A stretch of DNA of 64,000 bases, from contig NZ_CP031223.1 in NCBI RefSeq assembly GCF_008973485.1, positions 3,930,001 through 3,994,000 of the forward strand. The letters are read 5' to 3'. Position numbers and translations under genes: made by a program. Shown piece by piece: positions 1 through 64,000 of this stretch. Within the stretch, counting starts at the first letter, position 1; the number at the start of each line of letters is the position of its first letter. The notes below the pieces were generated by a model. The model was not told the DNA's origin and did not search any database. It was given only the letters and a program-made list of their open reading frames with translations. The DNA comes from Psychrobacillus glaciei. Lineage in GTDB: Bacteria > Bacillota > Bacilli > Bacillales_A > Planococcaceae.

Positions 1-606
1 GACAAATAAGTTGTTTACCGTGAGTACTCTTTGTGAACCATGCAATTCCATCTCGGCAACTTTCTTTGCAAGTATGGAGCATACTCCTGTAGAATCTCCA
101 GGTCCTATTAAATTGGACGGTTTTGCAATTACTATATCCATTCCATAAAGTGATTCCCATGATTGCGCAACTAAAACTTGAATTGTTTTACTTAAGCTAT
201 AAGGATGTTGGAACGAAGAGTACATACCTAAATCTAATTGGAGAGCCGAACCGACAATTACTATTTTACAAGGTAAGTTTTCTTGTCTTATTGAGTCGAT
301 TATATAAGCAGTGGACATTGCATTCGCTTCTAATGATGTGATTGGTTCATTCCAAGAATCTTGCACATTATTTTGCCCAGCAAGATGAAGTAATTGTTCA
401 GGTTTTACCTTACTTATCAAGTTCTTCACTTGATTTTTATTCGTCAGATCACATTGTTCCATATGAATTCTTTCGTCTGTTAGGTTCATCGGGAAGACTC
501 TTGAAACAGCGGTAACATCGTATCCTGCCTTTTTGAAGTATTGGCATGCGTGTAAACCAGTAAAACCATTGGCTCCAGTTATCATTATTCTTTGTTTTCT
601 TGTCAT
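1..606 (-). CDS. NAD-dependent epimerase/dehydratase (extended SDR), 3' end off window
   Basis: Reading frame open from an ATG at 606 to the left edge, so the C-terminus is missing (202 codons seen). It starts MTRKQRIMITGANGFTGLHA, giving the Rossmann GxxGxxG (GANGFTG), and has a YSLSK catalytic Tyr-x-x-x-Lys near residue 135 after a VGSA serine segment. Such enzymes act in the cytosol on nucleotide sugars (for example GDP-mannose 4,6-dehydratase or 4-reductase types). It lies 30 bp downstream of another epimerase gene on the same strand, so both probably share a transcript for surface-glycan sugars. The substrate cannot be told from the sequence. Confidence 0.85.
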   Translation of the reverse strand, partial: MTRKQRIMITGANGFTGLHACQYFKKAGYDVTAVSRVFPMNLTDERIHMEQCDLTNKNQVKNLISKVKPEQLLHLAGQNNVQDSWNEPITSLEANAMSTAYIIDSIRQENLPCKIVIVGSALQLDLGMYSSFQHPYSLSKTIQVLVAQSWESLYGMDIVIAKPSNLIGPGDSTGVCSILAKKVAEMELHGSQRVLTVNNLFV

Positions 607-636
607 TTTTTTAACCACTTGATTTCTAAGCATGGA

Positions 637-1584
637 CTAGTCATTGGATTTTGCCTCGTTTACGTTACTCTCAGCTTTTATATTAAAAGCATATGTCTCC
701 TTTAATCCATCCTCTATGTTATAAATTGGCTTCCAATTTAAATGATGTTGTGCTTTTTTATTGCAAAGACAGCTGTGTTTAATATCTCCTTCTCTGGCTG
801 CTGTGAAACCTCTCGCTACACTAATCCCATGAATGTCTGAAATGAGGGATAAAATTTCATTAATCGAAGTTTTTTGCGAAGTGCTAATTTGTATAGTTTC
901 TTGATTACCGTAAGTTAATGCAGCAAGATTAGCTGAAACAATATCCTTTACGTAAATGAAATCTCTTGTTTGTTTTCCATCCCCATGAACATTGATACTT
1001 CCACCCTTTTTAATACGATCAAAAAAGACAGCCACAACACCTCCCTCGCCTTTTGCCATTTGCCTTGGTCCGTATACGTTTGCATACCGCAAAATAGTAT
1101 AAGGTTGTCGATAAAGCTCATAAAAAAGCCTTATGTATGACTCTGCAGTCAACTTTGACAACCCATAGTAGGAAGCTGGAATCGTTACCTCATCTTCTGA
1201 GAGAAGTTCTCTGTTTAGATTGCCATATACGGCAGAAGTACTTGCAAATATGAATTTCTTTACCTTCGCTTTATGACATGCTTCTAACATATTTATAGTG
1301 CCAATAATATTTATATCTGCATCATACCTTGGATAAAGGACGGATTTCCCTACATCCGCTTGCGCCGCTAAATGGAAGACCGCGTCTGGTCGAACTTCCA
1401 TAATAATCTTTCTTGCTTCTTCACTACCTATATCCACTACATACATATGAGCCTGCGGATTTACATATTCTTTCTGCCCTGAAACTAAATTATCTAGAAT
1501 ATGAACCTCCATTCCTTTTGAAATAAGTGCATCAACAAGGTGAGAACCAATAAAGCCTGCTCCACCTGAAACGATTACTTTCAT
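637..1584 (-). CDS. UDP-glucose 4-epimerase-like NAD-dependent epimerase
   Basis: 315 aa, close to the usual GalE/WbpP-like length. The N-terminus MKVIVSGGAGFIGSHLVDAL carries the GGAGFIG dinucleotide-binding loop; STSAVYGN and the YYGLSK motif near residue 140 supply the catalytic Ser, Tyr and Lys. GYGPR-type substrate region appears as NVYGPRQ. The family interconverts UDP-hexoses or UDP-uronic acids in the cytosol. It sits between another SDR gene and a glycosyltransferase in a surface-polysaccharide cluster, which fits supply of an activated sugar. Exact sugar specificity is not readable here. Confidence 0.88.
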   Translation of the reverse strand: MKVIVSGGAGFIGSHLVDALISKGMEVHILDNLVSGQKEYVNPQAHMYVVDIGSEEARKIIMEVRPDAVFHLAAQADVGKSVLYPRYDADINIIGTINMLEACHKAKVKKFIFASTSAVYGNLNRELLSEDEVTIPASYYGLSKLTAESYIRLFYELYRQPYTILRYANVYGPRQMAKGEGGVVAVFFDRIKKGGSINVHGDGKQTRDFIYVKDIVSANLAALTYGNQETIQISTSQKTSINEILSLISDIHGISVARGFTAAREGDIKHSCLCNKKAQHHLNWKPIYNIEDGLKETYAFNIKAESNVNEAKSND

Positions 1585-1734
1585 AACTAATCCCCTTCTG
1601 ACTTTTCCATACTATATGCAGAACAGCAAGCTACTTATGGGACATGTGCCGATAAAAGATTAGTAGTTATAAAAAAATTAATGAACGAAATAGAACATTC
1701 GTCGAAGTCAGCAGAAAACTAGTACTATTTACAC

Positions 1735-2370
1735 TCATTCAAATTGTGTTTGATTAGTATTGGCAGTTCTATTTTCGTTTGGAGAATTTACAAGGACAGT
1801 AAATGTTGGATTCGGGAGGGTGTAATACTTGGGAAGATTTTTGGCTATCCTTTCCCAAATTACTTCATCTACAAAAACACTAGTCATTCCAAGTGGTTGT
1901 GAGAATAAGCTATCGTAGTATTCACTACTAACTGGATACTTATTTTTTTCAAAAGTTGGAGTAGGTAGTAGATAATCTTTGGGTAAATTATTTATCACTT
2001 TTCCCCACACTTCACGATCTATAAACATACTAGGAGTAGGGTAAGGGTTATTGAATAAGTTATCGTAAGAATCACCTCTCATAGATTTAAGAAGATTAAT
2101 CGAATTGGGGTTGGGAATAATAAATTTATCAGGTAGTGAACGCTTTATCTGATCATACACTCTCTTAGAAACAAGTATGCCTTCGTTCGTTTGTTTTACC
2201 GAGAACATAGAATCATATCCATCTGTAGGTATATACGATTCGTCACCTTCAGGTATAGCTTTAGAGATCTTGGATTGCCATAGTTTTTTCCATGAATCCT
2301 TCCCTTTAGCGAACAAATTGATAAATAAACGCTTAATGATTTTAATCAATTTGGCCACTTTGCTCACCAT
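1735..2370 (-). CDS. Three-repeat protein of unknown function
   Basis: 211 aa, no family recognised. After a basic amphipathic N-terminus (residues 1-38) come three units of about 38 residues, near 52-89, 102-140 and 152-190, each beginning YD(S/N)(M/L)F, with a V/W..I..(S/N)LP centre and ending (I/L)P(N/T)P. The period is about 50 residues. No signal peptide or clear membrane segment. The start overlaps the end of the upstream glycosyltransferase gene by 29 bp, with AGGA close before the ATG, so it is translated from the same mRNA; a GTG one codon later is an alternative start. Context suggests a role in the surface-glycan locus. Confidence 0.75.
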   Translation of the reverse strand: MVSKVAKLIKIIKRLFINLFAKGKDSWKKLWQSKISKAIPEGDESYIPTDGYDSMFSVKQTNEGILVSKRVYDQIKRSLPDKFIIPNPNSINLLKSMRGDSYDNLFNNPYPTPSMFIDREVWGKVINNLPKDYLLPTPTFEKNKYPVSSEYYDSLFSQPLGMTSVFVDEVIWERIAKNLPKYYTLPNPTFTVLVNSPNENRTANTNQTQFE

Positions 2371-3586
2371 TCTTCCTAATCAAAATGGCTTCTTCATAGA
2401 CTTCCCATAATTTTTCTATCCCTCGATCAATAGACCAGTGTGTCATTCCCCATTTTCTTGCATTGGATCCTAATTTTTTAAGAAGATATTCATTATTCAA
2501 TAATAATAACAAATTTCTATATAATAAATCTGAATTTGCAGGAGGAGTTAGCATGCCTGTCACTTTATGCTCAACCATTTCAGGAAGCCCACCTACGTCG
2601 CTAACTATACACGCCTTGCCTGCTATTTGAGCTTCTATAAGGGATAATGGTTGGTTTTCTAACAAAGTTGGTAACACGAATATATCTGATTTTCCCAATA
2701 GAGAAGGTACATCGTCCCTTTTCCCCAAGAAATGAACATAATCTTCTAAGCCTAAATCTCTACTAATAATTCGTAGTTTTTCTTCCTCATCACCTGACCC
2801 AACAATCCAACACACCCAGTCTTGTCGTACTTTTTTTAGCTTACCCAGCGCTACTAATAGATATCGGACCCCTTTTAATTCGGTGAGTCTACCTGTATAA
2901 ATAATAACTTTTTTATTTTGTGGAGGTAAGATAAGTGATTTTGTCATCATATTTTTTTTAAAACCCTCTGTGTCAAATCCGTAATGAAGAATTTTTAATT
3001 GATCATTAGGCACATTAAAATCATTTACTAAAATTTCTTTTAACCAATTATTGGCTACAACTGTAATCTCCGCTGCTGTTGCTCCATTTCTTTCTAATTC
3101 TTCATAATAAGATTTTGCCATATAAGAATTTCCTGATTTATGAATAGTATCCAATTGGTGTTGTATCTCTTTTGCAATGGATCCATGTAAAGTAGCTACT
3201 AATGCAACATTGCTTGGACGTACTCGATTAATACAAGCGGTTGAAATAACATCTTGTGTATGAATTAGGTCATATTTATCTAACCCAAAGTATGCCGCTC
3301 CTAATTCAAAAACATATCGGTGAAACTCCGTATATTCAATTAATTTGTTCTCATAAATTTCAGGATAATTTTCCTTATTCAATTTGGCTTGGAGCAAAGG
3401 CAGCAATTTTTCTCGCTCAAGTTTCTTATTCTGATTGACCATATGCACATTCAGGTTGTCCTCATCATATCCGAGCACATCTACTTCGTGACCAAGCATT
3501 TCTAACTTATTTTTTAACTGACTCATATAGCTCCATACTCCACCTAAATGAGGAATAGACCAATATGTGGCTAACAATATTTTCAA
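2342..3586 (-). CDS. Glycosyltransferase family 4 (GT-B fold)
   Basis: 414 aa, typical length. The N-terminal half is a Glyco_transf_4 acceptor domain (MKILLATYWSIPHLGGVWSY) and the C-terminal half a Glycos_transf_1 nucleotide-sugar domain with IIYTGRLTELKG and the EX7E motif ENQPLSLIEA followed by GKACIVSDVGGLPE. Retaining transfer of a hexose from a nucleotide sugar to a glycan or lipid acceptor at the cytosolic membrane face is the family role. It is co-oriented with the downstream repeat protein and epimerases. Donor and acceptor are unknown. Confidence 0.9.
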   Translation of the reverse strand: MKILLATYWSIPHLGGVWSYMSQLKNKLEMLGHEVDVLGYDEDNLNVHMVNQNKKLEREKLLPLLQAKLNKENYPEIYENKLIEYTEFHRYVFELGAAYFGLDKYDLIHTQDVISTACINRVRPSNVALVATLHGSIAKEIQHQLDTIHKSGNSYMAKSYYEELERNGATAAEITVVANNWLKEILVNDFNVPNDQLKILHYGFDTEGFKKNMMTKSLILPPQNKKVIIYTGRLTELKGVRYLLVALGKLKKVRQDWVCWIVGSGDEEEKLRIISRDLGLEDYVHFLGKRDDVPSLLGKSDIFVLPTLLENQPLSLIEAQIAGKACIVSDVGGLPEMVEHKVTGMLTPPANSDLLYRNLLLLLNNEYLLKKLGSNARKWGMTHWSIDRGIEKLWEVYEEAILIRKNGEQSGQID

Positions 3587-3659
3587 TATTTACATCTCCC
3601 CGTTTTAATCGTATACCTTATGTTTATTTAAAGGGTAAAAATTTGACTAGGCGATTCTT

Positions 3660-3745
3660 TTAATTTTTGCGACGGGCTTGCGCAGGAGCAATTGAAGCGG
3701 CTTGATGCTTGCCCGACTTGCAAGCGTCCACCTTCAGCAGAAATC
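3660..3745. repeat. GC-rich intergenic element, Bacillales repeat-like
   Basis: In an otherwise AT-rich 451-bp gap between divergent genes (3587-4037) there is a patch of about 85 bp with much higher GC. It contains complementary CGGGC and GCCCG arms near 3673 and 3711. On the minus strand it includes GGTGGACGCTT, which I associate with high-copy intergenic repeats of Bacillus-type genomes. Only one copy is in this window, so repeat status is an inference. The rest of the gap is AT-rich and should hold the two divergent promoters; I could not place them. Confidence 0.4.
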
Positions 3746-4037
3746 AAACTGTTCATCGCATCTCAATTCATATACATTCTTCTCTTTTAAAAAAGATAAC
3801 TTCTATATGTCTATTTTCAATAATTTAGCCAAAGTTGTAGTCTAGAGAAGCTACTAAGTAGAAAAGCTTTATACTCTCTCCCTAAAAAAACGAGAGTAAC
3901 TTTTTATTTTTATAAATTAGGAATATAGCCTTTATTTTCTTTAATCTATTGCATTAACTATAAAACAGGTTGTTGATATGATCATAGAGGAATCTACATT
4001 CTACACCTGTGAAATAGATTATAAGGAGGTGAAGAAT

Positions 4038-4694
4038 GTGGAATTAACTGAACTTAAAGGAGAATATGATGCAATATTTAGTTTAGGGAATCTTTGTTTA
4101 ACGTCTATACAACTTAAAAAACATAACTTGAGACCCTATTCTGGTGTACTTGATTGGGTGGCCAGTCCATTTTTATCAAATGTCAATCAACTTTTAAAAA
4201 ACCGCTTCGAGGGTTTCTTAGACTATAAAAATTTAAGAATTCTTGGTTATGCGGATAATTGTATTTGTGTATCAGACGATGCAAATAACATTGTTTCCAA
4301 TCATGATTTTAATGTAAATACTAATAGCCTTGAACATTTGGGCTCCTACTCTGAAGTAATGGAGAAATATGAAAGGAGAATTAAGAGATTTCTTAAAGAA
4401 GCAAAAAAGGCTAATAGAATATTGTTTATTCGAACAGAAGGTACTCTTGAAGATGCTGCAGTGTTACAAGACGTATTGTCTGACCTTGTTAAGAATGATT
4501 TCAGTATATTATTAATCAATCACACATCTGTCCAAGGATTAGTAGAAAAAAACTGGCCTTTAGAAAAAATATGCTCAGTTGAATTTCCTAATTTAGATAT
4601 TTGGGAAGGCAATCATTCTCTGTGGGAAGAAGTGTTAAGTGGAATTAGTTATAAAAAAAGAAAGTTTTCTTTTTTAAATTTAATAAAAAAATAA
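4038..4694 (+). CDS. DUF1796 family putative cysteine peptidase
   Basis: 218 aa from a GTG at 4038, chosen because AAGGAGGTG lies 6-7 bases before it; an upstream ATG at 3978 has no good ribosome binding site. The N-terminal signature YDAIFSLGNLC, then LDWVASP and NRFEGFL, matches DUF1796, a family predicted to be papain-like; the Cys at about residue 20 would be the nucleophile and SNHDF a histidine candidate. These genes often sit with glycosyltransferases and sugar-nucleotide genes, as here. No signal peptide. The catalytic assignment is family knowledge, not seen directly. Confidence 0.75.
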   Translation: MELTELKGEYDAIFSLGNLCLTSIQLKKHNLRPYSGVLDWVASPFLSNVNQLLKNRFEGFLDYKNLRILGYADNCICVSDDANNIVSNHDFNVNTNSLEHLGSYSEVMEKYERRIKRFLKEAKKANRILFIRTEGTLEDAAVLQDVLSDLVKNDFSILLINHTSVQGLVEKNWPLEKICSVEFPNLDIWEGNHSLWEEVLSGISYKKRKFSFLNLIKK

Positions 4695-4710
4695 TTTGGG
4701 AGGAAAAAAA

Positions 4711-5676
4711 GTGTTTACAAATTCAACGATACTAGTAACCGGGGGGACAGGCTCATGGGGAAATGAGTTAATCAAACAGCTGCTATCTATGCACCCTAAG
4801 AAAATTATTATATTTTCAAGAAATGAAAATAGACAAGTTACCATGCGGAGAAACTTTCCAGATACAAGAATTCAATTCTGTATCGGCGATATACGAGACA
4901 GAGATGCCATCAGTACCGCATGCTCTGGGGTAGATTATGTATTTCACTTGGCTGCATTAAAGCATGTAACAATATGTGAAGAAAATCCTATAGAATCGTT
5001 CAAGACAAATGTGTTGGGAACTTATAATGTCATCGAAGCTTCAATAGAAAACAATGTGAAGAAAGTAATTTATGTATCTACTGACAAAGCAGCTGATCCA
5101 GCGAACACCTACGGCATGACAAAAGCGCTTGGTGAAAAATTAATGATTCATGCAAACAAAAAAAACACCACTACTAAGTTTCTATGTATTCGAGGCGGAA
5201 ACGTGTTGGGAAGTAGCGGAAGTGTTCTACTTTTATTTATGAAGCAAATAGAAGAGCAAAACCAAATTATTATCACAGATAGACGAATGACACGTTACTT
5301 TGTTACTCCTCAATATGCGATAAAGACCCTTCTTCAAGCCGCTGAATTAGGGAATGGAGGAGAGGTTTTTGTCATGCATATGAATGCATGTAAAATTCTC
5401 GACCTGGCAGAAGTACTCATTGACTATTTCCAAAAGAAAGATGTGGATATTATTGAAATAGGTGCAAGAAATGGTGAAAAAATGCACGAGGCGTTAATAG
5501 CTCAAAACGAAGTGCCTTTAGCAACTGTCTTTAACAAAGACTTAATACTAATTTCTTCTACTAATTCTAGAGAAGGAGAATCTTCTTTACCGCCAGTTCT
5601 GTTGGATACTGAGCAAAGGTTAATGACCAAAACAGAAATTAGAGAGTTATTAACTGAGGGTGGGTATTTAAAGTAA
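4711..5676 (+). CDS. UDP-N-acetylglucosamine 4,6-dehydratase-like SDR (CapD/PseB type)
   Basis: 321 aa from a GTG at 4711 with GGGAGG 7 bases upstream. It has TGGTGSWGNELIKQ (nucleotide binding), HLAALKHV, VSTDKAADP and the catalytic TYGMTK, all hallmarks of the polysaccharide_synt_2/CapD group that oxidises and dehydrates UDP-GlcNAc-type sugars. The soluble short form (no membrane domain) resembles PseB/FlaA1 enzymes. It starts 16 bp after the DUF1796 gene, so the two are cotranscribed. It would feed a modified amino sugar to surface glycan or protein glycosylation; the final product is unknown. Confidence 0.87.
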   Translation: MFTNSTILVTGGTGSWGNELIKQLLSMHPKKIIIFSRNENRQVTMRRNFPDTRIQFCIGDIRDRDAISTACSGVDYVFHLAALKHVTICEENPIESFKTNVLGTYNVIEASIENNVKKVIYVSTDKAADPANTYGMTKALGEKLMIHANKKNTTTKFLCIRGGNVLGSSGSVLLLFMKQIEEQNQIIITDRRMTRYFVTPQYAIKTLLQAAELGNGGEVFVMHMNACKILDLAEVLIDYFQKKDVDIIEIGARNGEKMHEALIAQNEVPLATVFNKDLILISSTNSREGESSLPPVLLDTEQRLMTKTEIRELLTEGGYLK

Positions 5677-5715
5677 TATTTAAATAAAATCATTAGCTAA
5701 AAAATAAACGAACAA

Positions 5716-5762
5716 AGCGTGACCATAGAATTCAATTAAAACCGAATTCTTTAGATCACGCT
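5716..5762. terminator. Hairpin between convergent genes
   Basis: AGCGTGA (5716-5722) pairs with TCACGCT (5756-5762), and AGAATTC (5727-5733) with GAATTCT (5744-5750). CTTCTTTT follows on the plus strand. It lies between the dehydratase gene and the end of the FhuF-like gene, whose stop codon is inside the right arm. Confidence 0.6.
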
Positions 5763-6520
5763 CTTCTTTTACAGAAATGAGGACAAGTCGAACAGTATTG
5801 TTTGTTTGTTGTTAGATGAGAGTAACAGCAAGTACTCCTTCTCCTGGAGTCATAATCTATATCTTCTTTATAAAATCGTGATATAGGATTTACACCATAA
5901 TCACCGAAGAGATTTCCTGGAGCATGAGAAATAATGAAGTGAAAATCCTCTTTAGCACGGCTTACAATCTCTTTAGAATTTCTATCTTCTAATAAAACCT
6001 TTTCATAAAGCCAAGAAATATAGACAACTACATTTTCCCAAAGAATTAATTTAGAGACTTTTGTAATATGTGAAAGTAGTTCTATTATTGGCGATACATG
6101 TTCTTTAAAAAGAGATTCTATACAAGTTGTTCTCCATTTTTCTCTATTACTTCGTGAAATTTCCGTCTCCAAGTTATGAAAATGAAAATTAGGAAGCCAA
6201 ATTTCCTTGCTATTATCCGTTTCTATCGATACATTTTCGTATGAGACATTTAGTCTTTCATTCCATGACGTCATAGCATACAAATAAATAGCCGGCAAAA
6301 ATGCATAACGCTTCATAAAAAGCGATGCTGCCACCTTTTCATTTGCTGCCCCAATACGTTGGCGAATAGTATCTACATACTCTTTCAAATGCTGTTCATC
6401 TAGTAAGAGAGTTGTTTCTATCGATAGTTCGGAATGCATTCTTTCAGTAGTTAATCGCAATGAGCGCAGCTGATCCATCTTTAAATCCAATTTTAAATTC
6501 CTACTTCCTTCAGTATGCAT
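5756..6520 (-). CDS. FhuF-like siderophore-iron reductase (2Fe-2S)
   Basis: About 254 aa. The C-terminus has RRSTCCYSHLTTNKQYCSTC, the CC-x10-C-x2-C iron-sulfur ligand pattern of FhuF, which reduces Fe3+ in imported siderophores in the cytosol so iron is released. It is the last gene of a siderophore ABC operon. The start is uncertain: ATG 6520 overlaps the ATPase gene by 28 bp; a TTG at 6490 just after its stop, with GGAAGTAGG upstream, and ATG 6478 are alternatives. The divergent pair of Fur boxes upstream of the operon implies iron control. Confidence 0.85.
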   Translation of the reverse strand: MHTEGSRNLKLDLKMDQLRSLRLTTERMHSELSIETTLLLDEQHLKEYVDTIRQRIGAANEKVAASLFMKRYAFLPAIYLYAMTSWNERLNVSYENVSIETDNSKEIWLPNFHFHNLETEISRSNREKWRTTCIESLFKEHVSPIIELLSHITKVSKLILWENVVVYISWLYEKVLLEDRNSKEIVSRAKEDFHFIISHAPGNLFGDYGVNPISRFYKEDIDYDSRRRSTCCYSHLTTNKQYCSTCPHFCKRRA

Positions 6521-7305
6521 CGCCCTTTTCCAAATGGAATACATAAAGGTGTTCCAAATAGCGGGTCCATTGTGATTTGGCAATCCATTCCAAACACATG
6601 CTTCACTAAAGGACAACTAATAATATCTTCTGGTCTTCCTTGTGCATATATTTTCCTATCTTTAATTGCGACGATATTATCGGCATACCGACATGCTAAA
6701 TTTAGATCATGTAGAACCATCACAATTGTTCTATTCTCTTTTTCATTTAATTCGTAAAGTAAATCGAGAATTTCAATTTGATGTGTCATGTCTAGATATG
6801 TAGTTGGTTCATCCAATAGAATAATATCTGTATCTTGCGCCAAAGTCATGGCAATCCAGGCTCTTTGACGTTGACCACCAGATAATGAGTCCACTGGGCG
6901 ATCTTTTAAATCTTCAATTGCAGTGGCTTTCAAAGCATTTGTTACTTTTTCTTCATCTTCCTCCGTCCACTGTTTTAACCATGTTTGATATGGATATCTT
7001 CCTTGCTTAACTAACTGAAGGACAGTTAACCCCTCGGGAGCAACTGGCGATTGAGGAAGAATAGACATTTGTTTCGCTACATCCTTTGTGGACATTTTAG
7101 ATATAGCACTTCCTTCTAGCAATATTGCGCCATTTTTCGGCTTTAATAATCGAGCGATGGAACGTAGAACTGTTGATTTTCCACAACCATTTCCACCAAT
7201 AAAAACCGTTATTTCACCTTTTGGGATTTGAAGATTTAAATCATCTATTATGAGACTGTTCCCATATGAAAGGGTTAAATTTTGCGTTTCAATCGCCTGA
7301 TTCAT
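6493..7305 (-). CDS. Iron-siderophore ABC transporter, ATP-binding protein (FecE/FhuC type)
   Basis: 270 aa. Walker A GGNGCGKST, Q-loop LPQSP, signature LSGGQRQR, Walker B DIILLDEPT and switch H in VLHDLN are all intact. GAGAGG lies 10 bases before ATG 7305; an earlier in-frame ATG at 7314 is too close to it. The protein powers import of Fe3+-siderophores through the two FecCD permeases encoded directly upstream. The gene begins 34 bp after the permease stop. Fur-controlled through the divergent promoter region at 9.5 kb. Confidence 0.94.
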   Translation of the reverse strand: MNQAIETQNLTLSYGNSLIIDDLNLQIPKGEITVFIGGNGCGKSTVLRSIARLLKPKNGAILLEGSAISKMSTKDVAKQMSILPQSPVAPEGLTVLQLVKQGRYPYQTWLKQWTEEDEEKVTNALKATAIEDLKDRPVDSLSGGQRQRAWIAMTLAQDTDIILLDEPTTYLDMTHQIEILDLLYELNEKENRTIVMVLHDLNLACRYADNIVAIKDRKIYAQGRPEDIISCPLVKHVFGMDCQITMDPLFGTPLCIPFGKGRCILKEVGI

Positions 7306-7339
7306 TGCACCCATTCCTCTCCATAAATTAGAATCTATT

Positions 7340-8395
7340 TTATGCATTACGCGTTTTGAATAATAAATAAATAAAGTAAGGTGCTCCTATGCCAGCAGTA
7401 AATACTCCAGCCGGGATTTCTAAAGGAGAAAACATCGTTCTACCGATTAAATCAGCCAGCATAACAAGTATACCTCCGATGAATGCAGATACTGGCAACA
7501 ATGCGCCAAATGAGGAACCTACTAATCTTCGTGCCATGTGAGGCGCCATTAAACCGACAAATCCAATACCTCCAGCAAATGCAACCGATCCTCCGACAAG
7601 GGCGGTACTGATTAATAACAACAAGAAACGATGTCGCTGAATACGACCTCCAACACCTGTCGCTATATCATCCCCAAGTTCTAAAATATTTATATTTTTC
7701 ACCATAAAAAATGCAATAAGAATAAATAGGATGGTCCATGGTACTAATATAGCTACATTGCTCCAGCTAGAACCGTATACAGTCCCTGTAATCCATATGT
7801 TGGCCTGACTTGCTCTATATATTGGTCCCAAAATCATCATTAAAGTTGTTAGGGCTTGCATAAGTGCTGATATTCCTATGCCTATTAGTACGATTCTAAT
7901 CGGAGATACTCCATTTTTCCAAGCAAGAAAATAAACAAGCATTGCTATAATTGCCGCCCCGATAAACGCAGCTAAAGGCATCCACTTTATACTAACCGTC
8001 AACGCATTATTCTTATCACTGAAAAATGTTAAAAAACTTACTACCGCTACAGAAGCTCCACCCGTAAGTCCTAAAATATCCGGAGATGCTAAAGGATTTC
8101 GAATCATTCCTTGAAGAATTCCACCAGCTACAGCTAATGCCATTCCAACCATTAGGGCAACAATGATTCTTGGAAGACGAAAGGAGTGTACAACAAGCTG
8201 TTCCATGTCAGACCCACCACCGAAAAGCACTTGCAAAACAGTGAGTGGACTTATTTTCATATCTCCAAAACCTGTACTTATAATAAAAACGAATCCTGTT
8301 ACTACTATTAAAGTTATTAAAACAAGCATTGCTTTTTTATCTAATAAAAAGGAAAATTTTCCTTTTAATATTCTAAAACTTTTATATTGGCTCAA
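7340..8395 (-). CDS. Iron-siderophore ABC transporter permease (FecCD family), subunit 2
   Basis: 351 aa, hydrophobic throughout with about nine to ten membrane segments. FecCD hallmarks: VLFGGG, RLPRIIVALMVGMALAVAGG near residue 75, NPLASPDILGLTGGAS, and GGIGFVGLMAPHMARRLVG, the cytoplasmic loop that docks the ATPase. It starts at a TTG whose TTGA overlaps the stop of the upstream permease gene, indicating coupled translation. Pairs with the other FecCD protein as a heterodimeric channel. Confidence 0.92.
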   Translation of the reverse strand: MSQYKSFRILKGKFSFLLDKKAMLVLITLIVVTGFVFIISTGFGDMKISPLTVLQVLFGGGSDMEQLVVHSFRLPRIIVALMVGMALAVAGGILQGMIRNPLASPDILGLTGGASVAVVSFLTFFSDKNNALTVSIKWMPLAAFIGAAIIAMLVYFLAWKNGVSPIRIVLIGIGISALMQALTTLMMILGPIYRASQANIWITGTVYGSSWSNVAILVPWTILFILIAFFMVKNINILELGDDIATGVGGRIQRHRFLLLLISTALVGGSVAFAGGIGFVGLMAPHMARRLVGSSFGALLPVSAFIGGILVMLADLIGRTMFSPLEIPAGVFTAGIGAPYFIYLLFKTRNA

Positions 8396-9396
8396 CGTGC
8401 ATTAAACCCCTTTCTTGCAATGTAAATAAAGAATGGAGTACCTATAATAGCAGTCATCACTCCTACCGGCACTTCCTGTGGCATAATGATATACCTCGCC
8501 ATTATATCCGCTGCAAGTAAAAGAATGCCTCCAAGAATCCCGGCAAAAGGAATGAGCCAGCGATGATCAATTCCTACAATAGATCTCGTTACATGTGGAA
8601 TCACAATCCCAATAAAACCAATTGGACCTGCAATTGCTACTGATCCACCTGCTAAAAGAATGACAATGACAGCGACCATTATCTTTAATAGCCCTGTATT
8701 TACACCTAATCCTTTTGCAACGTCTTCTCCCATCGACAAAACGTTCATCTTCGAAGCGATGATGAGCGAACCAATCCATCCAACTAATAAATACGGTAAT
8801 ACCGCTGTTAATAACTCTAACTTACGCCCTTCAACTGATCCAGCCAACCAAAATAACACTTGCTCGAATGCAGCTTCATTAATAACTAGAAAACCTTGTG
8901 TAAAAGAAGCGAACATAGCTGAAATTGCTGCTCCAGCCAAAGTTAATTTCATAGGGGTTAGTCCTTCTCTACCCGTTGAACCGATCACGTATACCGCAAT
9001 AGCGGCAACTGCTGCTCCCAAAAAGGAAATCCATGTGAAAGCTTGAAGATTTCCTACTGAAAAAAGAGTCACTGCTAAAACAACTGCAAAACTAGCTCCA
9101 GCATTCACACCAAAAATCCCAGGCGATGCAAGTGGATTTTTGGTAAGAGTTTGCATCAGTACTCCTGATATAGCTAAGCTACTTCCAACAGCGGCAGCTA
9201 TTAACGCACGCGGTAGCCTAACTGTTTGTATTATTATATGTTCATTTGAACCATCATTATTTTGAAAAGCATCTATAATCATTTTCCAAGTCGTATTTGT
9301 ATATCCATAAACAATGCTTGTGCACATTAAAAGTAATAATAATGAAATAGCAATGATAAGGCCAAGAAATCTCTGCCTATTATTTTTTAATAACAT
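8392..9396 (-). CDS. Iron-siderophore ABC transporter permease (FecCD family), subunit 1
   Basis: 334 aa from ATG 9396, with GGGAAGG 8 bases upstream; an upstream TTG at 9474 would run through the operator region and lacks such a site. RLPRALIAAAVGSSLAISG, NPLASPGIFGVNAGASFA and GPIGFIGIVIPHVTRSIVG identify the FecCD family. First gene of the minus-strand transport operon; the Fur box at 9481-9495 lies about 85 bp upstream of the start. Confidence 0.93.
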   Translation of the reverse strand: MLLKNNRQRFLGLIIAISLLLLLMCTSIVYGYTNTTWKMIIDAFQNNDGSNEHIIIQTVRLPRALIAAAVGSSLAISGVLMQTLTKNPLASPGIFGVNAGASFAVVLAVTLFSVGNLQAFTWISFLGAAVAAIAVYVIGSTGREGLTPMKLTLAGAAISAMFASFTQGFLVINEAAFEQVLFWLAGSVEGRKLELLTAVLPYLLVGWIGSLIIASKMNVLSMGEDVAKGLGVNTGLLKIMVAVIVILLAGGSVAIAGPIGFIGIVIPHVTRSIVGIDHRWLIPFAGILGGILLLAADIMARYIIMPQEVPVGVMTAIIGTPFFIYIARKGFNAR

Positions 9397-9480
9397 CACA
9401 AAAACCTTCCCAATATCCAGTAGTAAACGCAATTTTACATGTTTAAGTCTATTCGATGTTATATGGACTGTCAATGAGTA

Positions 9481-9495
9481 TGAAAATCATTTTCA
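9481..9495. promoter_or_regulatory. Fur box (perfect 7-1-7)
   Basis: TGAAAATCATTTTCA is a perfect 7-1-7 palindrome of the Bacillus Fur type (TGATAATNATTATCA). It is placed to control the minus-strand permease/ATPase/reductase operon and sits between it and the divergent binding-protein gene. Confidence 0.88.
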
Positions 9496-9503
9496 ATTAA
9501 ATA

Positions 9504-9532
9504 TTGACATCCAAATTGAATAATATTAATAT
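9504..9532 (+). promoter_or_regulatory. Sigma-A promoter of the siderophore-binding protein gene
   Basis: TTGACA at 9504-9509, 17-bp spacer, TAATAT at 9527-9532. Transcription would start near 9540, just before the second Fur box. Confidence 0.75.
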
Positions 9533-9543
9533 TAACACTGCCT

Positions 9544-9558
9544 TGAAAATGATTATCA
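9544..9558. promoter_or_regulatory. Fur box over the binding-protein transcription start
   Basis: TGAAAATGATTATCA matches the Fur consensus with one mismatch. It lies immediately downstream of the predicted start of the plus-strand promoter, a position where bound Fur-Fe would block transcription. Confidence 0.85.
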
Positions 9559-9589
9559 TTCACACCTTACATAGGAGGAACAAAATTAA

Positions 9590-10579
9590 ATGAAAAATTT
9601 TAAATTAATTATTACCCTTGTTGCAATCATGAGCATTTTCTTATTAGCTGCATGTGGAAATTCAGAAGATAAAGCTGACGAAAAACAAGGCTCAGACAAC
9701 AAGACTGAAGATACAAGCTATACAGTTGAGCATGCGATGGGACAAACTACTATAAAAGAAACACCTAAAAGAGTAGTCATTTTAACAAATGAAGGTACTG
9801 AAGCTTTATTAGCAATGGGCATTAAACCAGTTGGTGCAGTTAAATCTTGGTTAGGTGATCCATGGTACGACCATATTAAAGATGATATGGAAGGCGTAGA
9901 AGTAGTAGGAACTGAATCAGAAGTAAACTTAGAGAAAATTGCATCATTAAAACCCGATTTAATTATTGGAACTAAAATGCGTCAAGAGGCGGTATACGAT
10001 CAGTTAAGCGCTATTGCTCCAACCGTTTTTTCTGAAACATTAAGAGGAGATTGGCAAGAAAACTTCAAATTATATGCAAAAGCTTTAAACCTTGAAGAAA
10101 AAGGAAATGAAGTATTAGATCAATTTAATACACATTTAGAAGACGTTAAAGCTAAACTTGGTGATAAAGTTAATCAAGAAGTATCCGTTGTACGTTTCAT
10201 GGCTGGAAAATCTCGTATCTATTATACAGACTCCTTCTCTGGTGTTATTTTCAATCAATTAGGATTTAAACGTGCTGCACAGCAAGCAGAGCTATTTACA
10301 GCGGATAACAAACTTGGTAACCTTGCTATTGAAGTAGGGAAAGAAGTTATTCCTAAAATGGATGGAGACGTTCTATTCTACTTCACATATGCACCACAAG
10401 GTGATCCAGCAGCTTTAGATACTGCAAAAGAGTGGACAAATGATCCACTTTGGAAAAACTTGAATGCAGTGAAAACTGGAAATGTTCATGAAGTAAGTGA
10501 CGCTGTTTGGAATACCGCTGGTGGAGTAATTGCAGCTAACTTAATGTTAGATGAAATCCAAGCTATTTTTGAAAAATAA
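9590..10579 (+). CDS. Iron-siderophore ABC transporter substrate-binding lipoprotein
   Basis: 329 aa. Lipoprotein signal peptide with lipobox LLAAC (Cys near residue 22), then a short Asp/Lys/Gln-rich linker and a periplasmic-binding-protein type III (helical backbone) domain: TPKRVVILTNEGTEALLAMG, LEKIASLKPDLIIG, and WNTAGGVIAANLMLDEI at the end. It would capture a ferric siderophore outside the membrane and deliver it to the divergently encoded FecCD/FecE transporter. AGGAGG lies 8-9 bases before the ATG. Siderophore type (catecholate or hydroxamate) is not decidable. Confidence 0.93.
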   Translation: MKNFKLIITLVAIMSIFLLAACGNSEDKADEKQGSDNKTEDTSYTVEHAMGQTTIKETPKRVVILTNEGTEALLAMGIKPVGAVKSWLGDPWYDHIKDDMEGVEVVGTESEVNLEKIASLKPDLIIGTKMRQEAVYDQLSAIAPTVFSETLRGDWQENFKLYAKALNLEEKGNEVLDQFNTHLEDVKAKLGDKVNQEVSVVRFMAGKSRIYYTDSFSGVIFNQLGFKRAAQQAELFTADNKLGNLAIEVGKEVIPKMDGDVLFYFTYAPQGDPAALDTAKEWTNDPLWKNLNAVKTGNVHEVSDAVWNTAGGVIAANLMLDEIQAIFEK

Positions 10580-10589
10580 ACTATACATC

Positions 10590-10630
10590 AAAAAAGATCC
10601 CCTTTCTATTTGGACAGGGGATCTTTTTTT
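10590..10630 (+). terminator. Rho-independent terminator after the binding-protein gene
   Basis: AAAAAAGATCCCCT (10590-10603) pairs with AGGGGATCTTTTTT (10616-10629), a 14-bp stem ending in a T-run. It also serves the convergent gene because the A-run gives a T-tail on the other strand. Confidence 0.93.
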
Positions 10631-10645
10631 AGTTTTGTTGCTCTA

Positions 10646-11536
10646 CTATTCTATTTTCTTGTGTCGGTTTAATTGCTGCATTAAAAACATGAAAACCCCT
10701 AGCAATACAAGGATACCACCTATAATTTGCCAACCAACAAGGCGCTCTCCTAGGAAGATAGCTGCTAAAATGGTTGCGCCTACTGGTTCACCTAAAATAC
10801 TCATAGATATAGTCGTGGCATTCACATAATTCATTAACCAATTATTAATGACATGTGAAATTGTCGGTACTACTGCTAGCAAAATAAAAATGCCCCATTC
10901 TTTTGAATCATATCCCCCTAAGTTAACTTGAGTTGATATATTATAGACAATCAATGCAATCGATGCAAATCCAAATACACAAAAACTATAAATCCAATGG
11001 GATACTTTTTTGACTACTTTTTGTCCAATAAGTAAATAGCCAACGACTACAATCACACTTAGAAAGGAAAGAATATCGCCTACTATGGCACTCTTATTTA
11101 ACCCAAAATCGCCCCAACCTACCATAACTGCTCCCAAGACAGCTATTCCCATCGTCATTAACGCCGTTTTAGTTGTTCGCTCTTTAAATAGAATAGCTCC
11201 ACCAATTAAAGAAACAATTGGCTGCAAAGCAAGAATAATCGTTGAACTTGCAACTGTTGTTAATTTCAATGAACCAAACCAAAGAGCAAAATGCAAAGCC
11301 AAAAATAAACCCGATAAGCACAATAAAAGCCATTCTTTACTTGTTAATTTTTGAAATTCTCTTCTTTTAAACCATACGATCGGTAATAACAATAAGGATG
11401 CTAATACCATGCGGTACATACTTAAAATAGTTGCTGGTGCACTCGACCATTTCACAAAAATGGCCGCAAAAGATATTGCAACAATAGAAATAATTAATGG
11501 CAATATGATTGATTTAGATGTATTTCCTTGACTCAC
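10646..11536 (-). CDS. DMT superfamily (EamA) transporter
   Basis: 296 aa from a GTG at 11536 (a TTG at 11557 is possible). Ten hydrophobic segments in two EamA halves; GxxxAxxF-type pattern IVAISFAAIFVKWS in TM1 and SGLFLALHFALWF in the third segment; second half ends SILGEPVGATILAAIFLGE, the usual EamA signature, and a basic tail. The family exports or imports small metabolites or amino acids; substrate unknown. It stands alone between a terminator and a CorA-like gene. Confidence 0.88.
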   Translation of the reverse strand: MSQGNTSKSIILPLIISIVAISFAAIFVKWSSAPATILSMYRMVLASLLLLPIVWFKRREFQKLTSKEWLLLCLSGLFLALHFALWFGSLKLTTVASSTIILALQPIVSLIGGAILFKERTTKTALMTMGIAVLGAVMVGWGDFGLNKSAIVGDILSFLSVIVVVGYLLIGQKVVKKVSHWIYSFCVFGFASIALIVYNISTQVNLGGYDSKEWGIFILLAVVPTISHVINNWLMNYVNATTISMSILGEPVGATILAAIFLGERLVGWQIIGGILVLLGVFMFLMQQLNRHKKIE

Positions 11537-11614
11537 TTTTTTACCCCATTCTCGCAACTCGTTCTATTTATAATTACTTCTATAAATATAATCGATAACC
11601 AAGAGAATAAAAAG

Positions 11615-13063
11615 CTATTTTAATCGACGTCTTTGCCATTTTCTATATTTCTCCCATATTAGCTTTCCACCGGTTGATGCAAGTAAAATAACAGACAGTG
11701 CAATGCCTGATAATGCTGTTATAAGTGAAATCCACTCAAAAAAGGAATAATGCGATACTTTTGACCAATCCGTTTTTCCTTTCCAGTCATCGATTGCTAA
11801 GTTCATACCATAGATTCCAGAGATTACTGTATAAACAGTTAACATAAATAACAACATATTTTGTCTTTTAATGGTTTGTTTTTCTTGCACACGAAAAAGA
11901 TCGTCCACTGTTCTTTTCACTTCTTCAAACAAATAATTTATGTTAAATGTATCACGTAATATATGTGTAAACTCTTTCCCTTCTGTTCGTGAAGATACCT
12001 CATTAAAATAGTATCCTGAATCAAACTTGGATATTAATGCGATAAGTTCCTCCACAAATACCTTATCCTTCGCCCAATTTACATCACTATGTTCAAAGGA
12101 TAGCTTAAAAAACATTATTTTATAATAATAATGTAGTAATAAGTTATAATAGTGAGTACTCATAAATTGGGATATTTCTCTCTTTAATTGTTCTTGTTTT
12201 TTGATGGAAACTGTCGTTTGTGTATGCTGAGAAGTTATTGTATATGTAAATGGTGCCCATCTATCATGAACTCGATTTTCTATATAACGTTCAATATATT
12301 CCTGATTTGTACTAGACATAAAATCTTGCCCCTCAGAATTTTTTCCGTCTAATTGTCCCATTCTATATAATTGATCTTTTGTAATTGTTTGGTTCTCAGC
12401 GGCTATTAAGAACGCAGAAGTTAACATGCGCTCATCTTCAAAGAAAGGCAGACTACCATAATACCCTTCCATTTTTTTGTTTTGTATTATAAAAGGCTTT
12501 AAAGGGTAGCATAGATAATCTAAAACGAGTTCACTCGTCGTACTAAATAACCTTTTCTGTTGAAAAGTTCTCCCGCCAATTTCTTCTTCTAATTTAGGTT
12601 GTAAGACCCGAAAATGACTCATAAAATCTAATACGTTTGTTAGAGTTTCTTGTGGTTTATCCATTTCTGTACGAATGGTTACAATACCAACACCAAAAGG
12701 ACATAATATGATGTCCACACTGTTTACTAAAAAGTGTATTTCATTGTCGTTCACTTCAAATAAAAACTGTTCTTTTACTTCCTTTGAGTAGCGTAAAAAA
12801 CCCCTCTCTTTAGTAGAAATCGGAAATAGTTTATCTTCAATAAATGGCAAAAAGAACTGGTCTAATTCTTTATGATTTATTTTAATACCCTCGCCATAAT
12901 AAAGGTCTTGGAGACGCCCCTTTTTTAAATCAAAAAATTCGTACTTCGATTCTTCTAATCTTTTTAAAAGATTTAGGCGCTCTTTTTCACGAAAAGAAAA
13001 AGGAAATAAATACGTCATATAAGCCCGAGTTATATCAAGTTGTTTTATTTCTGTTTTTTCCAC
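11615..13063 (-). CDS. CorA-like (2-TM-GxN) membrane protein
   Basis: 482 aa from a GTG at 13063 with AAGGGTG 8 bases before; a GTG three codons earlier is too close to that site. A long soluble N-terminal part (about 395 residues) rich in charged residues is followed by two membrane segments near residues 400-425 and 445-470. The first ends VISGIYGMNLA, containing the GMN selectivity motif of CorA-type Mg2+ channels, and the chain ends in a basic stretch. The cytosolic part is longer than in standard CorA (about 310-320 aa in total) and I recognise no domain in it. Divalent-cation transport is inferred only from topology and GMN. Confidence 0.65.
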   Translation of the reverse strand: MEKTEIKQLDITRAYMTYLFPFSFREKERLNLLKRLEESKYEFFDLKKGRLQDLYYGEGIKINHKELDQFFLPFIEDKLFPISTKERGFLRYSKEVKEQFLFEVNDNEIHFLVNSVDIILCPFGVGIVTIRTEMDKPQETLTNVLDFMSHFRVLQPKLEEEIGGRTFQQKRLFSTTSELVLDYLCYPLKPFIIQNKKMEGYYGSLPFFEDERMLTSAFLIAAENQTITKDQLYRMGQLDGKNSEGQDFMSSTNQEYIERYIENRVHDRWAPFTYTITSQHTQTTVSIKKQEQLKREISQFMSTHYYNLLLHYYYKIMFFKLSFEHSDVNWAKDKVFVEELIALISKFDSGYYFNEVSSRTEGKEFTHILRDTFNINYLFEEVKRTVDDLFRVQEKQTIKRQNMLLFMLTVYTVISGIYGMNLAIDDWKGKTDWSKVSHYSFFEWISLITALSGIALSVILLASTGGKLIWEKYRKWQRRRLK

Positions 13064-13180
13064 GATATACACACCCTTTTTTAACTTAAGTTTATTAGTT
13101 ATACCTCCATGTTTAAATATCTAAACAAAATGCAGTTCTCCCACATAATCTCTATTAGGAAAAACTGCATTAAGCTAATG

Positions 13181-13366
13181 CTATTTTAAGTTGGTTTGGT
13201 TATTTTTTTGGTTGTTACGATTGGCATTACGGTTATTTTGGTTATTGTTTTTATTTTGTTCATTGGACTTTTGATTATTTGAATTTTCAAGGTTCAAGTC
13301 CTCACCGAACTCAGCTTGATTGTAATTATTAGGTTTATTATTAGTACGGTTATTGTTGTTACCCAT
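13181..13366 (-). CDS. Small Asn-rich protein, possible spore protein
   Basis: 61 aa, very rich in Asn (about 40 percent), with Gln and Lys and no hydrophobic core, so probably disordered. An excellent GAGGAGGTG lies 7 bases before the ATG. Residues 18-24 (QAEFGED) resemble the TEFASE-type cleavage site that the GPR protease recognises in gamma-type SASPs. A gamma-SASP-like gene lies about 500 bp upstream on the same strand. Function unknown; a spore-coat or SASP-like storage protein is the best guess. Confidence 0.7.
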   Translation of the reverse strand: MGNNNNRTNNKPNNYNQAEFGEDLNLENSNNQKSNEQNKNNNQNNRNANRNNQKNNQTNLK

Positions 13367-13426
13367 GACTACTCACCTCCTCGACCATATTAGATTGGTC
13401 TTGAAAGAAAGAATTATACTTATTAT

Positions 13427-13846
13427 TTACTCTGATTTTCCTTCCTTTGAAATCTTGTCTAAATCTACTTCTTCCGCAAAATCAGTTTGTAAATTAGTTT
13501 GTTGATAATAACTTCGTTTATGCTTAGGATTAGTAATTTGAGCTTCAAAAATATGTCCTTCCATAAATCGATGGAGATACAATTCCCCTATTATAAGAAT
13601 TAGAGCAGATATAAAGGAAGCTGTTTCTATAACAATTGGCATTCGTAGTGTATTGCCCGTCACTCAAATTACTGCTGTTGCTAGCAAGAGATCACTCATC
13701 GCAGCTAAAGTATTACCAACCCTAGGTAAGATAAACACATCGCCAACATACCCAATAACGGTTAATACTACACGAGTGATGAATACATCCATAAAGTTGA
13801 CTGCATAAAATATTCCTAATATAATCCCTAACACTGCTGTATTCAT
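13427..13846 (-). pseudogene. Decayed small membrane protein gene with in-frame TGA
   Basis: A single frame runs from ATG 13846 to a stop at 13427 but is broken by a TGA at 13664-13666 after residue 60. The first part is two hydrophobic segments (MNTAVLGIILGIFYAVNFMD...), and the second continues at once in the same frame with another membrane segment (FISALILIIGELYLHR) and a hydrophilic tail. Neither the first ATG nor any start just after the TGA has a ribosome binding site. This fits a nonsense-mutated remnant of a roughly 139-codon gene. The tail TDFAEEV is again reminiscent of a GPR-type site. Confidence 0.5.
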
Positions 13847-13878
13847 TATTAATTTTATAAGAAAAGATTTTATATAGA

Positions 13879-14061
13879 TTATCTTTTATCACATTCCTGA
13901 TTAACTGAATGAATGGTTTTTAAGGTTTTATCATTATTTACAGTTTGCTTAGCAAACCATTCATTTAATTCGTTATAAGTCATCCCAGAGTTTGCATTTT
14001 GTCTTTTTACTTCATCAATATTTGTACCAACAATTGTGAATTTATCTTGGTTATTTTCCAA
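13879..14061 (-). CDS. Small protein with gamma-type SASP-like motif
   Basis: 60 aa from a TTG at 14061 with AAGGAG 9 bases upstream. Residues 12-26 (GTNIDEVKRQNANSG) closely match the gamma-type small acid-soluble spore protein repeat (TNVQ-VK-QNA-S), followed by a longer polar tail with YNELNEWFAKQ. Gamma-SASPs are amino-acid stores made in the forespore and degraded on germination. The protein has only one repeat, and no full GPR site is seen, so this may be a divergent relative. Confidence 0.65.
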   Translation of the reverse strand: MENNQDKFTIVGTNIDEVKRQNANSGMTYNELNEWFAKQTVNNDKTLKTIHSVNQECDKR

Positions 14062-14270
14062 TTATATTATCTCCTTTTTGTTGTTTAGGTTGACCTAATT
14101 AATAATGGTCATACATATAAAAATAAAAGCAATCATTTCTCTAGTAACGAGTTTTCTTTGTGCGAGAAGGGAGCAGATGAGCGTTAAGCAGAAAACTGCG
14201 CAACTAAAATACTTCGAAGACAGGATTTTTCTTCTCCAATTTTATGTACTTTTTTATCTCTTTAAAAAAT
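14062..14270. other. Intergenic stretch without recognised gene
   Basis: About 210 bp, AT-rich, upstream of the TTG-start SASP-like gene. It should hold that gene's promoter on the minus strand; no clear sigma-A or sigma-G box could be fixed by eye. No repeat or coding signal was seen. Confidence 0.5.
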
Positions 14271-14305
14271 AAAAAGCGAATAGAAATATTCTCTACTCGC
14301 TTTTT
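14271..14305 (-). terminator. Terminator after the HTH/F1-beta-like gene
   Basis: On the minus strand AAAAAGCGA (from 14305) pairs with TCGCTTTTT (to 14271), then more T-rich sequence. It begins 5 bp after the stop of the gene at 14311. Confidence 0.85.
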
Positions 14306-14310
14306 ACTTA

Positions 14311-15363
14311 TTATGCTAAACTTCCAGTGTACTTTAACTCTTCTATTGATAAATGATCTGCTTTACCATCTAAAATAGCCTCAACATCCGTTAGTGTTTG
14401 GGACATTAATACCACTTTTCCTTCTTGACCCGTAAATGATTCTGCAACAAAAAAGGCTTGTGTAAAGAAGGCCTCTAATCGTTCTCCTCGATTGTATGTT
14501 TCCTTCTCGGCGTCGGGAATTTTTTTCATACCATGAACAACTACTATTGAACGTAATTCTCTATATCTACGTAGCAGCTTCTGCGCACGCTGTCTTAAAT
14601 TGAAGTGACGTTGATCTAAGTCTACACCTTCAATAATAGATGATGTAGAGTAAATTGGGTGAACCGCTGGGAATAAATGACGTGTAGAGAGGTCCGCATC
14701 CAACTGCCAAACGGTTTCTAGAGGACCATAAGGCATATCTTCATCCACTACTTCACCGGAAAGATCTAACAGTATCGTCGTGATATTATCCATACTTTCT
14801 GACACTAATTTTTCTTGTAAATCTAACAACTCGCCAGACACCATATAACTCTTATCCGTGATAAAAATGATATCCCCAGATAGCTGGGACAATTTCACAA
14901 ACGTTTCGTTAACTGACTTTGTTACATAGTCTGCTAATTCTGTCGTTCCATCTAACTCACTATACTCAGTTGTTGGTAATAAAAAGACTGTCGTGTAATC
15001 AGTATCTTTAAATCGATGCATTAGTTCAGCAAGAATAACCAGTTGCCCCATACCCGGACGAGCAACTATTCCAGTCGTCCCTCCTTTTACTAGTGGTGCA
15101 AAGAAATCCAACGTTTTAATTTGCGTTTCAATCATATTCAACTTCTCCCCTCGTATGATTAATTCATCCACCGTACAATTCGCAAGCGTCGCAAGACCAA
15201 CAAGTGTTTTTACTTCCGCTTTTCCTAAATCAATTTTCCCCGTGCATAAATTAGATACTGTTGCTGGACGAATCCCAATCGATTTAGCTGCGGTCGTTAA
15301 ATTTGGTACCTTTCTTCTCAGTAAAGCTACATTCAGTCTAATTTCATCCAAGTCACTCACCAT
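14311..15363 (-). CDS. XRE-type HTH fused to an ATP-synthase beta-like domain with degenerate P-loop
   Basis: 350 aa. Residues 10-72 form an XRE/Cro-like helix-turn-helix (LTTAAKSIGIRPATVSNLCT, then VDELI). Residues 78-350 align by eye with the nucleotide-binding and C-terminal domains of F1-ATPase beta: IKTLDFFAPLVKGGTTG for IKVVDLLAPYIKGGKIG, LFPAVHPIYSTSS for IYPAVDPLASTSR, RYREL..I...GM for RYKEL..I..LGM, FFVAESFTGQEGK for FHVAEQFTGQKGS and EAILDGKADHL. The Walker A loop GGAGVGKT is replaced by ARPGMGQL (101-108), losing Lys and Thr; the GERTREG catalytic Glu region is absent, about 60-70 central residues are missing, and the adenine-stacking Tyr is Phe231. It therefore should not be a working ATPase; a nucleotide- or energy-sensing DNA-binding regulator is my inference. 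Monocistronic, own terminator. Start codon ATG or the following GTG. Confidence 0.85.
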   Translation of the reverse strand: MVSDLDEIRLNVALLRRKVPNLTTAAKSIGIRPATVSNLCTGKIDLGKAEVKTLVGLATLANCTVDELIIRGEKLNMIETQIKTLDFFAPLVKGGTTGIVARPGMGQLVILAELMHRFKDTDYTTVFLLPTTEYSELDGTTELADYVTKSVNETFVKLSQLSGDIIFITDKSYMVSGELLDLQEKLVSESMDNITTILLDLSGEVVDEDMPYGPLETVWQLDADLSTRHLFPAVHPIYSTSSIIEGVDLDQRHFNLRQRAQKLLRRYRELRSIVVVHGMKKIPDAEKETYNRGERLEAFFTQAFFVAESFTGQEGKVVLMSQTLTDVEAILDGKADHLSIEELKYTGSLA

Positions 15364-16004
15364 CCTTACTTTTAATAGTAATTTATTTTACTTTTAAATG
15401 CAATGATTATTTCTTTTAAACGTAAAAATATTTACTCTGTAGAATATAAGCGCAAATAAAAAGCACTCGATACATACACAATCTGGAATTGTAAATGAAG
15501 CGAGTGCTCTATATATCAATTATTTCTTTATTGTGCTGAGTGATTTATTTAATAAATACATCACTTTTTCATTAAATTACGTGGATGCTATTCGAATCAC
15601 CTTCATAAGTAAACTTAACTACTATCCTCTAGTAATAGCACAGAGAATCGTTGATGTTCATAGATAATTCCATAAAATCCATATAAAAAACTTCATTGTC
15701 AGACTAATTCATTAATGATATAGTTATTTTGTCCAGTATTTGCTTATATTCGAAGTTCAAAATTGATAAAAAAGTAACAACTTTTGAGAATGTTCACTCT
15801 AAACTAATGATGCATTTATGTAACTCTTCTCCTCATATAGCTTGACTTACTCAGGAAATTAGCGAATAGATTCAAAAATCAGTAGTTTAAAGTAAACTTC
15901 GTTAGTCACTACATATCTAACAAGCTTCAAATAGTTCTGAATAAAAATTCGTTAGACCTTCTGTAAAGTTTGAAATTACATATAATAATAGGTGGGTGTC
16001 ATTA
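15364..16004. other. Large intergenic region upstream of divergent genes
   Basis: 641 bp, AT-rich. It contains a minus-strand terminator (15462-15508) that belongs to no visible gene, so an unannotated transcript may end there. On the minus strand around 15620-15700 a 25-codon stretch reading YGFYGIIYEHQRFSVLL is open but has a stop just upstream and no start, possibly a gene remnant. The remainder shows no coding signal. Confidence 0.5.
15462..15508 (-). terminator. Orphan rho-independent terminator
   Basis: On the minus strand AGCACTCG (from 15508) pairs with CGAGTGCT (to 15462), with an inner ACAAT/ATTGT stem, followed by TTTTTATTT. No gene ends just upstream; the next gene on that strand would start beyond the chemoreceptor gene. 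Confidence 0.75.
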
Positions 16005-17720
16005 ATGAAATGGATTAAAAATTTGAGGATCACAAAAAAGATGTTGCTACTAACTTCCATTACAACTTTAAGTTTATTAATTATTGGAGGTATTAGTCTT
16101 TGGCAAATATCCAAACTAAGTAATAACATAGAAAGCGTATATCATTGGAATGTAGTTCCAATTGAAATCGTATCTAACATGAAATCGAGTCAGCAAAATG
16201 TTAATGCATCGGTTTTAGAGTTAATCATTTCTAAGGATAATACAAAAAAGCAGGAGTTACTTTCGAAGATAAATACAGAGCAACAAGAAATTGATCAATT
16301 TAGAGGACAATATAATGCGAATATCCCTGTAGTCATACAAATGTTCGATACATACGACGGTCTACGGAAAGATTATCAAAATCGATTAAATAATATCATT
16401 GAATTAACAAAACAAAATAAAAGCGCAGAAGCTTATGAAATTTACTTAAAACAATTAGAGCCAATTGCTATTAAATTAATTGATGTAAATTCGCAACTTA
16501 TTGAGTTCAATAGTAAGTATGCAGAGGACTTCTATAAATCAAACAAAGATGAAGCTTTAGCTTCTATTACCTTACTTGTTTCCATTATTGCCATTGCTAT
16601 TTTAGTATCTGTTTTAATTAGTTGGGTAATTACAAAGTTAATCATTCGTCCTGTCAATGAAATGAAATTATTAATGCTGGAAGCGGAAAATGGGGATTTA
16701 ACTGTCCAGAGCAAATATCAATCGAAAGATGAAATAGGTGTTCTTGCTCTCTCATTTAATGAAATGCTATTTCATTTAAAAGAATTGATTAAACAGGTAC
16801 GTGAATCTTCTGAGCAAGTTGCCGCTTCTTCAGAGGAGCTTATGGCAAGTGCAGAGCAAACAAATCATGCTGCAGAGCATATTGCAGAGTCTAGTATGGA
16901 ATTAGCAACGGGATCTGACAGTTCTTTGAAGGGAACAGAAGATGCTTCTCTATCTGTAAAAGAGATGGAAGCTAATATTATGAATATTTCAGAGTCAATT
17001 TCCAATGTCTCTAGCAATTCTAAAGTCACTTCTTTAGAATCAGAAAAAGGAAATGAAGCCATTAAAAATACGATTCTACAAATGAATACTGTAAATGAAT
17101 CCGTTCTTCGTTCCGCTAATATTATTAAATCATTAGGAGTTCGCTCAGGAGAAATTGAAAAAATTGTGGGAGTTATATCGGATATATCGGAACAAACAAA
17201 TTTATTGGCGCTAAATGCAGCAATTGAGGCCGCACGTGCTGGTGAACACGGTAAAGGATTTGCTGTAGTAGCAGATGAAGTTAGAAAATTAGCAGAAGAA
17301 TCGAGAAAATCAGCTGATCATATCACTTCCTTAATCCGCGATATTCAAGGAAACACTAATAGCGCTGTGAGTTCAATGGAAAAATGTACGGAAGATGTCG
17401 AAACAGGCATGTTGTTGGTCAATAATACAGGTGAATCATTTGAAAAAATTTATCATTCAGCTAGTGAAGTTTCTAAGCAAATGGAAGAAGTGTCTGCTTC
17501 CATTGGAAGTATTACCGAAAATGCGAAATCACTTGCATTTCATATTACGGAAGTATCCAACAACGCAGAAAAAGCTGTTTTAAACACGCAAAACGTCGCT
17601 TCAAGTGCAGAAGAACAACTAGCTACAATGGAGGAAATTTCAGCATCCTCGGACAACTTGGCAAATATGGCCGAGGAACTACAAAAAATGGTTATCTCAT
17701 TTAAGGTAACAAAAGACTAG
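16005..17720 (+). CDS. Methyl-accepting chemotaxis protein
   Basis: 571 aa from ATG 16005 (GGTGGG 8 bases upstream). TM1 at about 16-36, a four-helix-bundle-type sensor region (38-190), TM2 near 190-212, HAMP (212-265), then a long coiled-coil signalling domain with the hairpin tip [20 protein letters not shown] and the following [18 protein letters not shown]. It would sense an extracellular ligand and drive CheA/CheW at the cell pole. Methylation sites are likely in the flanking coiled coils. No chemotaxis neighbours; ligand unknown. Confidence 0.95.
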
Positions 17721-17795
17721 TACAGTTGAAAAAGGAACATTAAAATCCTAAACTACTCGTACCTAACACAAAACTCACGACACCTTGATTTATTT

Positions 17796-17836
17796 AAAAC
17801 GAACTCCTAATCCTATTGGATGGGAGTTCGTTTTTT
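17796..17836. terminator. Bidirectional terminator between convergent genes
   Basis: AAAACGAACTCC (17796-17807) pairs with GGGAGTTCGTTTT (17822-17834), followed by a T-run on the plus strand and preceded by an A-run that serves the minus strand. Confidence 0.9.
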
Positions 17837-18452
17837 ATAGATTCCTTATAATAATATCTGATTTTTTGAGAGGGTCTACTTCTAGTAGATAGTATTCCTC
17901 TCCTTTCCAATACCTTCGTTCATATTTTTTTAATCGCTCATTCATATCTCCTATGTATGCATCCCTTTGTAAAACCCTGGCGTTCCGCATATCCCTTGGA
18001 CAATCCAAGTAAATCATAAAATCGAAAAAGCTTTTCCATTCATTCCTTTGTAGGAAGACTCCTTCAATTAAAATGATCGAGCATTGTCCTATGTTAATGC
18101 TCTGAGAATAGGATTGATCTTTATCGAAATCATAAAATGGTAGATAAAGATGATTTGATTTTTGATGAACTGCTTTAAAGAGGTTTTCTTTGATACATTG
18201 CACATCCCATTGAAGTGCATAGTATTCATACCACTCAGGATGGCCCGTGTTATACCTTTTCGCACGTTCTACTATTAAATGATCAATATGGATAACTATA
18301 ACTTGAAATCCTTCATTCATTAGCTCTTCCTTTATCTTTTCAGATAATGTCGTTTTACCTGAACCACTTAATCCATCCATACCGATAATATACGGTCGAT
18401 CTATTTTTTCTAGTTGATTAATTTCTTCTATTACGTTTTGAAGAATCCGCAT
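17835..18452 (-). CDS. Uridine kinase-like P-loop kinase
   Basis: 205 aa. Walker A GLSGSGKTT at residues 27-35, a DHL segment near 57-60 comparable to the phosphate-acceptor region of Udk/PRK kinases, LIEGVFLQR (Walker B-like) near 130, and a lid region with DMRNARVLQRD. The family phosphorylates nucleosides or related alcohols in the cytosol; this divergent member has no certain substrate. It follows the hydrolase gene by only 6 bp, so the two and the small gene at 19361 form one operon. Confidence 0.8.
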   Translation of the reverse strand: MRILQNVIEEINQLEKIDRPYIIGMDGLSGSGKTTLSEKIKEELMNEGFQVIVIHIDHLIVERAKRYNTGHPEWYEYYALQWDVQCIKENLFKAVHQKSNHLYLPFYDFDKDQSYSQSINIGQCSIILIEGVFLQRNEWKSFFDFMIYLDCPRDMRNARVLQRDAYIGDMNERLKKYERRYWKGEEYYLLEVDPLKKSDIIIRNL

Positions 18453-18458
18453 AAGGTA

Positions 18459-19364
18459 TTAACCACTACTTTCTTTTATCAAATTAGTAATGCACTTAAT
18501 GACAATTCTCGGGTCTTCTAAGTGTATTGAATGCCCTGTTTTAGTCTGAATATGTTCTGTCTTGTTCGTTAATTTCGACAAAAGCATTTGCCGTTTCTTC
18601 CATTGCTCCGAATTATTCTCGGCACTTATTACCTTAATAGATAAGTCATCACGTAGTGGTTTTGCTTCCATTAATTGTTTCGCAGAAATGGAACTATCTC
18701 TGTACTCTCTGTACATAGACTTATATGCTCCTAAAGTATATCCGATATATTTTAAGTGTCGGGCATACTCCTTCACTAAAAATTTTCTACCAACTTTCTG
18801 TTTCAATATCCTTGGCAGCCCCATTAATGAAGTTGCATAGCCAAACGTGACTAGCCTTCGAAATTTATTGTTTTGATTACCAGTGACATATTGATTTTCA
18901 TGAACTGCATCTACTAATACTAAGCCTGTAACATCATTAGGATACATACTGACAAACAATCTCATAGAGAGTCCTCCAAATGAATGACCAACCAATATGT
19001 AAGGAGGTTGTATATTCAAATTCTCCAATACTTCTTTTAATTCTTCCACACTATCCAGTGACGAAAGTGTCATTCTCTTCGTTCGACTCCAACCATAATC
19101 TCCTCTATCGTAGGAAATAACTTTAGCAAACTTTGAAATCTCTGGTTGAACGTAGCACCAATCAATTGACACTGAACCCAAGCCTGCTTCTAAAATAACT
19201 GTAACTTCACCTTCTCCTGTTACAATAGCGTGCACTTCCGAATGCTTTGTTTGTATTATTTGACCTGGTGGGGCAACTTTATTTAGTTGATTCATTGCTA
19301 AATTCCAAACCGTTAGTGGAAATGCAGCAACTCCTAAAATATTTCTTATTATTGTCGCTTTCAT
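18459..19364 (-). CDS. Alpha/beta-hydrolase family protein
   Basis: 301 aa. N-terminal hydrophobic segment (residues 5-25) may anchor it in the membrane. GLGSVSIDW holds an oxyanion-hole region, GHSFGGLSMR is the nucleophile elbow (Ser near 127), LVLVDAVHEN supplies an acid region and TGHSIHLEDP the catalytic His. Substrate unknown; such proteins are esterases or C-C hydrolases. Its ATG overlaps the stop codon of the 63-aa gene upstream (ATGA), showing translational coupling. Confidence 0.88.
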   Translation of the reverse strand: MKATIIRNILGVAAFPLTVWNLAMNQLNKVAPPGQIIQTKHSEVHAIVTGEGEVTVILEAGLGSVSIDWCYVQPEISKFAKVISYDRGDYGWSRTKRMTLSSLDSVEELKEVLENLNIQPPYILVGHSFGGLSMRLFVSMYPNDVTGLVLVDAVHENQYVTGNQNNKFRRLVTFGYATSLMGLPRILKQKVGRKFLVKEYARHLKYIGYTLGAYKSMYREYRDSSISAKQLMEAKPLRDDLSIKVISAENNSEQWKKRQMLLSKLTNKTEHIQTKTGHSIHLEDPRIVIKCITNLIKESSG

Positions 19365-19552
19365 TTGTTTCTACATTCGTTTAAGTTAGTAGTCTTTAAA
19401 GTCGATAGTATTGATTCGTTTTTAGCTTCTATAAAAAATGTATTTTGTACAAACTCTTTTCCACCATGATGCTTGTACCTTCCTAAAACTCGATTCACAC
19501 GCTCAATATCATTTCTAGTATTCTTAATTAAAATGTCTTTTTTAACGAACAT
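19361..19552 (-). CDS. Conserved-looking small protein, unknown
   Basis: 63 aa, basic and hydrophilic, no signal peptide or membrane segment and no family recognised. GGGAGAAGAGAT precedes the ATG at a good distance, and the stop overlaps the start of the hydrolase gene by ATGA, both signs of a real gene. First gene of a three-gene operon with the hydrolase and kinase. Confidence 0.6.
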   Translation of the reverse strand: MFVKKDILIKNTRNDIERVNRVLGRYKHHGGKEFVQNTFFIEAKNESILSTLKTTNLNECRNK

Positions 19553-19655
19553 ATCTCTTCTCCCAACTTTTATTGTTAAATCTCCTTTATTACAAGTTCG
19601 TCACCAGTAGTTTATTTCCTTCTTATTTTTTACTTTGCATTGTATTTCATCCCAA

Positions 19656-19696
19656 CAGAAAAAGGTAACTCGAATGTTTCGAGTTACCTTTTTCTG
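19656..19696 (-). terminator. Strong terminator of the nucleoside transporter gene
   Basis: CAGAAAAAGGTAACTCGA (19656-19673) and its exact complement (19679-19696) form an 18-bp stem; on the minus strand the stem ends in TTTTTCTG just after the transporter stop. Confidence 0.9.
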
Positions 19697-19701
19697 TTCT
19701 A

Positions 19702-20895
19702 TTACCAAACAAATAAACCAACAATCATTGCACTTAATAATGAAACAGCAATGCCACTTACGAGAAGCTTCCATACGTTTTTACCAATAATGGCTGCCTT
19801 GTCTTTTGATAAAACTGAATTATACGTTCCATAAATCATACCAACTGTACTAAAATTCGCAAATGACGTTAAGAAGGTTGTTGCAACAGCGATAGTATGT
19901 GGAGGAAGAGTATCTAAGTTATTTTTTAAGTCCATCATAGCTACAAATTCGTTTGTAGCCAATTTAATACCCATCAATTGTGCTACATACATGGCGTCAT
20001 GTCCTGTCAAACCAAGCAAAAATGCAAATGGGCTAAAGATGAAGGAAAAGATTTTTTGAATCGTAAGACCATGTACAATAACACCCAAAACCCCATTAAG
20101 GCCAGCTGTAAGAGCTACATAACCAATTACCATAGCTAAAATAACGATAACCATATTCATACCGACCAACATACTATTCGAAATCGTTGAGAAGAAATCC
20201 TTTTTCTCTGATTTTGGCGGTACATAAATAATGTCTTCTTCTTTTTTCACATGAATTGGATTTAAAATACTAACTAAAATCAGTGCATTTAAACAGTTTA
20301 ACGGAATGGCGCTAAATACGTATTCTGCTGGGACCATTGATAAATATGCACCAAGGATGGATCCACTAATACTACTCATACTCATAATTCCAAAAGTAAG
20401 CAATCGATTGTCCTTTAAAACAGATAATTGATCGCGAATGACAGCTAACGCTTCCGTATTACCCAGGAACATCATTTGAATGGAGAAAAAGCTTTCCAGT
20501 TTGGGCAGACGAGACACTTTTGAAATAACCCAACCACCCTTATCAATAATCCATGTCAAAATTCCAAAATAAGATAAAATATCAAAAAATGTAACGATAA
20601 AAATAATGGGAAGCAATGCACTGAAGAAAAAGTCTACTGTTTCATTTGCCATAGCAGTTGGAAAAACAAAACCTATACCTTCATTTGCACATGAAATTAA
20701 CCACGTAAAGAAAGATCCAATCTTATTAATAACCCAACTACCAATGGTTGTGCCTAACATAAACCATGTAATGAGCAATTCAACAATGATAAGAGATACA
20801 ATCGGTCTCCATTTCACCGCTTTCTTATTCGGTGAACATAAAAATACGACGCCCATGACAACAAAAACGCCTAAAAGATTTAACAAAAAATACAT
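19702..20895 (-). CDS. nupG: Concentrative nucleoside transporter (CNT family, NupG type)
   Basis: 397 aa with about ten membrane segments. The N-terminal Nucleos_tra2_N-like part is followed by the gate region (LLPIIFIVTFFDILSYFGIL), the core motif FFSIQMMFLGNTEALAVIRD and the C-terminal FLTSFANFSTVGMIYG, all conserved in CNT proteins, which import nucleosides with H+ or Na+. The leader carries a guanine-class riboswitch, as does nupG (yxjA) of Bacillus subtilis, which supports purine nucleoside import. The symbol rests on family plus riboswitch context. Confidence 0.93.
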   Translation of the reverse strand: MYFLLNLLGVFVVMGVVFLCSPNKKAVKWRPIVSLIIVELLITWFMLGTTIGSWVINKIGSFFTWLISCANEGIGFVFPTAMANETVDFFFSALLPIIFIVTFFDILSYFGILTWIIDKGGWVISKVSRLPKLESFFSIQMMFLGNTEALAVIRDQLSVLKDNRLLTFGIMSMSSISGSILGAYLSMVPAEYVFSAIPLNCLNALILVSILNPIHVKKEEDIIYVPPKSEKKDFFSTISNSMLVGMNMVIVILAMVIGYVALTAGLNGVLGVIVHGLTIQKIFSFIFSPFAFLLGLTGHDAMYVAQLMGIKLATNEFVAMMDLKNNLDTLPPHTIAVATTFLTSFANFSTVGMIYGTYNSVLSKDKAAIIGKNVWKLLVSGIAVSLLSAMIVGLFVW

Positions 20896-20925
20896 AAAAG
20901 CAACTCCTAGATGTGAATTTAAACA

Positions 20926-21110
20926 TCAAAAAACCCTTACTTTTCATAACTTCCCAAAAAAGAAAGAATGAAAAATAAGGGATTTAGAGACAGAGTAGTT
21001 TACACTACCCTCTTCTTCATACAAAATTTAATCAAACTTTCCTGTAGTCTAGTCTTTTACGGTTACTAGGTAGAAACGATCAGGCCATATTACTGATCAT
21101 ATACAAGAAA
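20926..21110 (-). promoter_or_regulatory. Guanine riboswitch (purine class) with terminator
   Basis: Read on the minus strand, the aptamer (21110-21036) shows AATATGG, GTTTCTACC, ACCGTAAA and GACTAC in the order and spacing of the purine riboswitch; P1 arms TTTCTTGTA and TACAGGAAA pair with one G-U. The residue that decides ligand is C (complement of 21044), so guanine or hypoxanthine rather than adenine. The expression platform is a terminator: CCCTTATTTTTCAT (from 20981) pairs with ATGAAAAGTAAGGG (to 20934) and is followed by six T. Ligand binding should shut off the nucleoside transporter gene. Confidence 0.95.
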
Positions 21111-21517
21111 AATGTTCATAGTATCAAATGGTATGAAAAAGATATTACTCGCTTCTTTTTCATTAATCAATACGTTGGCCCTTATTCGAAATCATAAAAT
21201 TATTGCAAAGGTTTACAAACATCTATTAATTCATATATGACATAGTATTAGCAAAGCTTTTTTTTTCATACTAATTAGGCGACATCCCCTATTTCTAGAC
21301 TTTTCGCTACATAAAAACTTGCTATTCAATAATCACTTTGCTTTTAATTGTGATTGAAAACACTTTTCCTAAGTTGTCTAAGTATTACCCATGATCTCAA
21401 GTATTAGCTAGAATTTCTTTAAAATTTATTCGTACATAGTAAAACGCTAAATTAAAGTTCTTATAATTTTGAAAATAATATATAATCATATGTAAATACT
21501 TGAAAGGAGTGTTATAA
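21111..21517. other. AT-rich intergenic region without a gene
   Basis: About 400 bp between the riboswitch and a tiny upstream ORF. It must contain the minus-strand promoter of the riboswitch transcript and a plus-strand promoter for the acetyltransferase; a TATAAT at 21481-21486 is a candidate -10 for the latter. No coding or repeat signal seen. Confidence 0.45.
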
Positions 21518-21550
21518 ATGAAAAACGTACAAATGGTGATTGAAAAGTAA
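21518..21550 (+). CDS. Ten-codon upstream ORF (possible leader peptide)
   Basis: ATG at 21518, product MKNVQMVIEK, stop at 21548. GGAG stands 8 bases before the ATG, a better ribosome binding site than that of the acetyltransferase gene 69 bp downstream. GAAAAG around the stop can pair with CTTTTC near 21570. Could be a leader peptide or the remnant of a deleted gene. Confidence 0.35.
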   Translation: MKNVQMVIEK

Positions 21551-21618
21551 ATGGCATTCGCTATCTCTTTTCAGTCCAATTTATAAATCTAAAACTATGG
21601 AATGAAAAGAGGAATATG

Positions 21619-22170
21619 ATGTTTTATCAAGATGAAGAGTTAATAATTCGACCAATTCAAAATGAGGATTTACCTAGACTTTGGGAATTAGCTTTTAAGG
21701 ATGAATCGCCTGAATGGAAAAAGTGGGACGCACCGTATTATGAGCATAAAGCAATTCCTTACGATACGTTTATGAAAAATGCAGAATCATACGTTGCACG
21801 AGATAATTTCTGGGCTATTGAAGTGGCTGGGCTAGTTTGCGGAATTGTTTCGTATTATTGGGAACATGAACCTTCCAAATGGCTTGAAATGGGGATAGTT
21901 TTTCACGAAGCCCCGAGCTGGGGAAAAGGTTTAGGGACACGTGCTTTAAAACTTTGGATGAACCATTTGTTCACTACAATGCCGCTCGTTCGCGTTGGCT
22001 ATACAACATGGTCAGGTAATAAACGCATGATTCGAGTTGGGGAAAAGTTAGGGATGACAATGGAAGCACGCATTCGAAAAGTACGTTTTTATGATGGTCA
22101 ATATTATGATTCTATTCGAGTAGGTATTTTGCGTGAGGAATGGGCATATAATAAAAACATAATTCGCTAA
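21619..22170 (+). CDS. GNAT family N-acetyltransferase (RimJ/RimL type)
   Basis: 183 aa from the second of two adjacent ATGs (21616 and 21619), favoured by AGAGG spacing. Acetyltransf_3 features: LIIRPIQNEDLPRLWELAF at the start, LEMGIVFHEAPSWGKGLGT (acetyl-CoA pyrophosphate loop, Q/RxxGxG/A variant WGKGLGT) near residue 100, and VGYTTWSGNKRMIRVGEKLG, a hallmark of ribosomal-protein and small-molecule acetyltransferases. Substrate unknown. Stands alone on the plus strand. Confidence 0.88.
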   Translation: MFYQDEELIIRPIQNEDLPRLWELAFKDESPEWKKWDAPYYEHKAIPYDTFMKNAESYVARDNFWAIEVAGLVCGIVSYYWEHEPSKWLEMGIVFHEAPSWGKGLGTRALKLWMNHLFTTMPLVRVGYTTWSGNKRMIRVGEKLGMTMEARIRKVRFYDGQYYDSIRVGILREEWAYNKNIIR

Positions 22171-22246
22171 CTACTACCTAGTTATTAATGATTTAACCAG
22201 TTTTCACTTTTCAACTAATACATTTTTTCATTATTCCAAAAATCAG

Positions 22247-22275
22247 TTGACACTTTAATGAATTGAGAGTAAATT
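22247..22275 (+). promoter_or_regulatory. Sigma-A promoter of the T-box transcript
   Basis: TTGACA at 22247-22252, 17-bp spacer, TAAATT at 22270-22275. The transcript would start near 22282, at the base of T-box stem I. Confidence 0.75.
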
Positions 22276-22281
22276 CAGTAT

Positions 22282-22598
22282 TATAAGTAAAAGCGATGAA
22301 GAGAAAAAGTAAAATGGTAGGATTTCTTTGAAGAGAGCTTCGGTAGCTGAAAAGAAGCAGAAAAACTCCGTTTGAACAATGGCCTCTGAGCTCTACATTG
22401 AACACGCAAATTGTTTGCGCTTGAGATGTAAGCGGGATTTGGTACCCGTTATCAATGCCACAGTTTAGAATTCATTTGGATAGAATTCTGTACTTGCAGA
22501 GGTCGCTTATGTGAGTAAGTGACGAATAAAGGTGGTAACACGAGTATAAAATCTCGTCCTTTTCAATCTAAATGATTGATGAGGACGGGATTTTTTTA
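22282..22598 (+). promoter_or_regulatory. T-box leader, AUG (methionine) specifier
   Basis: Stem I shows an AGTA loop-E strand (about 22306), the GAGAGCTTCGGTAGCTGA distal region and a 3' strand GAAC followed by the specifier ATG (22379-22381) and a purine, directly next to the lower helix CCTCT/AGAG. The T-box AAAGGTGGTAACACGAG is at 22528-22544. The terminator stem TCTCGTCCT (22552-22560) with AGGACGGGA (22582-22590) precedes seven T. Uncharged tRNA-Met should stabilise the antiterminator and switch on the downstream SAM hydrolase/ECF operon. Other in-loop codons (Asn AAU, Gly GGC) are less consistent with the position. Confidence 0.92.
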
Positions 22599-22644
22599 TT
22601 TCAATCCTCATCAAGCAAAACAAAACAATAGGAGAGTGTTTAGC

Positions 22645-23505
22645 ATGACAGAAGGTTTATTAGTTTTACAATCAGATTTTGGTATTAGCGACGGTGCTGT
22701 TAGTGCAATGCATGGAGTGGCAAATTCTGTTCAACGCGGCTTGCCTATTTTCGATTTAACACATCAAATTCCACAATATAATATTTGGGAAGCCTCTTAT
22801 CGACTATTACAAACGATTAATTATTGGCCCGAGCAAACAGTTTTTGTTTCGATTGTGGATCCAGGTGTTGGTTCTGATCGGAAAAGTGTTGTAGTTAAAA
22901 CGGAGAAGAACCAATATATCGTAACTCCAGACAACGGAACGTTAACTCATGTGAATAAATTCATCGGCATTAAGGAAATTCGCGAAATTGACGAAACAGT
23001 AAATAGGCTACCAAACTCTGGAGAATCACATACTTTCCATGGTCGAGATATTTATGCTTATACAGGTGCCCGACTTGCATCTGGTTTTATTCAATTCGAG
23101 GAGATAGGGCCATCTCTATCTTTATCATCCATAATCCAATTTCCTTTAATGGATTCGAAGTTCGAAAATGAAGGATTCACTGGTATTGTTGATATTATCG
23201 ATCGCCCATTTGGAAATTTATGGACAAATATTAGTCGAGTGCAATTTAAACAATTGGATGCAGATTATGGAGAGTCATTCCAAGTCTCTATATCCACAAA
23301 TGGTCGTACGATTTACGAAAACGTATTAACATACGGACGCTCGTTTGCAGCTACTTCTATTGGCGAGCCCCTCTTGTATGTAAATTCCTTAGATAATATT
23401 GCCATTGCCATCAACCAGCAGTCTTTTGCAGAAACTTATGGTATTGGTACTGGAGTTAACTGGGAAGTAAAAATTCTTAAAGTACCTCAAGTTGTATATA
23501 ACTAA
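22645..23505 (+). CDS. S-adenosyl-L-methionine hydrolase (adenosine-forming), DUF62 family
   Basis: 286 aa from ATG 22645 with AGGAGA 9 bases upstream; a longer frame from 22576 would begin inside the T-box terminator and is rejected. Family motifs LQSDFG at the start, SIVDPGVGSDRK near 70, VTPDNGTLTHV near 98 and TFHGRDIYAYTGA near 135 bind the adenosine moiety and the catalytic water or halide. The family hydrolyses SAM to adenosine and methionine (related SalL/FlA use halide). Placement behind a Met-type T-box and before an ECF transporter suggests methionine recovery. Confidence 0.92.
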   Translation: MTEGLLVLQSDFGISDGAVSAMHGVANSVQRGLPIFDLTHQIPQYNIWEASYRLLQTINYWPEQTVFVSIVDPGVGSDRKSVVVKTEKNQYIVTPDNGTLTHVNKFIGIKEIREIDETVNRLPNSGESHTFHGRDIYAYTGARLASGFIQFEEIGPSLSLSSIIQFPLMDSKFENEGFTGIVDIIDRPFGNLWTNISRVQFKQLDADYGESFQVSISTNGRTIYENVLTYGRSFAATSIGEPLLYVNSLDNIAIAINQQSFAETYGIGTGVNWEVKILKVPQVVYN

Positions 23506-23553
23506 TTTGTGATTCCTGATAAAATAAATATAAAAATTAAGGGAGAATGATGA

Positions 23554-24111
23554 ATGAAGAAGTCTATTTTTTCTACAAAGACAGTCGTTGCCATTGGTAT
23601 TGGCGCAGCTGTGTTTCTTATTTTAGCAAAATTTGTGGCGATTCCTACTGGGATTCCAAATACGACAATTCAAACCGCTTATGCATTTTTAGCACTTATT
23701 GCTGTTCTTTTTGGTCCAATTGCAGGTTTGTTTGTTGGTTTAATCGGTCATGCATTGAATGATTTGACCTCATATGGTTCTGTTTGGTGGAGTTGGGTAA
23801 TTACTTCGGCATTTGTTGGGCTTGGCATTGGTGTATTCTACAAATATTTTTCGGTTGAAGATGGCGAATTTGGACTTAAAAAAATTATCATGTTTAACAT
23901 CGTTCAAATAATTGTTCAAGCAATTGCTTGGTTCTTAGTTGCACCAGGACTTGATATATTAATTTACGCAGAACCTGCAAATAAAGTATTTACACAAGGT
24001 ATTGCAGCAGGTATTTGGAATATCGGAACTGTTGCTGTACTCGGAACAATTTTGTTAACTGCTTATGCAAAAACAAGAACGAAAAAAGGAAGTCTAAGCT
24101 ACGAGGATTAA
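23554..24111 (+). CDS. ECF transporter S component (UPF0397/DUF1393 family)
   Basis: 184 aa with five or six membrane helices. [40 protein letters not shown] and [10 protein letters not shown] are the signature segments of UPF0397 substrate-binding S components. It gives substrate specificity to the ECF complex encoded by the next two genes. The Met T-box implies the substrate relates to methionine, but nothing in the sequence proves it. GGGAGA lies 9 bases before the ATG. Confidence 0.9.
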
Positions 24112-24129
24112 ATAAGTAAGGAGATATAC

Positions 24130-25863
24130 ATGAGAAAACCAGTTATCGAGTTTCAAGATTTTAGCTTTCAATATGATAGCCAATCGAAACCTACGCTCCA
24201 CAATATAAACTTAACTATTCATGAAGGGGAAAAAGTTTGCATAGTCGGCCCTTCTGGTTCCGGAAAAAGCACGCTCGTTCATTGTTTGAACGGGCTTGTT
24301 CCTTTTGCATACAAAGGAGAAATATCAGGCAACCTTAAGATTAATGCAAAAGAGACACGTGAGCTCGACCTCTTTTCTATTTCACAAACAGTCGGTACCG
24401 TCCTTCAGGATACAGATGGGCAGTTCATCGGGCTGACAGTTGCTGAAGATATTGCTTTCTCTTTAGAAAATAATGCCGTTCCTCTTAGAGAGATGAAAGA
24501 CCATGTGCAAAAAGCAGCTGAACTTGTCCAAATGTCTTCCCATTTGAATGCACGGATCCATGAATTATCGGGTGGTCAAAAACAACGAGTAGCGTTAGCT
24601 GGTGTTCTTGTAAATGATATTGAAGTTGTATTATTCGATGAACCACTAGCAAACCTTGACCCCGCTTCTGGAAAAAAGACAATGGCATTAATCGACAAGC
24701 TTCAAAAAGAGTCGAATAAAACCATAATTATTGTGGAACATCGGTTTGAGGATGTATTATCGCAGCCATTGGATCGTATTATTTTGATGAATCACGGGCA
24801 AATCATCGCAGATGTTAAACCAAATGAAGTGCTTGCCGGACCTCTATTGGCAGAAAATTGGATTCGCGAGCCACTCTACATTAAAGCTTTAAAATATGCT
24901 GGCTGTGAGCTAACAAAAGAGATGGCATTAACCAACGTAGAAGAGTTAGTAAAAGAAGCATTTCAAGAAAAATTAGCAAATTGGCATGCGAGTGACCATT
25001 CTACAACCCAAAAAGTACATGAGACAGAATCAGTATTATCTTTAGAAAATATAAGTTTTCACTACCCTAATAAAACAAATATCATAAAAAGCGTTTCATT
25101 TAAATTACATAAAGGTGAAATGATTAGTCTTGTCGGTGCAAATGGTGCAGGTAAATCGACTCTTTCCTCACTTATTTGTGGATTTGAAAAACCAAATGAA
25201 GGTATCATTTATTTCGGAAACATCGACGCTAAAAAGGACTCCATAAAAGAACGTGCACAGCGAGTAGGATTTGTATTACAAAATCCAAATCATATGTTTT
25301 CAAAGCAAATTGTATTTGAAGAAGTGGCATTTGGCCTAGCTCAAAAAAATGTTTCAGAGGCTGAACTTAAAGCACGAGTAGAAGATACACTGAAAGTTTG
25401 CGGTCTATATCCATTTAGAAATTGGCCCATTTCGGCTCTTAGCTACGGTCAGAAAAAACGATTGTCTATAGCAACAATCTTAGTGATGGAGCCTGCTATT
25501 ATGTTGCTGGATGAACCGACTGCAGGTCAAGACTATAAGCACACAACAGAATTAATGACGTTTTTAGAGGAACTTACTAAGAATGGAATAGCTATTATTC
25601 TCATTACGCATGATATGCATTTAATGACGGAATATACAAATCGCGCAATTGTATTATCTAGTGGGGAGATTTTAGCGGACGATTCCCCGGCTCATATTTT
25701 ATCGAACCCTGAGCTTATTAAAGAAGCAAATTTAAAAGAGTCTTCATTATATGAACTAGCGAAACATTATAACGTCTCGGACCCTTCACATTTTGTTGAG
25801 CAATTTATTCAATATGATCGGGAGGTGCGTGCTAGTGAACAACGAACTACTGAGCTATATTGA
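24130..25863 (+). CDS. ECF transporter ATPase with two ABC domains (EcfA-EcfA' fusion)
   Basis: 577 aa. ABC domain 1 (about 5-245): Walker A GPSGSGKST, signature LSGGQKQR, Walker B VVLFDEPLANLD. ABC domain 2 (about 300-530): GANGAGKST, signature LSYGQKKR, IMLLDEPTAGQD and ITHD. Fusion of the two energising ATPases into one chain is common in group-II ECF systems such as YkoD. GGAG lies 7 bases before the ATG. The 3' end overlaps the EcfT gene start by 29 bp, so subunits are made together. Confidence 0.95.
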   Translation: MRKPVIEFQDFSFQYDSQSKPTLHNINLTIHEGEKVCIVGPSGSGKSTLVHCLNGLVPFAYKGEISGNLKINAKETRELDLFSISQTVGTVLQDTDGQFIGLTVAEDIAFSLENNAVPLREMKDHVQKAAELVQMSSHLNARIHELSGGQKQRVALAGVLVNDIEVVLFDEPLANLDPASGKKTMALIDKLQKESNKTIIIVEHRFEDVLSQPLDRIILMNHGQIIADVKPNEVLAGPLLAENWIREPLYIKALKYAGCELTKEMALTNVEELVKEAFQEKLANWHASDHSTTQKVHETESVLSLENISFHYPNKTNIIKSVSFKLHKGEMISLVGANGAGKSTLSSLICGFEKPNEGIIYFGNIDAKKDSIKERAQRVGFVLQNPNHMFSKQIVFEEVAFGLAQKNVSEAELKARVEDTLKVCGLYPFRNWPISALSYGQKKRLSIATILVMEPAIMLLDEPTAGQDYKHTTELMTFLEELTKNGIAIILITHDMHLMTEYTNRAIVLSSGEILADDSPAHILSNPELIKEANLKESSLYELAKHYNVSDPSHFVEQFIQYDREVRASEQRTTELY

Positions 25864-26665
25864 GCGAGACTCGATCGTTCACCGTCTAACAGGAGCAACA
25901 AAACTAATTTGTTTTCTTCTATGGTCATCTGCTGTGATGTTTACATATGATACTCGGTTTCTATTGTTCATATTGTTTGCAAGTTTTGTTTTATTTTACA
26001 TGTCAAAAATAAAACTGAAAGAAATTAGCTTTGTACTAGGATTCATTTTATTTTTTCTATTGCTAAACAATTTTGCAATTTATTTGTTTGCACCTCAGCA
26101 TGGAACAGTGATCTATGGAACTTCTCATCCGATTACCGGATCAATTGGACGCTATTCAATTACATTAGAACAGTTATTTTATCAATTAAACATTACATTG
26201 AAATATTTTGCAGTCATCCCTCCTGCGTTACTATTCCTTGTGACAACACATCCAAGTGAATTCGCAGCATCATTAAATCGTGTAGGCGTAAGCTATCGCC
26301 TAGCCTATTCGGTATCAATTGCCTTACGGTATATTCCAGATATCCAGCGCGATTTCAAAACGATCGCCCGTTCCAAGCAATCCCGTGGTGTAGATATGTC
26401 TCGAAATGAAAAATTGGGGAAACGCATTAAAAATGCTGGTTCTATTATTTTTCCACTTATCTTTTCTAGTTTAGACCGCATAGAAACTGTTAGTAATACG
26501 ATGGACTTGCGTAGCTTCGGAAAGTTGAAAAAACGAACATGGTATGGCTATAAGGAATTTAAAACGAGAGACTTTATCTCTATTTTCATTACTTTTCTTT
26601 TTTTCGTATTAATGGTTATGCTCATGTTCATAAATGATGGTCGTTTTTATAATCCATTTGTTTAA
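25835..26665 (+). CDS. ECF transporter transmembrane component EcfT
   Basis: 276 aa from GTG 25835, with GGGAGGTG 7 bases upstream inside the ATPase gene; an earlier in-frame start at 25793 has no such site. Five or so membrane helices, the coupling motif region SKQSRGVDMSR near residue 190 and DRIETVSNTMDLRSFG near 220 match the EcfT A-x-x-x-R-G helices that rest on the ATPases. Last gene of the T-box operon. Confidence 0.93.
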   Translation: MNNELLSYIERDSIVHRLTGATKLICFLLWSSAVMFTYDTRFLLFILFASFVLFYMSKIKLKEISFVLGFILFFLLLNNFAIYLFAPQHGTVIYGTSHPITGSIGRYSITLEQLFYQLNITLKYFAVIPPALLFLVTTHPSEFAASLNRVGVSYRLAYSVSIALRYIPDIQRDFKTIARSKQSRGVDMSRNEKLGKRIKNAGSIIFPLIFSSLDRIETVSNTMDLRSFGKLKKRTWYGYKEFKTRDFISIFITFLFFVLMVMLMFINDGRFYNPFV

Positions 26666-26677
26666 CTAGGAATACTC

Positions 26678-26730
26678 GATACCAGGTTCTAACACAACTC
26701 TATTAGATCCTGGTATCATAATGAATTTTT
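26678..26730 (+). terminator. Terminator of the ECF operon
   Basis: GATACCAGG (26678-26686) pairs with CCTGGTATC (26709-26717), extended by TCTAA/TTAGA, with a T-run from 26726. The T-run is 8 bases from the stem, so strength is moderate. Confidence 0.65.
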
Positions 26731-26732
26731 TA

Positions 26733-27650
26733 TTATTCAACAATTTGTAGTATGATTCGTCCGCGTCCATGCCCACGTTGGCTAAGTTCATGAGCTTGTG
26801 CAGCTTCATGTAACGAAAACTTTTGTCCAACAAATCCTTTAACCTTACCTTCATCCATTAGTTGCGCAATAGTTTCCAAATCTTTTTTAGCAAATGCTCG
26901 GCTTGGTTTTATTAATCTAACTCCCTTTTCTTGAGCTCTCTCTAAAGATGGTTGACCTGCTATTGAAATTAGCACTCCACCTTTTCTAATGACCGACCAG
27001 GATTTTTCAAGCGTCTCTCCTCCAACGGTGTCTAGCACGAAATCCATATCTTGAACGACCTTTTCAAATTGAGTTGAAGTATAATCAATAACCATATCTG
27101 CACCTATAGAACGGACGTATTCCAAATTGGTTGGGCCGGCTGTGGCCGTCACGTGAGCTCCCATCCACTTTGCAAACTGAATCGCAAACAACCCAACCCC
27201 ACCTGCAGCCCCGTGAATCAAAACTCGATCTCCTGCTTTTACATTGCCATCATTGAATAACACTTGCCAAGCAGTCGTTGCACCACCTGATATGGCTGCA
27301 GCTTCATTGAAACCAATCGATTCTAATTTCAATGCAATTGTATCGATTGAAACAGTCGTATAAGTTGCGTAAGACCCATTTGAAGTACGTCCAAATACCT
27401 CTTGCCCTACTTTAAACTCGGTAACACTCGCTCCTACTTTTTCAATTACTCCTGCAAATGCGCTACCTGGAATTACAGGAAAGTGCACTGGCATTGGCAT
27501 CCATCCTTGACGTATTTTCCAATCAATAGGCAAAACACCTGAGGAATGAACTCGAACAAGCACTTCATCTTCCTTTGGCTCTGGTCGTTTCACCCGCTCT
27601 ACCTTCAATACTTCAGGACCACCGAATTCACTATAACGAACTGCTTCCAT
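26733..27650 (-). CDS. Zinc-independent MDR family NADPH:quinone reductase-like oxidoreductase
   Basis: 305 aa, start MEAVRYSEFGGPEVLKVERV chosen because AAGG lies about 10 bases upstream; GTG 27662 and ATG 27659 are alternatives. GroES-like domain, then the Rossmann segment GDRVLIHGAAGGVGLFAIQFA near residue 140, typical of quinone oxidoreductases of the crotonase-independent MDR type. The structural and catalytic zinc Cys are absent. It would reduce quinones or enones with NADPH. Transcribed divergently from a marR gene across two palindromic operators, so likely induced by the same stress. Confidence 0.9.
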   Translation of the reverse strand: MEAVRYSEFGGPEVLKVERVKRPEPKEDEVLVRVHSSGVLPIDWKIRQGWMPMPVHFPVIPGSAFAGVIEKVGASVTEFKVGQEVFGRTSNGSYATYTTVSIDTIALKLESIGFNEAAAISGGATTAWQVLFNDGNVKAGDRVLIHGAAGGVGLFAIQFAKWMGAHVTATAGPTNLEYVRSIGADMVIDYTSTQFEKVVQDMDFVLDTVGGETLEKSWSVIRKGGVLISIAGQPSLERAQEKGVRLIKPSRAFAKKDLETIAQLMDEGKVKGFVGQKFSLHEAAQAHELSQRGHGRGRIILQIVE

Positions 27651-27741
27651 CTCGTTCATCACCTTGCAACACTTCCTCTTTTTTATTTTTATGATCTTTT
27701 ATCTTTAAATAAATTGTTTAATGACGTAATATGATATTTAC

Positions 27742-27785
27742 TGAGTATACTCACAAACTTAATATACTGAGTATACTCAGTATAT
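27742..27785. promoter_or_regulatory. Double MarR operator
   Basis: Two palindromes share the core TGAGTATACTCA: one at 27742-27753, the other at 27768-27779 embedded in a perfect 24-bp palindrome (27762-27785). Their centres are 26 bp apart. They lie between the divergent MDR reductase and marR genes, with the second just before the marR start, so the regulator probably represses both. Confidence 0.82.
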
Positions 27786-27812
27786 AAAAATGCGTCAAGG
27801 AGAATGTCATCT

Positions 27813-28247
27813 ATGGTACAATCAAAAGCCCCTACAGCAAGCGATCTATTACAAATACTTTTTAAAACAAATCACCTTTTACACCAACAATTCGAAAAAC
27901 ATATTGCTAATTATGGGATTCCTGATTACTTAACAGGACCAAGGCTCAGATTTCTCATCGTCCTTGAAGAAAATCCGAATATCCGAATGAATGATATTGC
28001 CAAACAAATTGGAATACAACCTAGAACTGTTACGCAATATGTTGATACCCTTGAAAAAGAAGAACTGCTCATTCGTCTGCCAGATCCCGAAGATCGCCGA
28101 GCTACATTACTGCAATTAACCGAAGCGGCACTACCACTAATAAAGAAATCTCGTGCAGGTATGAGTGAAGCCGCAGAAAAATTACTGGAGCCTTTATCAG
28201 ATGAACAACGGATTCAGTTTTTAACCATACTTAGTACACTTAAATAA
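27813..28247 (+). CDS. MarR family transcriptional regulator
   Basis: 144 aa from ATG 27813, since AAGGAGA touches the earlier ATG at 27804 and is 9-10 bases from this one. Winged helix: IRMNDIAKQIGIQPRTVTQY (recognition helix) and LIRLPDPEDRRATLLQLTEA (wing with the DxRR motif). Helical ends form the dimer interface. Probably represses itself and the divergent reductase by binding the palindromes in between; ligand likely a phenolic or quinone, by family. Confidence 0.92.
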   Translation: MVQSKAPTASDLLQILFKTNHLLHQQFEKHIANYGIPDYLTGPRLRFLIVLEENPNIRMNDIAKQIGIQPRTVTQYVDTLEKEELLIRLPDPEDRRATLLQLTEAALPLIKKSRAGMSEAAEKLLEPLSDEQRIQFLTILSTLK

Positions 28248-28301
28248 AAGAATGATCCCTCTTCCTAAAGGGAAATGACCGTGGAAGGAAGTCCATATAA
28301 A

Positions 28302-28336
28302 AAATCCCTCTCTGTTTTTATAAACAAAGAGGGATT
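28302..28336 (-). terminator. Terminator of the azoreductase gene
   Basis: AATCCCTCT (28303-28311) pairs with AGAGGGATT (28328-28336); on the minus strand the stem is followed by a T-run. It may also end the convergent marR transcript. Confidence 0.85.
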
Positions 28337-28348
28337 ACTTATTTTATA

Positions 28349-28993
28349 TTACGCTTTAACTGTTTCTGCTGATAATGATTTTGCAACTGCAGTTACTTTT
28401 TCAAGACCTTCTGCAACAATTTGTCCTGCTTTATCTGGCATTGCATTGTGACCTTCGATAATTACTTCTTCCACTGACATTCCGAATACGCCTCCAAATA
28501 CATTGCGCATATAAGTAGCAGCCATTTCCATCGGCGCTGTTTCTGGAGTAGAGTAAATTCCACCACGTGCACTTAGGATAATGGCTTTTTTCTCAGGCAT
28601 TAAACTAATTAATTGACCTTCTGGACTATATTTAAATGCAAAACCAGCTTGATACGTATAATCAACAAATGTTTGTAATGCTGCTGGGATTGTTAAGTTC
28701 CAAAGTGGGAAAGCGAAAACAACTACATCAGCAGCTGATAAAGCATCCATTGCTTTTTGTTTGGCAGCTAAAATACGTTGCTCCACATTTGATAATTCTT
28801 GTTCGTTTTGCATTTTCCCAAATGCGTTGAATAAGTCTTGACCAAAGTAAGGCATGTCCTCTGCAAACACGTCGAAAGTTGTTACGTTAAGGTCCTGTGC
28901 ATTCTTTACTTCTTCCATAAATGTTTCATACATTTTGCTTGATATAGCTTCTGTCGCTGGACGGTTATTTGCTTTTACTACTAATATATTCAT
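28349..28993 (-). CDS. azoR: FMN-dependent NADH-azoreductase (AzoR family)
   Basis: 214 aa from ATG 28993 with GGAGG 9 bases upstream. Flavodoxin-like fold: MNILVVKANNRPATEAISSK with the FMN phosphate loop, PLWNLTIPAALQTFVDY near residue 100 (PxWNxxxP signature) and LSARGGIYS near 145. Reduces azo compounds and quinones with NADH in the cytosol; in Bacillus such enzymes protect against catechols and quinones. Its neighbours (MarR/MDR reductase and TetR/MFS) fit a detoxification stretch. Confidence 0.92.
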   Translation of the reverse strand: MNILVVKANNRPATEAISSKMYETFMEEVKNAQDLNVTTFDVFAEDMPYFGQDLFNAFGKMQNEQELSNVEQRILAAKQKAMDALSAADVVVFAFPLWNLTIPAALQTFVDYTYQAGFAFKYSPEGQLISLMPEKKAIILSARGGIYSTPETAPMEMAATYMRNVFGGVFGMSVEEVIIEGHNAMPDKAGQIVAEGLEKVTAVAKSLSAETVKA

Positions 28994-29143
28994 TATATAT
29001 TCCTCCAAATTGTTTACTATAGTTGGGTTTTCTTAACCATTCAGTATCTTACCATATGAACTTATTCAGATTCTACTTATTTGTCTCGAAGTCGAACCAT
29101 TTGCGAAACCTAATTAGTTAGCAAACTACAAATATAATTGAAT

Positions 29144-29187
29144 AAAGCTGTTTAACTAGGATTTTCTCTTAGTTAAACAGCTTTTTT
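29144..29187. terminator. Terminator-like hairpin downstream of the TetR gene
   Basis: AAAGCTGTTTAACTA (29144-29158) pairs exactly with TAGTTAAACAGCTTT (29170-29184), followed on the plus strand by more T. It lies 20 bp after the tetR stop, which it should serve from the minus strand. Confidence 0.8.
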
Positions 29188-29206
29188 GCTTTATAAGTAA
29201 ATACTA

Positions 29207-30109
29207 TTAGGATATCGGATAATACTTCATATTCGCTAAAATTTGCTCATATTGTAGAAACTCTTTTAAATTGCTTAGTTCCTCAGTCCTTTTTAACGTA
29301 GATAAGGCACTCTCAATTAAAAATTTTCTTGGTTCTTTATTGTTCATTATTTCCTCTTGGATAAAATACAACAAGTTTAAATAAGTTGTCATTCTTTTTC
29401 CCTCAATAACTAATCCCTTCTCAATTACCTTTTTTAAGTTTAATGTGGAAAATGAAAATTCATTGTTAAAAAAATCATTATAATCCGATTGAGGCAATAA
29501 TGTATTTAACTTTTCGGATTCGAATAAGTGAACGCCCTTTGTACTAATATCTTCTAAAATTGTAATTACTCGATCCATCGAATAGTTAACTATTTCCTTC
29601 ATTTTAAAAGTTGTTTTCAAAGTATGACTCATATAAAGAATATTTTGCACTACACCCGTAAAAATAACTGCACAGTCCATCAAATAGATTTCTTTATCAC
29701 GAGGAAAAATATCTAAAAAACGTTCATATACCCAATGTAAAAATAAAAGTTTGAACTGTTTTATGAATTTAATAAGATCTGGATCACTTGATACCAGCAC
29801 ATCGTCGATCAATTGATTTAACTTGTTTTTTTTATTTAATTTCATTATAAAACTGATCTGCTCTTTGAAAATATTAATGTCACTAACTTCTTCTCCAATG
29901 AGTAGCTTGTCTCTCTCTATTTGCATATTTTCTAGAATAAGATTAAACACAGCTTTAAACAGTTCACTTTTGGAAGAAAAATAATTATAAAATGACCCTT
30001 TTGAAATACCGCTATGATCTAAAATATCTTGAATGGACGTAGCGTGATAGCCTTGTTCAATAAATAATTCATGCGCTTTATCTATGACATTCCTTTTTTT
30101 CTTATTCAT
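29207..30109 (-). CDS. TetR family transcriptional regulator
   Basis: 300 aa, longer than the usual 190-220 aa. N-terminal TetR HTH: VIDKAHELFIEQGYHATSIQ and SGISKGSFYNYFSSKSELFK. The long C-terminal part (60-300) should be the ligand and dimer domain, with an unassigned extra 80 residues. AAGGAG lies 8 bases before the ATG. Divergent from an MFS drug exporter with repeated operator-like motifs between, so it probably represses the exporter. Confidence 0.92.
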   Translation of the reverse strand: MNKKKRNVIDKAHELFIEQGYHATSIQDILDHSGISKGSFYNYFSSKSELFKAVFNLILENMQIERDKLLIGEEVSDINIFKEQISFIMKLNKKNKLNQLIDDVLVSSDPDLIKFIKQFKLLFLHWVYERFLDIFPRDKEIYLMDCAVIFTGVVQNILYMSHTLKTTFKMKEIVNYSMDRVITILEDISTKGVHLFESEKLNTLLPQSDYNDFFNNEFSFSTLNLKKVIEKGLVIEGKRMTTYLNLLYFIQEEIMNNKEPRKFLIESALSTLKRTEELSNLKEFLQYEQILANMKYYPIS

Positions 30110-30169
30110 CGCTTGTACTCCTTTAGATATTAATCATTCTAACCATTATATCACAGGTCACTTATACCA

Positions 30170-30201
30170 CTAGTATATTTTTATACACCTAGTATATTTT
30201 T
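30170..30201. promoter_or_regulatory. Direct repeats, putative TetR operator
   Basis: CTAGTATATTTTT occurs at 30170-30182 and again at 30189-30201, 19 bp apart; GTATA-N4-TATAC at 30173-30186 adds dyad symmetry. A related TTAGTATATAAAAA stands at 30267-30280 next to the MFS ribosome binding site. The spacing and location between the divergent tetR and MFS genes suggest regulator binding. Confidence 0.55.
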
Positions 30202-30297
30202 CTTGCTAATTGAGTTTCATAGGTGTAATATAAATTTTGCCAAACTAAAGGTTCGCAAATGAACTATTAGTATATAAAAATAAAAGGAGAATACTAA

Positions 30298-31785
30298 ATG
30301 CCTGAAAAACAAACAAAACCTCCATATGGTTTGTTAGCAATACTAATGACTGGAGCTTTCGTAGCTCTATTAAGTAATACACTTTTGAATGTCGCTTTAC
30401 CTGCCATTATGAAAGAATTTGATGTCAGTGCTTCAACGGTACAATGGTTGTCGACTGGTTACATGTTAGTGAATGGTATTATTATTCCTACTACTGCATT
30501 CTTAATTAAAAAAAATACAGCCAGACGTTTGTTCTTAACTGCTATGGGATTATTCATAGTTGGTACATTAATCGGTGGATTTGCACCAAACTTCCCAGTT
30601 TTATTAGCTGCTCGTATGATACAAGGTTCTGGAGCAGCATTAATCATGCCACTATTAATGACTGTACTATTTACAAGTTTCCCTCCTGAAAAACGTGGTT
30701 CTGCTATGGGAATGTTCGGGATTGTAATGATTTTCGCACCCGCTATAGGACCAACACTATCCGGTTGGGTTATCCAACACTATGATTGGTCTGTGTTGTT
30801 CTTAATGATGATTCCAATTATGATTCTAGTGTGGGTTTTAGGATTCTTTAAATTAAAAGATAAAAAAGAGAAAAGCAATGATAAAATTGATGCGCTATCA
30901 GTTGTTTTATCGGCTTTAAGCTTCGGTGGTATTTTATATGGATTTAGTACAGCCGGTAATCATGGTTGGTCTACTCCTAGTGTTTACTTAACAATTATTG
31001 TTGGAGTCGTGTCTTTAGTTACTTTAATTCTAAGACAATTCAAATTGAGCCAACCAATGTTAGATTTTAGAGTATATAAGTATCCAATGTTTGCTCTATC
31101 TTCTGCCATTTCAGTTACATTAAGTATAGCAATGTTCTCGGCTATGCTGTTAATGCCAATTTACCTTCAAAGTATTCGTGGTATTTCTCCGATGGATTCT
31201 GGTTTACTCATGTTACCAGGAGCTCTAATAATGGGGATTATGATGCCAATAACAGGAAGAATCTTCGATAAATTTGGTCCTAAAATATTGGCATATGTAG
31301 GTTTAGCAATAGTGATTGTTACAACATACTTATTTAGCCTGTTAACAGATTCAACAGGTTATACTCATTTAGTTGTTATTTATTCGATCCGTATGCTTGG
31401 TATTTCTATGGTTATGATGCCAATTATGACAAACGGTTTAAATCAAATACCACCAGCTCTAACACCACACGGTACAGCTATGAACAGTACCATTCAACAA
31501 GTTTCTGGAGCTATCGGGGCTAGCTTACTTGTTACAATAATGTCGAATCGCACGACAACCCATATACAAGAAATGATGACCGAAGCCACAGCTAAGTTAA
31601 CGACTTCTCCTACAGGAGAAGCTTTACAACAATTGCAACAACATGTTGGAATGGAAGCGATGATTTCAGGTATTAACGATTCATTTTTAGTTTCTACTGG
31701 TATTGCTGTTGTAGCGTTTATTCTATCCTTATTCCTAAAGCGTACAACTGGTGGAAAATCTGCAGCTAAAGCGGTAGAAAAATAA
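30298..31785 (+). CDS. MFS drug:H+ antiporter, DHA2 (EmrB/QacA) family
   Basis: 495 aa with 14 predicted membrane helices. DHA2 motifs: LLNVALPAIMKEFDVSAS in TM1 (motif D1), STGYMLVNGI, LFLTAMGLFIVGTLIGGFAP, the antiporter motif GPTLSGWVI (motif C) in TM5. It would export lipophilic toxic compounds using the proton gradient. GGAG 8 bases before ATG. Control by the divergent TetR is probable. Confidence 0.93.
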   Translation: MPEKQTKPPYGLLAILMTGAFVALLSNTLLNVALPAIMKEFDVSASTVQWLSTGYMLVNGIIIPTTAFLIKKNTARRLFLTAMGLFIVGTLIGGFAPNFPVLLAARMIQGSGAALIMPLLMTVLFTSFPPEKRGSAMGMFGIVMIFAPAIGPTLSGWVIQHYDWSVLFLMMIPIMILVWVLGFFKLKDKKEKSNDKIDALSVVLSALSFGGILYGFSTAGNHGWSTPSVYLTIIVGVVSLVTLILRQFKLSQPMLDFRVYKYPMFALSSAISVTLSIAMFSAMLLMPIYLQSIRGISPMDSGLLMLPGALIMGIMMPITGRIFDKFGPKILAYVGLAIVIVTTYLFSLLTDSTGYTHLVVIYSIRMLGISMVMMPIMTNGLNQIPPALTPHGTAMNSTIQQVSGAIGASLLVTIMSNRTTTHIQEMMTEATAKLTTSPTGEALQQLQQHVGMEAMISGINDSFLVSTGIAVVAFILSLFLKRTTGGKSAAKAVEK

Positions 31786-31836
31786 ACACCTTATAGCAAG
31801 CATAATATAAACTTAATTCAAAAAACACTAGCTTCC

Positions 31837-32095
31837 ATTAAGGGCACCTGGTCATCACCAATTCCCGAGTGATTTGGACTAAACATCGGCTACACTATTA
31901 ATGAAGAATTTCAAAGAGGATCTGGATGTGACTGCGTCACTTCCAGATCCTCTTTTTTCGGTAATCTTGTGGCGGATGTTTGTCCGTCGCCCTCTTGAAA
32001 TTGATAGAGACAAGGTACATAAGGTTTGGATAATGAGTGAATAAATCCTATTCTACTTTTTTAAAAGCGGACGAAGATACAATTTCGTCCGCTCT
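31837..32095. repeat. Dispersed structured repeat, copy A
   Basis: About 260 bp, matching copy B at 44571-44826. Conserved parts: GGCTACACTATT near 31888, a 41-bp core at 31961-32001 (one mismatch between copies), a block at 32017-32055 around CATAAGGTTTGG, and a last hairpin. Hairpin 1 (31916-31952) and hairpin 2 (32066-32093, AGCGGACGAA/TTCGTCCGCT, loop GATACAAT) have different arm sequences from copy B yet still pair. No ORF spans it. It lies between the MFS gene and a convergent gene. Confidence 0.8.
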
Positions 32096-32429
32096 GCTCT
32101 TCCTTATTAATGGATACTATCTACTTTTTCAGTTTCCACCAATTCGAATCATCTGCCCACTGATTCCTGTATACAGTGTACCGAAAAAGAAAAAAACAAA
32201 TTAGATCAAGCCCTTGTAAGGTTAAGTTAATACTAGATTTCTAGTATATCAATTTCATATACATTTGTATGAACACAGCAGCTTTACTCATATTTAAAAA
32301 TTAATAGGATATCCAATGACAATCAAAATAATGCCGGTTGAAAGTAGAAATTAGCTTTTTCGTGGTAGATGGTGGCTCACGTGAAACGGGAGCCATGGTA
32401 GTTTCTTATCTTTTTAAAAAGGTTGTCTC
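32096..32429. other. Intergenic stretch with inverted repeats
   Basis: No gene seen. ATACTAGA-TT-TCTAGTAT (32230-32247) is a perfect 8-2-8 inverted repeat reminiscent of the CTAGTATAT motif near the tetR gene. TGGCTC/GAGCCA (32373-32378 and 32390-32395) forms a second weak hairpin. The rest is AT-rich. Confidence 0.4.
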
Positions 32430-32451
32430 TTAAGTAGTTTCGCTACTTAAA
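32429..32451 (-). terminator. Possible terminator of the DUF2812 gene
   Basis: CTTAAGTAG and CTACTTAAG flank a TTTCG loop about 15 bp after the stop. On the minus strand a T-rich stretch follows only after several bases, so this may be a weak terminator. Confidence 0.5.
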
Positions 32452-32464
32452 GAAAACATTTTAT

Positions 32465-33007
32465 CTATTCCTCAAATATTTGTTGCTGTTCTTTTATCGC
32501 ATTTTTGCGTCGGTATATTTTAATATTCGGTATTAATATGAGAATAGCAGTTGCTATACCGAATATACCAGCTGTCGAACTGATTGTACCCCGGTATGAA
32601 GCATGATCTGAAACCATTAAGTTAAAAATACCCATAATAAGATTACCAAGAAATAGAACAGTAAAAAGATTAAGTATACGATTATAGTAAGAAATTTTGG
32701 ATGAAGTATCTGTATAAATTTCGAAAGGTCCTTCCGCAGCTTTCTTCCGAAAGTACGCCCAGCCTCCAAATTTATTCACAACCTCAATTCCACTTTCCTT
32801 TAAAAATTCTAAATAATCATTTTTGTTTTTCAAAGCAAGCCCCGCGAGCAACTCATTACGATAAATATAAGCTCCAGGCTCACCTTTCACAAGTGTATAT
32901 CGAAAGACCATAATTTTTTTAAAATGCCAGCCATTCTGCGCCATCTCATTTACCCACTGTTCTTCTTTTTCATAATCCACATAAAAACGATATTTTACTT
33001 TTTTCAT
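32465..33007 (-). CDS. DUF2812 domain membrane protein
   Basis: 180 aa. The N-terminal 110 residues (KYRFYVDYEKEEQWVNEMAQNGWHF split over the start) form the DUF2812 domain, with GWAYFRK near 100; two membrane helices follow near 118-140 and 148-168, then a basic tail. Its ATG shares a base with the end of the padR gene (33007), so the two are translated together. DUF2812 proteins are commonly paired with PadR regulators; their biochemical role is unknown. Confidence 0.87.
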   Translation of the reverse strand: MKKVKYRFYVDYEKEEQWVNEMAQNGWHFKKIMVFRYTLVKGEPGAYIYRNELLAGLALKNKNDYLEFLKESGIEVVNKFGGWAYFRKKAAEGPFEIYTDTSSKISYYNRILNLFTVLFLGNLIMGIFNLMVSDHASYRGTISSTAGIFGIATAILILIPNIKIYRRKNAIKEQQQIFEE

Positions 33008-33324
33008 TATGATTTCTCTCCCTTCGTTATTTGTAGGCCATTTTCATACAGTTCATGTAGTCTTTTTATTTCTGACTGAATAATTGATTTCCCTAAACCT
33101 GTAATAATGTATTCTTTTTTGCGTCCATCTTCATCGAATGTAACAATCCATTTCCGGTCGATCAATGTTTTAATCGCACCGTAAATTGTTCCGGCCCCAA
33201 GCCGAACACGGCCATTACTTAGTTCCTCTGTGAGTTGCATAATGCCATAACCATGTCGCGGTTCATAAAGTGATAACAAAATATAATACACACCCTCTGT
33301 TAACGGCGGATTGTTCTGTCCCAT
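33007..33324 (-). CDS. PadR family transcriptional regulator
   Basis: 105 aa, PadR-s1 subfamily size. GVYYILLSLYEPRHGYGIMQ, then LGAGTIYGAIKTLIDRKWI (recognition helix) and the wing KKEYIITGLGK. AGGAGG lies 7 bases before the ATG. A near-perfect pair of 19-bp inverted arms just upstream (33350-33392) should be its operator. Likely represses itself and the DUF2812 gene, by family an envelope-stress or antibiotic response. Confidence 0.93.
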   Translation of the reverse strand: MGQNNPPLTEGVYYILLSLYEPRHGYGIMQLTEELSNGRVRLGAGTIYGAIKTLIDRKWIVTFDEDGRKKEYIITGLGKSIIQSEIKRLHELYENGLQITKGEKS

Positions 33325-33349
33325 AAGTATTCCTCCTATCGCCTCCTGA

Positions 33350-33392
33350 TATATCGTCAGCTGATATAAAAACTATATCAACTGACGATATA
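33350..33392. promoter_or_regulatory. PadR operator (19-bp inverted arms)
   Basis: TATATCGTCAGCTGATATA at 33350-33368 and TATATCAACTGACGATATA at 33374-33392 are reverse complements but for one base, 5 bp apart. Each arm also contains the ATAT...ATAT pattern typical of PadR sites. Located directly upstream of padR and between it and the divergent gene at 33470. Confidence 0.8.
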
Positions 33393-33469
33393 CTTGTCAA
33401 AGAAATTTTTGCTTAAAAAAGGATAACCTTCAATTGATAACGAATTAGAATTAGTAAGGGAGGAATTTG

Positions 33470-34252
33470 ATGACACATCTTATAACCGATTATCTTGGGA
33501 GAAAAATGCACATTTCCACCCCACCAAAAAGGATCATTTCGATTTGTCCAGCAATTACGGAAACACTCTTCGCTCTAGGTCTTGAGAATGAGATAGTAGG
33601 TCGAACGAGATATTGTATTTTCCCAAAAGGAATTGTAGAGCACGTGCCTATTGTGGGGGGCACAAAAGAAGTAAATATAGATAAAATACGTGAGCTACGG
33701 CCAGATCTCATTTTAGCTGAAAAAGAAGAAAACACGGAAGACATCGTGCGTGCACTCGAAAAAATTGCCCCAGTTTTCGTTATGGAGGTTCAATCCATAC
33801 AGGATGCTTACCGATTTTTACAAACACTTGGAGAACTGGCGAACAAGGAACAAGCTGCAGATATGCTCATTACTTCCTGCAAATCATCCTTCGCTTCCAT
33901 TCAGCATAAGCAATATCGAAAAGCTGCATATGTTATTTGGCGTAAACCATATATGGTCGTTGGAGGAACTACTTATATAAATGATGTATTACTTAAACTA
34001 GGTTTCCGTAATCCTTTTGAAAAAGAAGATTCTAGGTATCCTGCGGTGACAAAAGAGGAACTGGCAAATGCCAACCTAGATGTCCTTTTGCTCGCTTCCG
34101 AACCATTTCCTTTTCAAGAAAAACATCTAGCAGAATTCCAAGCATTTCTTCCTAACACAAAGATCGTATTAGTAGACGGTGAAATGTTTTGGTATGGGAC
34201 TAAAATGATAACATCTGGACCATATTTAGAAAATCTAATTAAAAATATTTAG
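33470..34252 (+). CDS. Cytosolic helical-backbone metal-receptor protein (BtuF/FhuD-like fold)
   Basis: 260 aa from ATG 33470 (AGGGAGG 7 bases upstream). Two lobes of the type III binding-protein fold: PPKRIISICPAITETLFALG, VGGTKEVNIDKIRELRPDLILAEKEEN (shown in parts), then VVGGTTYINDVLLKLGFRNP and SGPYLENL. Unlike true transporter receptors it has no signal peptide or lipobox, so it should stay in the cytosol. Such forms are annotated as cobalamin-binding proteins; the ligand is not known. No transporter genes adjoin it. Confidence 0.8.
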   Translation: MTHLITDYLGRKMHISTPPKRIISICPAITETLFALGLENEIVGRTRYCIFPKGIVEHVPIVGGTKEVNIDKIRELRPDLILAEKEENTEDIVRALEKIAPVFVMEVQSIQDAYRFLQTLGELANKEQAADMLITSCKSSFASIQHKQYRKAAYVIWRKPYMVVGGTTYINDVLLKLGFRNPFEKEDSRYPAVTKEELANANLDVLLLASEPFPFQEKHLAEFQAFLPNTKIVLVDGEMFWYGTKMITSGPYLENLIKNI

Positions 34253-34376
34253 AGAATTATAGTAGGGCTATCTTTGAACTTACTAATCTAAGGAATGTGT
34301 ACCATTTTAAGCGGTTTCTTTACTGTTTGATGGTAAAATAAAAGATAGACAAATTTTTGTAAAAGGAGATATATTC

Positions 34377-35657
34377 ATGAACATTTCAGTTAATTATTCA
34401 GGAGATTACAACCAACTTCTTACATCTGAATTGGAAAGTAAATTAAAAGCTATTCACAAAGGAATTCATACTAAATCTGCAGAAGGGGCCGAATATTTAG
34501 GGTGGGTAGATTGGCCGAGCACTATCAATCAGGAGTTTCTAGAAGATATAAAAGAAACTGCAAAACACATTCGCTCGACTTCGGATGTGCTAGTTGTTAT
34601 TGGTATAGGTGGCTCCTATCTAGGTTCGAAAGCAGTCATTGAAGCTCTTTCTACACCATTCAAAAAACAAACCGACTTAGAAGTTATTTTTGCTGGCCAT
34701 CTAGTAAGTGGCGAATACTTAAAGGAACTGATTACATATTTAGACAATAAAGAGGTCACATTAAATATCATTTCAAAATCAGGAACAACCACAGAGCCTG
34801 CTATTGCTTTCCGCTTTTTACAGCAGTACATGGAAAAACGGTATGGAGATCAAGCTACATCCCGCATCTTCGTTACAACAGATGAAGAAAAAGGAGCGTT
34901 ACGCTCACTTGCTATCGAAAAAGGTTATCGACGCTTTGTCGTACCAGGTAATATTGGAGGACGATACTCTGTTTTCACGGCAGTTGGTTTGTTACCTATC
35001 GCAGCAGCAGGTTACGATATCGAAAAACTAATCAATGGGGCAAAAATAGCAGAGCAGGAATTTGGAGTATTTGATACAAAGTCAAATAGTGCCATTCAAT
35101 ATGCAGTTATTCGAAACCATTTGTACAATACAGGATACCCAGTCGAAATCATGGCAACGTTTGATGAAAAGTTAACTTATGTACAAGAATGGTGGAAGCA
35201 ATTATTTGGAGAAAGTGAAGGAAAAGAAGGGAAAGGAATTTTTCCAGCATCTGTCCTTTATTCAACCGACCTACATTCCTTAGGTCAGTACATCCAAGAT
35301 GGAAAACGCATGTTATTCGAATCTTTTTTAATGGTGAAAAGTGTCCCAAGTGACTTAATGGTTTTTGAAGCAGAAAATAACGGGGATGAACTGAACTATC
35401 TAAGTGGTCTATCTCTTCACGAATTTAATATGGCATGTCATGAAGCAACCGCTACCGCTCACCTGGACGGAGGCGTGCCCCAACTCACAATTACGATAGA
35501 ACAACTAGATGAACAACATATCGGCCACCTTTTATATTTTTATATGATGGCTTGTGCGTTTAGTTCTTACCTTCTCGACATCAATCCATTCGATCAACCG
35601 GGCGTGGAAGACTACAAGACTAACATCTTTAAAATTCTAAAAAAACCTGGTTACTAA
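34377..35657 (+). CDS. pgi: Glucose-6-phosphate isomerase, short form
   Basis: 426 aa, slightly shorter than the usual 445-450 aa of Bacillus Pgi. VIGIGGSYLGSKAVIEAL, IISKSGTTTEPAIAFR (sugar-phosphate loop), VPGNIGGRYSVFTAVGLLP (PGI signature 1), FGESEGKEGKGIFP with catalytic Glu region and an H..E.T segment (LHEFNMACHEATAT) near 345. Interconverts glucose-6-P and fructose-6-P. AAAGGAG 9 bases before ATG. Adjacent to a maltose-use locus, it may be a dedicated or the only copy. Confidence 0.93.
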   Translation: MNISVNYSGDYNQLLTSELESKLKAIHKGIHTKSAEGAEYLGWVDWPSTINQEFLEDIKETAKHIRSTSDVLVVIGIGGSYLGSKAVIEALSTPFKKQTDLEVIFAGHLVSGEYLKELITYLDNKEVTLNIISKSGTTTEPAIAFRFLQQYMEKRYGDQATSRIFVTTDEEKGALRSLAIEKGYRRFVVPGNIGGRYSVFTAVGLLPIAAAGYDIEKLINGAKIAEQEFGVFDTKSNSAIQYAVIRNHLYNTGYPVEIMATFDEKLTYVQEWWKQLFGESEGKEGKGIFPASVLYSTDLHSLGQYIQDGKRMLFESFLMVKSVPSDLMVFEAENNGDELNYLSGLSLHEFNMACHEATATAHLDGGVPQLTITIEQLDEQHIGHLLYFYMMACAFSSYLLDINPFDQPGVEDYKTNIFKILKKPGY

Positions 35658-35661
35658 ATAA

Positions 35662-35697
35662 AAAGCACGTTTTGTCCGAGGACAAAACGTGCTTTTT
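35662..35697. terminator. Bidirectional terminator
   Basis: AAAAAGCACGTTTTGTCC and GGACAAAACGTGCTTTTT flank a GA loop: an 18-bp perfect stem with A- and T-tails, between convergent pgi and the alpha-glucosidase gene. Confidence 0.95.
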
Positions 35698-37357
35698 ATA
35701 TTTTATAAATTCTCGCTTCGTAAGGTGCTAGATGGATTGTTGTGATCTCTTCGTGCTCGTTAACCTTTAAGTTTGAAAGCAGTAAATTCGGTCGCTTATA
35801 GATAATGCCTTGCACTTCAGCTACTTCAATTGGTTCCTTTGATAAGTTACTTAATACGATTACTTTTTCCTCGTTAAACGTACGAGTATATGCATAAAGT
35901 GTCGTGTGTTCCTTTAACACCAAATCATAATTTCCATAAGTGAAAATATGATTTGTTTTACGTAAGCTAATCATATTTTTATAATAATTTAATATAGAGT
36001 TCGGGTCGTTTTCCTGTGTCTCTACATTAATTTCTGTGTAGTTCGGATTCACACCTAACCATGGTGTTCCTTTTGTAAATCCTGCATTTTCAGCGTCAGA
36101 CCATTGCATCGGTGTTCGCGCATTGTCACGGCTCGTTGCCCAAATAGTTTCCATCACTTGATCATGCGAATCTCCTTGGCTTAGTCTATATGTATATAGA
36201 CTTTTACTAGCCACGTCATTATAATCCGCAATTGATTGGAACTGGACATTAGTCATTCCCAATTCTTGTCCTTGGTAAATAAACGGAGTTCCTTGCATAA
36301 AGAAGTACATTGTTGCTAATGAAGTAGCACTTTCTTTCCAATATGCCTGATCATTTCCCCAAGTAGAAACGCTACGCGCCTTATCATGATTTTCTATAAA
36401 TAAAGCATTCCAGCCGCTTCCTTCTAATGCTTTTTGCCATCGAGTCAAAACACTTTTGAGCCCTGGAATATCCAACTTCTTCTTTTCTGCATCCCATAAA
36501 CTCAAATGCTCGAACTGAAAAATCATATTGAATTTCCCTTGTTTCTCATCTACCCATCCATGAATCTCATCAATTCCAACACCATTTGCTTCACCGACTG
36601 TCATAATATCGTACTTTGCAAAAGTCTCTTTCTTTAATTCTTCTAAAAACGGCATAATTCCTGGAACATTCATATATTTTTCCCATGCAGGAACATATGG
36701 AGCTTTTCCTTGATTGGGCATATTTGCAAACGAATTGTCTTTTTTAATGTGACTAATCGCATCGACACGAAACCCATCGATCCCTTTATCTAGCCACCAA
36801 TTCACAGTATTATATAACGCATTTCGTACTTCTTCGTTCTCCCAGTTTAAATCAGGTTGTTTTTTAGAAAATAAATGCAAATAGTATTGCTGAGTTTCTT
36901 TATCGAGTTCCCAAGCAGACCCATTGAAAATACTTCCCCAATTAGTTGGTTCTTTTCCATTTACACCGTCTCGCCAAATATACCAATCACGCTTTTCATT
37001 ATTTTTCGAGGAGCGTGATTCAATAAACCAGCGGTGTTCGTCACTTGTATGATTAATGACTAAATCAATGATGAGTTTCATATCACGTCTATGCACTTCT
37101 TGAAGTAACTCATCAAAATCTTCCATTGATCCGAATTCATCCATGATAGCTTGATAGTCACTAATATCATATCCATTATCATCGTTTGGAGACATATACA
37201 TTGGACAAATCCAAATAACATCAATCCCTAAATCTTGTATGTAATCTAATCGCGAAAGCAGTCCTTGTAAGTCGCCAATTCCATCATCATTAGAATCTTG
37301 GAAACTACGAGGATAAACTTGGTAAGCAACTGCCTCTTTCCACCATATTTTCTTCAT
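35696..37357 (-). CDS. GH13 subfamily 31 alpha-glucosidase (MalL-type), paralogue 1
   Basis: 553 aa from ATG 37357, with GAGGGA 5 bases upstream; an ATG four codons earlier lacks a site. TIM-barrel regions: INHTSDEH, QPDLNWE (region V), GFRVDAISHI with nucleophile Asp, TVGEAN with the acid Glu and ENHDKARS with the transition-state Asp. Cytosolic hydrolysis of maltose, isomaltose or related sugars. The residue after the nucleophile is Ala, different from paralogue 2. Last gene of the sugar ABC/lacI operon. Confidence 0.93.
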   Translation of the reverse strand: MKKIWWKEAVAYQVYPRSFQDSNDDGIGDLQGLLSRLDYIQDLGIDVIWICPMYMSPNDDNGYDISDYQAIMDEFGSMEDFDELLQEVHRRDMKLIIDLVINHTSDEHRWFIESRSSKNNEKRDWYIWRDGVNGKEPTNWGSIFNGSAWELDKETQQYYLHLFSKKQPDLNWENEEVRNALYNTVNWWLDKGIDGFRVDAISHIKKDNSFANMPNQGKAPYVPAWEKYMNVPGIMPFLEELKKETFAKYDIMTVGEANGVGIDEIHGWVDEKQGKFNMIFQFEHLSLWDAEKKKLDIPGLKSVLTRWQKALEGSGWNALFIENHDKARSVSTWGNDQAYWKESATSLATMYFFMQGTPFIYQGQELGMTNVQFQSIADYNDVASKSLYTYRLSQGDSHDQVMETIWATSRDNARTPMQWSDAENAGFTKGTPWLGVNPNYTEINVETQENDPNSILNYYKNMISLRKTNHIFTYGNYDLVLKEHTTLYAYTRTFNEEKVIVLSNLSKEPIEVAEVQGIIYKRPNLLLSNLKVNEHEEITTIHLAPYEARIYKI

Positions 37358-37383
37358 TTCTTCCCTCATTTTCTTGTTGGTTT

Positions 37384-38418
37384 TTATTCGCCAACCATTT
37401 TAATATTTCCGCATGAATCTCGTTCTATTAAAGTAGTTGGTACAAAATGATGTTTTACCGGTGCTTTTGGATCTATTATTTTTTCTAATAGAAAGTTGGC
37501 AGACTGGAAGCCCAATTCAAAAATCGAAATGTCCACAGAAGTTAGAGGAGGCTTTACATAGGCTGATAAGGAGTGGTTGTTGAAACTCACAATGGAAATA
37601 TCCTTTGGGACCTGTATGGACAGCTCTTCTAAATATCGAATGATTTCATACGCTACTAAATCGTCATGTGCCACAATTGCTGTAGGGGGTACTTCAAGCT
37701 GCATCAGCTCTTTTATACTTTTATTCCCTGTTGCTTTAATGGCTTCATCGTGTATAAAGTACGCATCTGAATAGAAAAGACCTGTGTCTATTAATGCCTG
37801 TTGATAACCTTCTAAGCGGTCCTTCGAAACTACAAATTCGAGATTCCCTCCGATAAATGCGATCTGCCGATGCCCTAGGTTAAATAGATATTCCACAACA
37901 TCATGAGCAATTTTCTGATTATCGTTGTCAATATACGTAATCTCATCCTCATATTTATAAGGACGGCCTACCATCGTAAATGGAAACTTCGCATCCTTTA
38001 AAAAAGCCATTGTACGATCATTAACACGAGAATAAAGCAGGATAATGCCATCCACCTTTCTCCCTTGCACCATTGACACAACTTCTTGATAGATTTCTTC
38101 CTCGCTGCCACCTGTAGATAGGTAAATGCCATATTTACTAGCGTGGGCACTTGTACAAATGCCGCGGATGACTTCTGGAAAGAACGGATTTTGAAATGCC
38201 AATGAGGTAGAATTCGACATGATAACACCTACCGTTTTCGTGCTTTTTGCGGCTAAATTTCTTGCTTGAAAGTTAGGGTGATACTCTAACCGTTCCATTA
38301 CTTCCCTTACTTTGCGCTTCGTTTGTTCACTAATTCTTGGGTTGTCTGCAATTACACGAGAAACGGTAGCTGGAGAAACATTCGCTTCTTTCGCCACATC
38401 AATGATTGTAATAGCCAA
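37384..38418 (-). CDS. LacI family regulator, probable maltose-locus repressor
   Basis: 344 aa from a TTG at 38418 with GAGGGG 7 bases before. HTH MAITIIDVAKEANVSPATVS and hinge RNLAAKSTKTVG, then a periplasmic-binding-protein-like effector domain (KVDGIILLYSR, AIVAHDDLVAYE, VVSFNNHSLS type). Sits within the sugar transporter operon. Three palindromic sites with a CGTTTGC core upstream of both local operons are the likely targets, with maltose or maltodextrin as inducer by analogy to MalR. Confidence 0.92.
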   Translation of the reverse strand: MAITIIDVAKEANVSPATVSRVIADNPRISEQTKRKVREVMERLEYHPNFQARNLAAKSTKTVGVIMSNSTSLAFQNPFFPEVIRGICTSAHASKYGIYLSTGGSEEEIYQEVVSMVQGRKVDGIILLYSRVNDRTMAFLKDAKFPFTMVGRPYKYEDEITYIDNDNQKIAHDVVEYLFNLGHRQIAFIGGNLEFVVSKDRLEGYQQALIDTGLFYSDAYFIHDEAIKATGNKSIKELMQLEVPPTAIVAHDDLVAYEIIRYLEELSIQVPKDISIVSFNNHSLSAYVKPPLTSVDISIFELGFQSANFLLEKIIDPKAPVKHHFVPTTLIERDSCGNIKMVGE

Positions 38419-38441
38419 TAGAATCCCCTCTTTTCAATATT

Positions 38442-39257
38442 TTACTTTACTGCTCCATCTGATACACCTTTAATAATTTCTCGTTGTGCAAAGAAATATG
38501 CAATAACTACTGGAATAATTGCCAATGTAAGACCTGCTAAGGCAAGATGCCATTGTTTTGTATATTCTCCGAAGAAAAAGAACATTTTCAATGGAATTGT
38601 CTCCATTCCTTTTTGGTTAATGACTAGAGAAGGAAGCAAGTAGTCATTCCAAATCCAAATGGTATTTAATATGCCTACAGTCACTGTAATTGGCTTAAGC
38701 ATCGGAAAAATGATATACCAAAAAACTTGGAATCTATTTGCCCCATCAATTGTAGCAGCTTCGTCTAAAGTACGAGGGATGGAGTTTAAGGCACCATGAT
38801 ATAAAAAAATGGATAAACTCGCACCAAAACCTAAATACATGAATATTAACCCCGCTCGGTTCAACATCTCAAACTTCCCAAACACCGTCACGAGAGGAAT
38901 CATAACAGATTGAAAAGGGATTAGCATCGCCGCTACAAAAACAAAGAAAATAATAGTGCTTATACGCCCTTTTGCACGAGACAACGCATACGCTGCCATT
39001 GCTGAAAAAATAATGATTAGTACAACACTAATTACTGTAATAATGAGTGAATTAGCAAAAGTTCTTAGAAAGTCTAATTCTGAAAATGCTTGCACATAGT
39101 TATCGAACGTAACGGAACTTGGAGGTTTTAACGTATCTTCAAAAATTTCTCGTTTTGTTTTTAGCGAATTAACAACCATTAGGTAGAAAGGAGCTAACCA
39201 AACAATCGCCAAAAAGATACCCAATACTTCAAGTGGAATTAAATACTTTTTACGCAT
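38442..39257 (-). CDS. Sugar ABC transporter permease (MalG type)
   Basis: 271 aa with six membrane segments. The EAA loop EAATIDGANRFQVFWYIIFP near residue 165-185 contacts the ATPase; N-terminal LVVNSLKTKREIFE is typical of MalG-like CUT1 permeases. Its ATG overlaps the stop of the MalF-type gene in TAATG. No ATPase gene is present in the locus, so a shared MsmK/MsmX-like ATPase elsewhere is assumed. Confidence 0.93.
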   Translation of the reverse strand: MRKKYLIPLEVLGIFLAIVWLAPFYLMVVNSLKTKREIFEDTLKPPSSVTFDNYVQAFSELDFLRTFANSLIITVISVVLIIIFSAMAAYALSRAKGRISTIIFFVFVAAMLIPFQSVMIPLVTVFGKFEMLNRAGLIFMYLGFGASLSIFLYHGALNSIPRTLDEAATIDGANRFQVFWYIIFPMLKPITVTVGILNTIWIWNDYLLPSLVINQKGMETIPLKMFFFFGEYTKQWHLALAGLTLAIIPVVIAYFFAQREIIKGVSDGAVK

Positions 39258-40117
39258 TACATTTCCACCTCACGTTTCTTATTAATATAAACTTGCACTA
39301 AAGCAACCACTGCAACAATTAAGAAAAATATGACCGCTTTTGCTTGCGCATATGCCATATCATAACGACCGAACGCTGTATTAAATATCTCCATCGCTAC
39401 CATTTGCGTTGAATTATACGGTCCTCCTCCAGTTAAAGAAAGGTTTTGATCATACAACTTAAATGTATTGGAAAGCGTTAAAAACATACTTACTGTAAAA
39501 GCAGGAGCTACTAGTGGAAAAATTACACTACGAAATCTTTGAAAAGCATTGGCACCATCAATTTCTGCCGCTTCAAGCAATTCCTTTGAAACACCTTCCA
39601 AGTACGCAATATAAATTACCATAATATATCCAGACATTTGCCAGCTCATTAAGATAACAAGTCCCCAAAAGCCAGTACTGGTGGTAGATAACCACCCTTG
39701 TAAACTCTCTATACCTACTATTGAACCAAAGCCTGCAAATGCTTTCGTGAAGATAAACTGCCAGATGAATCCAAGGATTAATCCCCCAATTAGATTTGGC
39801 ATAAAGAAAATGGTACGCAACACTTTATTTGTTTTTAATTTGGCTGTTACTAGTAGTGCAAGTGATAAGCCAATTAGATTGATCAGAATGACCGATACGA
39901 CGGAAAACTTCGTTGTAAACCATAACGAATTAAGGAAACGTTCGTCTTTGAATAATGCTATGTAATTATCAAAGCCAACAAAGCCTTTCGTCTGAATTCC
40001 ATTCCAATCTGTGAAAGAATAATAGATACCAAGAAATAAAGGAGCTATTACAACTAATGTCAATGCGGCCAAAACTGGCATTAAAAATACCCAATATGAT
40101 AAATCTCTTGTGCGCAT
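39257..40117 (-). CDS. Sugar ABC transporter permease (MalF type)
   Basis: 286 aa from ATG 40117 preceded by GGGAGGTG; ten extra upstream codons lack a start site of similar quality. Six membrane segments, EAA loop LEAAEIDGANAFQRFRSVIF near 195, YYSFTDWNGIQ after TM1 as in CUT1 family proteins. Forms the channel with the MalG-type partner. Confidence 0.93.
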   Translation of the reverse strand: MRTRDLSYWVFLMPVLAALTLVVIAPLFLGIYYSFTDWNGIQTKGFVGFDNYIALFKDERFLNSLWFTTKFSVVSVILINLIGLSLALLVTAKLKTNKVLRTIFFMPNLIGGLILGFIWQFIFTKAFAGFGSIVGIESLQGWLSTTSTGFWGLVILMSWQMSGYIMVIYIAYLEGVSKELLEAAEIDGANAFQRFRSVIFPLVAPAFTVSMFLTLSNTFKLYDQNLSLTGGGPYNSTQMVAMEIFNTAFGRYDMAYAQAKAVIFFLIVAVVALVQVYINKKREVEM

Positions 40118-40195
40118 TCGCTCACCTCCCAAATGACAAACATGCATCTTTACCCATTACTTGGTTTCAGACCATGCTTTTCTCTCTTTTTTTAC

Positions 40196-40227
40196 AAAAC
40201 AAAGTAGCGCAGTGGCTACTTTGTTTT
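40196..40227 (-). other. mRNA hairpin between binding-protein and permease genes
   Basis: AAAACAAAGTAGC (40196-40208) pairs perfectly with GCTACTTTGTTTT (40215-40227) in the 126-bp gap after the binding-protein gene. There is no T-run on the minus strand, so it is more likely a stabilising or attenuating hairpin that raises binding-protein over permease levels. Confidence 0.7.
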
Positions 40228-40243
40228 GATGCTTTCGCTTTTC

Positions 40244-41515
40244 TTATTTACGATCAGTTTCCCATGCTTTTTTCGTTGCATCGACAACTTCTTCCCAAGT
40301 TGCTTTTTTACTTAAATATTTCTGAATTTGAACCCCTAATTCGTCTTGACCCCATCCAGTAGGATATCCCATGAAAGTCCAGCCAATTGTTTTGCCCTTC
40401 TCTGCATATTCATATACATCTTTTGAAAGTGGATCAGAGATCTTAGATGAATCATATCCTTCGTATGCTGGGATGAATTTAAAATCGTTTAACACTGTTT
40501 CTTTACCTTCATCCGAAGTATATAGCCAGTCTAGGAATTTTTTTGATTCTTCGATTACTGCTTTATCTGCCTTGCTATTTACACCCCAATACATCGGGAT
40601 CCCAACTGGAATAGTATCACCTTTGTATCCTTCTACAGGAATCGGTAATATTCCAATGCCGTTATTTGCAAAATCTTCATCAATCCCTGCAATCGATCCA
40701 TATACCCAGTTACCTTGTTGAATAATCGCTACTTTTTGAAGAGAGAATAACTCTTCTACTTGTTTTGAATAGTCTAAACTAACTGTTGGTTGCACCGAAT
40801 AGTCATTTTGAAGATCTAGAACTTTTTTGAATGCATCACCATATTTGAAATCGACAGTTTTAGAATCAAATGCAGTTAAAACATTATTGTCAAATTCTGG
40901 AGCTAAGAAAGCATTTGATAAATGCAATCCAGTTACCCATGTTTCTTTACCAGGTAAAGCAAATACCGCTTGTAGACCTAATTCAGATTTTTTGCTATCT
41001 AATTTTTTTACCGCTGCTTCTAAAGAAGCGAAGTCTTTAATGGAAGCTGGATCAACTTCTGCTTTTTCAAATACATTCTTGTTATAAATTAAACCATAAC
41101 CTTCTTGGTTGTATGGAAGTCCCAATACTTTTCCATCTACCGAAACTCCATTAAGTGAGCCATCTAATGCTGCTTTTGCTGCTGCAGAATCGGACAAGTC
41201 AGCTAATTTGTCTAACCAATCTGCTACATCTTGAGGACCCCCGATATTATAAATAGCTGGCTCATTGCCTGATGCAAACTTGGAACGAAGAGCTGCACCG
41301 TAGTCTTCTCCACCACCAACAGTTGTGATATTAATTTTTACATTTTCATTTTCTTTTTCATATGCTTTTGCAACTTTTTCAAACTGATCTTTAAATTCTA
41401 CTTTGAATTGGAAGACGTCTAACGTTACTTGCTCTTCTTTCGAACTACACCCCGTTAAAATTGCTGCAAAACTTAGTGAAGCTGCTAATAAACCTGCACG
41501 CCATTTTCTTTTCAT
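40244..41515 (-). CDS. Sugar ABC transporter substrate-binding lipoprotein (MalE-like)
   Basis: 423 aa from ATG 41515 (GGGGGAG 5-6 bases upstream). Signal peptide with lipobox ILTGC. The mature part shows the type I/II solute-binding fold of CUT1 transporters (EKVAKAYEKENENVKINI, GLPYNQEGYGLIYNKNVFEKA in parts, FLDWLYTSDEGK). Binds maltose, maltodextrin or a similar glucoside outside the cell, judging by the two alpha-glucosidases nearby. First gene of the operon, two LacI-type operators upstream. Confidence 0.93.
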   Translation of the reverse strand: MKRKWRAGLLAASLSFAAILTGCSSKEEQVTLDVFQFKVEFKDQFEKVAKAYEKENENVKINITTVGGGEDYGAALRSKFASGNEPAIYNIGGPQDVADWLDKLADLSDSAAAKAALDGSLNGVSVDGKVLGLPYNQEGYGLIYNKNVFEKAEVDPASIKDFASLEAAVKKLDSKKSELGLQAVFALPGKETWVTGLHLSNAFLAPEFDNNVLTAFDSKTVDFKYGDAFKKVLDLQNDYSVQPTVSLDYSKQVEELFSLQKVAIIQQGNWVYGSIAGIDEDFANNGIGILPIPVEGYKGDTIPVGIPMYWGVNSKADKAVIEESKKFLDWLYTSDEGKETVLNDFKFIPAYEGYDSSKISDPLSKDVYEYAEKGKTIGWTFMGYPTGWGQDELGVQIQKYLSKKATWEEVVDATKKAWETDRK

Positions 41516-41549
41516 ATTTCTCCCCCACACTTTAAAATTTTAACTTCCG

Positions 41550-41565
41550 TGAAAACGTTTGCACA
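41550..41565. promoter_or_regulatory. LacI/CcpA-type operator 1
   Basis: TGAAAACGTTTGCACA fits both the cre consensus and the MalR-type GCAAACGTTTGC core. It lies 35 bp before the binding-protein start. Confidence 0.75.
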
Positions 41566-41590
41566 AGTGACCAAAAATAATGGCAAAGCT

Positions 41591-41610
41591 TGTGAAAGCG
41601 TTTGCGCAAA
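41591..41610. promoter_or_regulatory. LacI/CcpA-type operator 2
   Basis: TGTGAAAGCGTTTGCGCAAA, same core as the site 41 bp away, about four helical turns, which would suit cooperative binding or one site each for CcpA and the local LacI protein. Confidence 0.75.
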
Positions 41611-41870
41611 TTAACTAAATTTATCCTACCATACCATTTATATGATTACAACACTATATTTTTTCGCAATTCAGATTTCAAAAAACATGCACATGTTTCA
41701 ATTGGAGTCATCTAAGTGAATTTGTAATGAAGGGCACTTTCTACGTTTTAAGGCCCCCCAAGTCTATTCACTCCTCATTCGTCGAAATTAAACATATGCA
41801 TAGTAAAGTTTAAATATGAAACGATTCTTATTTTATTGGGAAGCTTGTCCTCATCTTTTTAATAGGACGA
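41611..41870. other. Intergenic region, no gene seen
   Basis: 260 bp between operator 2 and the ROK kinase stop. It should hold the upstream part of the sugar-operon promoter region. A weak hairpin GTCCT/AGGAC at 41848-41868 lacks a T-tail. Nothing else recognised. Confidence 0.4.
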
Positions 41871-42767
41871 TTAGTTTACTCGGTCAATAATGAGCATAGC
41901 TGCTCCAAGCATCCCGGCTTCATTCCCAAAAGTAGCGCGCTTCAATTCCAGCGGGCTAAGTTTCAGTGACTCTACTTTCGCTAAAAGGTTTTCCCACCAA
42001 TCATCTGCAGAATCTGAAACGCCCCCCCCAACTACAACACAGTCCATATCCAAAACCGCTTGTAGTGTGGAAATCACTACTGCAAAATCGGAAAGAAATC
42101 GTTCGCGAACTACTATTGCACTTGTATGCCCATTAGTTGCTAATCGGAATAGATTTTGTGGTATTGCTAATTGCCCTGTTTCTGGATCAATAACATTCTC
42201 CTCTTGAATCAATCTACTTAGCGCAGTCCCAGATACATATTGCTCACTACAACCCGGTCTACCACAGCCACATACTAAACCATTTGGATACAAGATTAAG
42301 TGACCTACTTCTCCCGCACCTCCGTGGGTACCATTCATCACTTGCCCGTCAAAGACAAACCCACCGCCTAGTTTCGTCCCAATTGTTAAACAAACTACTT
42401 TTTGGAAATTTGCTGCTGCACCAATTTTCGCTTCTGCAAGCGCAGCACAATTGGCATCATTATTTATTTCCACTCGAAGCCCTGTTGCTGCTTCTAATTG
42501 CGCTTTTACTGGTGTTCCTTGCCAGCCTTCTAGTTCTGTTTCGAATGTTACAACACCCGTTTTTGCATCTACCATTCCCCTTGTACCAATTCCGATACCC
42601 GATAGATCAGGAAATTCCGTCATTACTTTTAGCACCTGTTCTTCTAAGTATGGATACAATGGTAATTTTGTTGGGATTTTTTTATCAGCTAAAACTTCCC
42701 CGTTCTCCTTCACTACACCTAACCTGATTTTGGTTCCACCAATATCAATACCAAGTATTTTTTTCAA
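41871..42767 (-). CDS. ROK family glucokinase
   Basis: 298 aa from a TTG at 42767 with AAGGAG ten bases upstream; a longer frame would overlap the preceding gene. ILGIDIGGTKIRLG is the phosphate-1 motif, NDANCAALAE near 105 holds the catalytic Asp and CGCGRPGCSEQYVSG is the ROK zinc motif. Phosphorylates glucose released by the alpha-glucosidases, feeding the isomerase encoded nearby. Starts 4 bp after the alpha-glucosidase gene. No HTH, so a kinase rather than a ROK repressor. Confidence 0.92.
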   Translation of the reverse strand: MKKILGIDIGGTKIRLGVVKENGEVLADKKIPTKLPLYPYLEEQVLKVMTEFPDLSGIGIGTRGMVDAKTGVVTFETELEGWQGTPVKAQLEAATGLRVEINNDANCAALAEAKIGAAANFQKVVCLTIGTKLGGGFVFDGQVMNGTHGGAGEVGHLILYPNGLVCGCGRPGCSEQYVSGTALSRLIQEENVIDPETGQLAIPQNLFRLATNGHTSAIVVRERFLSDFAVVISTLQAVLDMDCVVVGGGVSDSADDWWENLLAKVESLKLSPLELKRATFGNEAGMLGAAMLIIDRVN

Positions 42768-42771
42768 TGTC

Positions 42772-44460
42772 CTATCTCCTTCCAAAAGCAAGCACAAATG
42801 CCTCATAAGGGCGTACTATCATGATATCTCCTTCTATTTCAGGAGTTTCATAGTTAGCTATTATCACTTTGCCATTATCGTTTCTTCTATCATATACATT
42901 CCAGTCGAATTGTTCCATTTCCTTCGAGAAATTAGCTACAATTAGCCATTCTTCTTCCTCAAATTGTCGTTTATAAACAAACAGATTGGGATGATTCGGC
43001 AGTAATAATTGGAAACTACCATTTGTGATAATATCATGTTCTTTTCTTAATTTGATTAATTTTTGATACGTATAAAAAATGGACGACTCATCGGCAAGTA
43101 CCTGTTCTGCATTAATTTTAGCGGTATTTGTATTCATCTCAATCCAAGGTGTTCCCGTAGTAAATCCTCCATCAACCGTCCATTGCATCGGAGTTCGAGC
43201 ATTGTCCCGCCCTTTGGCATAAATACTCTCCATGATCGATTCATGCGCAATTCCTTGCTGACGTTTTTCTTTATACATATTAAGTGTTTCAATATCTCGG
43301 TAGTCGCTAATATTTTCAAATCTTACATTTGTCATGCCCAACTCTTCCCCCTGATAAATATAAGGAGTACCTTGTAGCATATGAAGACAAATCGCTAACA
43401 TTTTTGCAGACACTTCACGATAATCTTTGTCATTCCCAAAACGCGAAACGATTCGCGGTTGATCGTGGTTATTCCAATAAAGACTATTCCACCCTATTTG
43501 ATGGAGAGCGTGTTGCCACTTTTCTAAATTAAGTTTTAATTCCACTAAATCTAACGGCTGGACGTCCCACTTTTCATGTGGCCCACTATCCAAATCCATA
43601 TGCTCAAATGTGAACACCATATTCACTTCTTGATTTGCAGAATTGGTGTAGATTCGTGCTTCTTCAGGAGAGGCTCCTGGCATTTCCCCTACGGTTAACA
43701 CGTCATAATGGCGCAAAACCTTTTCGTTCATCTCCTGCAAATAAGTATGAATTTTCGGCCCGTTCATAAAATAAGGACTTCCATCTCCATACTGTTGCTC
43801 CGAATGGACAACCCCATTAGGTAATTTCTCATCTTTGGAAATAAAATTAATGACATCCATGCGAAAGCCACCAATTCCTTTGTCCAACCAGTATGTCATC
43901 ATTTTATAAATTTCGTTTCGAAGAGGCTCATGTTCCCAGTTCAAATCAGGTTGCTTTTTAGAGAACAAATGCAAATAATACGAATTTGTAGCATCCTCTT
44001 TCTCCCAAGCAGAACCAGAGAATATAGAACCCCAATTATTTGGAGGGTGTTCATCTTTACTGTCTCGCCATATGTAATAATCGCGATACTTGGAGTTCTT
44101 GGAAGATCGTGATTCAACAAACCAAGCATGCTCATTAGATGTGTGATTCACCACAAGATCCATCACAATTCGAATGCCTCGTAATTTCGCTTCATCAATC
44201 AGTTGTTCAAAGTCTTTCATTGTCCCAAATTCTTGCATAATAGCTTGATAGTCTCGTATGTCATAGCCGTTGTCGTCATTTGGAGAATCATATACTGGGC
44301 TAAGCCAAATGACATCCACACCTAATTTTTCTAAATAATTCAGTTTGGAAATAACCCCTTGTAAATCACCGATACCGTCTCCGTTAGAATCCATAAAGCT
44401 TCGTGGATATATTTGATAGACAACACTCCGCTTCCACCAAGACTCTCTTAATTGAATCAT
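42772..44460 (-). CDS. GH13 subfamily 31 alpha-glucosidase, paralogue 2
   Basis: 562 aa. VNHTSNEHAWF, QPDLNWE, GFRMDVINFI (nucleophile Asp), TVGEMPG (acid Glu), NNHDQPRIVS. The residue after the nucleophile is Val, the state reported for oligo-1,6-glucosidases, so this copy probably favours alpha-1,6 links. Cytosolic. Paired with the ROK kinase in a two-gene operon whose promoter region holds operator 3 and repeat copy B. Confidence 0.93.
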   Translation of the reverse strand: MIQLRESWWKRSVVYQIYPRSFMDSNGDGIGDLQGVISKLNYLEKLGVDVIWLSPVYDSPNDDNGYDIRDYQAIMQEFGTMKDFEQLIDEAKLRGIRIVMDLVVNHTSNEHAWFVESRSSKNSKYRDYYIWRDSKDEHPPNNWGSIFSGSAWEKEDATNSYYLHLFSKKQPDLNWEHEPLRNEIYKMMTYWLDKGIGGFRMDVINFISKDEKLPNGVVHSEQQYGDGSPYFMNGPKIHTYLQEMNEKVLRHYDVLTVGEMPGASPEEARIYTNSANQEVNMVFTFEHMDLDSGPHEKWDVQPLDLVELKLNLEKWQHALHQIGWNSLYWNNHDQPRIVSRFGNDKDYREVSAKMLAICLHMLQGTPYIYQGEELGMTNVRFENISDYRDIETLNMYKEKRQQGIAHESIMESIYAKGRDNARTPMQWTVDGGFTTGTPWIEMNTNTAKINAEQVLADESSIFYTYQKLIKLRKEHDIITNGSFQLLLPNHPNLFVYKRQFEEEEWLIVANFSKEMEQFDWNVYDRRNDNGKVIIANYETPEIEGDIMIVRPYEAFVLAFGRR

Positions 44461-44518
44461 ATTCTTTCACCACCCTATACTTTCTTGATAGAATTATTCT
44501 AATCTTTCCACAATTTTT

Positions 44519-44534
44519 ATGCAAGCGTTTGCAT
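44519..44534. promoter_or_regulatory. LacI-type operator 3
   Basis: ATGCAAGCGTTTGCAT, a near-perfect palindrome, 58 bp before the start of the alpha-glucosidase paralogue 2 gene. Shares the GCGTTTGC core with the two sites at 41.55-41.61 kb, so the two operons are probably one regulon. Confidence 0.8.
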
Positions 44535-44570
44535 AAAAATATTAAACTTTTGAGAATAGCGACAACTGCG

Positions 44571-44826
44571 ATTTAAGTCCACCTTGTCCTTACTGTTTCC
44601 CAAGTACTTTGGACGGAACATTGGCTACACTATTGCCGTTGGAGATTTTGTAAATCGTGAAGTGAGGTACCTCACTTCACGATCCACTTTTTCTGTAATC
44701 TTGTGGCGGATGATTGTCCGTCGCCCTCTTGAAATGTGGAGTCACGATGCATAAGGTTTGGTTAATGAGAGATTAAATCCTGTCCTACTTATTAAAAGGC
44801 ATCCGAAGATACAATTTCGGATGCTC
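44571..44826. repeat. Dispersed structured repeat, copy B
   Basis: Partner of copy A at 31837-32095, same orientation. Conserved core at 44695-44735 differs from copy A at one base in 41. Hairpin 1 is a perfect 30-bp palindrome (44654-44683) with a sequence unrelated to that in copy A. Hairpin 2 is GCATCCGAA (44799-44807), loop GATACAAT, TTCGGATGC (44816-44824): three arm positions differ from copy A and all three are compensated on the other side. No ORF. Confidence 0.8.
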
Positions 44827-45041
44827 TTCACTTCTTGATTTTCTATAGTTCTACCAATAGTAAGATGAAAGCCATCTGTATGCTTTCTTCAATAAGTGAC
44901 CTTCAAATAGCAAGAACTACAAAACACTATAATTGCTTGCTTCCTAGCAATAGAATTCATAAAATTTTTTATCTAGCAAAAAAAATTATAGTGATTAACT
45001 TTTTATGTAAGAAGATAGTTTTTTGCATAATATATTGTTCA
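44827..45041. other. Intergenic, nothing recognised
   Basis: 215 bp of AT-rich sequence between repeat copy B and the end of the small membrane gene. No coding, repeat or terminator signal that I could support. Confidence 0.4.
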
Positions 45042-45308
45042 TTATTTCGATTTTAAACTGAATAGAATAAGTAAGATTCCACTAAAAAGACATATCATTC
45101 TAGTCAATGAAATCTTTTCAGCTAAACCAAATAATGCGATAGCAGTTGTAATGATTAAAATACAAGGTCCTACTAAGGCTAATAACGTGTTAATATAAAA
45201 TGCCTTTTCTAAATCATTAAATTTATACATAAACATCGCAGCAGTTATATCAATACTTCCTGAAAAAACCCTTAATATAATAATAAAAAGGAGTGCTTTT
45301 TCAATCAA
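45042..45308 (-). CDS. yqhV: YqhV family (DUF2619) small membrane protein
   Basis: 88 aa from a TTG at 45308 with AAGGGAG about 10 bases before. Three membrane segments; ILRVFSGSIDITAAMFMYKF, NDLEKAFYINTLLALVGPC and ITTAIALFGLAEKISL closely follow Bacillus YqhV. Function unknown; in B. subtilis the gene lies by sporulation genes, here it is alone. Confidence 0.82.
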   Translation of the reverse strand: MIEKALLFIIILRVFSGSIDITAAMFMYKFNDLEKAFYINTLLALVGPCILIITTAIALFGLAEKISLTRMICLFSGILLILFSLKSK

Positions 45309-45503
45309 ATAAGAAGGCTCCCTTCACCCGGACTTTCTAAAGTGTATGTATATTCATCTACTTTTATCAATGGAAATACTTTTTAAACGATGCAAGTAAT
45401 TTTCTTCCTATTTTTTGAATATATAATCTAAAGAAGGAAATTGCGAGGGTTATTATTCACTAGCGTTGACTTTTGGTAGATAAGTTCATTCTTTCCAGTT
45501 CAT

Positions 45504-45533
45504 AAAAAAAGACTGATAAAATAACACCAGTCT
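45504..45533 (-). terminator. Terminator of yjdM
   Basis: On the minus strand AGACTGG..TCAGTCT with a loop of about ten bases, followed by a run of seven T. It lies 51 bp after the gene's stop. Confidence 0.75.
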
Positions 45534-45583
45534 CCCTGTAATAAGCTATTGAAGGAGGACTACAAAATAAAATAACTATCCGC

Positions 45584-45925
45584 CTAAATCTTTTTAACAA
45601 ATTCAGATTTTAGTTTCATCGCACCAAAACCATCTATTTTACAATCAATATCATGATCTCCGTCAACTAAACGAATACTTTTTACTTTTGTACCAATTTT
45701 TAAGGTCGATGAACTTCCTTTTACTTTAAGGTCTTTTATAATTGCTACAGAATCACCATCGTTTAAGATATTACCATTCGCATCTTTGACAATCTTTTTC
45801 TCTTCCATCACTTCATCCTTTGTCTCGAGCTCCCACTCGTGCGCGCATTCTGGGCAAATAAAAAGACTTCCGTCCTCGTATGTGTATTCTGAATTACACT
45901 TCGGACAATTTGGTAAGCTAGACAT
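45584..45925 (-). CDS. yjdM: Zinc ribbon protein YjdM (PhnA family)
   Basis: 113 aa from ATG 45925 (GGAGGG 9 bases upstream). N-terminal zinc ribbon [10 protein letters not shown]...CPECAHEW (two CxxC knuckles), then the PhnA domain with [20 protein letters not shown] and [20 protein letters not shown]. Long named alkylphosphonate-utilisation protein PhnA, but not shown to act on phosphonates; function open. Monocistronic. Confidence 0.92.
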
Positions 45926-46006
45926 TATTTCATTCCCTCCATTTACTATTATCAATTCTAATATAATAAAGTTGGCCAAACAACTGGTAATGGCGTTCTT
46001 TTAATT

Positions 46007-46035
46007 TTGAAAAAAACTTCAGGTAATGGTATACT
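46007..46035 (+). promoter_or_regulatory. Sigma-A promoter of the CDF transporter unit
   Basis: TTGAAA (46007-46012), 17-bp spacer, TATACT (46030-46035). Start of transcription near 46042, leaving a leader of about 150 nt before the CDF gene. Confidence 0.78.
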
Positions 46036-46073
46036 AATTTTTTGTTTAATACTAAATTAGAGTGGTGAAGGAA

Positions 46074-46196
46074 ATGTCCTATTTTATTGAGAAGTATTTG
46101 AATATAGTTTTTTATAATAGCCAAACCCTTGACCAACATGGTCAAGGGTTTTTGTTTCCTTTGTGCAATAAAACTAGTTGGGGGAATAAATTATGA
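46074..46196 (+). CDS. 40-codon leader ORF overlapping terminator and CDF start codon
   Basis: ATG 46074 with GAAGGA just before. The product begins MSYFIEKYLNIVFYNSQTLD, unlike any family I know. The frame reads through the hairpin at 46123-46151 and its TGA overlaps the ATG of the CDF gene (ATGA). Ribosomes translating it would melt the hairpin and deliver to the CDF start, which suggests a translated attenuator. Whether the peptide itself matters is unknown. Confidence 0.5.
   Translation: MSYFIEKYLNIVFYNSQTLDQHGQGFLFPLCNKTSWGNKL
46123..46155 (+). terminator. Leader terminator upstream of the CDF gene
   Basis: AAACCCTTGACCA (46123-46135) and TGGTCAAGGGTTT (46139-46151) form a 13-bp stem with a tiny ACA loop, followed by TTTGTTT. 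No plus-strand gene precedes it except the leader ORF, so it looks like an attenuator. Confidence 0.8.
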
Positions 46197-47095
46197 GTTT
46201 GGAAAAAAAACAATCCTCTTTTGCAATCTGGATTAGTTTAATAAGCAATGTTTTTCTTACGATATTAAAAATTATTGTTGGTTTATTATTTAATAGTCAG
46301 GTACTTCTTGCTGATGGCGTTCACAACGCTGGAGATGTGATTGCATCAGTAGCTGCGCTCAGTGCAATGCGTGTATCCAAACGTCCACCAGACGAAGATC
46401 ACCCTTATGGGCATGGTAAGGCAGAAGTCGTTGGTGCAGCCATTGTTGCCATTATTTTAGGTATTGCAGCATTATATATCGGTTATCATTCTGTTTTAGC
46501 ATTATTTGAAACACCCCACAAAGCAACCTTTACTGTTTTAATAGCAGCGATAATTTCTCTCATATGGAAACAAGTTCTTTATGTTTATACTATTAATATT
46601 GGCAAAAAAGTAAACAGTAAAGGATTAATTGCGACTGCTTACGACCATCTTGCTGATGTCTATGCTTCTTTAGCCGCTGTTATCGGTATTGGACTTGCCA
46701 TGATTGGAGATTATTTTCATATTGGCATATTGGCTTATGGTGATCCTGTGGCAGGTATTATCGTTGCATTCCTAGTCCTAAAGCTAGCTATTGGAATGGG
46801 GCGAGAATCTATTGACGTGCTTATGGAAAAAACCGTGGATTCTGAAACGATGGAAATAATATTTGAATCGGTTCGATCAGTTCCTTTAGTGAAACGAATC
46901 GATCGTATTAGAGCACGAGAACACGGGCACTATATCATTGTGGACGTTCGAGTAAGCCTACCAGCTACCTTAAGCATTCAGGAAGGTCATGATGTTTCAA
47001 AAGAAATTAAAAAAGCTATAAAAAATCGTTTTGCTAATGTGGAAGAAGTTTTGGTCCATGTAAATCCATGGTACGAAATGAAGGAAGTAAAGTAG
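46193..47095 (+). CDS. Cation diffusion facilitator family metal exporter
   Basis: 300 aa, six membrane helices then a cytosolic ferredoxin-like domain. LLADGVHNAGDVIASVAAL in TM2 (HxxxD site) and DHLADVYASLAAVIGIG in TM5 (DHxxD) form the metal site, and DEDHPYGHGKAE lies in the first loop. C-terminal EHGHYIIVDVRVSL dimer domain. Exports Mn2+, Zn2+, Fe2+ or Co2+ with H+; DxxxD-type details do not settle the metal. Expressed behind the attenuator-like leader ORF. Confidence 0.93.
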   Translation: MSLEKKQSSFAIWISLISNVFLTILKIIVGLLFNSQVLLADGVHNAGDVIASVAALSAMRVSKRPPDEDHPYGHGKAEVVGAAIVAIILGIAALYIGYHSVLALFETPHKATFTVLIAAIISLIWKQVLYVYTINIGKKVNSKGLIATAYDHLADVYASLAAVIGIGLAMIGDYFHIGILAYGDPVAGIIVAFLVLKLAIGMGRESIDVLMEKTVDSETMEIIFESVRSVPLVKRIDRIRAREHGHYIIVDVRVSLPATLSIQEGHDVSKEIKKAIKNRFANVEEVLVHVNPWYEMKEVK

Positions 47096-47157
47096 CTGAG
47101 TACTTAGCCTTTTTGTAACATGCCATGTTTCTTTCATACTTTCCCTTCTAAATGGAA

Positions 47158-47195
47158 ACAGGCCCCTAAATGAGAATTAGGGGCCTGTAATTTAT
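47158..47195. terminator. Terminator between convergent genes
   Basis: ACAGGCCCCTAA (47158-47169) pairs with TTAGGGGCCTGT (47177-47188), a 12-bp GC-rich stem, followed by a short T-rich run. Confidence 0.82.
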
Positions 47196-47228
47196 TCTAC
47201 TCTATTTAGCTAACGTTCTTTCCTATAC

Positions 47229-47627
47229 TTACTTATCTTCTTTCGTATCAATCATAAATGTTGTAATGATAAATAATCCAAAACTTATTAACAGAACAGT
47301 TCCACCAACGATGTAGAATACTAAGGAGAATGTTTCATTTATATTAAATGGTTTTAGTCCATTTAACCACATCCCGGCTGTTAAACCAATTGATCCGATT
47401 ACTGCTGTCCATCCATGCGCTGTTACTAGTTTGGAAGATTTAACTTTGTATACACGGTAGAAAATACCCCACGCAAAGATGGTTAACCAACCTACTACTA
47501 ATATGTGTGCGTGAATGGGACGGAATTGATAGCTACCTGAACCGGCCATATGTGAACCTAATATTGCTCCTAACAAACCAAAAATTGCTGCAAGGCGAAT
47601 TAATCTTAAACTCCATTTTGTTTCCAT
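47229..47627 (-). CDS. Small membrane protein related to heme-copper oxidase subunit I
   Basis: 132 aa from ATG 47627 with GGAGG 8 bases before. Four membrane helices. GSHMAGSG and RPIHAHILVVGWLTIFAWGI resemble the segment of cbb3/NO reductase subunit I that carries heme-ligand histidines. Too short to be an oxidase. Stand-alone; possibly a heme- or respiration-related accessory protein. Function unknown. Confidence 0.7.
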   Translation of the reverse strand: METKWSLRLIRLAAIFGLLGAILGSHMAGSGSYQFRPIHAHILVVGWLTIFAWGIFYRVYKVKSSKLVTAHGWTAVIGSIGLTAGMWLNGLKPFNINETFSLVFYIVGGTVLLISFGLFIITTFMIDTKEDK

Positions 47628-47803
47628 TACGTTAACCTCCATAGTTTCATTCGTACTATGGTGCTTATAATATCCTGTCAACATGAACAACATATGAATT
47701 CCTTATTACAATTTTGCCCGTTAATAAAAGAGAATAATTTTTTAATACTCTTTTTGTATGAAATTTATTGGTTTCTCACACTATGCTCTCGATGGTTCCG
47801 TTC

Positions 47804-48799
47804 TTAAACGACAATCTTTGGTTTTCTTTGTTCCAAAAATGGTTCTTCACATTCTATTTCTTCACCCGTTTCAATATCAATGAACGGACTTGTTTCATTA
47901 AACCATCGATCTGGTGCTTTGTGTCCCCAAAACGTTTGGCGAAGCGGATCATTTAGATCCCACCTTTTCGGCTTTAAATCTGGGTCGCTTGTCAAATAAT
48001 CACCTGTGTAAAGCTCAATACGATGACCATCAGGATCTCTTAAATAGAGGAAGAAAGCATTGGATAAGCCATGGCGACCAGGTCCTCTTTCTATCGAATC
48101 GGCATATCCCATACTTGCTAAAACATCACAACAATCGAGCACGCTAAGTCGATCTGTTAGGGTGTAAGCAAAATGATGTAGTTTAGGTCCCGGTCCACTC
48201 ATAAATGCTTGGTCATGAACAGTCGGTTTTCGATAAAGCCATGCTGCCCACAATTCCCCGTCTTCTGTATCTGTATACTCTGAACACGAAAAGCCTAAGT
48301 CCTTCACATAAAAATCATACGCTTTTTGTACATGAGGTACTGCACAGTTTACATGATCAATTCTCTGAATTTTTGCTCCCGAATAAAGGTCATAGCGTTG
48401 TAGCATCCGGTCAACAGTCGTCATTTCTGCAAAAAATTCTAATGGAATGCCGGAAATATCATGGACGCGAAGGGTTCTTCCAATTGCATGTTGTTCCCCC
48501 TTCGCCATCCATTTTGTTTTTAAACCTTTTGAAATAAAAAGCTTTTCAATTTCATTGAGATCCTGTTCTTTTTCCACTTTATAACTAAGTACTTCAACAA
48601 CAGCTTTGTCTGCTTTTCTTAATAGTAAACTATGATGAGAGTGTTCTTCTAAACCTCTCAAATAAATATGATTTTCATCACTTTCTGTTTCAATCATGCC
48701 TAGTCCATCCACATAGAACTTACGGGACGCTTGCAAATCCAATACATGAAGAACTGTTCTTGCGATACGAATGATTGAAAAATCCACGGTGTTCACCAT
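47804..48799 (-). CDS. hpaD: 3,4-dihydroxyphenylacetate 2,3-dioxygenase
   Basis: 331 aa, two vicinal-oxygen-chelate modules of a type I extradiol dioxygenase. Metal ligands can be placed at His of IDHVNCAVP (near 150), His of KLHHFAYTL (near 210) and Glu of HRIELYTGDY (near 265). Opens the ring of homoprotocatechuate to 5-carboxymethyl-2-hydroxymuconate semialdehyde. Last gene of the hpa run, 8 bp after hpaE. GGGAAGG is close to ATG 48799; the adjoining GTG is an alternative start. Confidence 0.93.
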   Translation of the reverse strand: MVNTVDFSIIRIARTVLHVLDLQASRKFYVDGLGMIETESDENHIYLRGLEEHSHHSLLLRKADKAVVEVLSYKVEKEQDLNEIEKLFISKGLKTKWMAKGEQHAIGRTLRVHDISGIPLEFFAEMTTVDRMLQRYDLYSGAKIQRIDHVNCAVPHVQKAYDFYVKDLGFSCSEYTDTEDGELWAAWLYRKPTVHDQAFMSGPGPKLHHFAYTLTDRLSVLDCCDVLASMGYADSIERGPGRHGLSNAFFLYLRDPDGHRIELYTGDYLTSDPDLKPKRWDLNDPLRQTFWGHKAPDRWFNETSPFIDIETGEEIECEEPFLEQRKPKIVV

Positions 48800-48807
48800 G
48801 CCTTCCC

Positions 48808-50319
48808 TTATTTTTTCCCGAACTGCTGAATACGATGATCAGCAATTGAAACATGAATGATTTTCTGCTCCGTATAAAACCCAAAGCCGTAATGCCCACC
48901 TTCGCGACCGATTCCAGAGGATTTAGAACCTCCGAAAGGTGTTCTTAAATCCCGAACGTTTTGAGCATTCACCCAAAGCATTCCAGCTTCCACTTTATGC
49001 GCAACGCGGTGACCTCGTTTAATATCGTTCGTCCATACATAACCCGCAAGCCCATAATCGATATCGTTTGCAAGCTTTATGGCTTCCTCTTCCTCTTTAA
49101 ATGTCAAAACTGTTAGTATAGGGCCAAAGATTTCTTCTTGTGCAACGCGCATATGATTTTCAGCATTTAGTATAAGCGTCGGTCCCACAAAATTCCCTCT
49201 AACAAATTCAATTGGAATGTCTCCAGTAATGACTTCCGTACCTTCTTCATTTGCAATTTCCAAGTAGCTCTTTACCTTGCTAAAATGCCCTTTATCAATC
49301 AGCGGCCCTACTTCCGTATCTGCATCTAGTGGATCACCGACTTTAATATTCGCAACACGCATCTTTAAAGCATCGATAAATTTATCTTTTATCCCTTCTT
49401 GCAAAAACAGGCGTGAGTTAGCAGTACAGCGTTCACCATTAAAAGAATAGATTCCCCAAACACAAGCATCTAAAGCTCGTTCAAAATCAGCATCATCGAA
49501 AACAATAATAGGGGATTTTCCACCAAGCTCCATTGAGCAGCTTTTCAACGTATCCGCACTGTTTTTTATAATGGTTGAACCCGTCTTTGTTTCTCCTGTG
49601 AATGAAATAAGCTGGACATCCGGATGTTTTACAAGCGCATCCCCTGCTTCTTCTCCATAGCCATGAACAACATTGAAAACACCTTTTGGAAGACCTGCTT
49701 TATGAATTACTTCCGCCAATAAATTTGCGGAAAGTGGAGAAAGTTCTGCTGGCTTTAAAACAACTGTATTACCTGTCGCAAGTGCTGGTGCCACTTTCCA
49801 TGTTTCTAACATGAAAGGAGCATTCCAAGGGGTGATTAATCCTGCAACCCCCACTGGTGCATGGATGGTATAGTTAATAAATTCATCGTCTACTTGATAG
49901 GCATCACCAACTAAACGGCTCTCCACCATGCGAGCATAGAATCTGAAATTCTCCGATGCACGACTTACCATATTTCTCGTTTGGCTAATTGGAAGTCCCG
50001 TATCAAGAGATTCCAAGTAAGCTATTTTTTCTATCTCTTCATCTATTAAATCAGCAATACGGTAAATATATTCCATTCTTTTAGTTAGCTTCATCGTTTT
50101 CCAAGGACCATTATCAAAAGCTTCCCGTGCGGCTGCGACTGCTTTATTAATATCTTCAGACTGTCCTTCTGCAACTTCATTAATTTGTTCATTCGTAAAT
50201 GGGTTCATATTTTTAAATGTATTTCCACCTGCCGCTGAAGTGAATTCCCCATTTATATAGAGAGAAATACTCTGTTGTGTTTCATGTTTATAAGAAATTA
50301 ACTGTTGGGAAGATACCAT
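48808..50319 (-). CDS. hpaE: 5-carboxymethyl-2-hydroxymuconate semialdehyde dehydrogenase
   Basis: 503 aa aldehyde dehydrogenase fold. TPWNAPFMLETWKVAPALAT (NAD binding), MELGGKSPIIVFDDAD with the general-base Glu and FNGERCTANSR with the catalytic Cys. Oxidises the ring-cleavage semialdehyde to 5-carboxymethyl-2-hydroxymuconate. ATG 50319 is preferred, with AGGTG 7 bases upstream. Position between the aldolase-like gene and hpaD supports HpaE over generic ALDH. Confidence 0.93.
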   Translation of the reverse strand: MVSSQQLISYKHETQQSISLYINGEFTSAAGGNTFKNMNPFTNEQINEVAEGQSEDINKAVAAAREAFDNGPWKTMKLTKRMEYIYRIADLIDEEIEKIAYLESLDTGLPISQTRNMVSRASENFRFYARMVESRLVGDAYQVDDEFINYTIHAPVGVAGLITPWNAPFMLETWKVAPALATGNTVVLKPAELSPLSANLLAEVIHKAGLPKGVFNVVHGYGEEAGDALVKHPDVQLISFTGETKTGSTIIKNSADTLKSCSMELGGKSPIIVFDDADFERALDACVWGIYSFNGERCTANSRLFLQEGIKDKFIDALKMRVANIKVGDPLDADTEVGPLIDKGHFSKVKSYLEIANEEGTEVITGDIPIEFVRGNFVGPTLILNAENHMRVAQEEIFGPILTVLTFKEEEEAIKLANDIDYGLAGYVWTNDIKRGHRVAHKVEAGMLWVNAQNVRDLRTPFGGSKSSGIGREGGHYGFGFYTEQKIIHVSIADHRIQQFGKK

Positions 50320-50346
50320 TCTTATCACCTATTTTCTTATTTATAA

Positions 50347-51270
50347 TTACTTTACAATTACTTCCTTAGGCAAAATAGCAAGTTCAATAAGTGATTCGCG
50401 GACTTCTTCTTGTATTGCTGCTGAAGGTAATCCTAATGGCAAGCGCAGTTTAGGCGTTATTTTCCCCATCATTCCCAGCGCCACTTTAACTGGTGATGGA
50501 TTTGTATCTTTGAAAAGCACATCATTTAATGGCATTAATTCGAAATGAAGATCTTGCGCCCTAGCAACATCTCCCGCTTCCCAAGCATTATATAGTTCTG
50601 CTACTTTTGCCGGTTCCACGTTTGCGGTTGCACTGATAAATCCAGCACCGCCAATTGCGAGCATTGGATAGCAAAGTAGTTCAATCCCCGAGAACAGTAG
50701 GAAATCCCTTCCACAGTTTAGAAGCACACGATTAACATGTTCAAAGTCTTTATTTGCTTCTTTTACACCGATAATGTTCGGACAATCTTCCACTAGGCGT
50801 TTCATCGTGCCAACTTCCATATTGACGGCGGATCGACCTGGTATATTGTAAATAATGATTGGGATTTCAACAGAATCTGCGACTGTTTTAAAGTGCTGAT
50901 AAAGTGCTTCTTGGTTCGGTTTATTGTAGTAAGGTACGATAACCATGGCAGCATCTGCACCTATATCTTCTGCATATTTCGTTAGCTCCATTGTTTCATC
51001 ATGATTGGTGGACCCTGTTCCAGGTGCAAAAAACACACGACCATCTATTGTTTCTTTCGCTAGATTCATAACCCGTTTTCTTTCAGCAATTGTTAAAGAA
51101 CTTGGTTCTCCACTCGTTCCTGTAACAGAAATCCCATGACTTCCACTTTCAATTTGCCAATTGATCAACTCGATGAATACTTTTTCGTCAATTGCACCAC
51201 TTTCCGTAAACGGGGTAATGACGGGACAAATGGAACCTCTTAACTTCTTTTTAGCTTCTTCATATGCCAT
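50347..51270 (-). CDS. DapA/NanA family class I aldolase, candidate for the HpaI step
   Basis: 307 aa from ATG 51270 (GGAAGGAG 9 bases upstream). SVTGTSGEPSSLT (GTSGE in place of DapA GTTGE), PYYNKPNQ, IIYNIPGRSAVN (catalytic Tyr, Arg) and IIGVKEANK (Schiff-base Lys near 170). Annotation pipelines would say dihydrodipicolinate synthase, but no lysine genes are near and it lies inside the hpa operon. I infer it cleaves 4-hydroxy-2-oxoheptanedioate to pyruvate and succinic semialdehyde, replacing class II HpaI. Confidence 0.85.
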   Translation of the reverse strand: MAYEEAKKKLRGSICPVITPFTESGAIDEKVFIELINWQIESGSHGISVTGTSGEPSSLTIAERKRVMNLAKETIDGRVFFAPGTGSTNHDETMELTKYAEDIGADAAMVIVPYYNKPNQEALYQHFKTVADSVEIPIIIYNIPGRSAVNMEVGTMKRLVEDCPNIIGVKEANKDFEHVNRVLLNCGRDFLLFSGIELLCYPMLAIGGAGFISATANVEPAKVAELYNAWEAGDVARAQDLHFELMPLNDVLFKDTNPSPVKVALGMMGKITPKLRLPLGLPSAAIQEEVRESLIELAILPKEVIVK

Positions 51271-51286
51271 TCGAATCAACTCCTTC

Positions 51287-51790
51287 CTAAATAGTTGTTT
51301 CCGATTCTTCTAGTGCTTTTAATTCCCGATACTTTCCTTGACTAAATAGTAAAGGATCATTTTGTTCAAGCTTGACTCCAGTAACATGACCTATAAAAAT
51401 TGTATGGTCTCCTACTACATATTCGCTATGCAGATCACATGTAATCACCGCTACACTATCATCCAGTATTGGTAGTCCCTTAAAGTAAGTAAACGTAACT
51501 TCAGATTCTGATTTAAGCTGACCTGCAAATTGTTTCGATTTATTTTGTTGGTTAGCCGATAATATATTAATCGCAAATTGCTTTGAATCCTTTATATGCT
51601 GAAGCATTCTTGCATTTTCTCCAATACTAATTGCGACAAGTTTAGGCTTCAATGAAACGGACATAAACGCATTTGCAGTCATACCATGCACCATTTTATC
51701 AACTTCTGTAGTAATAACCGTTACGCCTGTCGCAAAACTACCCAGCACATTTCGATATAAACGATCATCAATCTCTACTTGCTGCATCAT
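51287..51790 (-). CDS. hpaC: 4-hydroxyphenylacetate 3-monooxygenase, flavin reductase component
   Basis: 167 aa. Flavin-reductase-like FMN/FAD domain: FATGVTVITTE, HGMTANAFMSVSLKPKLVAI and FAINILSANQ near 95; GDHTIFIGHV towards the end. Supplies FADH2 to HpaB. Starts at one of two adjacent ATGs after GAGGTG. 39 bp after the hpaB stop. Confidence 0.92.
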   Translation of the reverse strand: MMQQVEIDDRLYRNVLGSFATGVTVITTEVDKMVHGMTANAFMSVSLKPKLVAISIGENARMLQHIKDSKQFAINILSANQQNKSKQFAGQLKSESEVTFTYFKGLPILDDSVAVITCDLHSEYVVGDHTIFIGHVTGVKLEQNDPLLFSQGKYRELKALEESETTI

Positions 51791-51829
51791 TCATTCACCT
51801 CACTACTTTCAGAAGATGTTAACTTTAAT

Positions 51830-53314
51830 TTAAGATAATATACCTGCTTCTTTTTTCGCTTTATTTAAAAAGTTCGTCACCATGTCTTTATAAGGTTTCT
51901 TGTCAAATCCATCGTAATAAGCATTTGACATTCTCACTGGATCCCCAAAGAAATAATATTCATAAAGTGCTTGTCGATTACCAAATGCACTAATGGAAAT
52001 ATCCCATGCTAAGCGGAATAATTGCACTTTCTCTTCACCGTTCATATTCGCACCTTGTGTGTAGCGATGAACTAATGGTCCAACATCCGTATTACTAAAA
52101 TCCGCTTCAGTTGGAAGTGCCATCAATCCAGAAGCACCTAAGATTTTAATAATTTCATTCATACGCTGATACATTTTCGGGAACCAGTTGCGTGCAGCAT
52201 TTAACGGTTCAAAATCTGGTGTCATATTGCCATATTGATCGATTTTTGCATTGTGCTCAGATTTATACAAATGAGAACGCATCACTTCTAAAATGACCAT
52301 GATTTCACTCGCTTTTTCTTTCACGTGCATGAATTGATCTATACCAATAGCTTCCATCATACTAATGACAACACCGAGAATAAATTCGGTTTTTACGACA
52401 TTTTTACAAATAACTTGATGTGTCATATGTATAACCGCATTTGTCTCGGCATACGTGCGATTACATATATTGGTGCTTTCACATACAAAAACTCTCTCCC
52501 ACGGCACTAGAACATCTTCGAAAGAAATGATTGCATCACTTTCATCAAACCGACCGCCAAGTGGATGATCCCATTTGTTTTTACCGTAGTCAAAGGATTC
52601 ACGGGACAAAAATTTTAAACCCGGAGTATTATTTGGAATAGCAAACGCAAATGCGAATGGATCATCAATAGTTCCTGGCGTTCTATTTATAGTAGATGGG
52701 AATACGACAAGCTCATCCGTAATACCGCCTAAAGTCGCCAAGAGACGACAACCATTCACAACAATACCGTCTTGTGTCTTTCTCGTAATCCTTGCTGAGA
52801 GAAACGGATCTTTTTGCTCGGATTGCGTGAGCATGGATCTGTTTACCTGAGGATGAATTAACGTATGCGTTAAACTAATATCGTTCTCACGTGCATATTC
52901 ATAGTATTTTGCTGCATTTTTAGCAAATTGATCACTTCCACCACCTTCTTGCGCAAAAAACTGGCTTGCTGTACCGAAAGCCATAATACTGGTGTTTAAA
53001 TAGTCTGGGGAACGTCCCATCATACCTCCTGAAAAAGTTGCCCATTCGGTATGCATTTCACGTCTTTTAAAAAGATCTTCTTTCGTTTTAGGAGCAATAA
53101 AGGAAAGTCCAACCTTTTTACCAGAGGTCGGCGAGGTATATAACATCTTTTCCGGTTTCTCGTGTTGTAAATCGTAAAGACCCGCAACGCTTTCCACTAC
53201 ATTTTTAAATGCTGGATGTGTCGTAACATCTTCTACTTTCTCCCCATGAATCCATACTTCTGTTTTCCTTTTTTTAATACCATCGATGTACTCTTTACCC
53301 GTTCGTGCGCCCAT
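51830..53314 (-). CDS. hpaB: 4-hydroxyphenylacetate 3-monooxygenase, oxygenase component
   Basis: 494 aa, acyl-CoA-dehydrogenase-like fold of the two-component HpaB family. LTHTLIHPQVNRS (flavin/substrate region), GCRLLATLGGITDELVVFPS, DVLVPWERVFVCES and the helical C-domain. Hydroxylates 4-hydroxyphenylacetate to homoprotocatechuate using FADH2 from HpaC and O2. GGAGGG 6 bases before ATG. A 122-bp gap separates it from hpaF and may carry an internal promoter; an 8-bp inverted pair TTGCTATA/TATAGCAA sits there. Confidence 0.94.
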   Translation of the reverse strand: MGARTGKEYIDGIKKRKTEVWIHGEKVEDVTTHPAFKNVVESVAGLYDLQHEKPEKMLYTSPTSGKKVGLSFIAPKTKEDLFKRREMHTEWATFSGGMMGRSPDYLNTSIMAFGTASQFFAQEGGGSDQFAKNAAKYYEYARENDISLTHTLIHPQVNRSMLTQSEQKDPFLSARITRKTQDGIVVNGCRLLATLGGITDELVVFPSTINRTPGTIDDPFAFAFAIPNNTPGLKFLSRESFDYGKNKWDHPLGGRFDESDAIISFEDVLVPWERVFVCESTNICNRTYAETNAVIHMTHQVICKNVVKTEFILGVVISMMEAIGIDQFMHVKEKASEIMVILEVMRSHLYKSEHNAKIDQYGNMTPDFEPLNAARNWFPKMYQRMNEIIKILGASGLMALPTEADFSNTDVGPLVHRYTQGANMNGEEKVQLFRLAWDISISAFGNRQALYEYYFFGDPVRMSNAYYDGFDKKPYKDMVTNFLNKAKKEAGILS

Positions 53315-53436
53315 ACTATTCCCTCCAAGTTCGGATAATATTTTTGAATGAATTTGCTATACACTAACTTTAAATTTACTTGAATTTTCAGAACAATAAT
53401 TATATAGCAATATACTAATTGGATAGAAGACCTATA

Positions 53437-53823
53437 CTACTTTTTAAATCTAACGTGAATATTATTTTGCTTATAAGTACCAGATTCACTAAATTCTATT
53501 AATTCCATGGACAAGGCTAAATATCGTTGAGCCATTAATGAAGAAAAATGTTCTTTTATCACTTCAAATAGCGAAGTACAAACTTCTTCCTTTATTTCCT
53601 TAGAACGTCCGGACCCAATTTTAAACATTACATGGACGAAAGCGTCATCCTCAGCACCGTCCGCCACTCGGTACTCTTTTAGTTCAATAGCTCTTGAACG
53701 GATACCACCGATAGGAAAAATAGTGTCTCGAGCAATTAGTACTTTATGAATCTCCTCGAATAGTTTTGCGAGATTTGCCTCATCTTTAATATTATCCGTG
53801 TATTCTACAATAAAATGCGGCAA
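53437..53823 (-). CDS. hpaF: 5-carboxymethyl-2-hydroxymuconate delta-isomerase
   Basis: 128 aa from a TTG at 53823 with GGAGGG 6 bases upstream. The first codon is followed at once by Pro (MPHFIVEYTDN), the Pro-1 catalytic base of the tautomerase fold after Met removal. Later RSRAIELKEYRVADG and FVHVMFKIGSGR match CHMI. Isomerises the dehydrogenase product before decarboxylation. Between hpaB and the hpaG halves. Confidence 0.9.
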   Translation of the reverse strand: MPHFIVEYTDNIKDEANLAKLFEEIHKVLIARDTIFPIGGIRSRAIELKEYRVADGAEDDAFVHVMFKIGSGRSKEIKEEVCTSLFEVIKEHFSSLMAQRYLALSMELIEFSESGTYKQNNIHVRFKK

Positions 53824-53843
53824 AAAATACCCTCCTTTTCACA

Positions 53844-54602
53844 CTATCGATTTGTAAAGGATTCGTCTCCGATAATGGTATTTACTAAGCGACCAATTCC
53901 CTCTACTTCCGTGATTACAATATCTCCTACAGTAGTGTCGACAGATCCTTTAGGAGTACCAGTTAGAATGACATCATTTTCACTCAACGTCATAAAGCTA
54001 CTTAAATAGGCAATAATCGAAGGAATATCAAAGATCATATCCGCTGTCGTTCCTTCTTGGACAAGTTCGTTATTAACATGAGTGGTCAATTTTAAATTCA
54101 TTGGGTCGACAATGTCTTTCACATCGACAATCCATGGACCAAATGGTGTACATGTATCACGATTTTTTACTCGCAAGTTGGGGCGGTAATAGTTTTCTAA
54201 ATAATCTCTAATAGCATAATCGTTGGCGACACTATACCCTTTAACATATTTATAGGCGTCTTCTTTTTTTACATTTCTAGCTGTTTTGCCAATGATTACT
54301 GCCAATTCACACTCATAGTGCATATAGGTAACATCTGCGGGACGACGAGTATATGCTTGGTGCCCAATAAACGTATTCGGTCCTTTTAAAAACACAAGGG
54401 GTTCCGACGGAGCGGCAAATGCAAGTTCCGCTGCATGATCTGCATAGTTAAGTCCCAATGCAAACACTGTACGCGGCTCTATCGGCGTAAGCCAAGTTAC
54501 ATTGTTCTCTTCTACTATTCGATCATCATCTAACTTAAGAAGCCCTTCCCATTCAATCGCTTCATGGATAGCCCCCCCATATGCAATTCGTGCTTTTCTC
54601 AT
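53844..54602 (-). CDS. hpaG: HpaG, C-terminal-type subunit (metal-binding FAH domain)
   Basis: 252 aa, FAH superfamily. LGLNYADHAAELAF, LVFLKGPNTFIG, YMHYECELAVIIGK (Glu-x-Glu metal ligands), VANDYAIRDYLENYYRPN (Asp ligand) and LTGTPKGS correspond to the C-terminal half of the enterobacterial bifunctional HpaG/HpcE, which decarboxylates 5-oxopent-3-ene-1,2,5-tricarboxylate and isomerises the product. Its ATG overlaps the previous gene's stop (ATGA), so the two halves are made together. Confidence 0.9.
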   Translation of the reverse strand: MRKARIAYGGAIHEAIEWEGLLKLDDDRIVEENNVTWLTPIEPRTVFALGLNYADHAAELAFAAPSEPLVFLKGPNTFIGHQAYTRRPADVTYMHYECELAVIIGKTARNVKKEDAYKYVKGYSVANDYAIRDYLENYYRPNLRVKNRDTCTPFGPWIVDVKDIVDPMNLKLTTHVNNELVQEGTTADMIFDIPSIIAYLSSFMTLSENDVILTGTPKGSVDTTVGDIVITEVEGIGRLVNTIIGDESFTNR

Positions 54603-55390
54603 AAGGACCTCCCCCGATTGGTCGCTGTTTCGTCAACAATAACGTTTTCTAAACTACCAATACCTTCTATTTCTATCCGGATTCTATCTCCTACCTCGGC
54701 TAGTGGTGCCTCTTCAGGAACTCCAACTAGTAACATGTCACCCTCACTTAACGTCATGAACTCAGTTACATCTGCGAGTAAACGTGAGACCGGCCGAATT
54801 AAATTGGATGTTGAGTTTTCTTGCTGAAGCTTATCATTGATAAATACTCGAATGGTTAAATCATCGGGGTTATCTACCTCATGACGATCGATTATCCACG
54901 GTCCGATTGGACAAAACCCATCACGAGCAACATGTTGAACTGCTGGACGGTATACGCTATCATGTGGCACGCTGACATCGTTCACAATCGTATAACCTGC
55001 AATATAAGTCAGTGCTGTTGCTTCATCTACAGCTACAGCTTTCTTTCCTATTACTAATCCGAGTGCCGCTCCCATCTTTAGTTTCGTAATCCCTATTGGC
55101 ATAGGGATTGCTGCGCCATGCCGGTTAAATGTATTTACCGGTTTAATATAAAGAATAGGGGCGATTGGCGGCGAATTATATGGTTTATCATTTATTGCAT
55201 CCCCTAACCTCTCAATTTCCCCCTTATAGTTTAGTAGCGTACCAAAAACTGTCCCTGTAATTGGTGTATCGATTTGAATTTCATTCACACTTAAAACGCT
55301 GCCCCCAATCACAGCTGTATTGGTTTCAGTATTAACATCCACTAATTCTAATTCATGTTTCTCTAACATTTTCATCTTGGCATTGCTCAT
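54599..55390 (-). CDS. hpaG: HpaG, N-terminal-type subunit (metal ligands absent)
   Basis: 263 aa from ATG 55390 (GGGAG 8 bases before). Like the N-terminal half of HpcE: LNYKGEIERLG, PILYIKPVNTFNRHG, then KLKMGAALGLVIGK where Glu-x-Glu is replaced by Gly-Ala-Ala, with VNDVSVPHDSVYRPA retained and DGFCPIGPWI. By comparison with HpcE this domain lacks the metal and is probably structural or carries the second activity. Separate genes here for what is one chain in Escherichia coli. Confidence 0.88.
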   Translation of the reverse strand: MSNAKMKMLEKHELELVDVNTETNTAVIGGSVLSVNEIQIDTPITGTVFGTLLNYKGEIERLGDAINDKPYNSPPIAPILYIKPVNTFNRHGAAIPMPIGITKLKMGAALGLVIGKKAVAVDEATALTYIAGYTIVNDVSVPHDSVYRPAVQHVARDGFCPIGPWIIDRHEVDNPDDLTIRVFINDKLQQENSTSNLIRPVSRLLADVTEFMTLSEGDMLLVGVPEEAPLAEVGDRIRIEIEGIGSLENVIVDETATNRGRSL

Positions 55391-55458
55391 ACATTTCACT
55401 CCCTTAGGCTATTCTCCAGAGCAAACAACTATATTTCCCGAGAAATATGAACCCCAAG

Positions 55459-56256
55459 TTATACTGATAATAATGCCTTATCACTCGTTAATTTCTCGCC
55501 ACGAATGCGTTGGAATTCATCCATTAGCTTAGGAATAGTTAACTTTTTCTTTTCTTCCGCTTCTATTTCTAAAATGATTTGACCTTTATCCATCATAATA
55601 AGCCTGTTGCCTAAATCGAGCGCTTGTTGCATATTATGCGTGATCATTAGAGTGGTAAGCTGATCTTTTTCAACAAGCTTCTTTGTTAAATTCGTAATTA
55701 ATTCTGCTCGGGAAGGATCTAGTGCAGCTGTATGTTCATCCAAAAGCAAAATAGATGGTTGTGTAAAAGTAGCCATCAATAGAGATAGCGCTTGCCTCTC
55801 TCCACCAGATAGCATTCCTACTTTTGCATTCAATCGATTTTCAAGATTTAAATGAAGGGTTTCAAGGGATGCACGGAATAATTCACGTCGTTTCTTGTCC
55901 ACACCCTTTTTTAGCATACGTTTTTTATTTCTCGAATAAGCCATTGCCAAGTTTTCCTCAATCGTCATCGTAGGGGCTGTGCCTGCCATTGGATCTTGAA
56001 ATACTCTTCCAATCATTTGTGAACGCTTATATTCTGGAACTTTTGTAACGTCTTTATTCTCAATTTCAATGACACCAAAATCAGGGGAAAGAGCCCCGGA
56101 AATCATATTTAACATAGTCGATTTTCCGGCACCATTGCTTCCAATCACCGTCATGAAATCTCCGGGATTTAACTGAAGATTAATTTGATCCAAAGCAATT
56201 TTTTCATCAGGAGTTGCTTCATTAAATAATTTATTGACCTGACTGAGCTTTAGCAA
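55459..56256 (-). CDS. ABC transporter ATP-binding protein (TrpZ-like)
   Basis: 265 aa from a TTG at 56256 with GGAGGGG 7 bases upstream, overlapping the permease gene by 26 bp. Walker A GSNGAGKST, signature MLSGGERQALS, Walker B ILLLDEHTAALD (His replaces the usual Pro) and ITHNMQQ. Energises the permease and binding protein encoded directly upstream; in an hpa operon it likely serves uptake of an aromatic acid. Confidence 0.92.
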   Translation of the reverse strand: MLKLSQVNKLFNEATPDEKIALDQINLQLNPGDFMTVIGSNGAGKSTMLNMISGALSPDFGVIEIENKDVTKVPEYKRSQMIGRVFQDPMAGTAPTMTIEENLAMAYSRNKKRMLKKGVDKKRRELFRASLETLHLNLENRLNAKVGMLSGGERQALSLLMATFTQPSILLLDEHTAALDPSRAELITNLTKKLVEKDQLTTLMITHNMQQALDLGNRLIMMDKGQIILEIEAEEKKKLTIPKLMDEFQRIRGEKLTSDKALLSV

Positions 56257-57283
56257 CGGTATTCCCCTCCTTCATTAGAGAATGCTTTTGCTCTACTAAT
56301 CGTTCCGCATGACGTTTTGCTTTTCTACTTTTTTCTCGTTTCTTTTCAAAGAATTGAGGTAAAATCAATGCTCCAATTACAATAACGGCCGTAATTATTT
56401 TCATATCACCTGTATCGAGAAAATCTACTCGAAGCGCAAGTCCAAGCACGATTCGATAAATAATCGCCCCGGCTATTACAGCAAATGTTGTTCGCAGAAT
56501 CGTTTTTGTTCCAAAAATTGCCTCACCAATAATAACGGAAGCGAGCCCAATAATAATCATTCCAATACCCATTCCGATGTCGGCAAATTTTGCATACTGG
56601 GCAATCAATGCTCCAGAGAAGGCTACAAGTGCATTTGAAAAACCAAGTCCAACAATAATAAGCGTGTCTGTATTAGCAGATAAACTACGAATCATTTTCT
56701 TATTATCTCCAGTAGCTCTTATCGCAAGACCTACTTCCGTTTTCAAAAACCAATCGACGATAAATTTAATGATTAAAACGATAATAATCATGATGAACAA
56801 TGTACCCCAAGTGGAGGGCAAGTATTGAAACCCTAGATTACTAAAAAATTTATTTATAGCTGTATCAATACCTAGGGGACTTCCAAATGATTTGAACTTA
56901 CTAAACATTGTTTCAGCATTTAATAAAGGTATATTTGGACGACCAATGGAATTTGGAGAGGTCAGCCCCATTATGCGTAAATTGATGGAATACAAGGCAA
57001 TCATCATTAATATTCCGGATAGCAGCGCATTAATTTTTCCTTTTGTATGTAGGAGCCCAGTTACACATCCTGCAAGAAAACCGATAACTATAGCAACTAG
57101 TGTAGCTACCACCGGATTATATCCAGAGATAATCATCGTAGCAGCAACCCCTGCTCCTGTTACAAAACTACCGTCCACTGTTAAGTCTGGAAAATCTAGC
57201 ACTCGGAATGAGATATACACTCCAAGTGCCATAATTGCATAGATGATTCCTTGCTCCACAGAGCCAAATACTGCTGCAAACAT
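56231..57283 (-). CDS. ABC transporter permease (TrpY-like, BPD_transp_2)
   Basis: 350 aa with eight to nine membrane helices, then a basic cytosolic tail. LRVDFLDTGDMK and RATGDNKKMIRSLSANT, the loop contacting the ATPase, are typical of LivH/TrpY-type permeases, the family used by branched-chain or aromatic amino acid importers. AGGAGGTG 7 bases before ATG. Confidence 0.9.
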   Translation of the reverse strand: MFAAVFGSVEQGIIYAIMALGVYISFRVLDFPDLTVDGSFVTGAGVAATMIISGYNPVVATLVAIVIGFLAGCVTGLLHTKGKINALLSGILMMIALYSINLRIMGLTSPNSIGRPNIPLLNAETMFSKFKSFGSPLGIDTAINKFFSNLGFQYLPSTWGTLFIMIIIVLIIKFIVDWFLKTEVGLAIRATGDNKKMIRSLSANTDTLIIVGLGFSNALVAFSGALIAQYAKFADIGMGIGMIIIGLASVIIGEAIFGTKTILRTTFAVIAGAIIYRIVLGLALRVDFLDTGDMKIITAVIVIGALILPQFFEKKREKSRKAKRHAERLVEQKHSLMKEGNTVAKAQSGQ

Positions 57284-57300
57284 GTAGAATCACCTCCTAT

Positions 57301-58275
57301 TTATTCAACAAGCTCAGCTTTCCATTCATCTTTAATATCGATTCCTAAAATAGAAGCCGCTTTTTTATTCATAACCAGTTTTAAATTTTGTGGAACTTGA
57401 ACAGGTAAGTCTGCTGGCTTACTTTCACCTTTTAAGATTTTGACAGCCATTTGTCCTGCTTCGTAACCTATGTCGTAATATTCAAAGCCGTATGCAGCTA
57501 AACCACCTCGTTTAACAGAGTCAAACTCAGCTACCATCACGGGGATTTTATTGTCGTTTGCAACTGAAATTACGGATTCAAGCGCAGAAACAACCGTATT
57601 ATCTGTAATGATGTACATAGAATCTACTTTACCAATTAATGATTCAGCTGCTTGTTTCACATCTGCTGACGTAGCAACTGACGCTTCCACAACCGTCATA
57701 TCCATACCTTTTAACATTTCTTTTACTGCATCTACTTGAGCACGAGAGTTTTGTTCTCCTGAGTTAAATACCATTCCAACCTTTTTTGCTCCCAATTGTT
57801 CTTTTAGGAACTTCATTGTATCGGAAATCGCATCTGGATGAGCATCAATGGTACCTGTTACATTACCTCCTGGACTTTCCATTGATTTAACTAGTTCTGC
57901 TCCAACGGCATCTGTCACGGATGTGAAAACGATTGGAATATCTGATGTAGCACTAGCAGCCGCTTGAGCACTAGGAGTAGAGTTTGCAAATATTAGATCA
58001 ACCTTTGCACTGACAAGATTAGTCGCTATTGTTGTGTTAGCACTATTATCCCCTTGAGCGATTTGTGAATCATATTCTGCATCAATTCCTGCATCTTCTA
58101 AAGCCTTTTTAAAACCATCGTAAGCAGCATTAAGAGATGGGTGTTCTACAATTTGAGTGACGCCTATTTTATATTTCTTCGAGGACCCCGCCTTCTCCCC
58201 ACCATCACCACATGCTGCAAGTATTAATGTAGTACTAAAAATAACAGCCATCATTTTTTTCCAACTGTTCTTCAT
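57301..58275 (-). CDS. ABC transporter substrate-binding lipoprotein (TrpX-like, ABC_sub_bind)
   Basis: 324 aa. Lipobox ILAACG with Cys near 22, then the ABC_sub_bind (PF04392-type) fold: IGVTQIVEHPSLNAAYDGFK, ATNLVSAKVDLIFANSTPS, VGMVFNSGEQNSRAQVD, EFDSVKRGGLAAYGFEYYDIG. Relatives bind tryptophan or tyrosine. Lying at the head of the hpa operon, 4-hydroxyphenylacetate or an aromatic amino acid is the inferred ligand. GGGGGAAATAG precedes the ATG. Confidence 0.9.
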   Translation of the reverse strand: MKNSWKKMMAVIFSTTLILAACGDGGEKAGSSKKYKIGVTQIVEHPSLNAAYDGFKKALEDAGIDAEYDSQIAQGDNSANTTIATNLVSAKVDLIFANSTPSAQAAASATSDIPIVFTSVTDAVGAELVKSMESPGGNVTGTIDAHPDAISDTMKFLKEQLGAKKVGMVFNSGEQNSRAQVDAVKEMLKGMDMTVVEASVATSADVKQAAESLIGKVDSMYIITDNTVVSALESVISVANDNKIPVMVAEFDSVKRGGLAAYGFEYYDIGYEAGQMAVKILKGESKPADLPVQVPQNLKLVMNKKAASILGIDIKDEWKAELVE

Positions 58276-58330
58276 TCTATTTCCCCCTAATAACGTTGTT
58301 TTATTTTGTATTTATGTGAATCCAAATAAG

Positions 58331-58500
58331 AAAAGCGCAAACGTCTATGTCTGCCCCGACAGGCAAATAGGGAAGTGTAGGTCTGCAAAGTTCACCACAT
58401 CCTGTGGCAAAGCAGACATGACCCGCATCGTGCGGGCCCAGGAGGCAGCTTCCCAGCCGCCACAGCTTTTTCACATTTGACCCCGATGGGCAAGGCGCTG
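58331..58500. repeat. GC-rich structured intergenic element
   Basis: 170 bp of clearly higher GC than its surroundings, bounded by AGCGC (58334) and GCGCT (58495). It folds on itself: TGCC/GGCA (58352-58364), GTCTGC/GCAGAC enclosing CCACA/TGTGG (58381-58416), CCCGCA/TGCGGG (58422-58436). I associate similar sequences with multi-copy intergenic elements of Bacillales, but only one copy is here. It separates the oxoacid dehydrogenase genes from the transporter/hpa genes and could act as terminator or processing site. The rest of the 339-bp gap is AT-rich with no gene. Confidence 0.55.
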
Positions 58501-58614
58501 TAGTCTGGACAGTTAATAAATAGAAAAGCATATACTTTCTAATTAAAATAATTTTTAATATTCCGTCTATTTTAGATACAAACGTACATATGACTTATTC
58601 ATTAATCTGCTATT

Positions 58615-60045
58615 TTACAAACCTTTCTTTTTAACAGGTGCAGTATGAATTGCTTGTCCGATTAGCCCTTCTACCACTTCAAGTAATCCTTCGTTGAATC
58701 CTGGATGTGCATAGTTAGGGAATTTTATATCTTCTTCTTTCGCGGCCATTTCCAGCAATTGTACAAAGGAACCTGACATTTCAACTGCCCCTTCTCCAAT
58801 CATATGAATGCCTTGAATGATTTCAGTAGTTGAATCAGAAATAACTTTAATAAACCCATCCTTTTTGCCAGTGATCGTTGCATATCCATTGCTACCAAGA
58901 GCAAATTGACTGACTCGAATAGGCAACGCCATATCTCGTGCCCTTTGTTCTGTGAGCCCTACAGAAACGATTGGAGGGGTTGTATGCGCAACAGTAGGTA
59001 AAAAGGTAAGGTCAACTTCTGTTTTTTCCCCTGCAATGAATGCTGCTGCAGCTTTTCCTTGTTTAATTGCTTTTACTGCAAGCATTGGGCCTTCCGTTAC
59101 ATCACCAATTGCATAGATAGAAGGAATTGATGATTGCATATTTCCATCTATCTTTATGAAACCTTCATCTGTTTGTTCAATTCCGAAACGACTTATTCCT
59201 AGACAATCTACATTAGGTTTCCTTGTTCCAGAAACAAATAAATGAGATCCCCTAATCTCCTCTTCTACCTGTTTCTCTGTCAGAAACGTTATTGAAATCT
59301 GATCTTCCGCCTCATTTGTTGAAAGGTGTTCCATTTCTTTGTGCACGTTGATTTTACGCTTTTTAAATAAACGATTTAATTCTTTATTAATGGATTCATC
59401 GAAAGGAAAACCTTCTTTGTTATCTATCACTACACTAACTTTTGCTCCTAATGATGCAAAACTAGAAGCAGCTTCAAGTGCAATGTAATCTTGCCCTCTT
59501 ACAATAAGATGCTCCGGTATCTCTTCCAATTTAAATAGTTCATGCGGAAATAGAGTTCTTTTCCCTTTTACTTTCATAGTAGTTGGTAGAATTGGGGAAC
59601 TACCCGTTGCGATAATTACTTGATCAAATTCAAAAATATCAAATTGATGTCCTTTTTCTACACCAATTTTGTCTACTGCGAGGAATGTAGCTTTCCCTCG
59701 TATTATCTCAATTTTGTTTACCTTACATAAACTTTCTACGCCAGACCTAAGTTGGTGGATGACTTTAGCTTTATAAGTACTTAGCTTTTTGAAATCGAAT
59801 AAGTTTTCTGTGCTTTCAATACCAAGTTCTTGCAAGTGAGAAATTTCTGAGCGTTTGGCTGCAGCATGTGTATAAACTTTAGAAGGAATGCATCCTTCAT
59901 TTAGACAAACACCACCCATTTCATCCTGTTCAATGAGTGTTACGGAGAGCCCCAACTGCGCTGCCCGTATAGCAGCACTGTAGCCACCTGGCCCTCCTCC
60001 AATGATTATAAGATTTCGTTCTTGACTAATTTCCCCAACAACCAT
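58615..60045 (-). CDS. Dihydrolipoamide dehydrogenase (E3)
   Basis: 476 aa. FAD site IIIGGGPGGYSAAIRAAQLG, redox disulfide GGVCLNEGCIPSK, second nucleotide site LIVRGQDYIALEAASS (variant of GGGYIG), IYAIGDVTEGPMLA and the C-terminal AHPGFNEGLLE with the His-Glu pair. Reoxidises the lipoyl arm of the E2 with NAD+. Starts 1 bp after the E2 stop region, last gene of the complex. The GGGYIG to GQDYIA change in the NAD domain is unusual. Confidence 0.93.
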   Translation of the reverse strand: MVVGEISQERNLIIIGGGPGGYSAAIRAAQLGLSVTLIEQDEMGGVCLNEGCIPSKVYTHAAAKRSEISHLQELGIESTENLFDFKKLSTYKAKVIHQLRSGVESLCKVNKIEIIRGKATFLAVDKIGVEKGHQFDIFEFDQVIIATGSSPILPTTMKVKGKRTLFPHELFKLEEIPEHLIVRGQDYIALEAASSFASLGAKVSVVIDNKEGFPFDESINKELNRLFKKRKINVHKEMEHLSTNEAEDQISITFLTEKQVEEEIRGSHLFVSGTRKPNVDCLGISRFGIEQTDEGFIKIDGNMQSSIPSIYAIGDVTEGPMLAVKAIKQGKAAAAFIAGEKTEVDLTFLPTVAHTTPPIVSVGLTEQRARDMALPIRVSQFALGSNGYATITGKKDGFIKVISDSTTEIIQGIHMIGEGAVEMSGSFVQLLEMAAKEEDIKFPNYAHPGFNEGLLEVVEGLIGQAIHTAPVKKKGL

Positions 60046-60046
60046 T

Positions 60047-61258
60047 TTATATCATCTCCATCATCAGTTTGTGGGGTTGTTCAATTAGGCTTGCAAATCG
60101 ATTTGTAAATTTAACGGCCGTCGCACCATCCGCAACACGGTGGTCAAACGCCATGGAAAGTGTCATGATATGTCCGATCACGATTTCATCTCGTTCATTG
60201 ACGATAGGTTGTTTTTTCGTTTTGTGAAAAGCAATAAGTGCAGTTTCAGGATAATTAATAATTGGGGTTGCACCCGTACTACCTAGTGGTCCAACATTAC
60301 TCACTGTAAACGTACTATTTTGCATTTCAAACGGTTGTAATTTTCCATCGATAGCTCTTTTTGTTAAATCTTTGGCTTCATGATGAATCTCTTTAATCGA
60401 TTTCTTATCGGCATCATGGATAACAGGGACGATTAAGCCGCTTTCCGTGTTTGTTGCGATACCAATATGATAGTTTTTCTTAAGTAGTATCCTACTATTC
60501 TCTTCATCTAGTTCCGCATTGAATATTGGGAAGTCCTTCAATGAAATAACAAGTGCTTTAATAAGGAATGCGGATATGCTGACTGATTCACCAGATGTTT
60601 TCAATTGCTCCTTCATTTCAAACAGTTTTGTCATATTGACTTCATCAAAATGAGTGACATGCGGGATTGTAAAGAGTGATTTCGTCATCTTTTCGGCAAT
60701 CTTTTTACGAATTCCTCTGAAAGGAATTTCATCAGGAGTCACTTGAACAGCAACTGCCTGTTTCACATCTTTTACTGATACCTTCTCACTTTGTAGGCCT
60801 TTTAAGAACCGAAAAACATCTTCTTCCTTTACTCTTCCTGAAGGATCAGATGCTTGTACTTCTTCCAGATTTATATTGTTGTCTCGTGCGATTTTTCGTG
60901 TATATGGTGCAGCAAGTACTCGTTTAAAAGTATTAAGAGGTGGTTTTTCAAGTGTAGGATTTGCCTTTTTCTCCGAAACTTGTTTCGTTTCTATCGATGA
61001 CTTTTGTTCTAGCTGCGTACCCCCACCTACTTCAATGTAGAGTAAACTTGTTCCTACCTGAACAGTTTCACCAACTTCAATAGGAATTTTTTTCACAATG
61101 CCTGAGCAAGGCGATGTGAGTTCAGCGACCATTTTATCTGTTTGTACTTCAACAAGTGGCTGATCCGTGCTTACCGAGTCTCCAACTTTGACTAAGTAAT
61201 GGATCACTTCTCCTTCCGTCATTCCTTCCCCGATATCATGCAGCTTTACTTCTAGCAT
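60047..61258 (-). CDS. 2-oxoacid dehydrogenase E2 (dihydrolipoamide acyltransferase)
   Basis: 403 aa. One lipoyl domain (1-78) with lipoyl-Lys in QTDKMVAEL, a flexible linker, a peripheral-subunit binding domain (AAPYTRKIARDNNINLEEV, about 120-155) and the catalytic core ending SMAFDHRVADGATAV (HxxxDG). Transfers the acyl group to CoA. AAGGAGG before ATG. Acyl specificity not readable; pyruvate, branched-chain or aryl pyruvate possible. Confidence 0.94.
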   Translation of the reverse strand: MLEVKLHDIGEGMTEGEVIHYLVKVGDSVSTDQPLVEVQTDKMVAELTSPCSGIVKKIPIEVGETVQVGTSLLYIEVGGGTQLEQKSSIETKQVSEKKANPTLEKPPLNTFKRVLAAPYTRKIARDNNINLEEVQASDPSGRVKEEDVFRFLKGLQSEKVSVKDVKQAVAVQVTPDEIPFRGIRKKIAEKMTKSLFTIPHVTHFDEVNMTKLFEMKEQLKTSGESVSISAFLIKALVISLKDFPIFNAELDEENSRILLKKNYHIGIATNTESGLIVPVIHDADKKSIKEIHHEAKDLTKRAIDGKLQPFEMQNSTFTVSNVGPLGSTGATPIINYPETALIAFHKTKKQPIVNERDEIVIGHIMTLSMAFDHRVADGATAVKFTNRFASLIEQPHKLMMEMI

Positions 61259-61270
61259 TCCATTTCCTCC

Positions 61271-62287
61271 TTAAAAATGAACCACTTTTTCTATTCCTTC
61301 AACGACGCGTGCCGGTGTTGGTAGATAATGTTCTTCTAATGCAAAGAATGGAACCGGTACATCAAATCCCGTAATACGTTCAATTGGAGCTCGGAGGTAG
61401 AGGAAAGCTGTATCATTAATAATCGATACGATATCATTGCCAAGGCCACCTGTATTATGCGCTTCATGAATGATGACCGCTCTCGTCGTCTTTTGCACGG
61501 ACTCCGCTATAATGTCACGATCAATTGGATACAATGTTCGCAGATCGATAATTTCACAACTAATTCCTTTTTTCTCTGCCTGTTCTGCTGCTTTTTCTGC
61601 AATTGAAATCATTGCTCCCCAAGCAATTAGGGTTACATCAGTACCTTCCCGCACTATTTTTCCTTTACCAATTTCCACCTTATATTTCCCTACAGGTACT
61701 TTTTCTCTTTTTGCGCGATAGCTTTTCATTGGCTCCAAAACTAACACTGGATCAGGGTCTTCCATCGCTGCAATCAATAACCCCTTTGCATCGTATGGAT
61801 TAGATGGACAGACAACCTTGATGCCTGGCATATGTGTGAATAAGATTTCTGTACTGTCGGAATGTATTTCTGGCGCACGAATCCCTGCTCCGTATGGTGC
61901 TCGGATAACCATTGGCACAGTAAAACGGGACATTGTTCTCATTCGAATACGCGAGACATGTGTCATTATTTGTTCGTATGCAGGATAGATAAAACCGAGA
62001 AATTGGATTTCTGCCACTGGTCTAAAACCATTAACCGCAAGTCCAATTGACGTACCGATAATCCCTGCTTCTGAAAGCGGTGTATCGACTATCCGTTCTT
62101 CACCAAACACTTCCTGAAGTCCCTCAGTTGCACGGAACACCCCTCCGTTTTTACCAATATCTTCACCGAGTATGATTATTCGCTCATCCTCTTCTAGCAT
62201 CAAACGCATAGCCTCATTAATCGCTTGAATTAACGTCAGTTGTTTCGTCGTTTCTGTTTTTTGATCCGACTCTTTCAATTGTGCCAT
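61271..62287 (-). CDS. 2-oxoacid dehydrogenase E1 beta subunit
   Basis: 338 aa. Transketolase pyrimidine domain (LILGEDIGKNGGVFRATEGL, FRPVAEIQFLGFIYPAYEQI) and C-terminal domain (IDLRTLYPIDRD, HEAHNTGGLGNDIV). Glu of GEDIG type activates ThDP. Starts 3 bp after E1 alpha. GGGAGG precedes the ATG. Confidence 0.94.
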   Translation of the reverse strand: MAQLKESDQKTETTKQLTLIQAINEAMRLMLEEDERIIILGEDIGKNGGVFRATEGLQEVFGEERIVDTPLSEAGIIGTSIGLAVNGFRPVAEIQFLGFIYPAYEQIMTHVSRIRMRTMSRFTVPMVIRAPYGAGIRAPEIHSDSTEILFTHMPGIKVVCPSNPYDAKGLLIAAMEDPDPVLVLEPMKSYRAKREKVPVGKYKVEIGKGKIVREGTDVTLIAWGAMISIAEKAAEQAEKKGISCEIIDLRTLYPIDRDIIAESVQKTTRAVIIHEAHNTGGLGNDIVSIINDTAFLYLRAPIERITGFDVPVPFFALEEHYLPTPARVVEGIEKVVHF

Positions 62288-62290
62288 TCA

Positions 62291-63346
62291 TTACTGCCTC
62301 CCTAAATGTGATAGGTACGCCTCTTTTTGTTCAGCGAGTTGAGCTGGCATTTCAGCGTATACATGATTAAAAACGTCCTCTACATTCGGCGGCGGAAACT
62401 TTTCCATCTCTTCTACAGCCGTTTCGACTTCACTACTCGTTTTTTCTTTAGTAGCTTGAACCCACTCATCATCCCAGTAGCCGTAATTTTTCATAAATAA
62501 CTCTAATCGTGCAAGAGGATCAGCAAAATTTTTTCCTTGTTTTTCAGTTCTGTATTTAGAAGGATCATCCGCAGTTGTGTGTGCACCTTTTCTCCAAGTA
62601 ACCGCTTCTATTAACGTCGGCCCATTACCGGCACGGGCATGGTCAAATGCTTTTTTCGTTTCAAAATAAACTACAAAACAGTCATTACCATCAATCCGCA
62701 GCCCAGGCATCCCATAAGAAACTGATTTTTGCGCTATCGTTGCAGAATTCATCTGTTTTTCAGTTGGAACGGATATCGCATACCCATTATTTTGATTAAA
62801 AAAGACAACTGGCACTTTGAACACACTTGCAAAATTCAAACCTTCATGGAAATCACCTTCCGAAGTAGCACCATCGCCAAAATAGGCTATCGCTACATTT
62901 TTTGTCCCTCTCCTCTTTTCAGCCCAGGCAGCTCCTGCGGCATGAGGGATTTGAGTCGCAATTGGAACAGCTGGCGGGAAAATATTTAGATCTGGAGGAA
63001 CTACACATCCTTCCACCCTTCCATTCCAGTACAAAAACGTTTGAACCATACTTTTTCCAAACGTGATTGTCACACCATGATCTCGATAAGTTGGGAATAC
63101 CCAATCGTCAGCATTTAATGCAAGTGCGCTACCTACTTGTGCAGCTTCCTGCCCTTCAAAAGGCGCATAAGTTCCTAGACGGCCTTGTCGCTGCAAGTTA
63201 ATCGCTTTTCTATCAAAAGCCCGAACTCGTAACATGTGATAATACAGATCTTTAACCAATTGTTCATCTATTTGTTTTTCAAAGCTCGCATCCAAAAGAA
63301 GGCCTTCATCATCTATTATTCTTTTAATAGGATAGTTATGTTCCAC
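62291..63346 (-). CDS. 2-oxoacid dehydrogenase E1 alpha subunit
   Basis: 351 aa, PdhA/AcoA-like. GRLGTYAPFEGQEAAQVGSA, YRDHG, and the ThDP motif GDGATSEGDFHEGLN (near 163-177) ending FFNQNNGYAIS; phosphorylation-loop-like YRTEKQGK near 265. Decarboxylates a 2-oxoacid. Directly behind a phenylalanine dehydrogenase gene, which suggests arylpyruvate as substrate, though the sequence family is that of pyruvate dehydrogenases. Confidence 0.93.
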   Translation of the reverse strand: MEHNYPIKRIIDDEGLLLDASFEKQIDEQLVKDLYYHMLRVRAFDRKAINLQRQGRLGTYAPFEGQEAAQVGSALALNADDWVFPTYRDHGVTITFGKSMVQTFLYWNGRVEGCVVPPDLNIFPPAVPIATQIPHAAGAAWAEKRRGTKNVAIAYFGDGATSEGDFHEGLNFASVFKVPVVFFNQNNGYAISVPTEKQMNSATIAQKSVSYGMPGLRIDGNDCFVVYFETKKAFDHARAGNGPTLIEAVTWRKGAHTTADDPSKYRTEKQGKNFADPLARLELFMKNYGYWDDEWVQATKEKTSSEVETAVEEMEKFPPPNVEDVFNHVYAEMPAQLAEQKEAYLSHLGRQ

Positions 63347-63361
63347 TTAACTTCTCTCCAA

Positions 63362-64000
63362 TCAGGATGGTTTGTTAAACGACCATTTTGGTTTCTTCGG
63401 TGCTGAGAAAAAACTATTCTGTTTCCCTCGGTTTGCTATTCTTTTCTCACACATGGCATTTGCTGATTCCTCTGTTGTTTTCCCACTACTTGCAGCATCC
63501 TTATACACTTCTAGAATTGCATCGTATATATGTTTTGTCTTGGCAAGCACTCGTTCATGATTAATGCCATACAATTCATCTGCCACTTGAATGAGACCAC
63601 CAGAATTGACGATATAGTCTGGGGCATATAAAATCCCTTTTTCTTGCAACAACTTACCATGTCTATCATTTAATAACTGATTGTTTGCCGATCCTACAAT
63701 TGCTTTAACTTTAAACATAGGAATTGTAGTGTCGTTAATAATCCCACCAAATGCACATGGAACGAAAATGTCCGCTTCTTGCGAATAAATATCATCATTT
63801 GCAACAATTTGTACTTTACCAGGTGTTTTTGCTGCTACTTCCTCAATTGCCCGCAGACTTTCTTCGTTAATATCCGTTACGTAAATGTGGGCACCTGCCT
63901 CCAGTAATCCAGTAGCAACTTTGAATCCAACCTTCCCTAGGCCTTGAATGGCATAAGAATGTCGCCCTAATTCGTCACTTCCATATAGCAACTGATTGGT
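63362..64000 (-). CDS. Phenylalanine dehydrogenase, 5' end off window
   Basis: 213 codons of the C-terminal part, open to the right edge. NAD domain [43 protein letters not shown], then [16 protein letters not shown] and the ending [12 protein letters not shown]. This tail, with NSFF(S)..PKW, is that of Lysinibacillus/Sporosarcina phenylalanine dehydrogenase, not of leucine dehydrogenase (NxGGVINVADEL). Deaminates Phe, often Tyr, to the arylpyruvate with NAD+. First visible gene of the island; the catalytic Lys region is outside the window. Confidence 0.88.

Follow-up and report, generated by a model that had tools for sequence, protein, structure and literature searches.

Insertion directly behind intrinsic transcription terminators, combined with a preference for the lagging-strand template, has been tied to the group IIC (bacterial class C) introns, which insert just after rho-independent terminators, in the same direction as the terminator, and into the template of lagging-strand synthesis (PMC8919778; PMC10190682). 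Elements of the IS200/IS605 family and their non-autonomous derivatives also act on the lagging-strand template; they move by single-strand transposition, with cleavage by a Y1 transposase and a single-stranded DNA circle intermediate, and have asymmetric ends with subterminal hairpins, a 3′ end resembling the target, and a target of only a tetra- or pentanucleotide (PMC6006769), and they are not known to need a hairpin upstream of that target. Other dispersed repeats that invite comparison are the REP/REPIN sequences, high-copy intergenic palindromes of 20-65 nt associated with RAYT transposases; bcr1 and other TIR-bearing MITEs, which are small, gene-free, and intergenic; and the orphan Rfam family RF01690, Bacillaceae-1 RNA. 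We describe here a large family of gene-free elements in Psychrobacillus glaciei which shares its choice of target and strand with the group IIC introns of the same genome, but lacks detectable group II RNA domains and has ends that resemble those of IS200/IS605-type elements.

The starting point was a sequence-only reading of a 64,000-nucleotide stretch (the window; positions 3930001-3994000 of C1, contig NZ_CP031223.1, in a 4.35-Mb genome designated G000 below), which had described two copies of an intergenic repeat with covarying hairpins and had inferred selection on structure, acting either on a structured RNA or on a mobile or protein-binding DNA element. The observation itself was confirmed. 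The 31-nt probe GTAATCTTGTGGCGGATGNTTGTCCGTCGCC occurred exactly twice in the window against 0.00 expected from shuffles, the 41-nt core differed by one mismatch between the two copies, and the hairpin 2 arms AGCGGACGAA/TTCGTCCGCT and GCATCCGAA/TTCGGATGC around the loop GATACAAT were present as described, as was the change of sequence in the palindromic hairpin 1. However, the limits given were only part of the element, which is best read on the opposite (minus) strand, and the two copies are 2 of at least 104 in the genome. The features of the two copies are as follows.
31818-32412, minus strand: copy A, full extent, with its 5′ end AAGATAAGAAAC at about 32412 and its 3′ end AAGCTAGTGTTTTTTGAA at about 31818
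32416-32456, minus strand: target of copy A, a terminator-like hairpin (TTTAAGTAG/CTACTTAAG, extended by imperfect pairs) plus a T-run (32420-32416) behind the PadR/DUF2812 gene pair; the element starts about 3 nt after the T-run
32066-32093, minus strand: hairpin 2 of copy A (AGCGGACGAA/TTCGTCCGCT), followed on the element strand by TTTTAAAAAAGTAGAATAGG, that is, hairpin, T-run, and a 5′-end-like sequence (internal unit junction)
31961-32001, minus strand: 41-nt conserved core of copy A, one arm of the long imperfect stem
31916-31952, minus strand: hairpin 1 of copy A, the tip of the long stem, which covaries between copies
44551-44974, minus strand: copy B, with its 3′ end at about 44551 and an uncertain 5′ end (GATAAAAAATTTTATG after a T-run near 44978-44985); no clear terminator hairpin was seen upstream
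44799-44824, minus strand: hairpin 2 of copy B (GCATCCGAA/TTCGGATGC), a compensated variant
44695-44735, minus strand: core of copy B, one mismatch to copy A
44653-44684, minus strand: hairpin 1 of copy B

To determine how widely the repeat is distributed, we searched the whole genome. A similarity search returned 40 scored copies at 80-89% identity among 212 candidates, and a 27-nt core pattern allowing up to 3 mismatches, beyond which copies were not counted, occurred 104 times, whereas the reversed control pattern occurred 0 times. In all, 108 copies were collected and aligned with their flanks, which gave sharp ends. Read on the element strand, full-length copies run 5′-AAGATAAGAAAGTATAT...hairpin 2...core...hairpin 1...hairpin-TTTTTCTTA-3′; they begin with AAGATAAGAAAGTATATGG, continue through variable modules, and finish with a nearly constant 3′ part of about 300 nt comprising hairpin 2, the core, hairpin 1, and a mini-hairpin ending in TTTTTCTTA. 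The 3′ end GGACGCTTGCGTTTTTCTTA was found in about 100 copies and was followed by unrelated flank. Copies with both ends found measured 463-903 bp, and copies A and B contained no long ORF; one full-length copy, of 711 bp, lies at C1:53486-54196. The core arm pairs with the opposite flank of hairpin 1 to form one long imperfect stem. Hairpin 2 followed by TTTTAAAAGAATAGGAAAGTATC looks like a terminator followed by a second 5′ end, and one copy, c027, a solo downstream unit, starts exactly there behind a host terminator, so that the full-length form looks like a stack of units. The ends showed only about 7 nt of terminal complementarity (TAAGAAA/TTTCTTA) and no consistent target duplication, in contrast to the long terminal inverted repeats of TIR-type MITEs.

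We next asked whether the family belongs to a known RNA family. In the sequence-only reading, membership of the core in an Rfam family had been set as a point that would count against it, and the outcome was divided: no Rfam family covered copies A or B, and the core belongs to none, but one 5′ module of some full-length copies, 67 nt long, matched RF01690 at 72-76 bits against a gathering cut-off of 35. This module was absent from most copies. Of 68 RF01690 hits in the genome, about 24 lay beside a core in the expected orientation; the others lay mostly in other carriers that showed no fork bias. A second high-copy Bacillaceae-1 carrier was among these (for example at C1:1008145, 1248158, 1356501, and 1525068), its copies closely alike over several hundred bp and without fork-directed orientation. 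Within the window, a further Bacillaceae-1 hit (57 bits) at 58370-58436 on the plus strand lay in a different carrier that starts AATAAGAAAAGCGCAAACG, that is, with the same mini-hairpin end motif as the element studied here, suggesting a wider superfamily of Bacillales repeats sharing that end.

To examine the site of insertion, we inspected the sequences preceding the 5′ ends. All 41 detected 5′ ends, as judged by eye, sat a few nt behind a T-run that follows a hairpin unique to that site, or behind the terminator-like 3′ end of an earlier copy. A strict automatic detector found a terminator at 18 of 27 non-tandem sites against 131 of 4000 random positions (3.3%). Subfamilies with other 5′ modules, and elements of two congeners, behaved alike. 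Where an upstream gene was resolved, it was often co-directional and ended about 40 nt before the element.

The orientation of the copies was strongly biased. Taking dnaA at C1:331, 104 of 108 copies were co-directional with the replication fork (p=3e-26 against 0.5, and still 4e-9 against a bias of 0.75). Terminators in sampled stretches were fork-directed in only 15 of 21 cases, so terminator orientation alone does not account for the bias. Relatives were found in 19 of 19 congeners (different species of the genus, designated by G numbers below), and the bias was repeated in four of them: in G012, G014, and G008, whose origins lie at 2.14, 2.20, and 3.19 Mb, the hits changed sign at the origin, and G015 matched G000. 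The element strand is thus the template of lagging-strand synthesis.

Evidence for mobility came from empty sites and from the similarity of distant copies. At the dapA-terminator-rnjB locus, where this genome has elements, the terminator ran straight into the downstream sequence in twelve inspected congeners. At ytpR-sftA four inspected congeners were empty, while G008 carried an insert of its own ending GGACGCTAAGCGTTTTTATTGG, apparently an independent insertion of a related element behind the same ytpR terminator that is occupied in this genome. As the congeners are different species, these empty sites are not resolved to the base, and a target duplication of 1-2 nt cannot be excluded. Copies 2.4 Mb apart were 99.4% identical over 711 bp, and further pairs at distant loci were 99.0% and 98.6% identical, indicating that the family moved recently. 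The exact core pattern gave no hit in 85,000 reference genomes, although near relatives of the host may be left out of that set; the 5′-end pattern found six stretches there, in Sporolactobacillus, Sporosarcina, Paenibacillus, and Sporomusa, but with only 18-22 nt matching, which we attribute to chance; and searches of plasmids and phages at distant sensitivity gave no match. Searches of the open-access literature, which leaves out most subscription papers, found no description of such a family.

To ask whether the hairpins are maintained as RNA, we measured pairing across the 108 copies. Hairpin 1 truly covaries, with a mean of 15.75 of 17 Watson-Crick pairs against 13.17 when arms were shuffled (maximum 13.82) and nine different fully paired arms. 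In contrast, hairpin 2 was mostly one conserved sequence (54 of 56 fully paired copies identical; 8.99 pairs against 8.67 shuffled), and therefore copy B is an outlier there. As each strand-specific fold favors its own strand, a simple G-U test on such folds was discarded, and only pairs common to the folds of both strands were used. Read on the element strand, these broke about as often to A-C (318 cells) as to G-U (371), and for hairpin 1 alone the figures were 30 against 24, whereas selection on an RNA should spare G-U on one strand. The inserted copies therefore show no RNA-strand constraint. Covariation is also produced without selection when a quasi-palindrome is copied from one arm to the other, and such copying could yield the compensated changes seen here; the inference that covariation means selection is therefore too strong. 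The earlier interpretation was thus partly supported: its mobile element alternative is right, but a structured RNA under selection is not supported for the inserted copies.

We are highly confident that the family is a mobile, terminator-docking, fork-oriented element; how it moves is a more tentative matter. The explanation that we favor, although only narrowly and without strong confidence, is that these are non-autonomous, modular elements that insert into exposed single-stranded DNA of the lagging-strand template, directly 3′ of terminator hairpins. The ends, the terminator-adjacent position, the fork-directed orientation, the empty sites, the recent spread, and the tandem stacking behind earlier copies were all observed; that movement occurs at the DNA level, through cleavage by a Y1/HUH-type single-strand transposase acting in trans, is our inference. 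In this model the 3′ end of the element (mini-hairpin plus TTTTTCTTA) and the target (terminator hairpin plus TTTTTTTA), which it mirrors, would be cleaved alike, and the A-rich 5′ end TAAGAAAG, which is complementary to both, would act as the guide that pairs with them. The terminator-like 3′ end would re-create the target, so that new copies stack behind old ones; the hairpins would serve mobility, and after insertion copies would decay without visible constraint. The near equality of G-U and A-C is as expected for DNA or for no RNA constraint, and the lagging-strand-template orientation, asymmetric ends, A-rich possible guide at the 5′ end, and clean insertion are features shared with the IS200/IS605 family, whose mode of transposition fits the ends better than that of group IIC introns. 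The 3′ mini-hairpin paired at 2.66 of 4 positions against 2.30 in shuffles (maximum 2.49), whereas a 5′ subterminal hairpin was strong in only one subfamily and weak in most.

A Y1 transposase gene was found in 18 of 19 genomes, but G003 has relatives and no detected Y1 gene, and no transposase, neither tnpA nor tnpB, lies inside or beside the element. The single Y1 gene of this genome is not flanked by element ends; it resembles REP-associated (RAYT) transposases (74.9 bits, below the 80-bit cut-off) and sits beside a different palindrome, GGTGCCAGGCACC. RAYT as the linked transposase was rejected for this reason, and the elements also differ from REP sequences in their length and strong fork bias. 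A palindrome built on GGTGCCWGGCACC lay beside RAYT-like Y1 genes at seven loci in this genome (C1:997000-999600) and several congeners, and is probably their own REP. Where a palindrome was linked to a Y1 gene, it was never that of the element.

A second explanation, which we consider possible but unlikely, is that the elements are retroelement parasites of group IIC introns, the element RNA being taken up by the intron-encoded reverse transcriptase (or being itself an unrecognized reverse-splicing RNA), inserting at the same hairpin plus T-run targets, and being primed by the lagging strand. One mechanism would then explain both target and strand, which counts against the explanation that we favor. 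Three group IIC introns in this genome sit exactly so (TCAGCTTTTTTTA|GTGCGCC), and all nine hits to GIIM, the group II maturase, are fork-directed. However, Rfam found group II domains in two or three parts of each group IIC intron, which served as positive controls, but no domain V or D1-D4 in the elements; the elements have no reverse transcriptase, and their 5′ end, AAGATAAG, and 3′ end do not fit GTGYG...AY. Six of 19 congeners with relatives had no GIIM hit, including G012 with dozens of relatives, and there was no strand-specific G-U excess. Neither the group II introns of this genome nor those retrieved from congeners shared the element ends, which also argues against them as autonomous parents. 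A roughly 2-kb group II intron (Rfam D1-D4-6), seen at seven loci in congeners G014, G004, G006, G018, G009, and G001, is up to 96% identical between different species of the genus, suggesting recent horizontal spread. This genome also contains a 4.56-kb composite group II intron in 4-5 copies (near C1:2321307, 2346238, 3049464, 3562683, and 3215373) with two separate reverse-transcriptase ORFs and a further ORF (twintron-like), all fork-directed.

Less likely still is that another unidentified recombinase, or a host replication or repair process such as template switching at stalled terminator hairpins, spreads the elements. No dedicated enzyme is linked to them, the arm changes of hairpin 1 look like arm-to-arm copying, and tandem units are nested; however, sharp ends conserved over more than 100 copies and across species argue for specific end recognition. 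That the repeat is a structured non-coding RNA or chromosomal landmark kept for host function (Bacillaceae-1 RNA, a terminator back-up, or a fork-direction signal) is very improbable, for despite the RF01690 module in some copies and the strong fork polarity, that module is absent from most copies, the copies decay on both sides of stems without strand preference, and orthologous sites are empty in congeners, so that positions are not conserved.

Non-autonomous mobile elements are already known, as is terminator targeting with lagging-strand polarity by group IIC introns; what we consider new is a gene-free family that does the same without a detectable ribozyme. Such a family shows either that another enzyme class learned this safe-harbor targeting or that group II machinery mobilizes unrelated sequence in trans. 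It is conceivable, although less likely than not, that it represents a new class of non-autonomous bacterial elements that uses terminators as docking sites, carries a terminator-like 3′ end that re-creates the site, and is spread by a single-strand-DNA or reverse-transcription machinery yet to be recognized, possibly a bacterial counterpart of SINEs that parasitizes group IIC introns without having a ribozyme. The family also gives a partial context for Bacillaceae-1 RNA and a natural example of insertion that spares genes. Elsewhere, the small second contig of the genome resembles Lysinibacillus and Paenisporosarcina sequence in small parts only, and the window contains an ordinary T-box leader (22287-22564, plus strand) and an ordinary purine riboswitch (21025-21126, minus strand).
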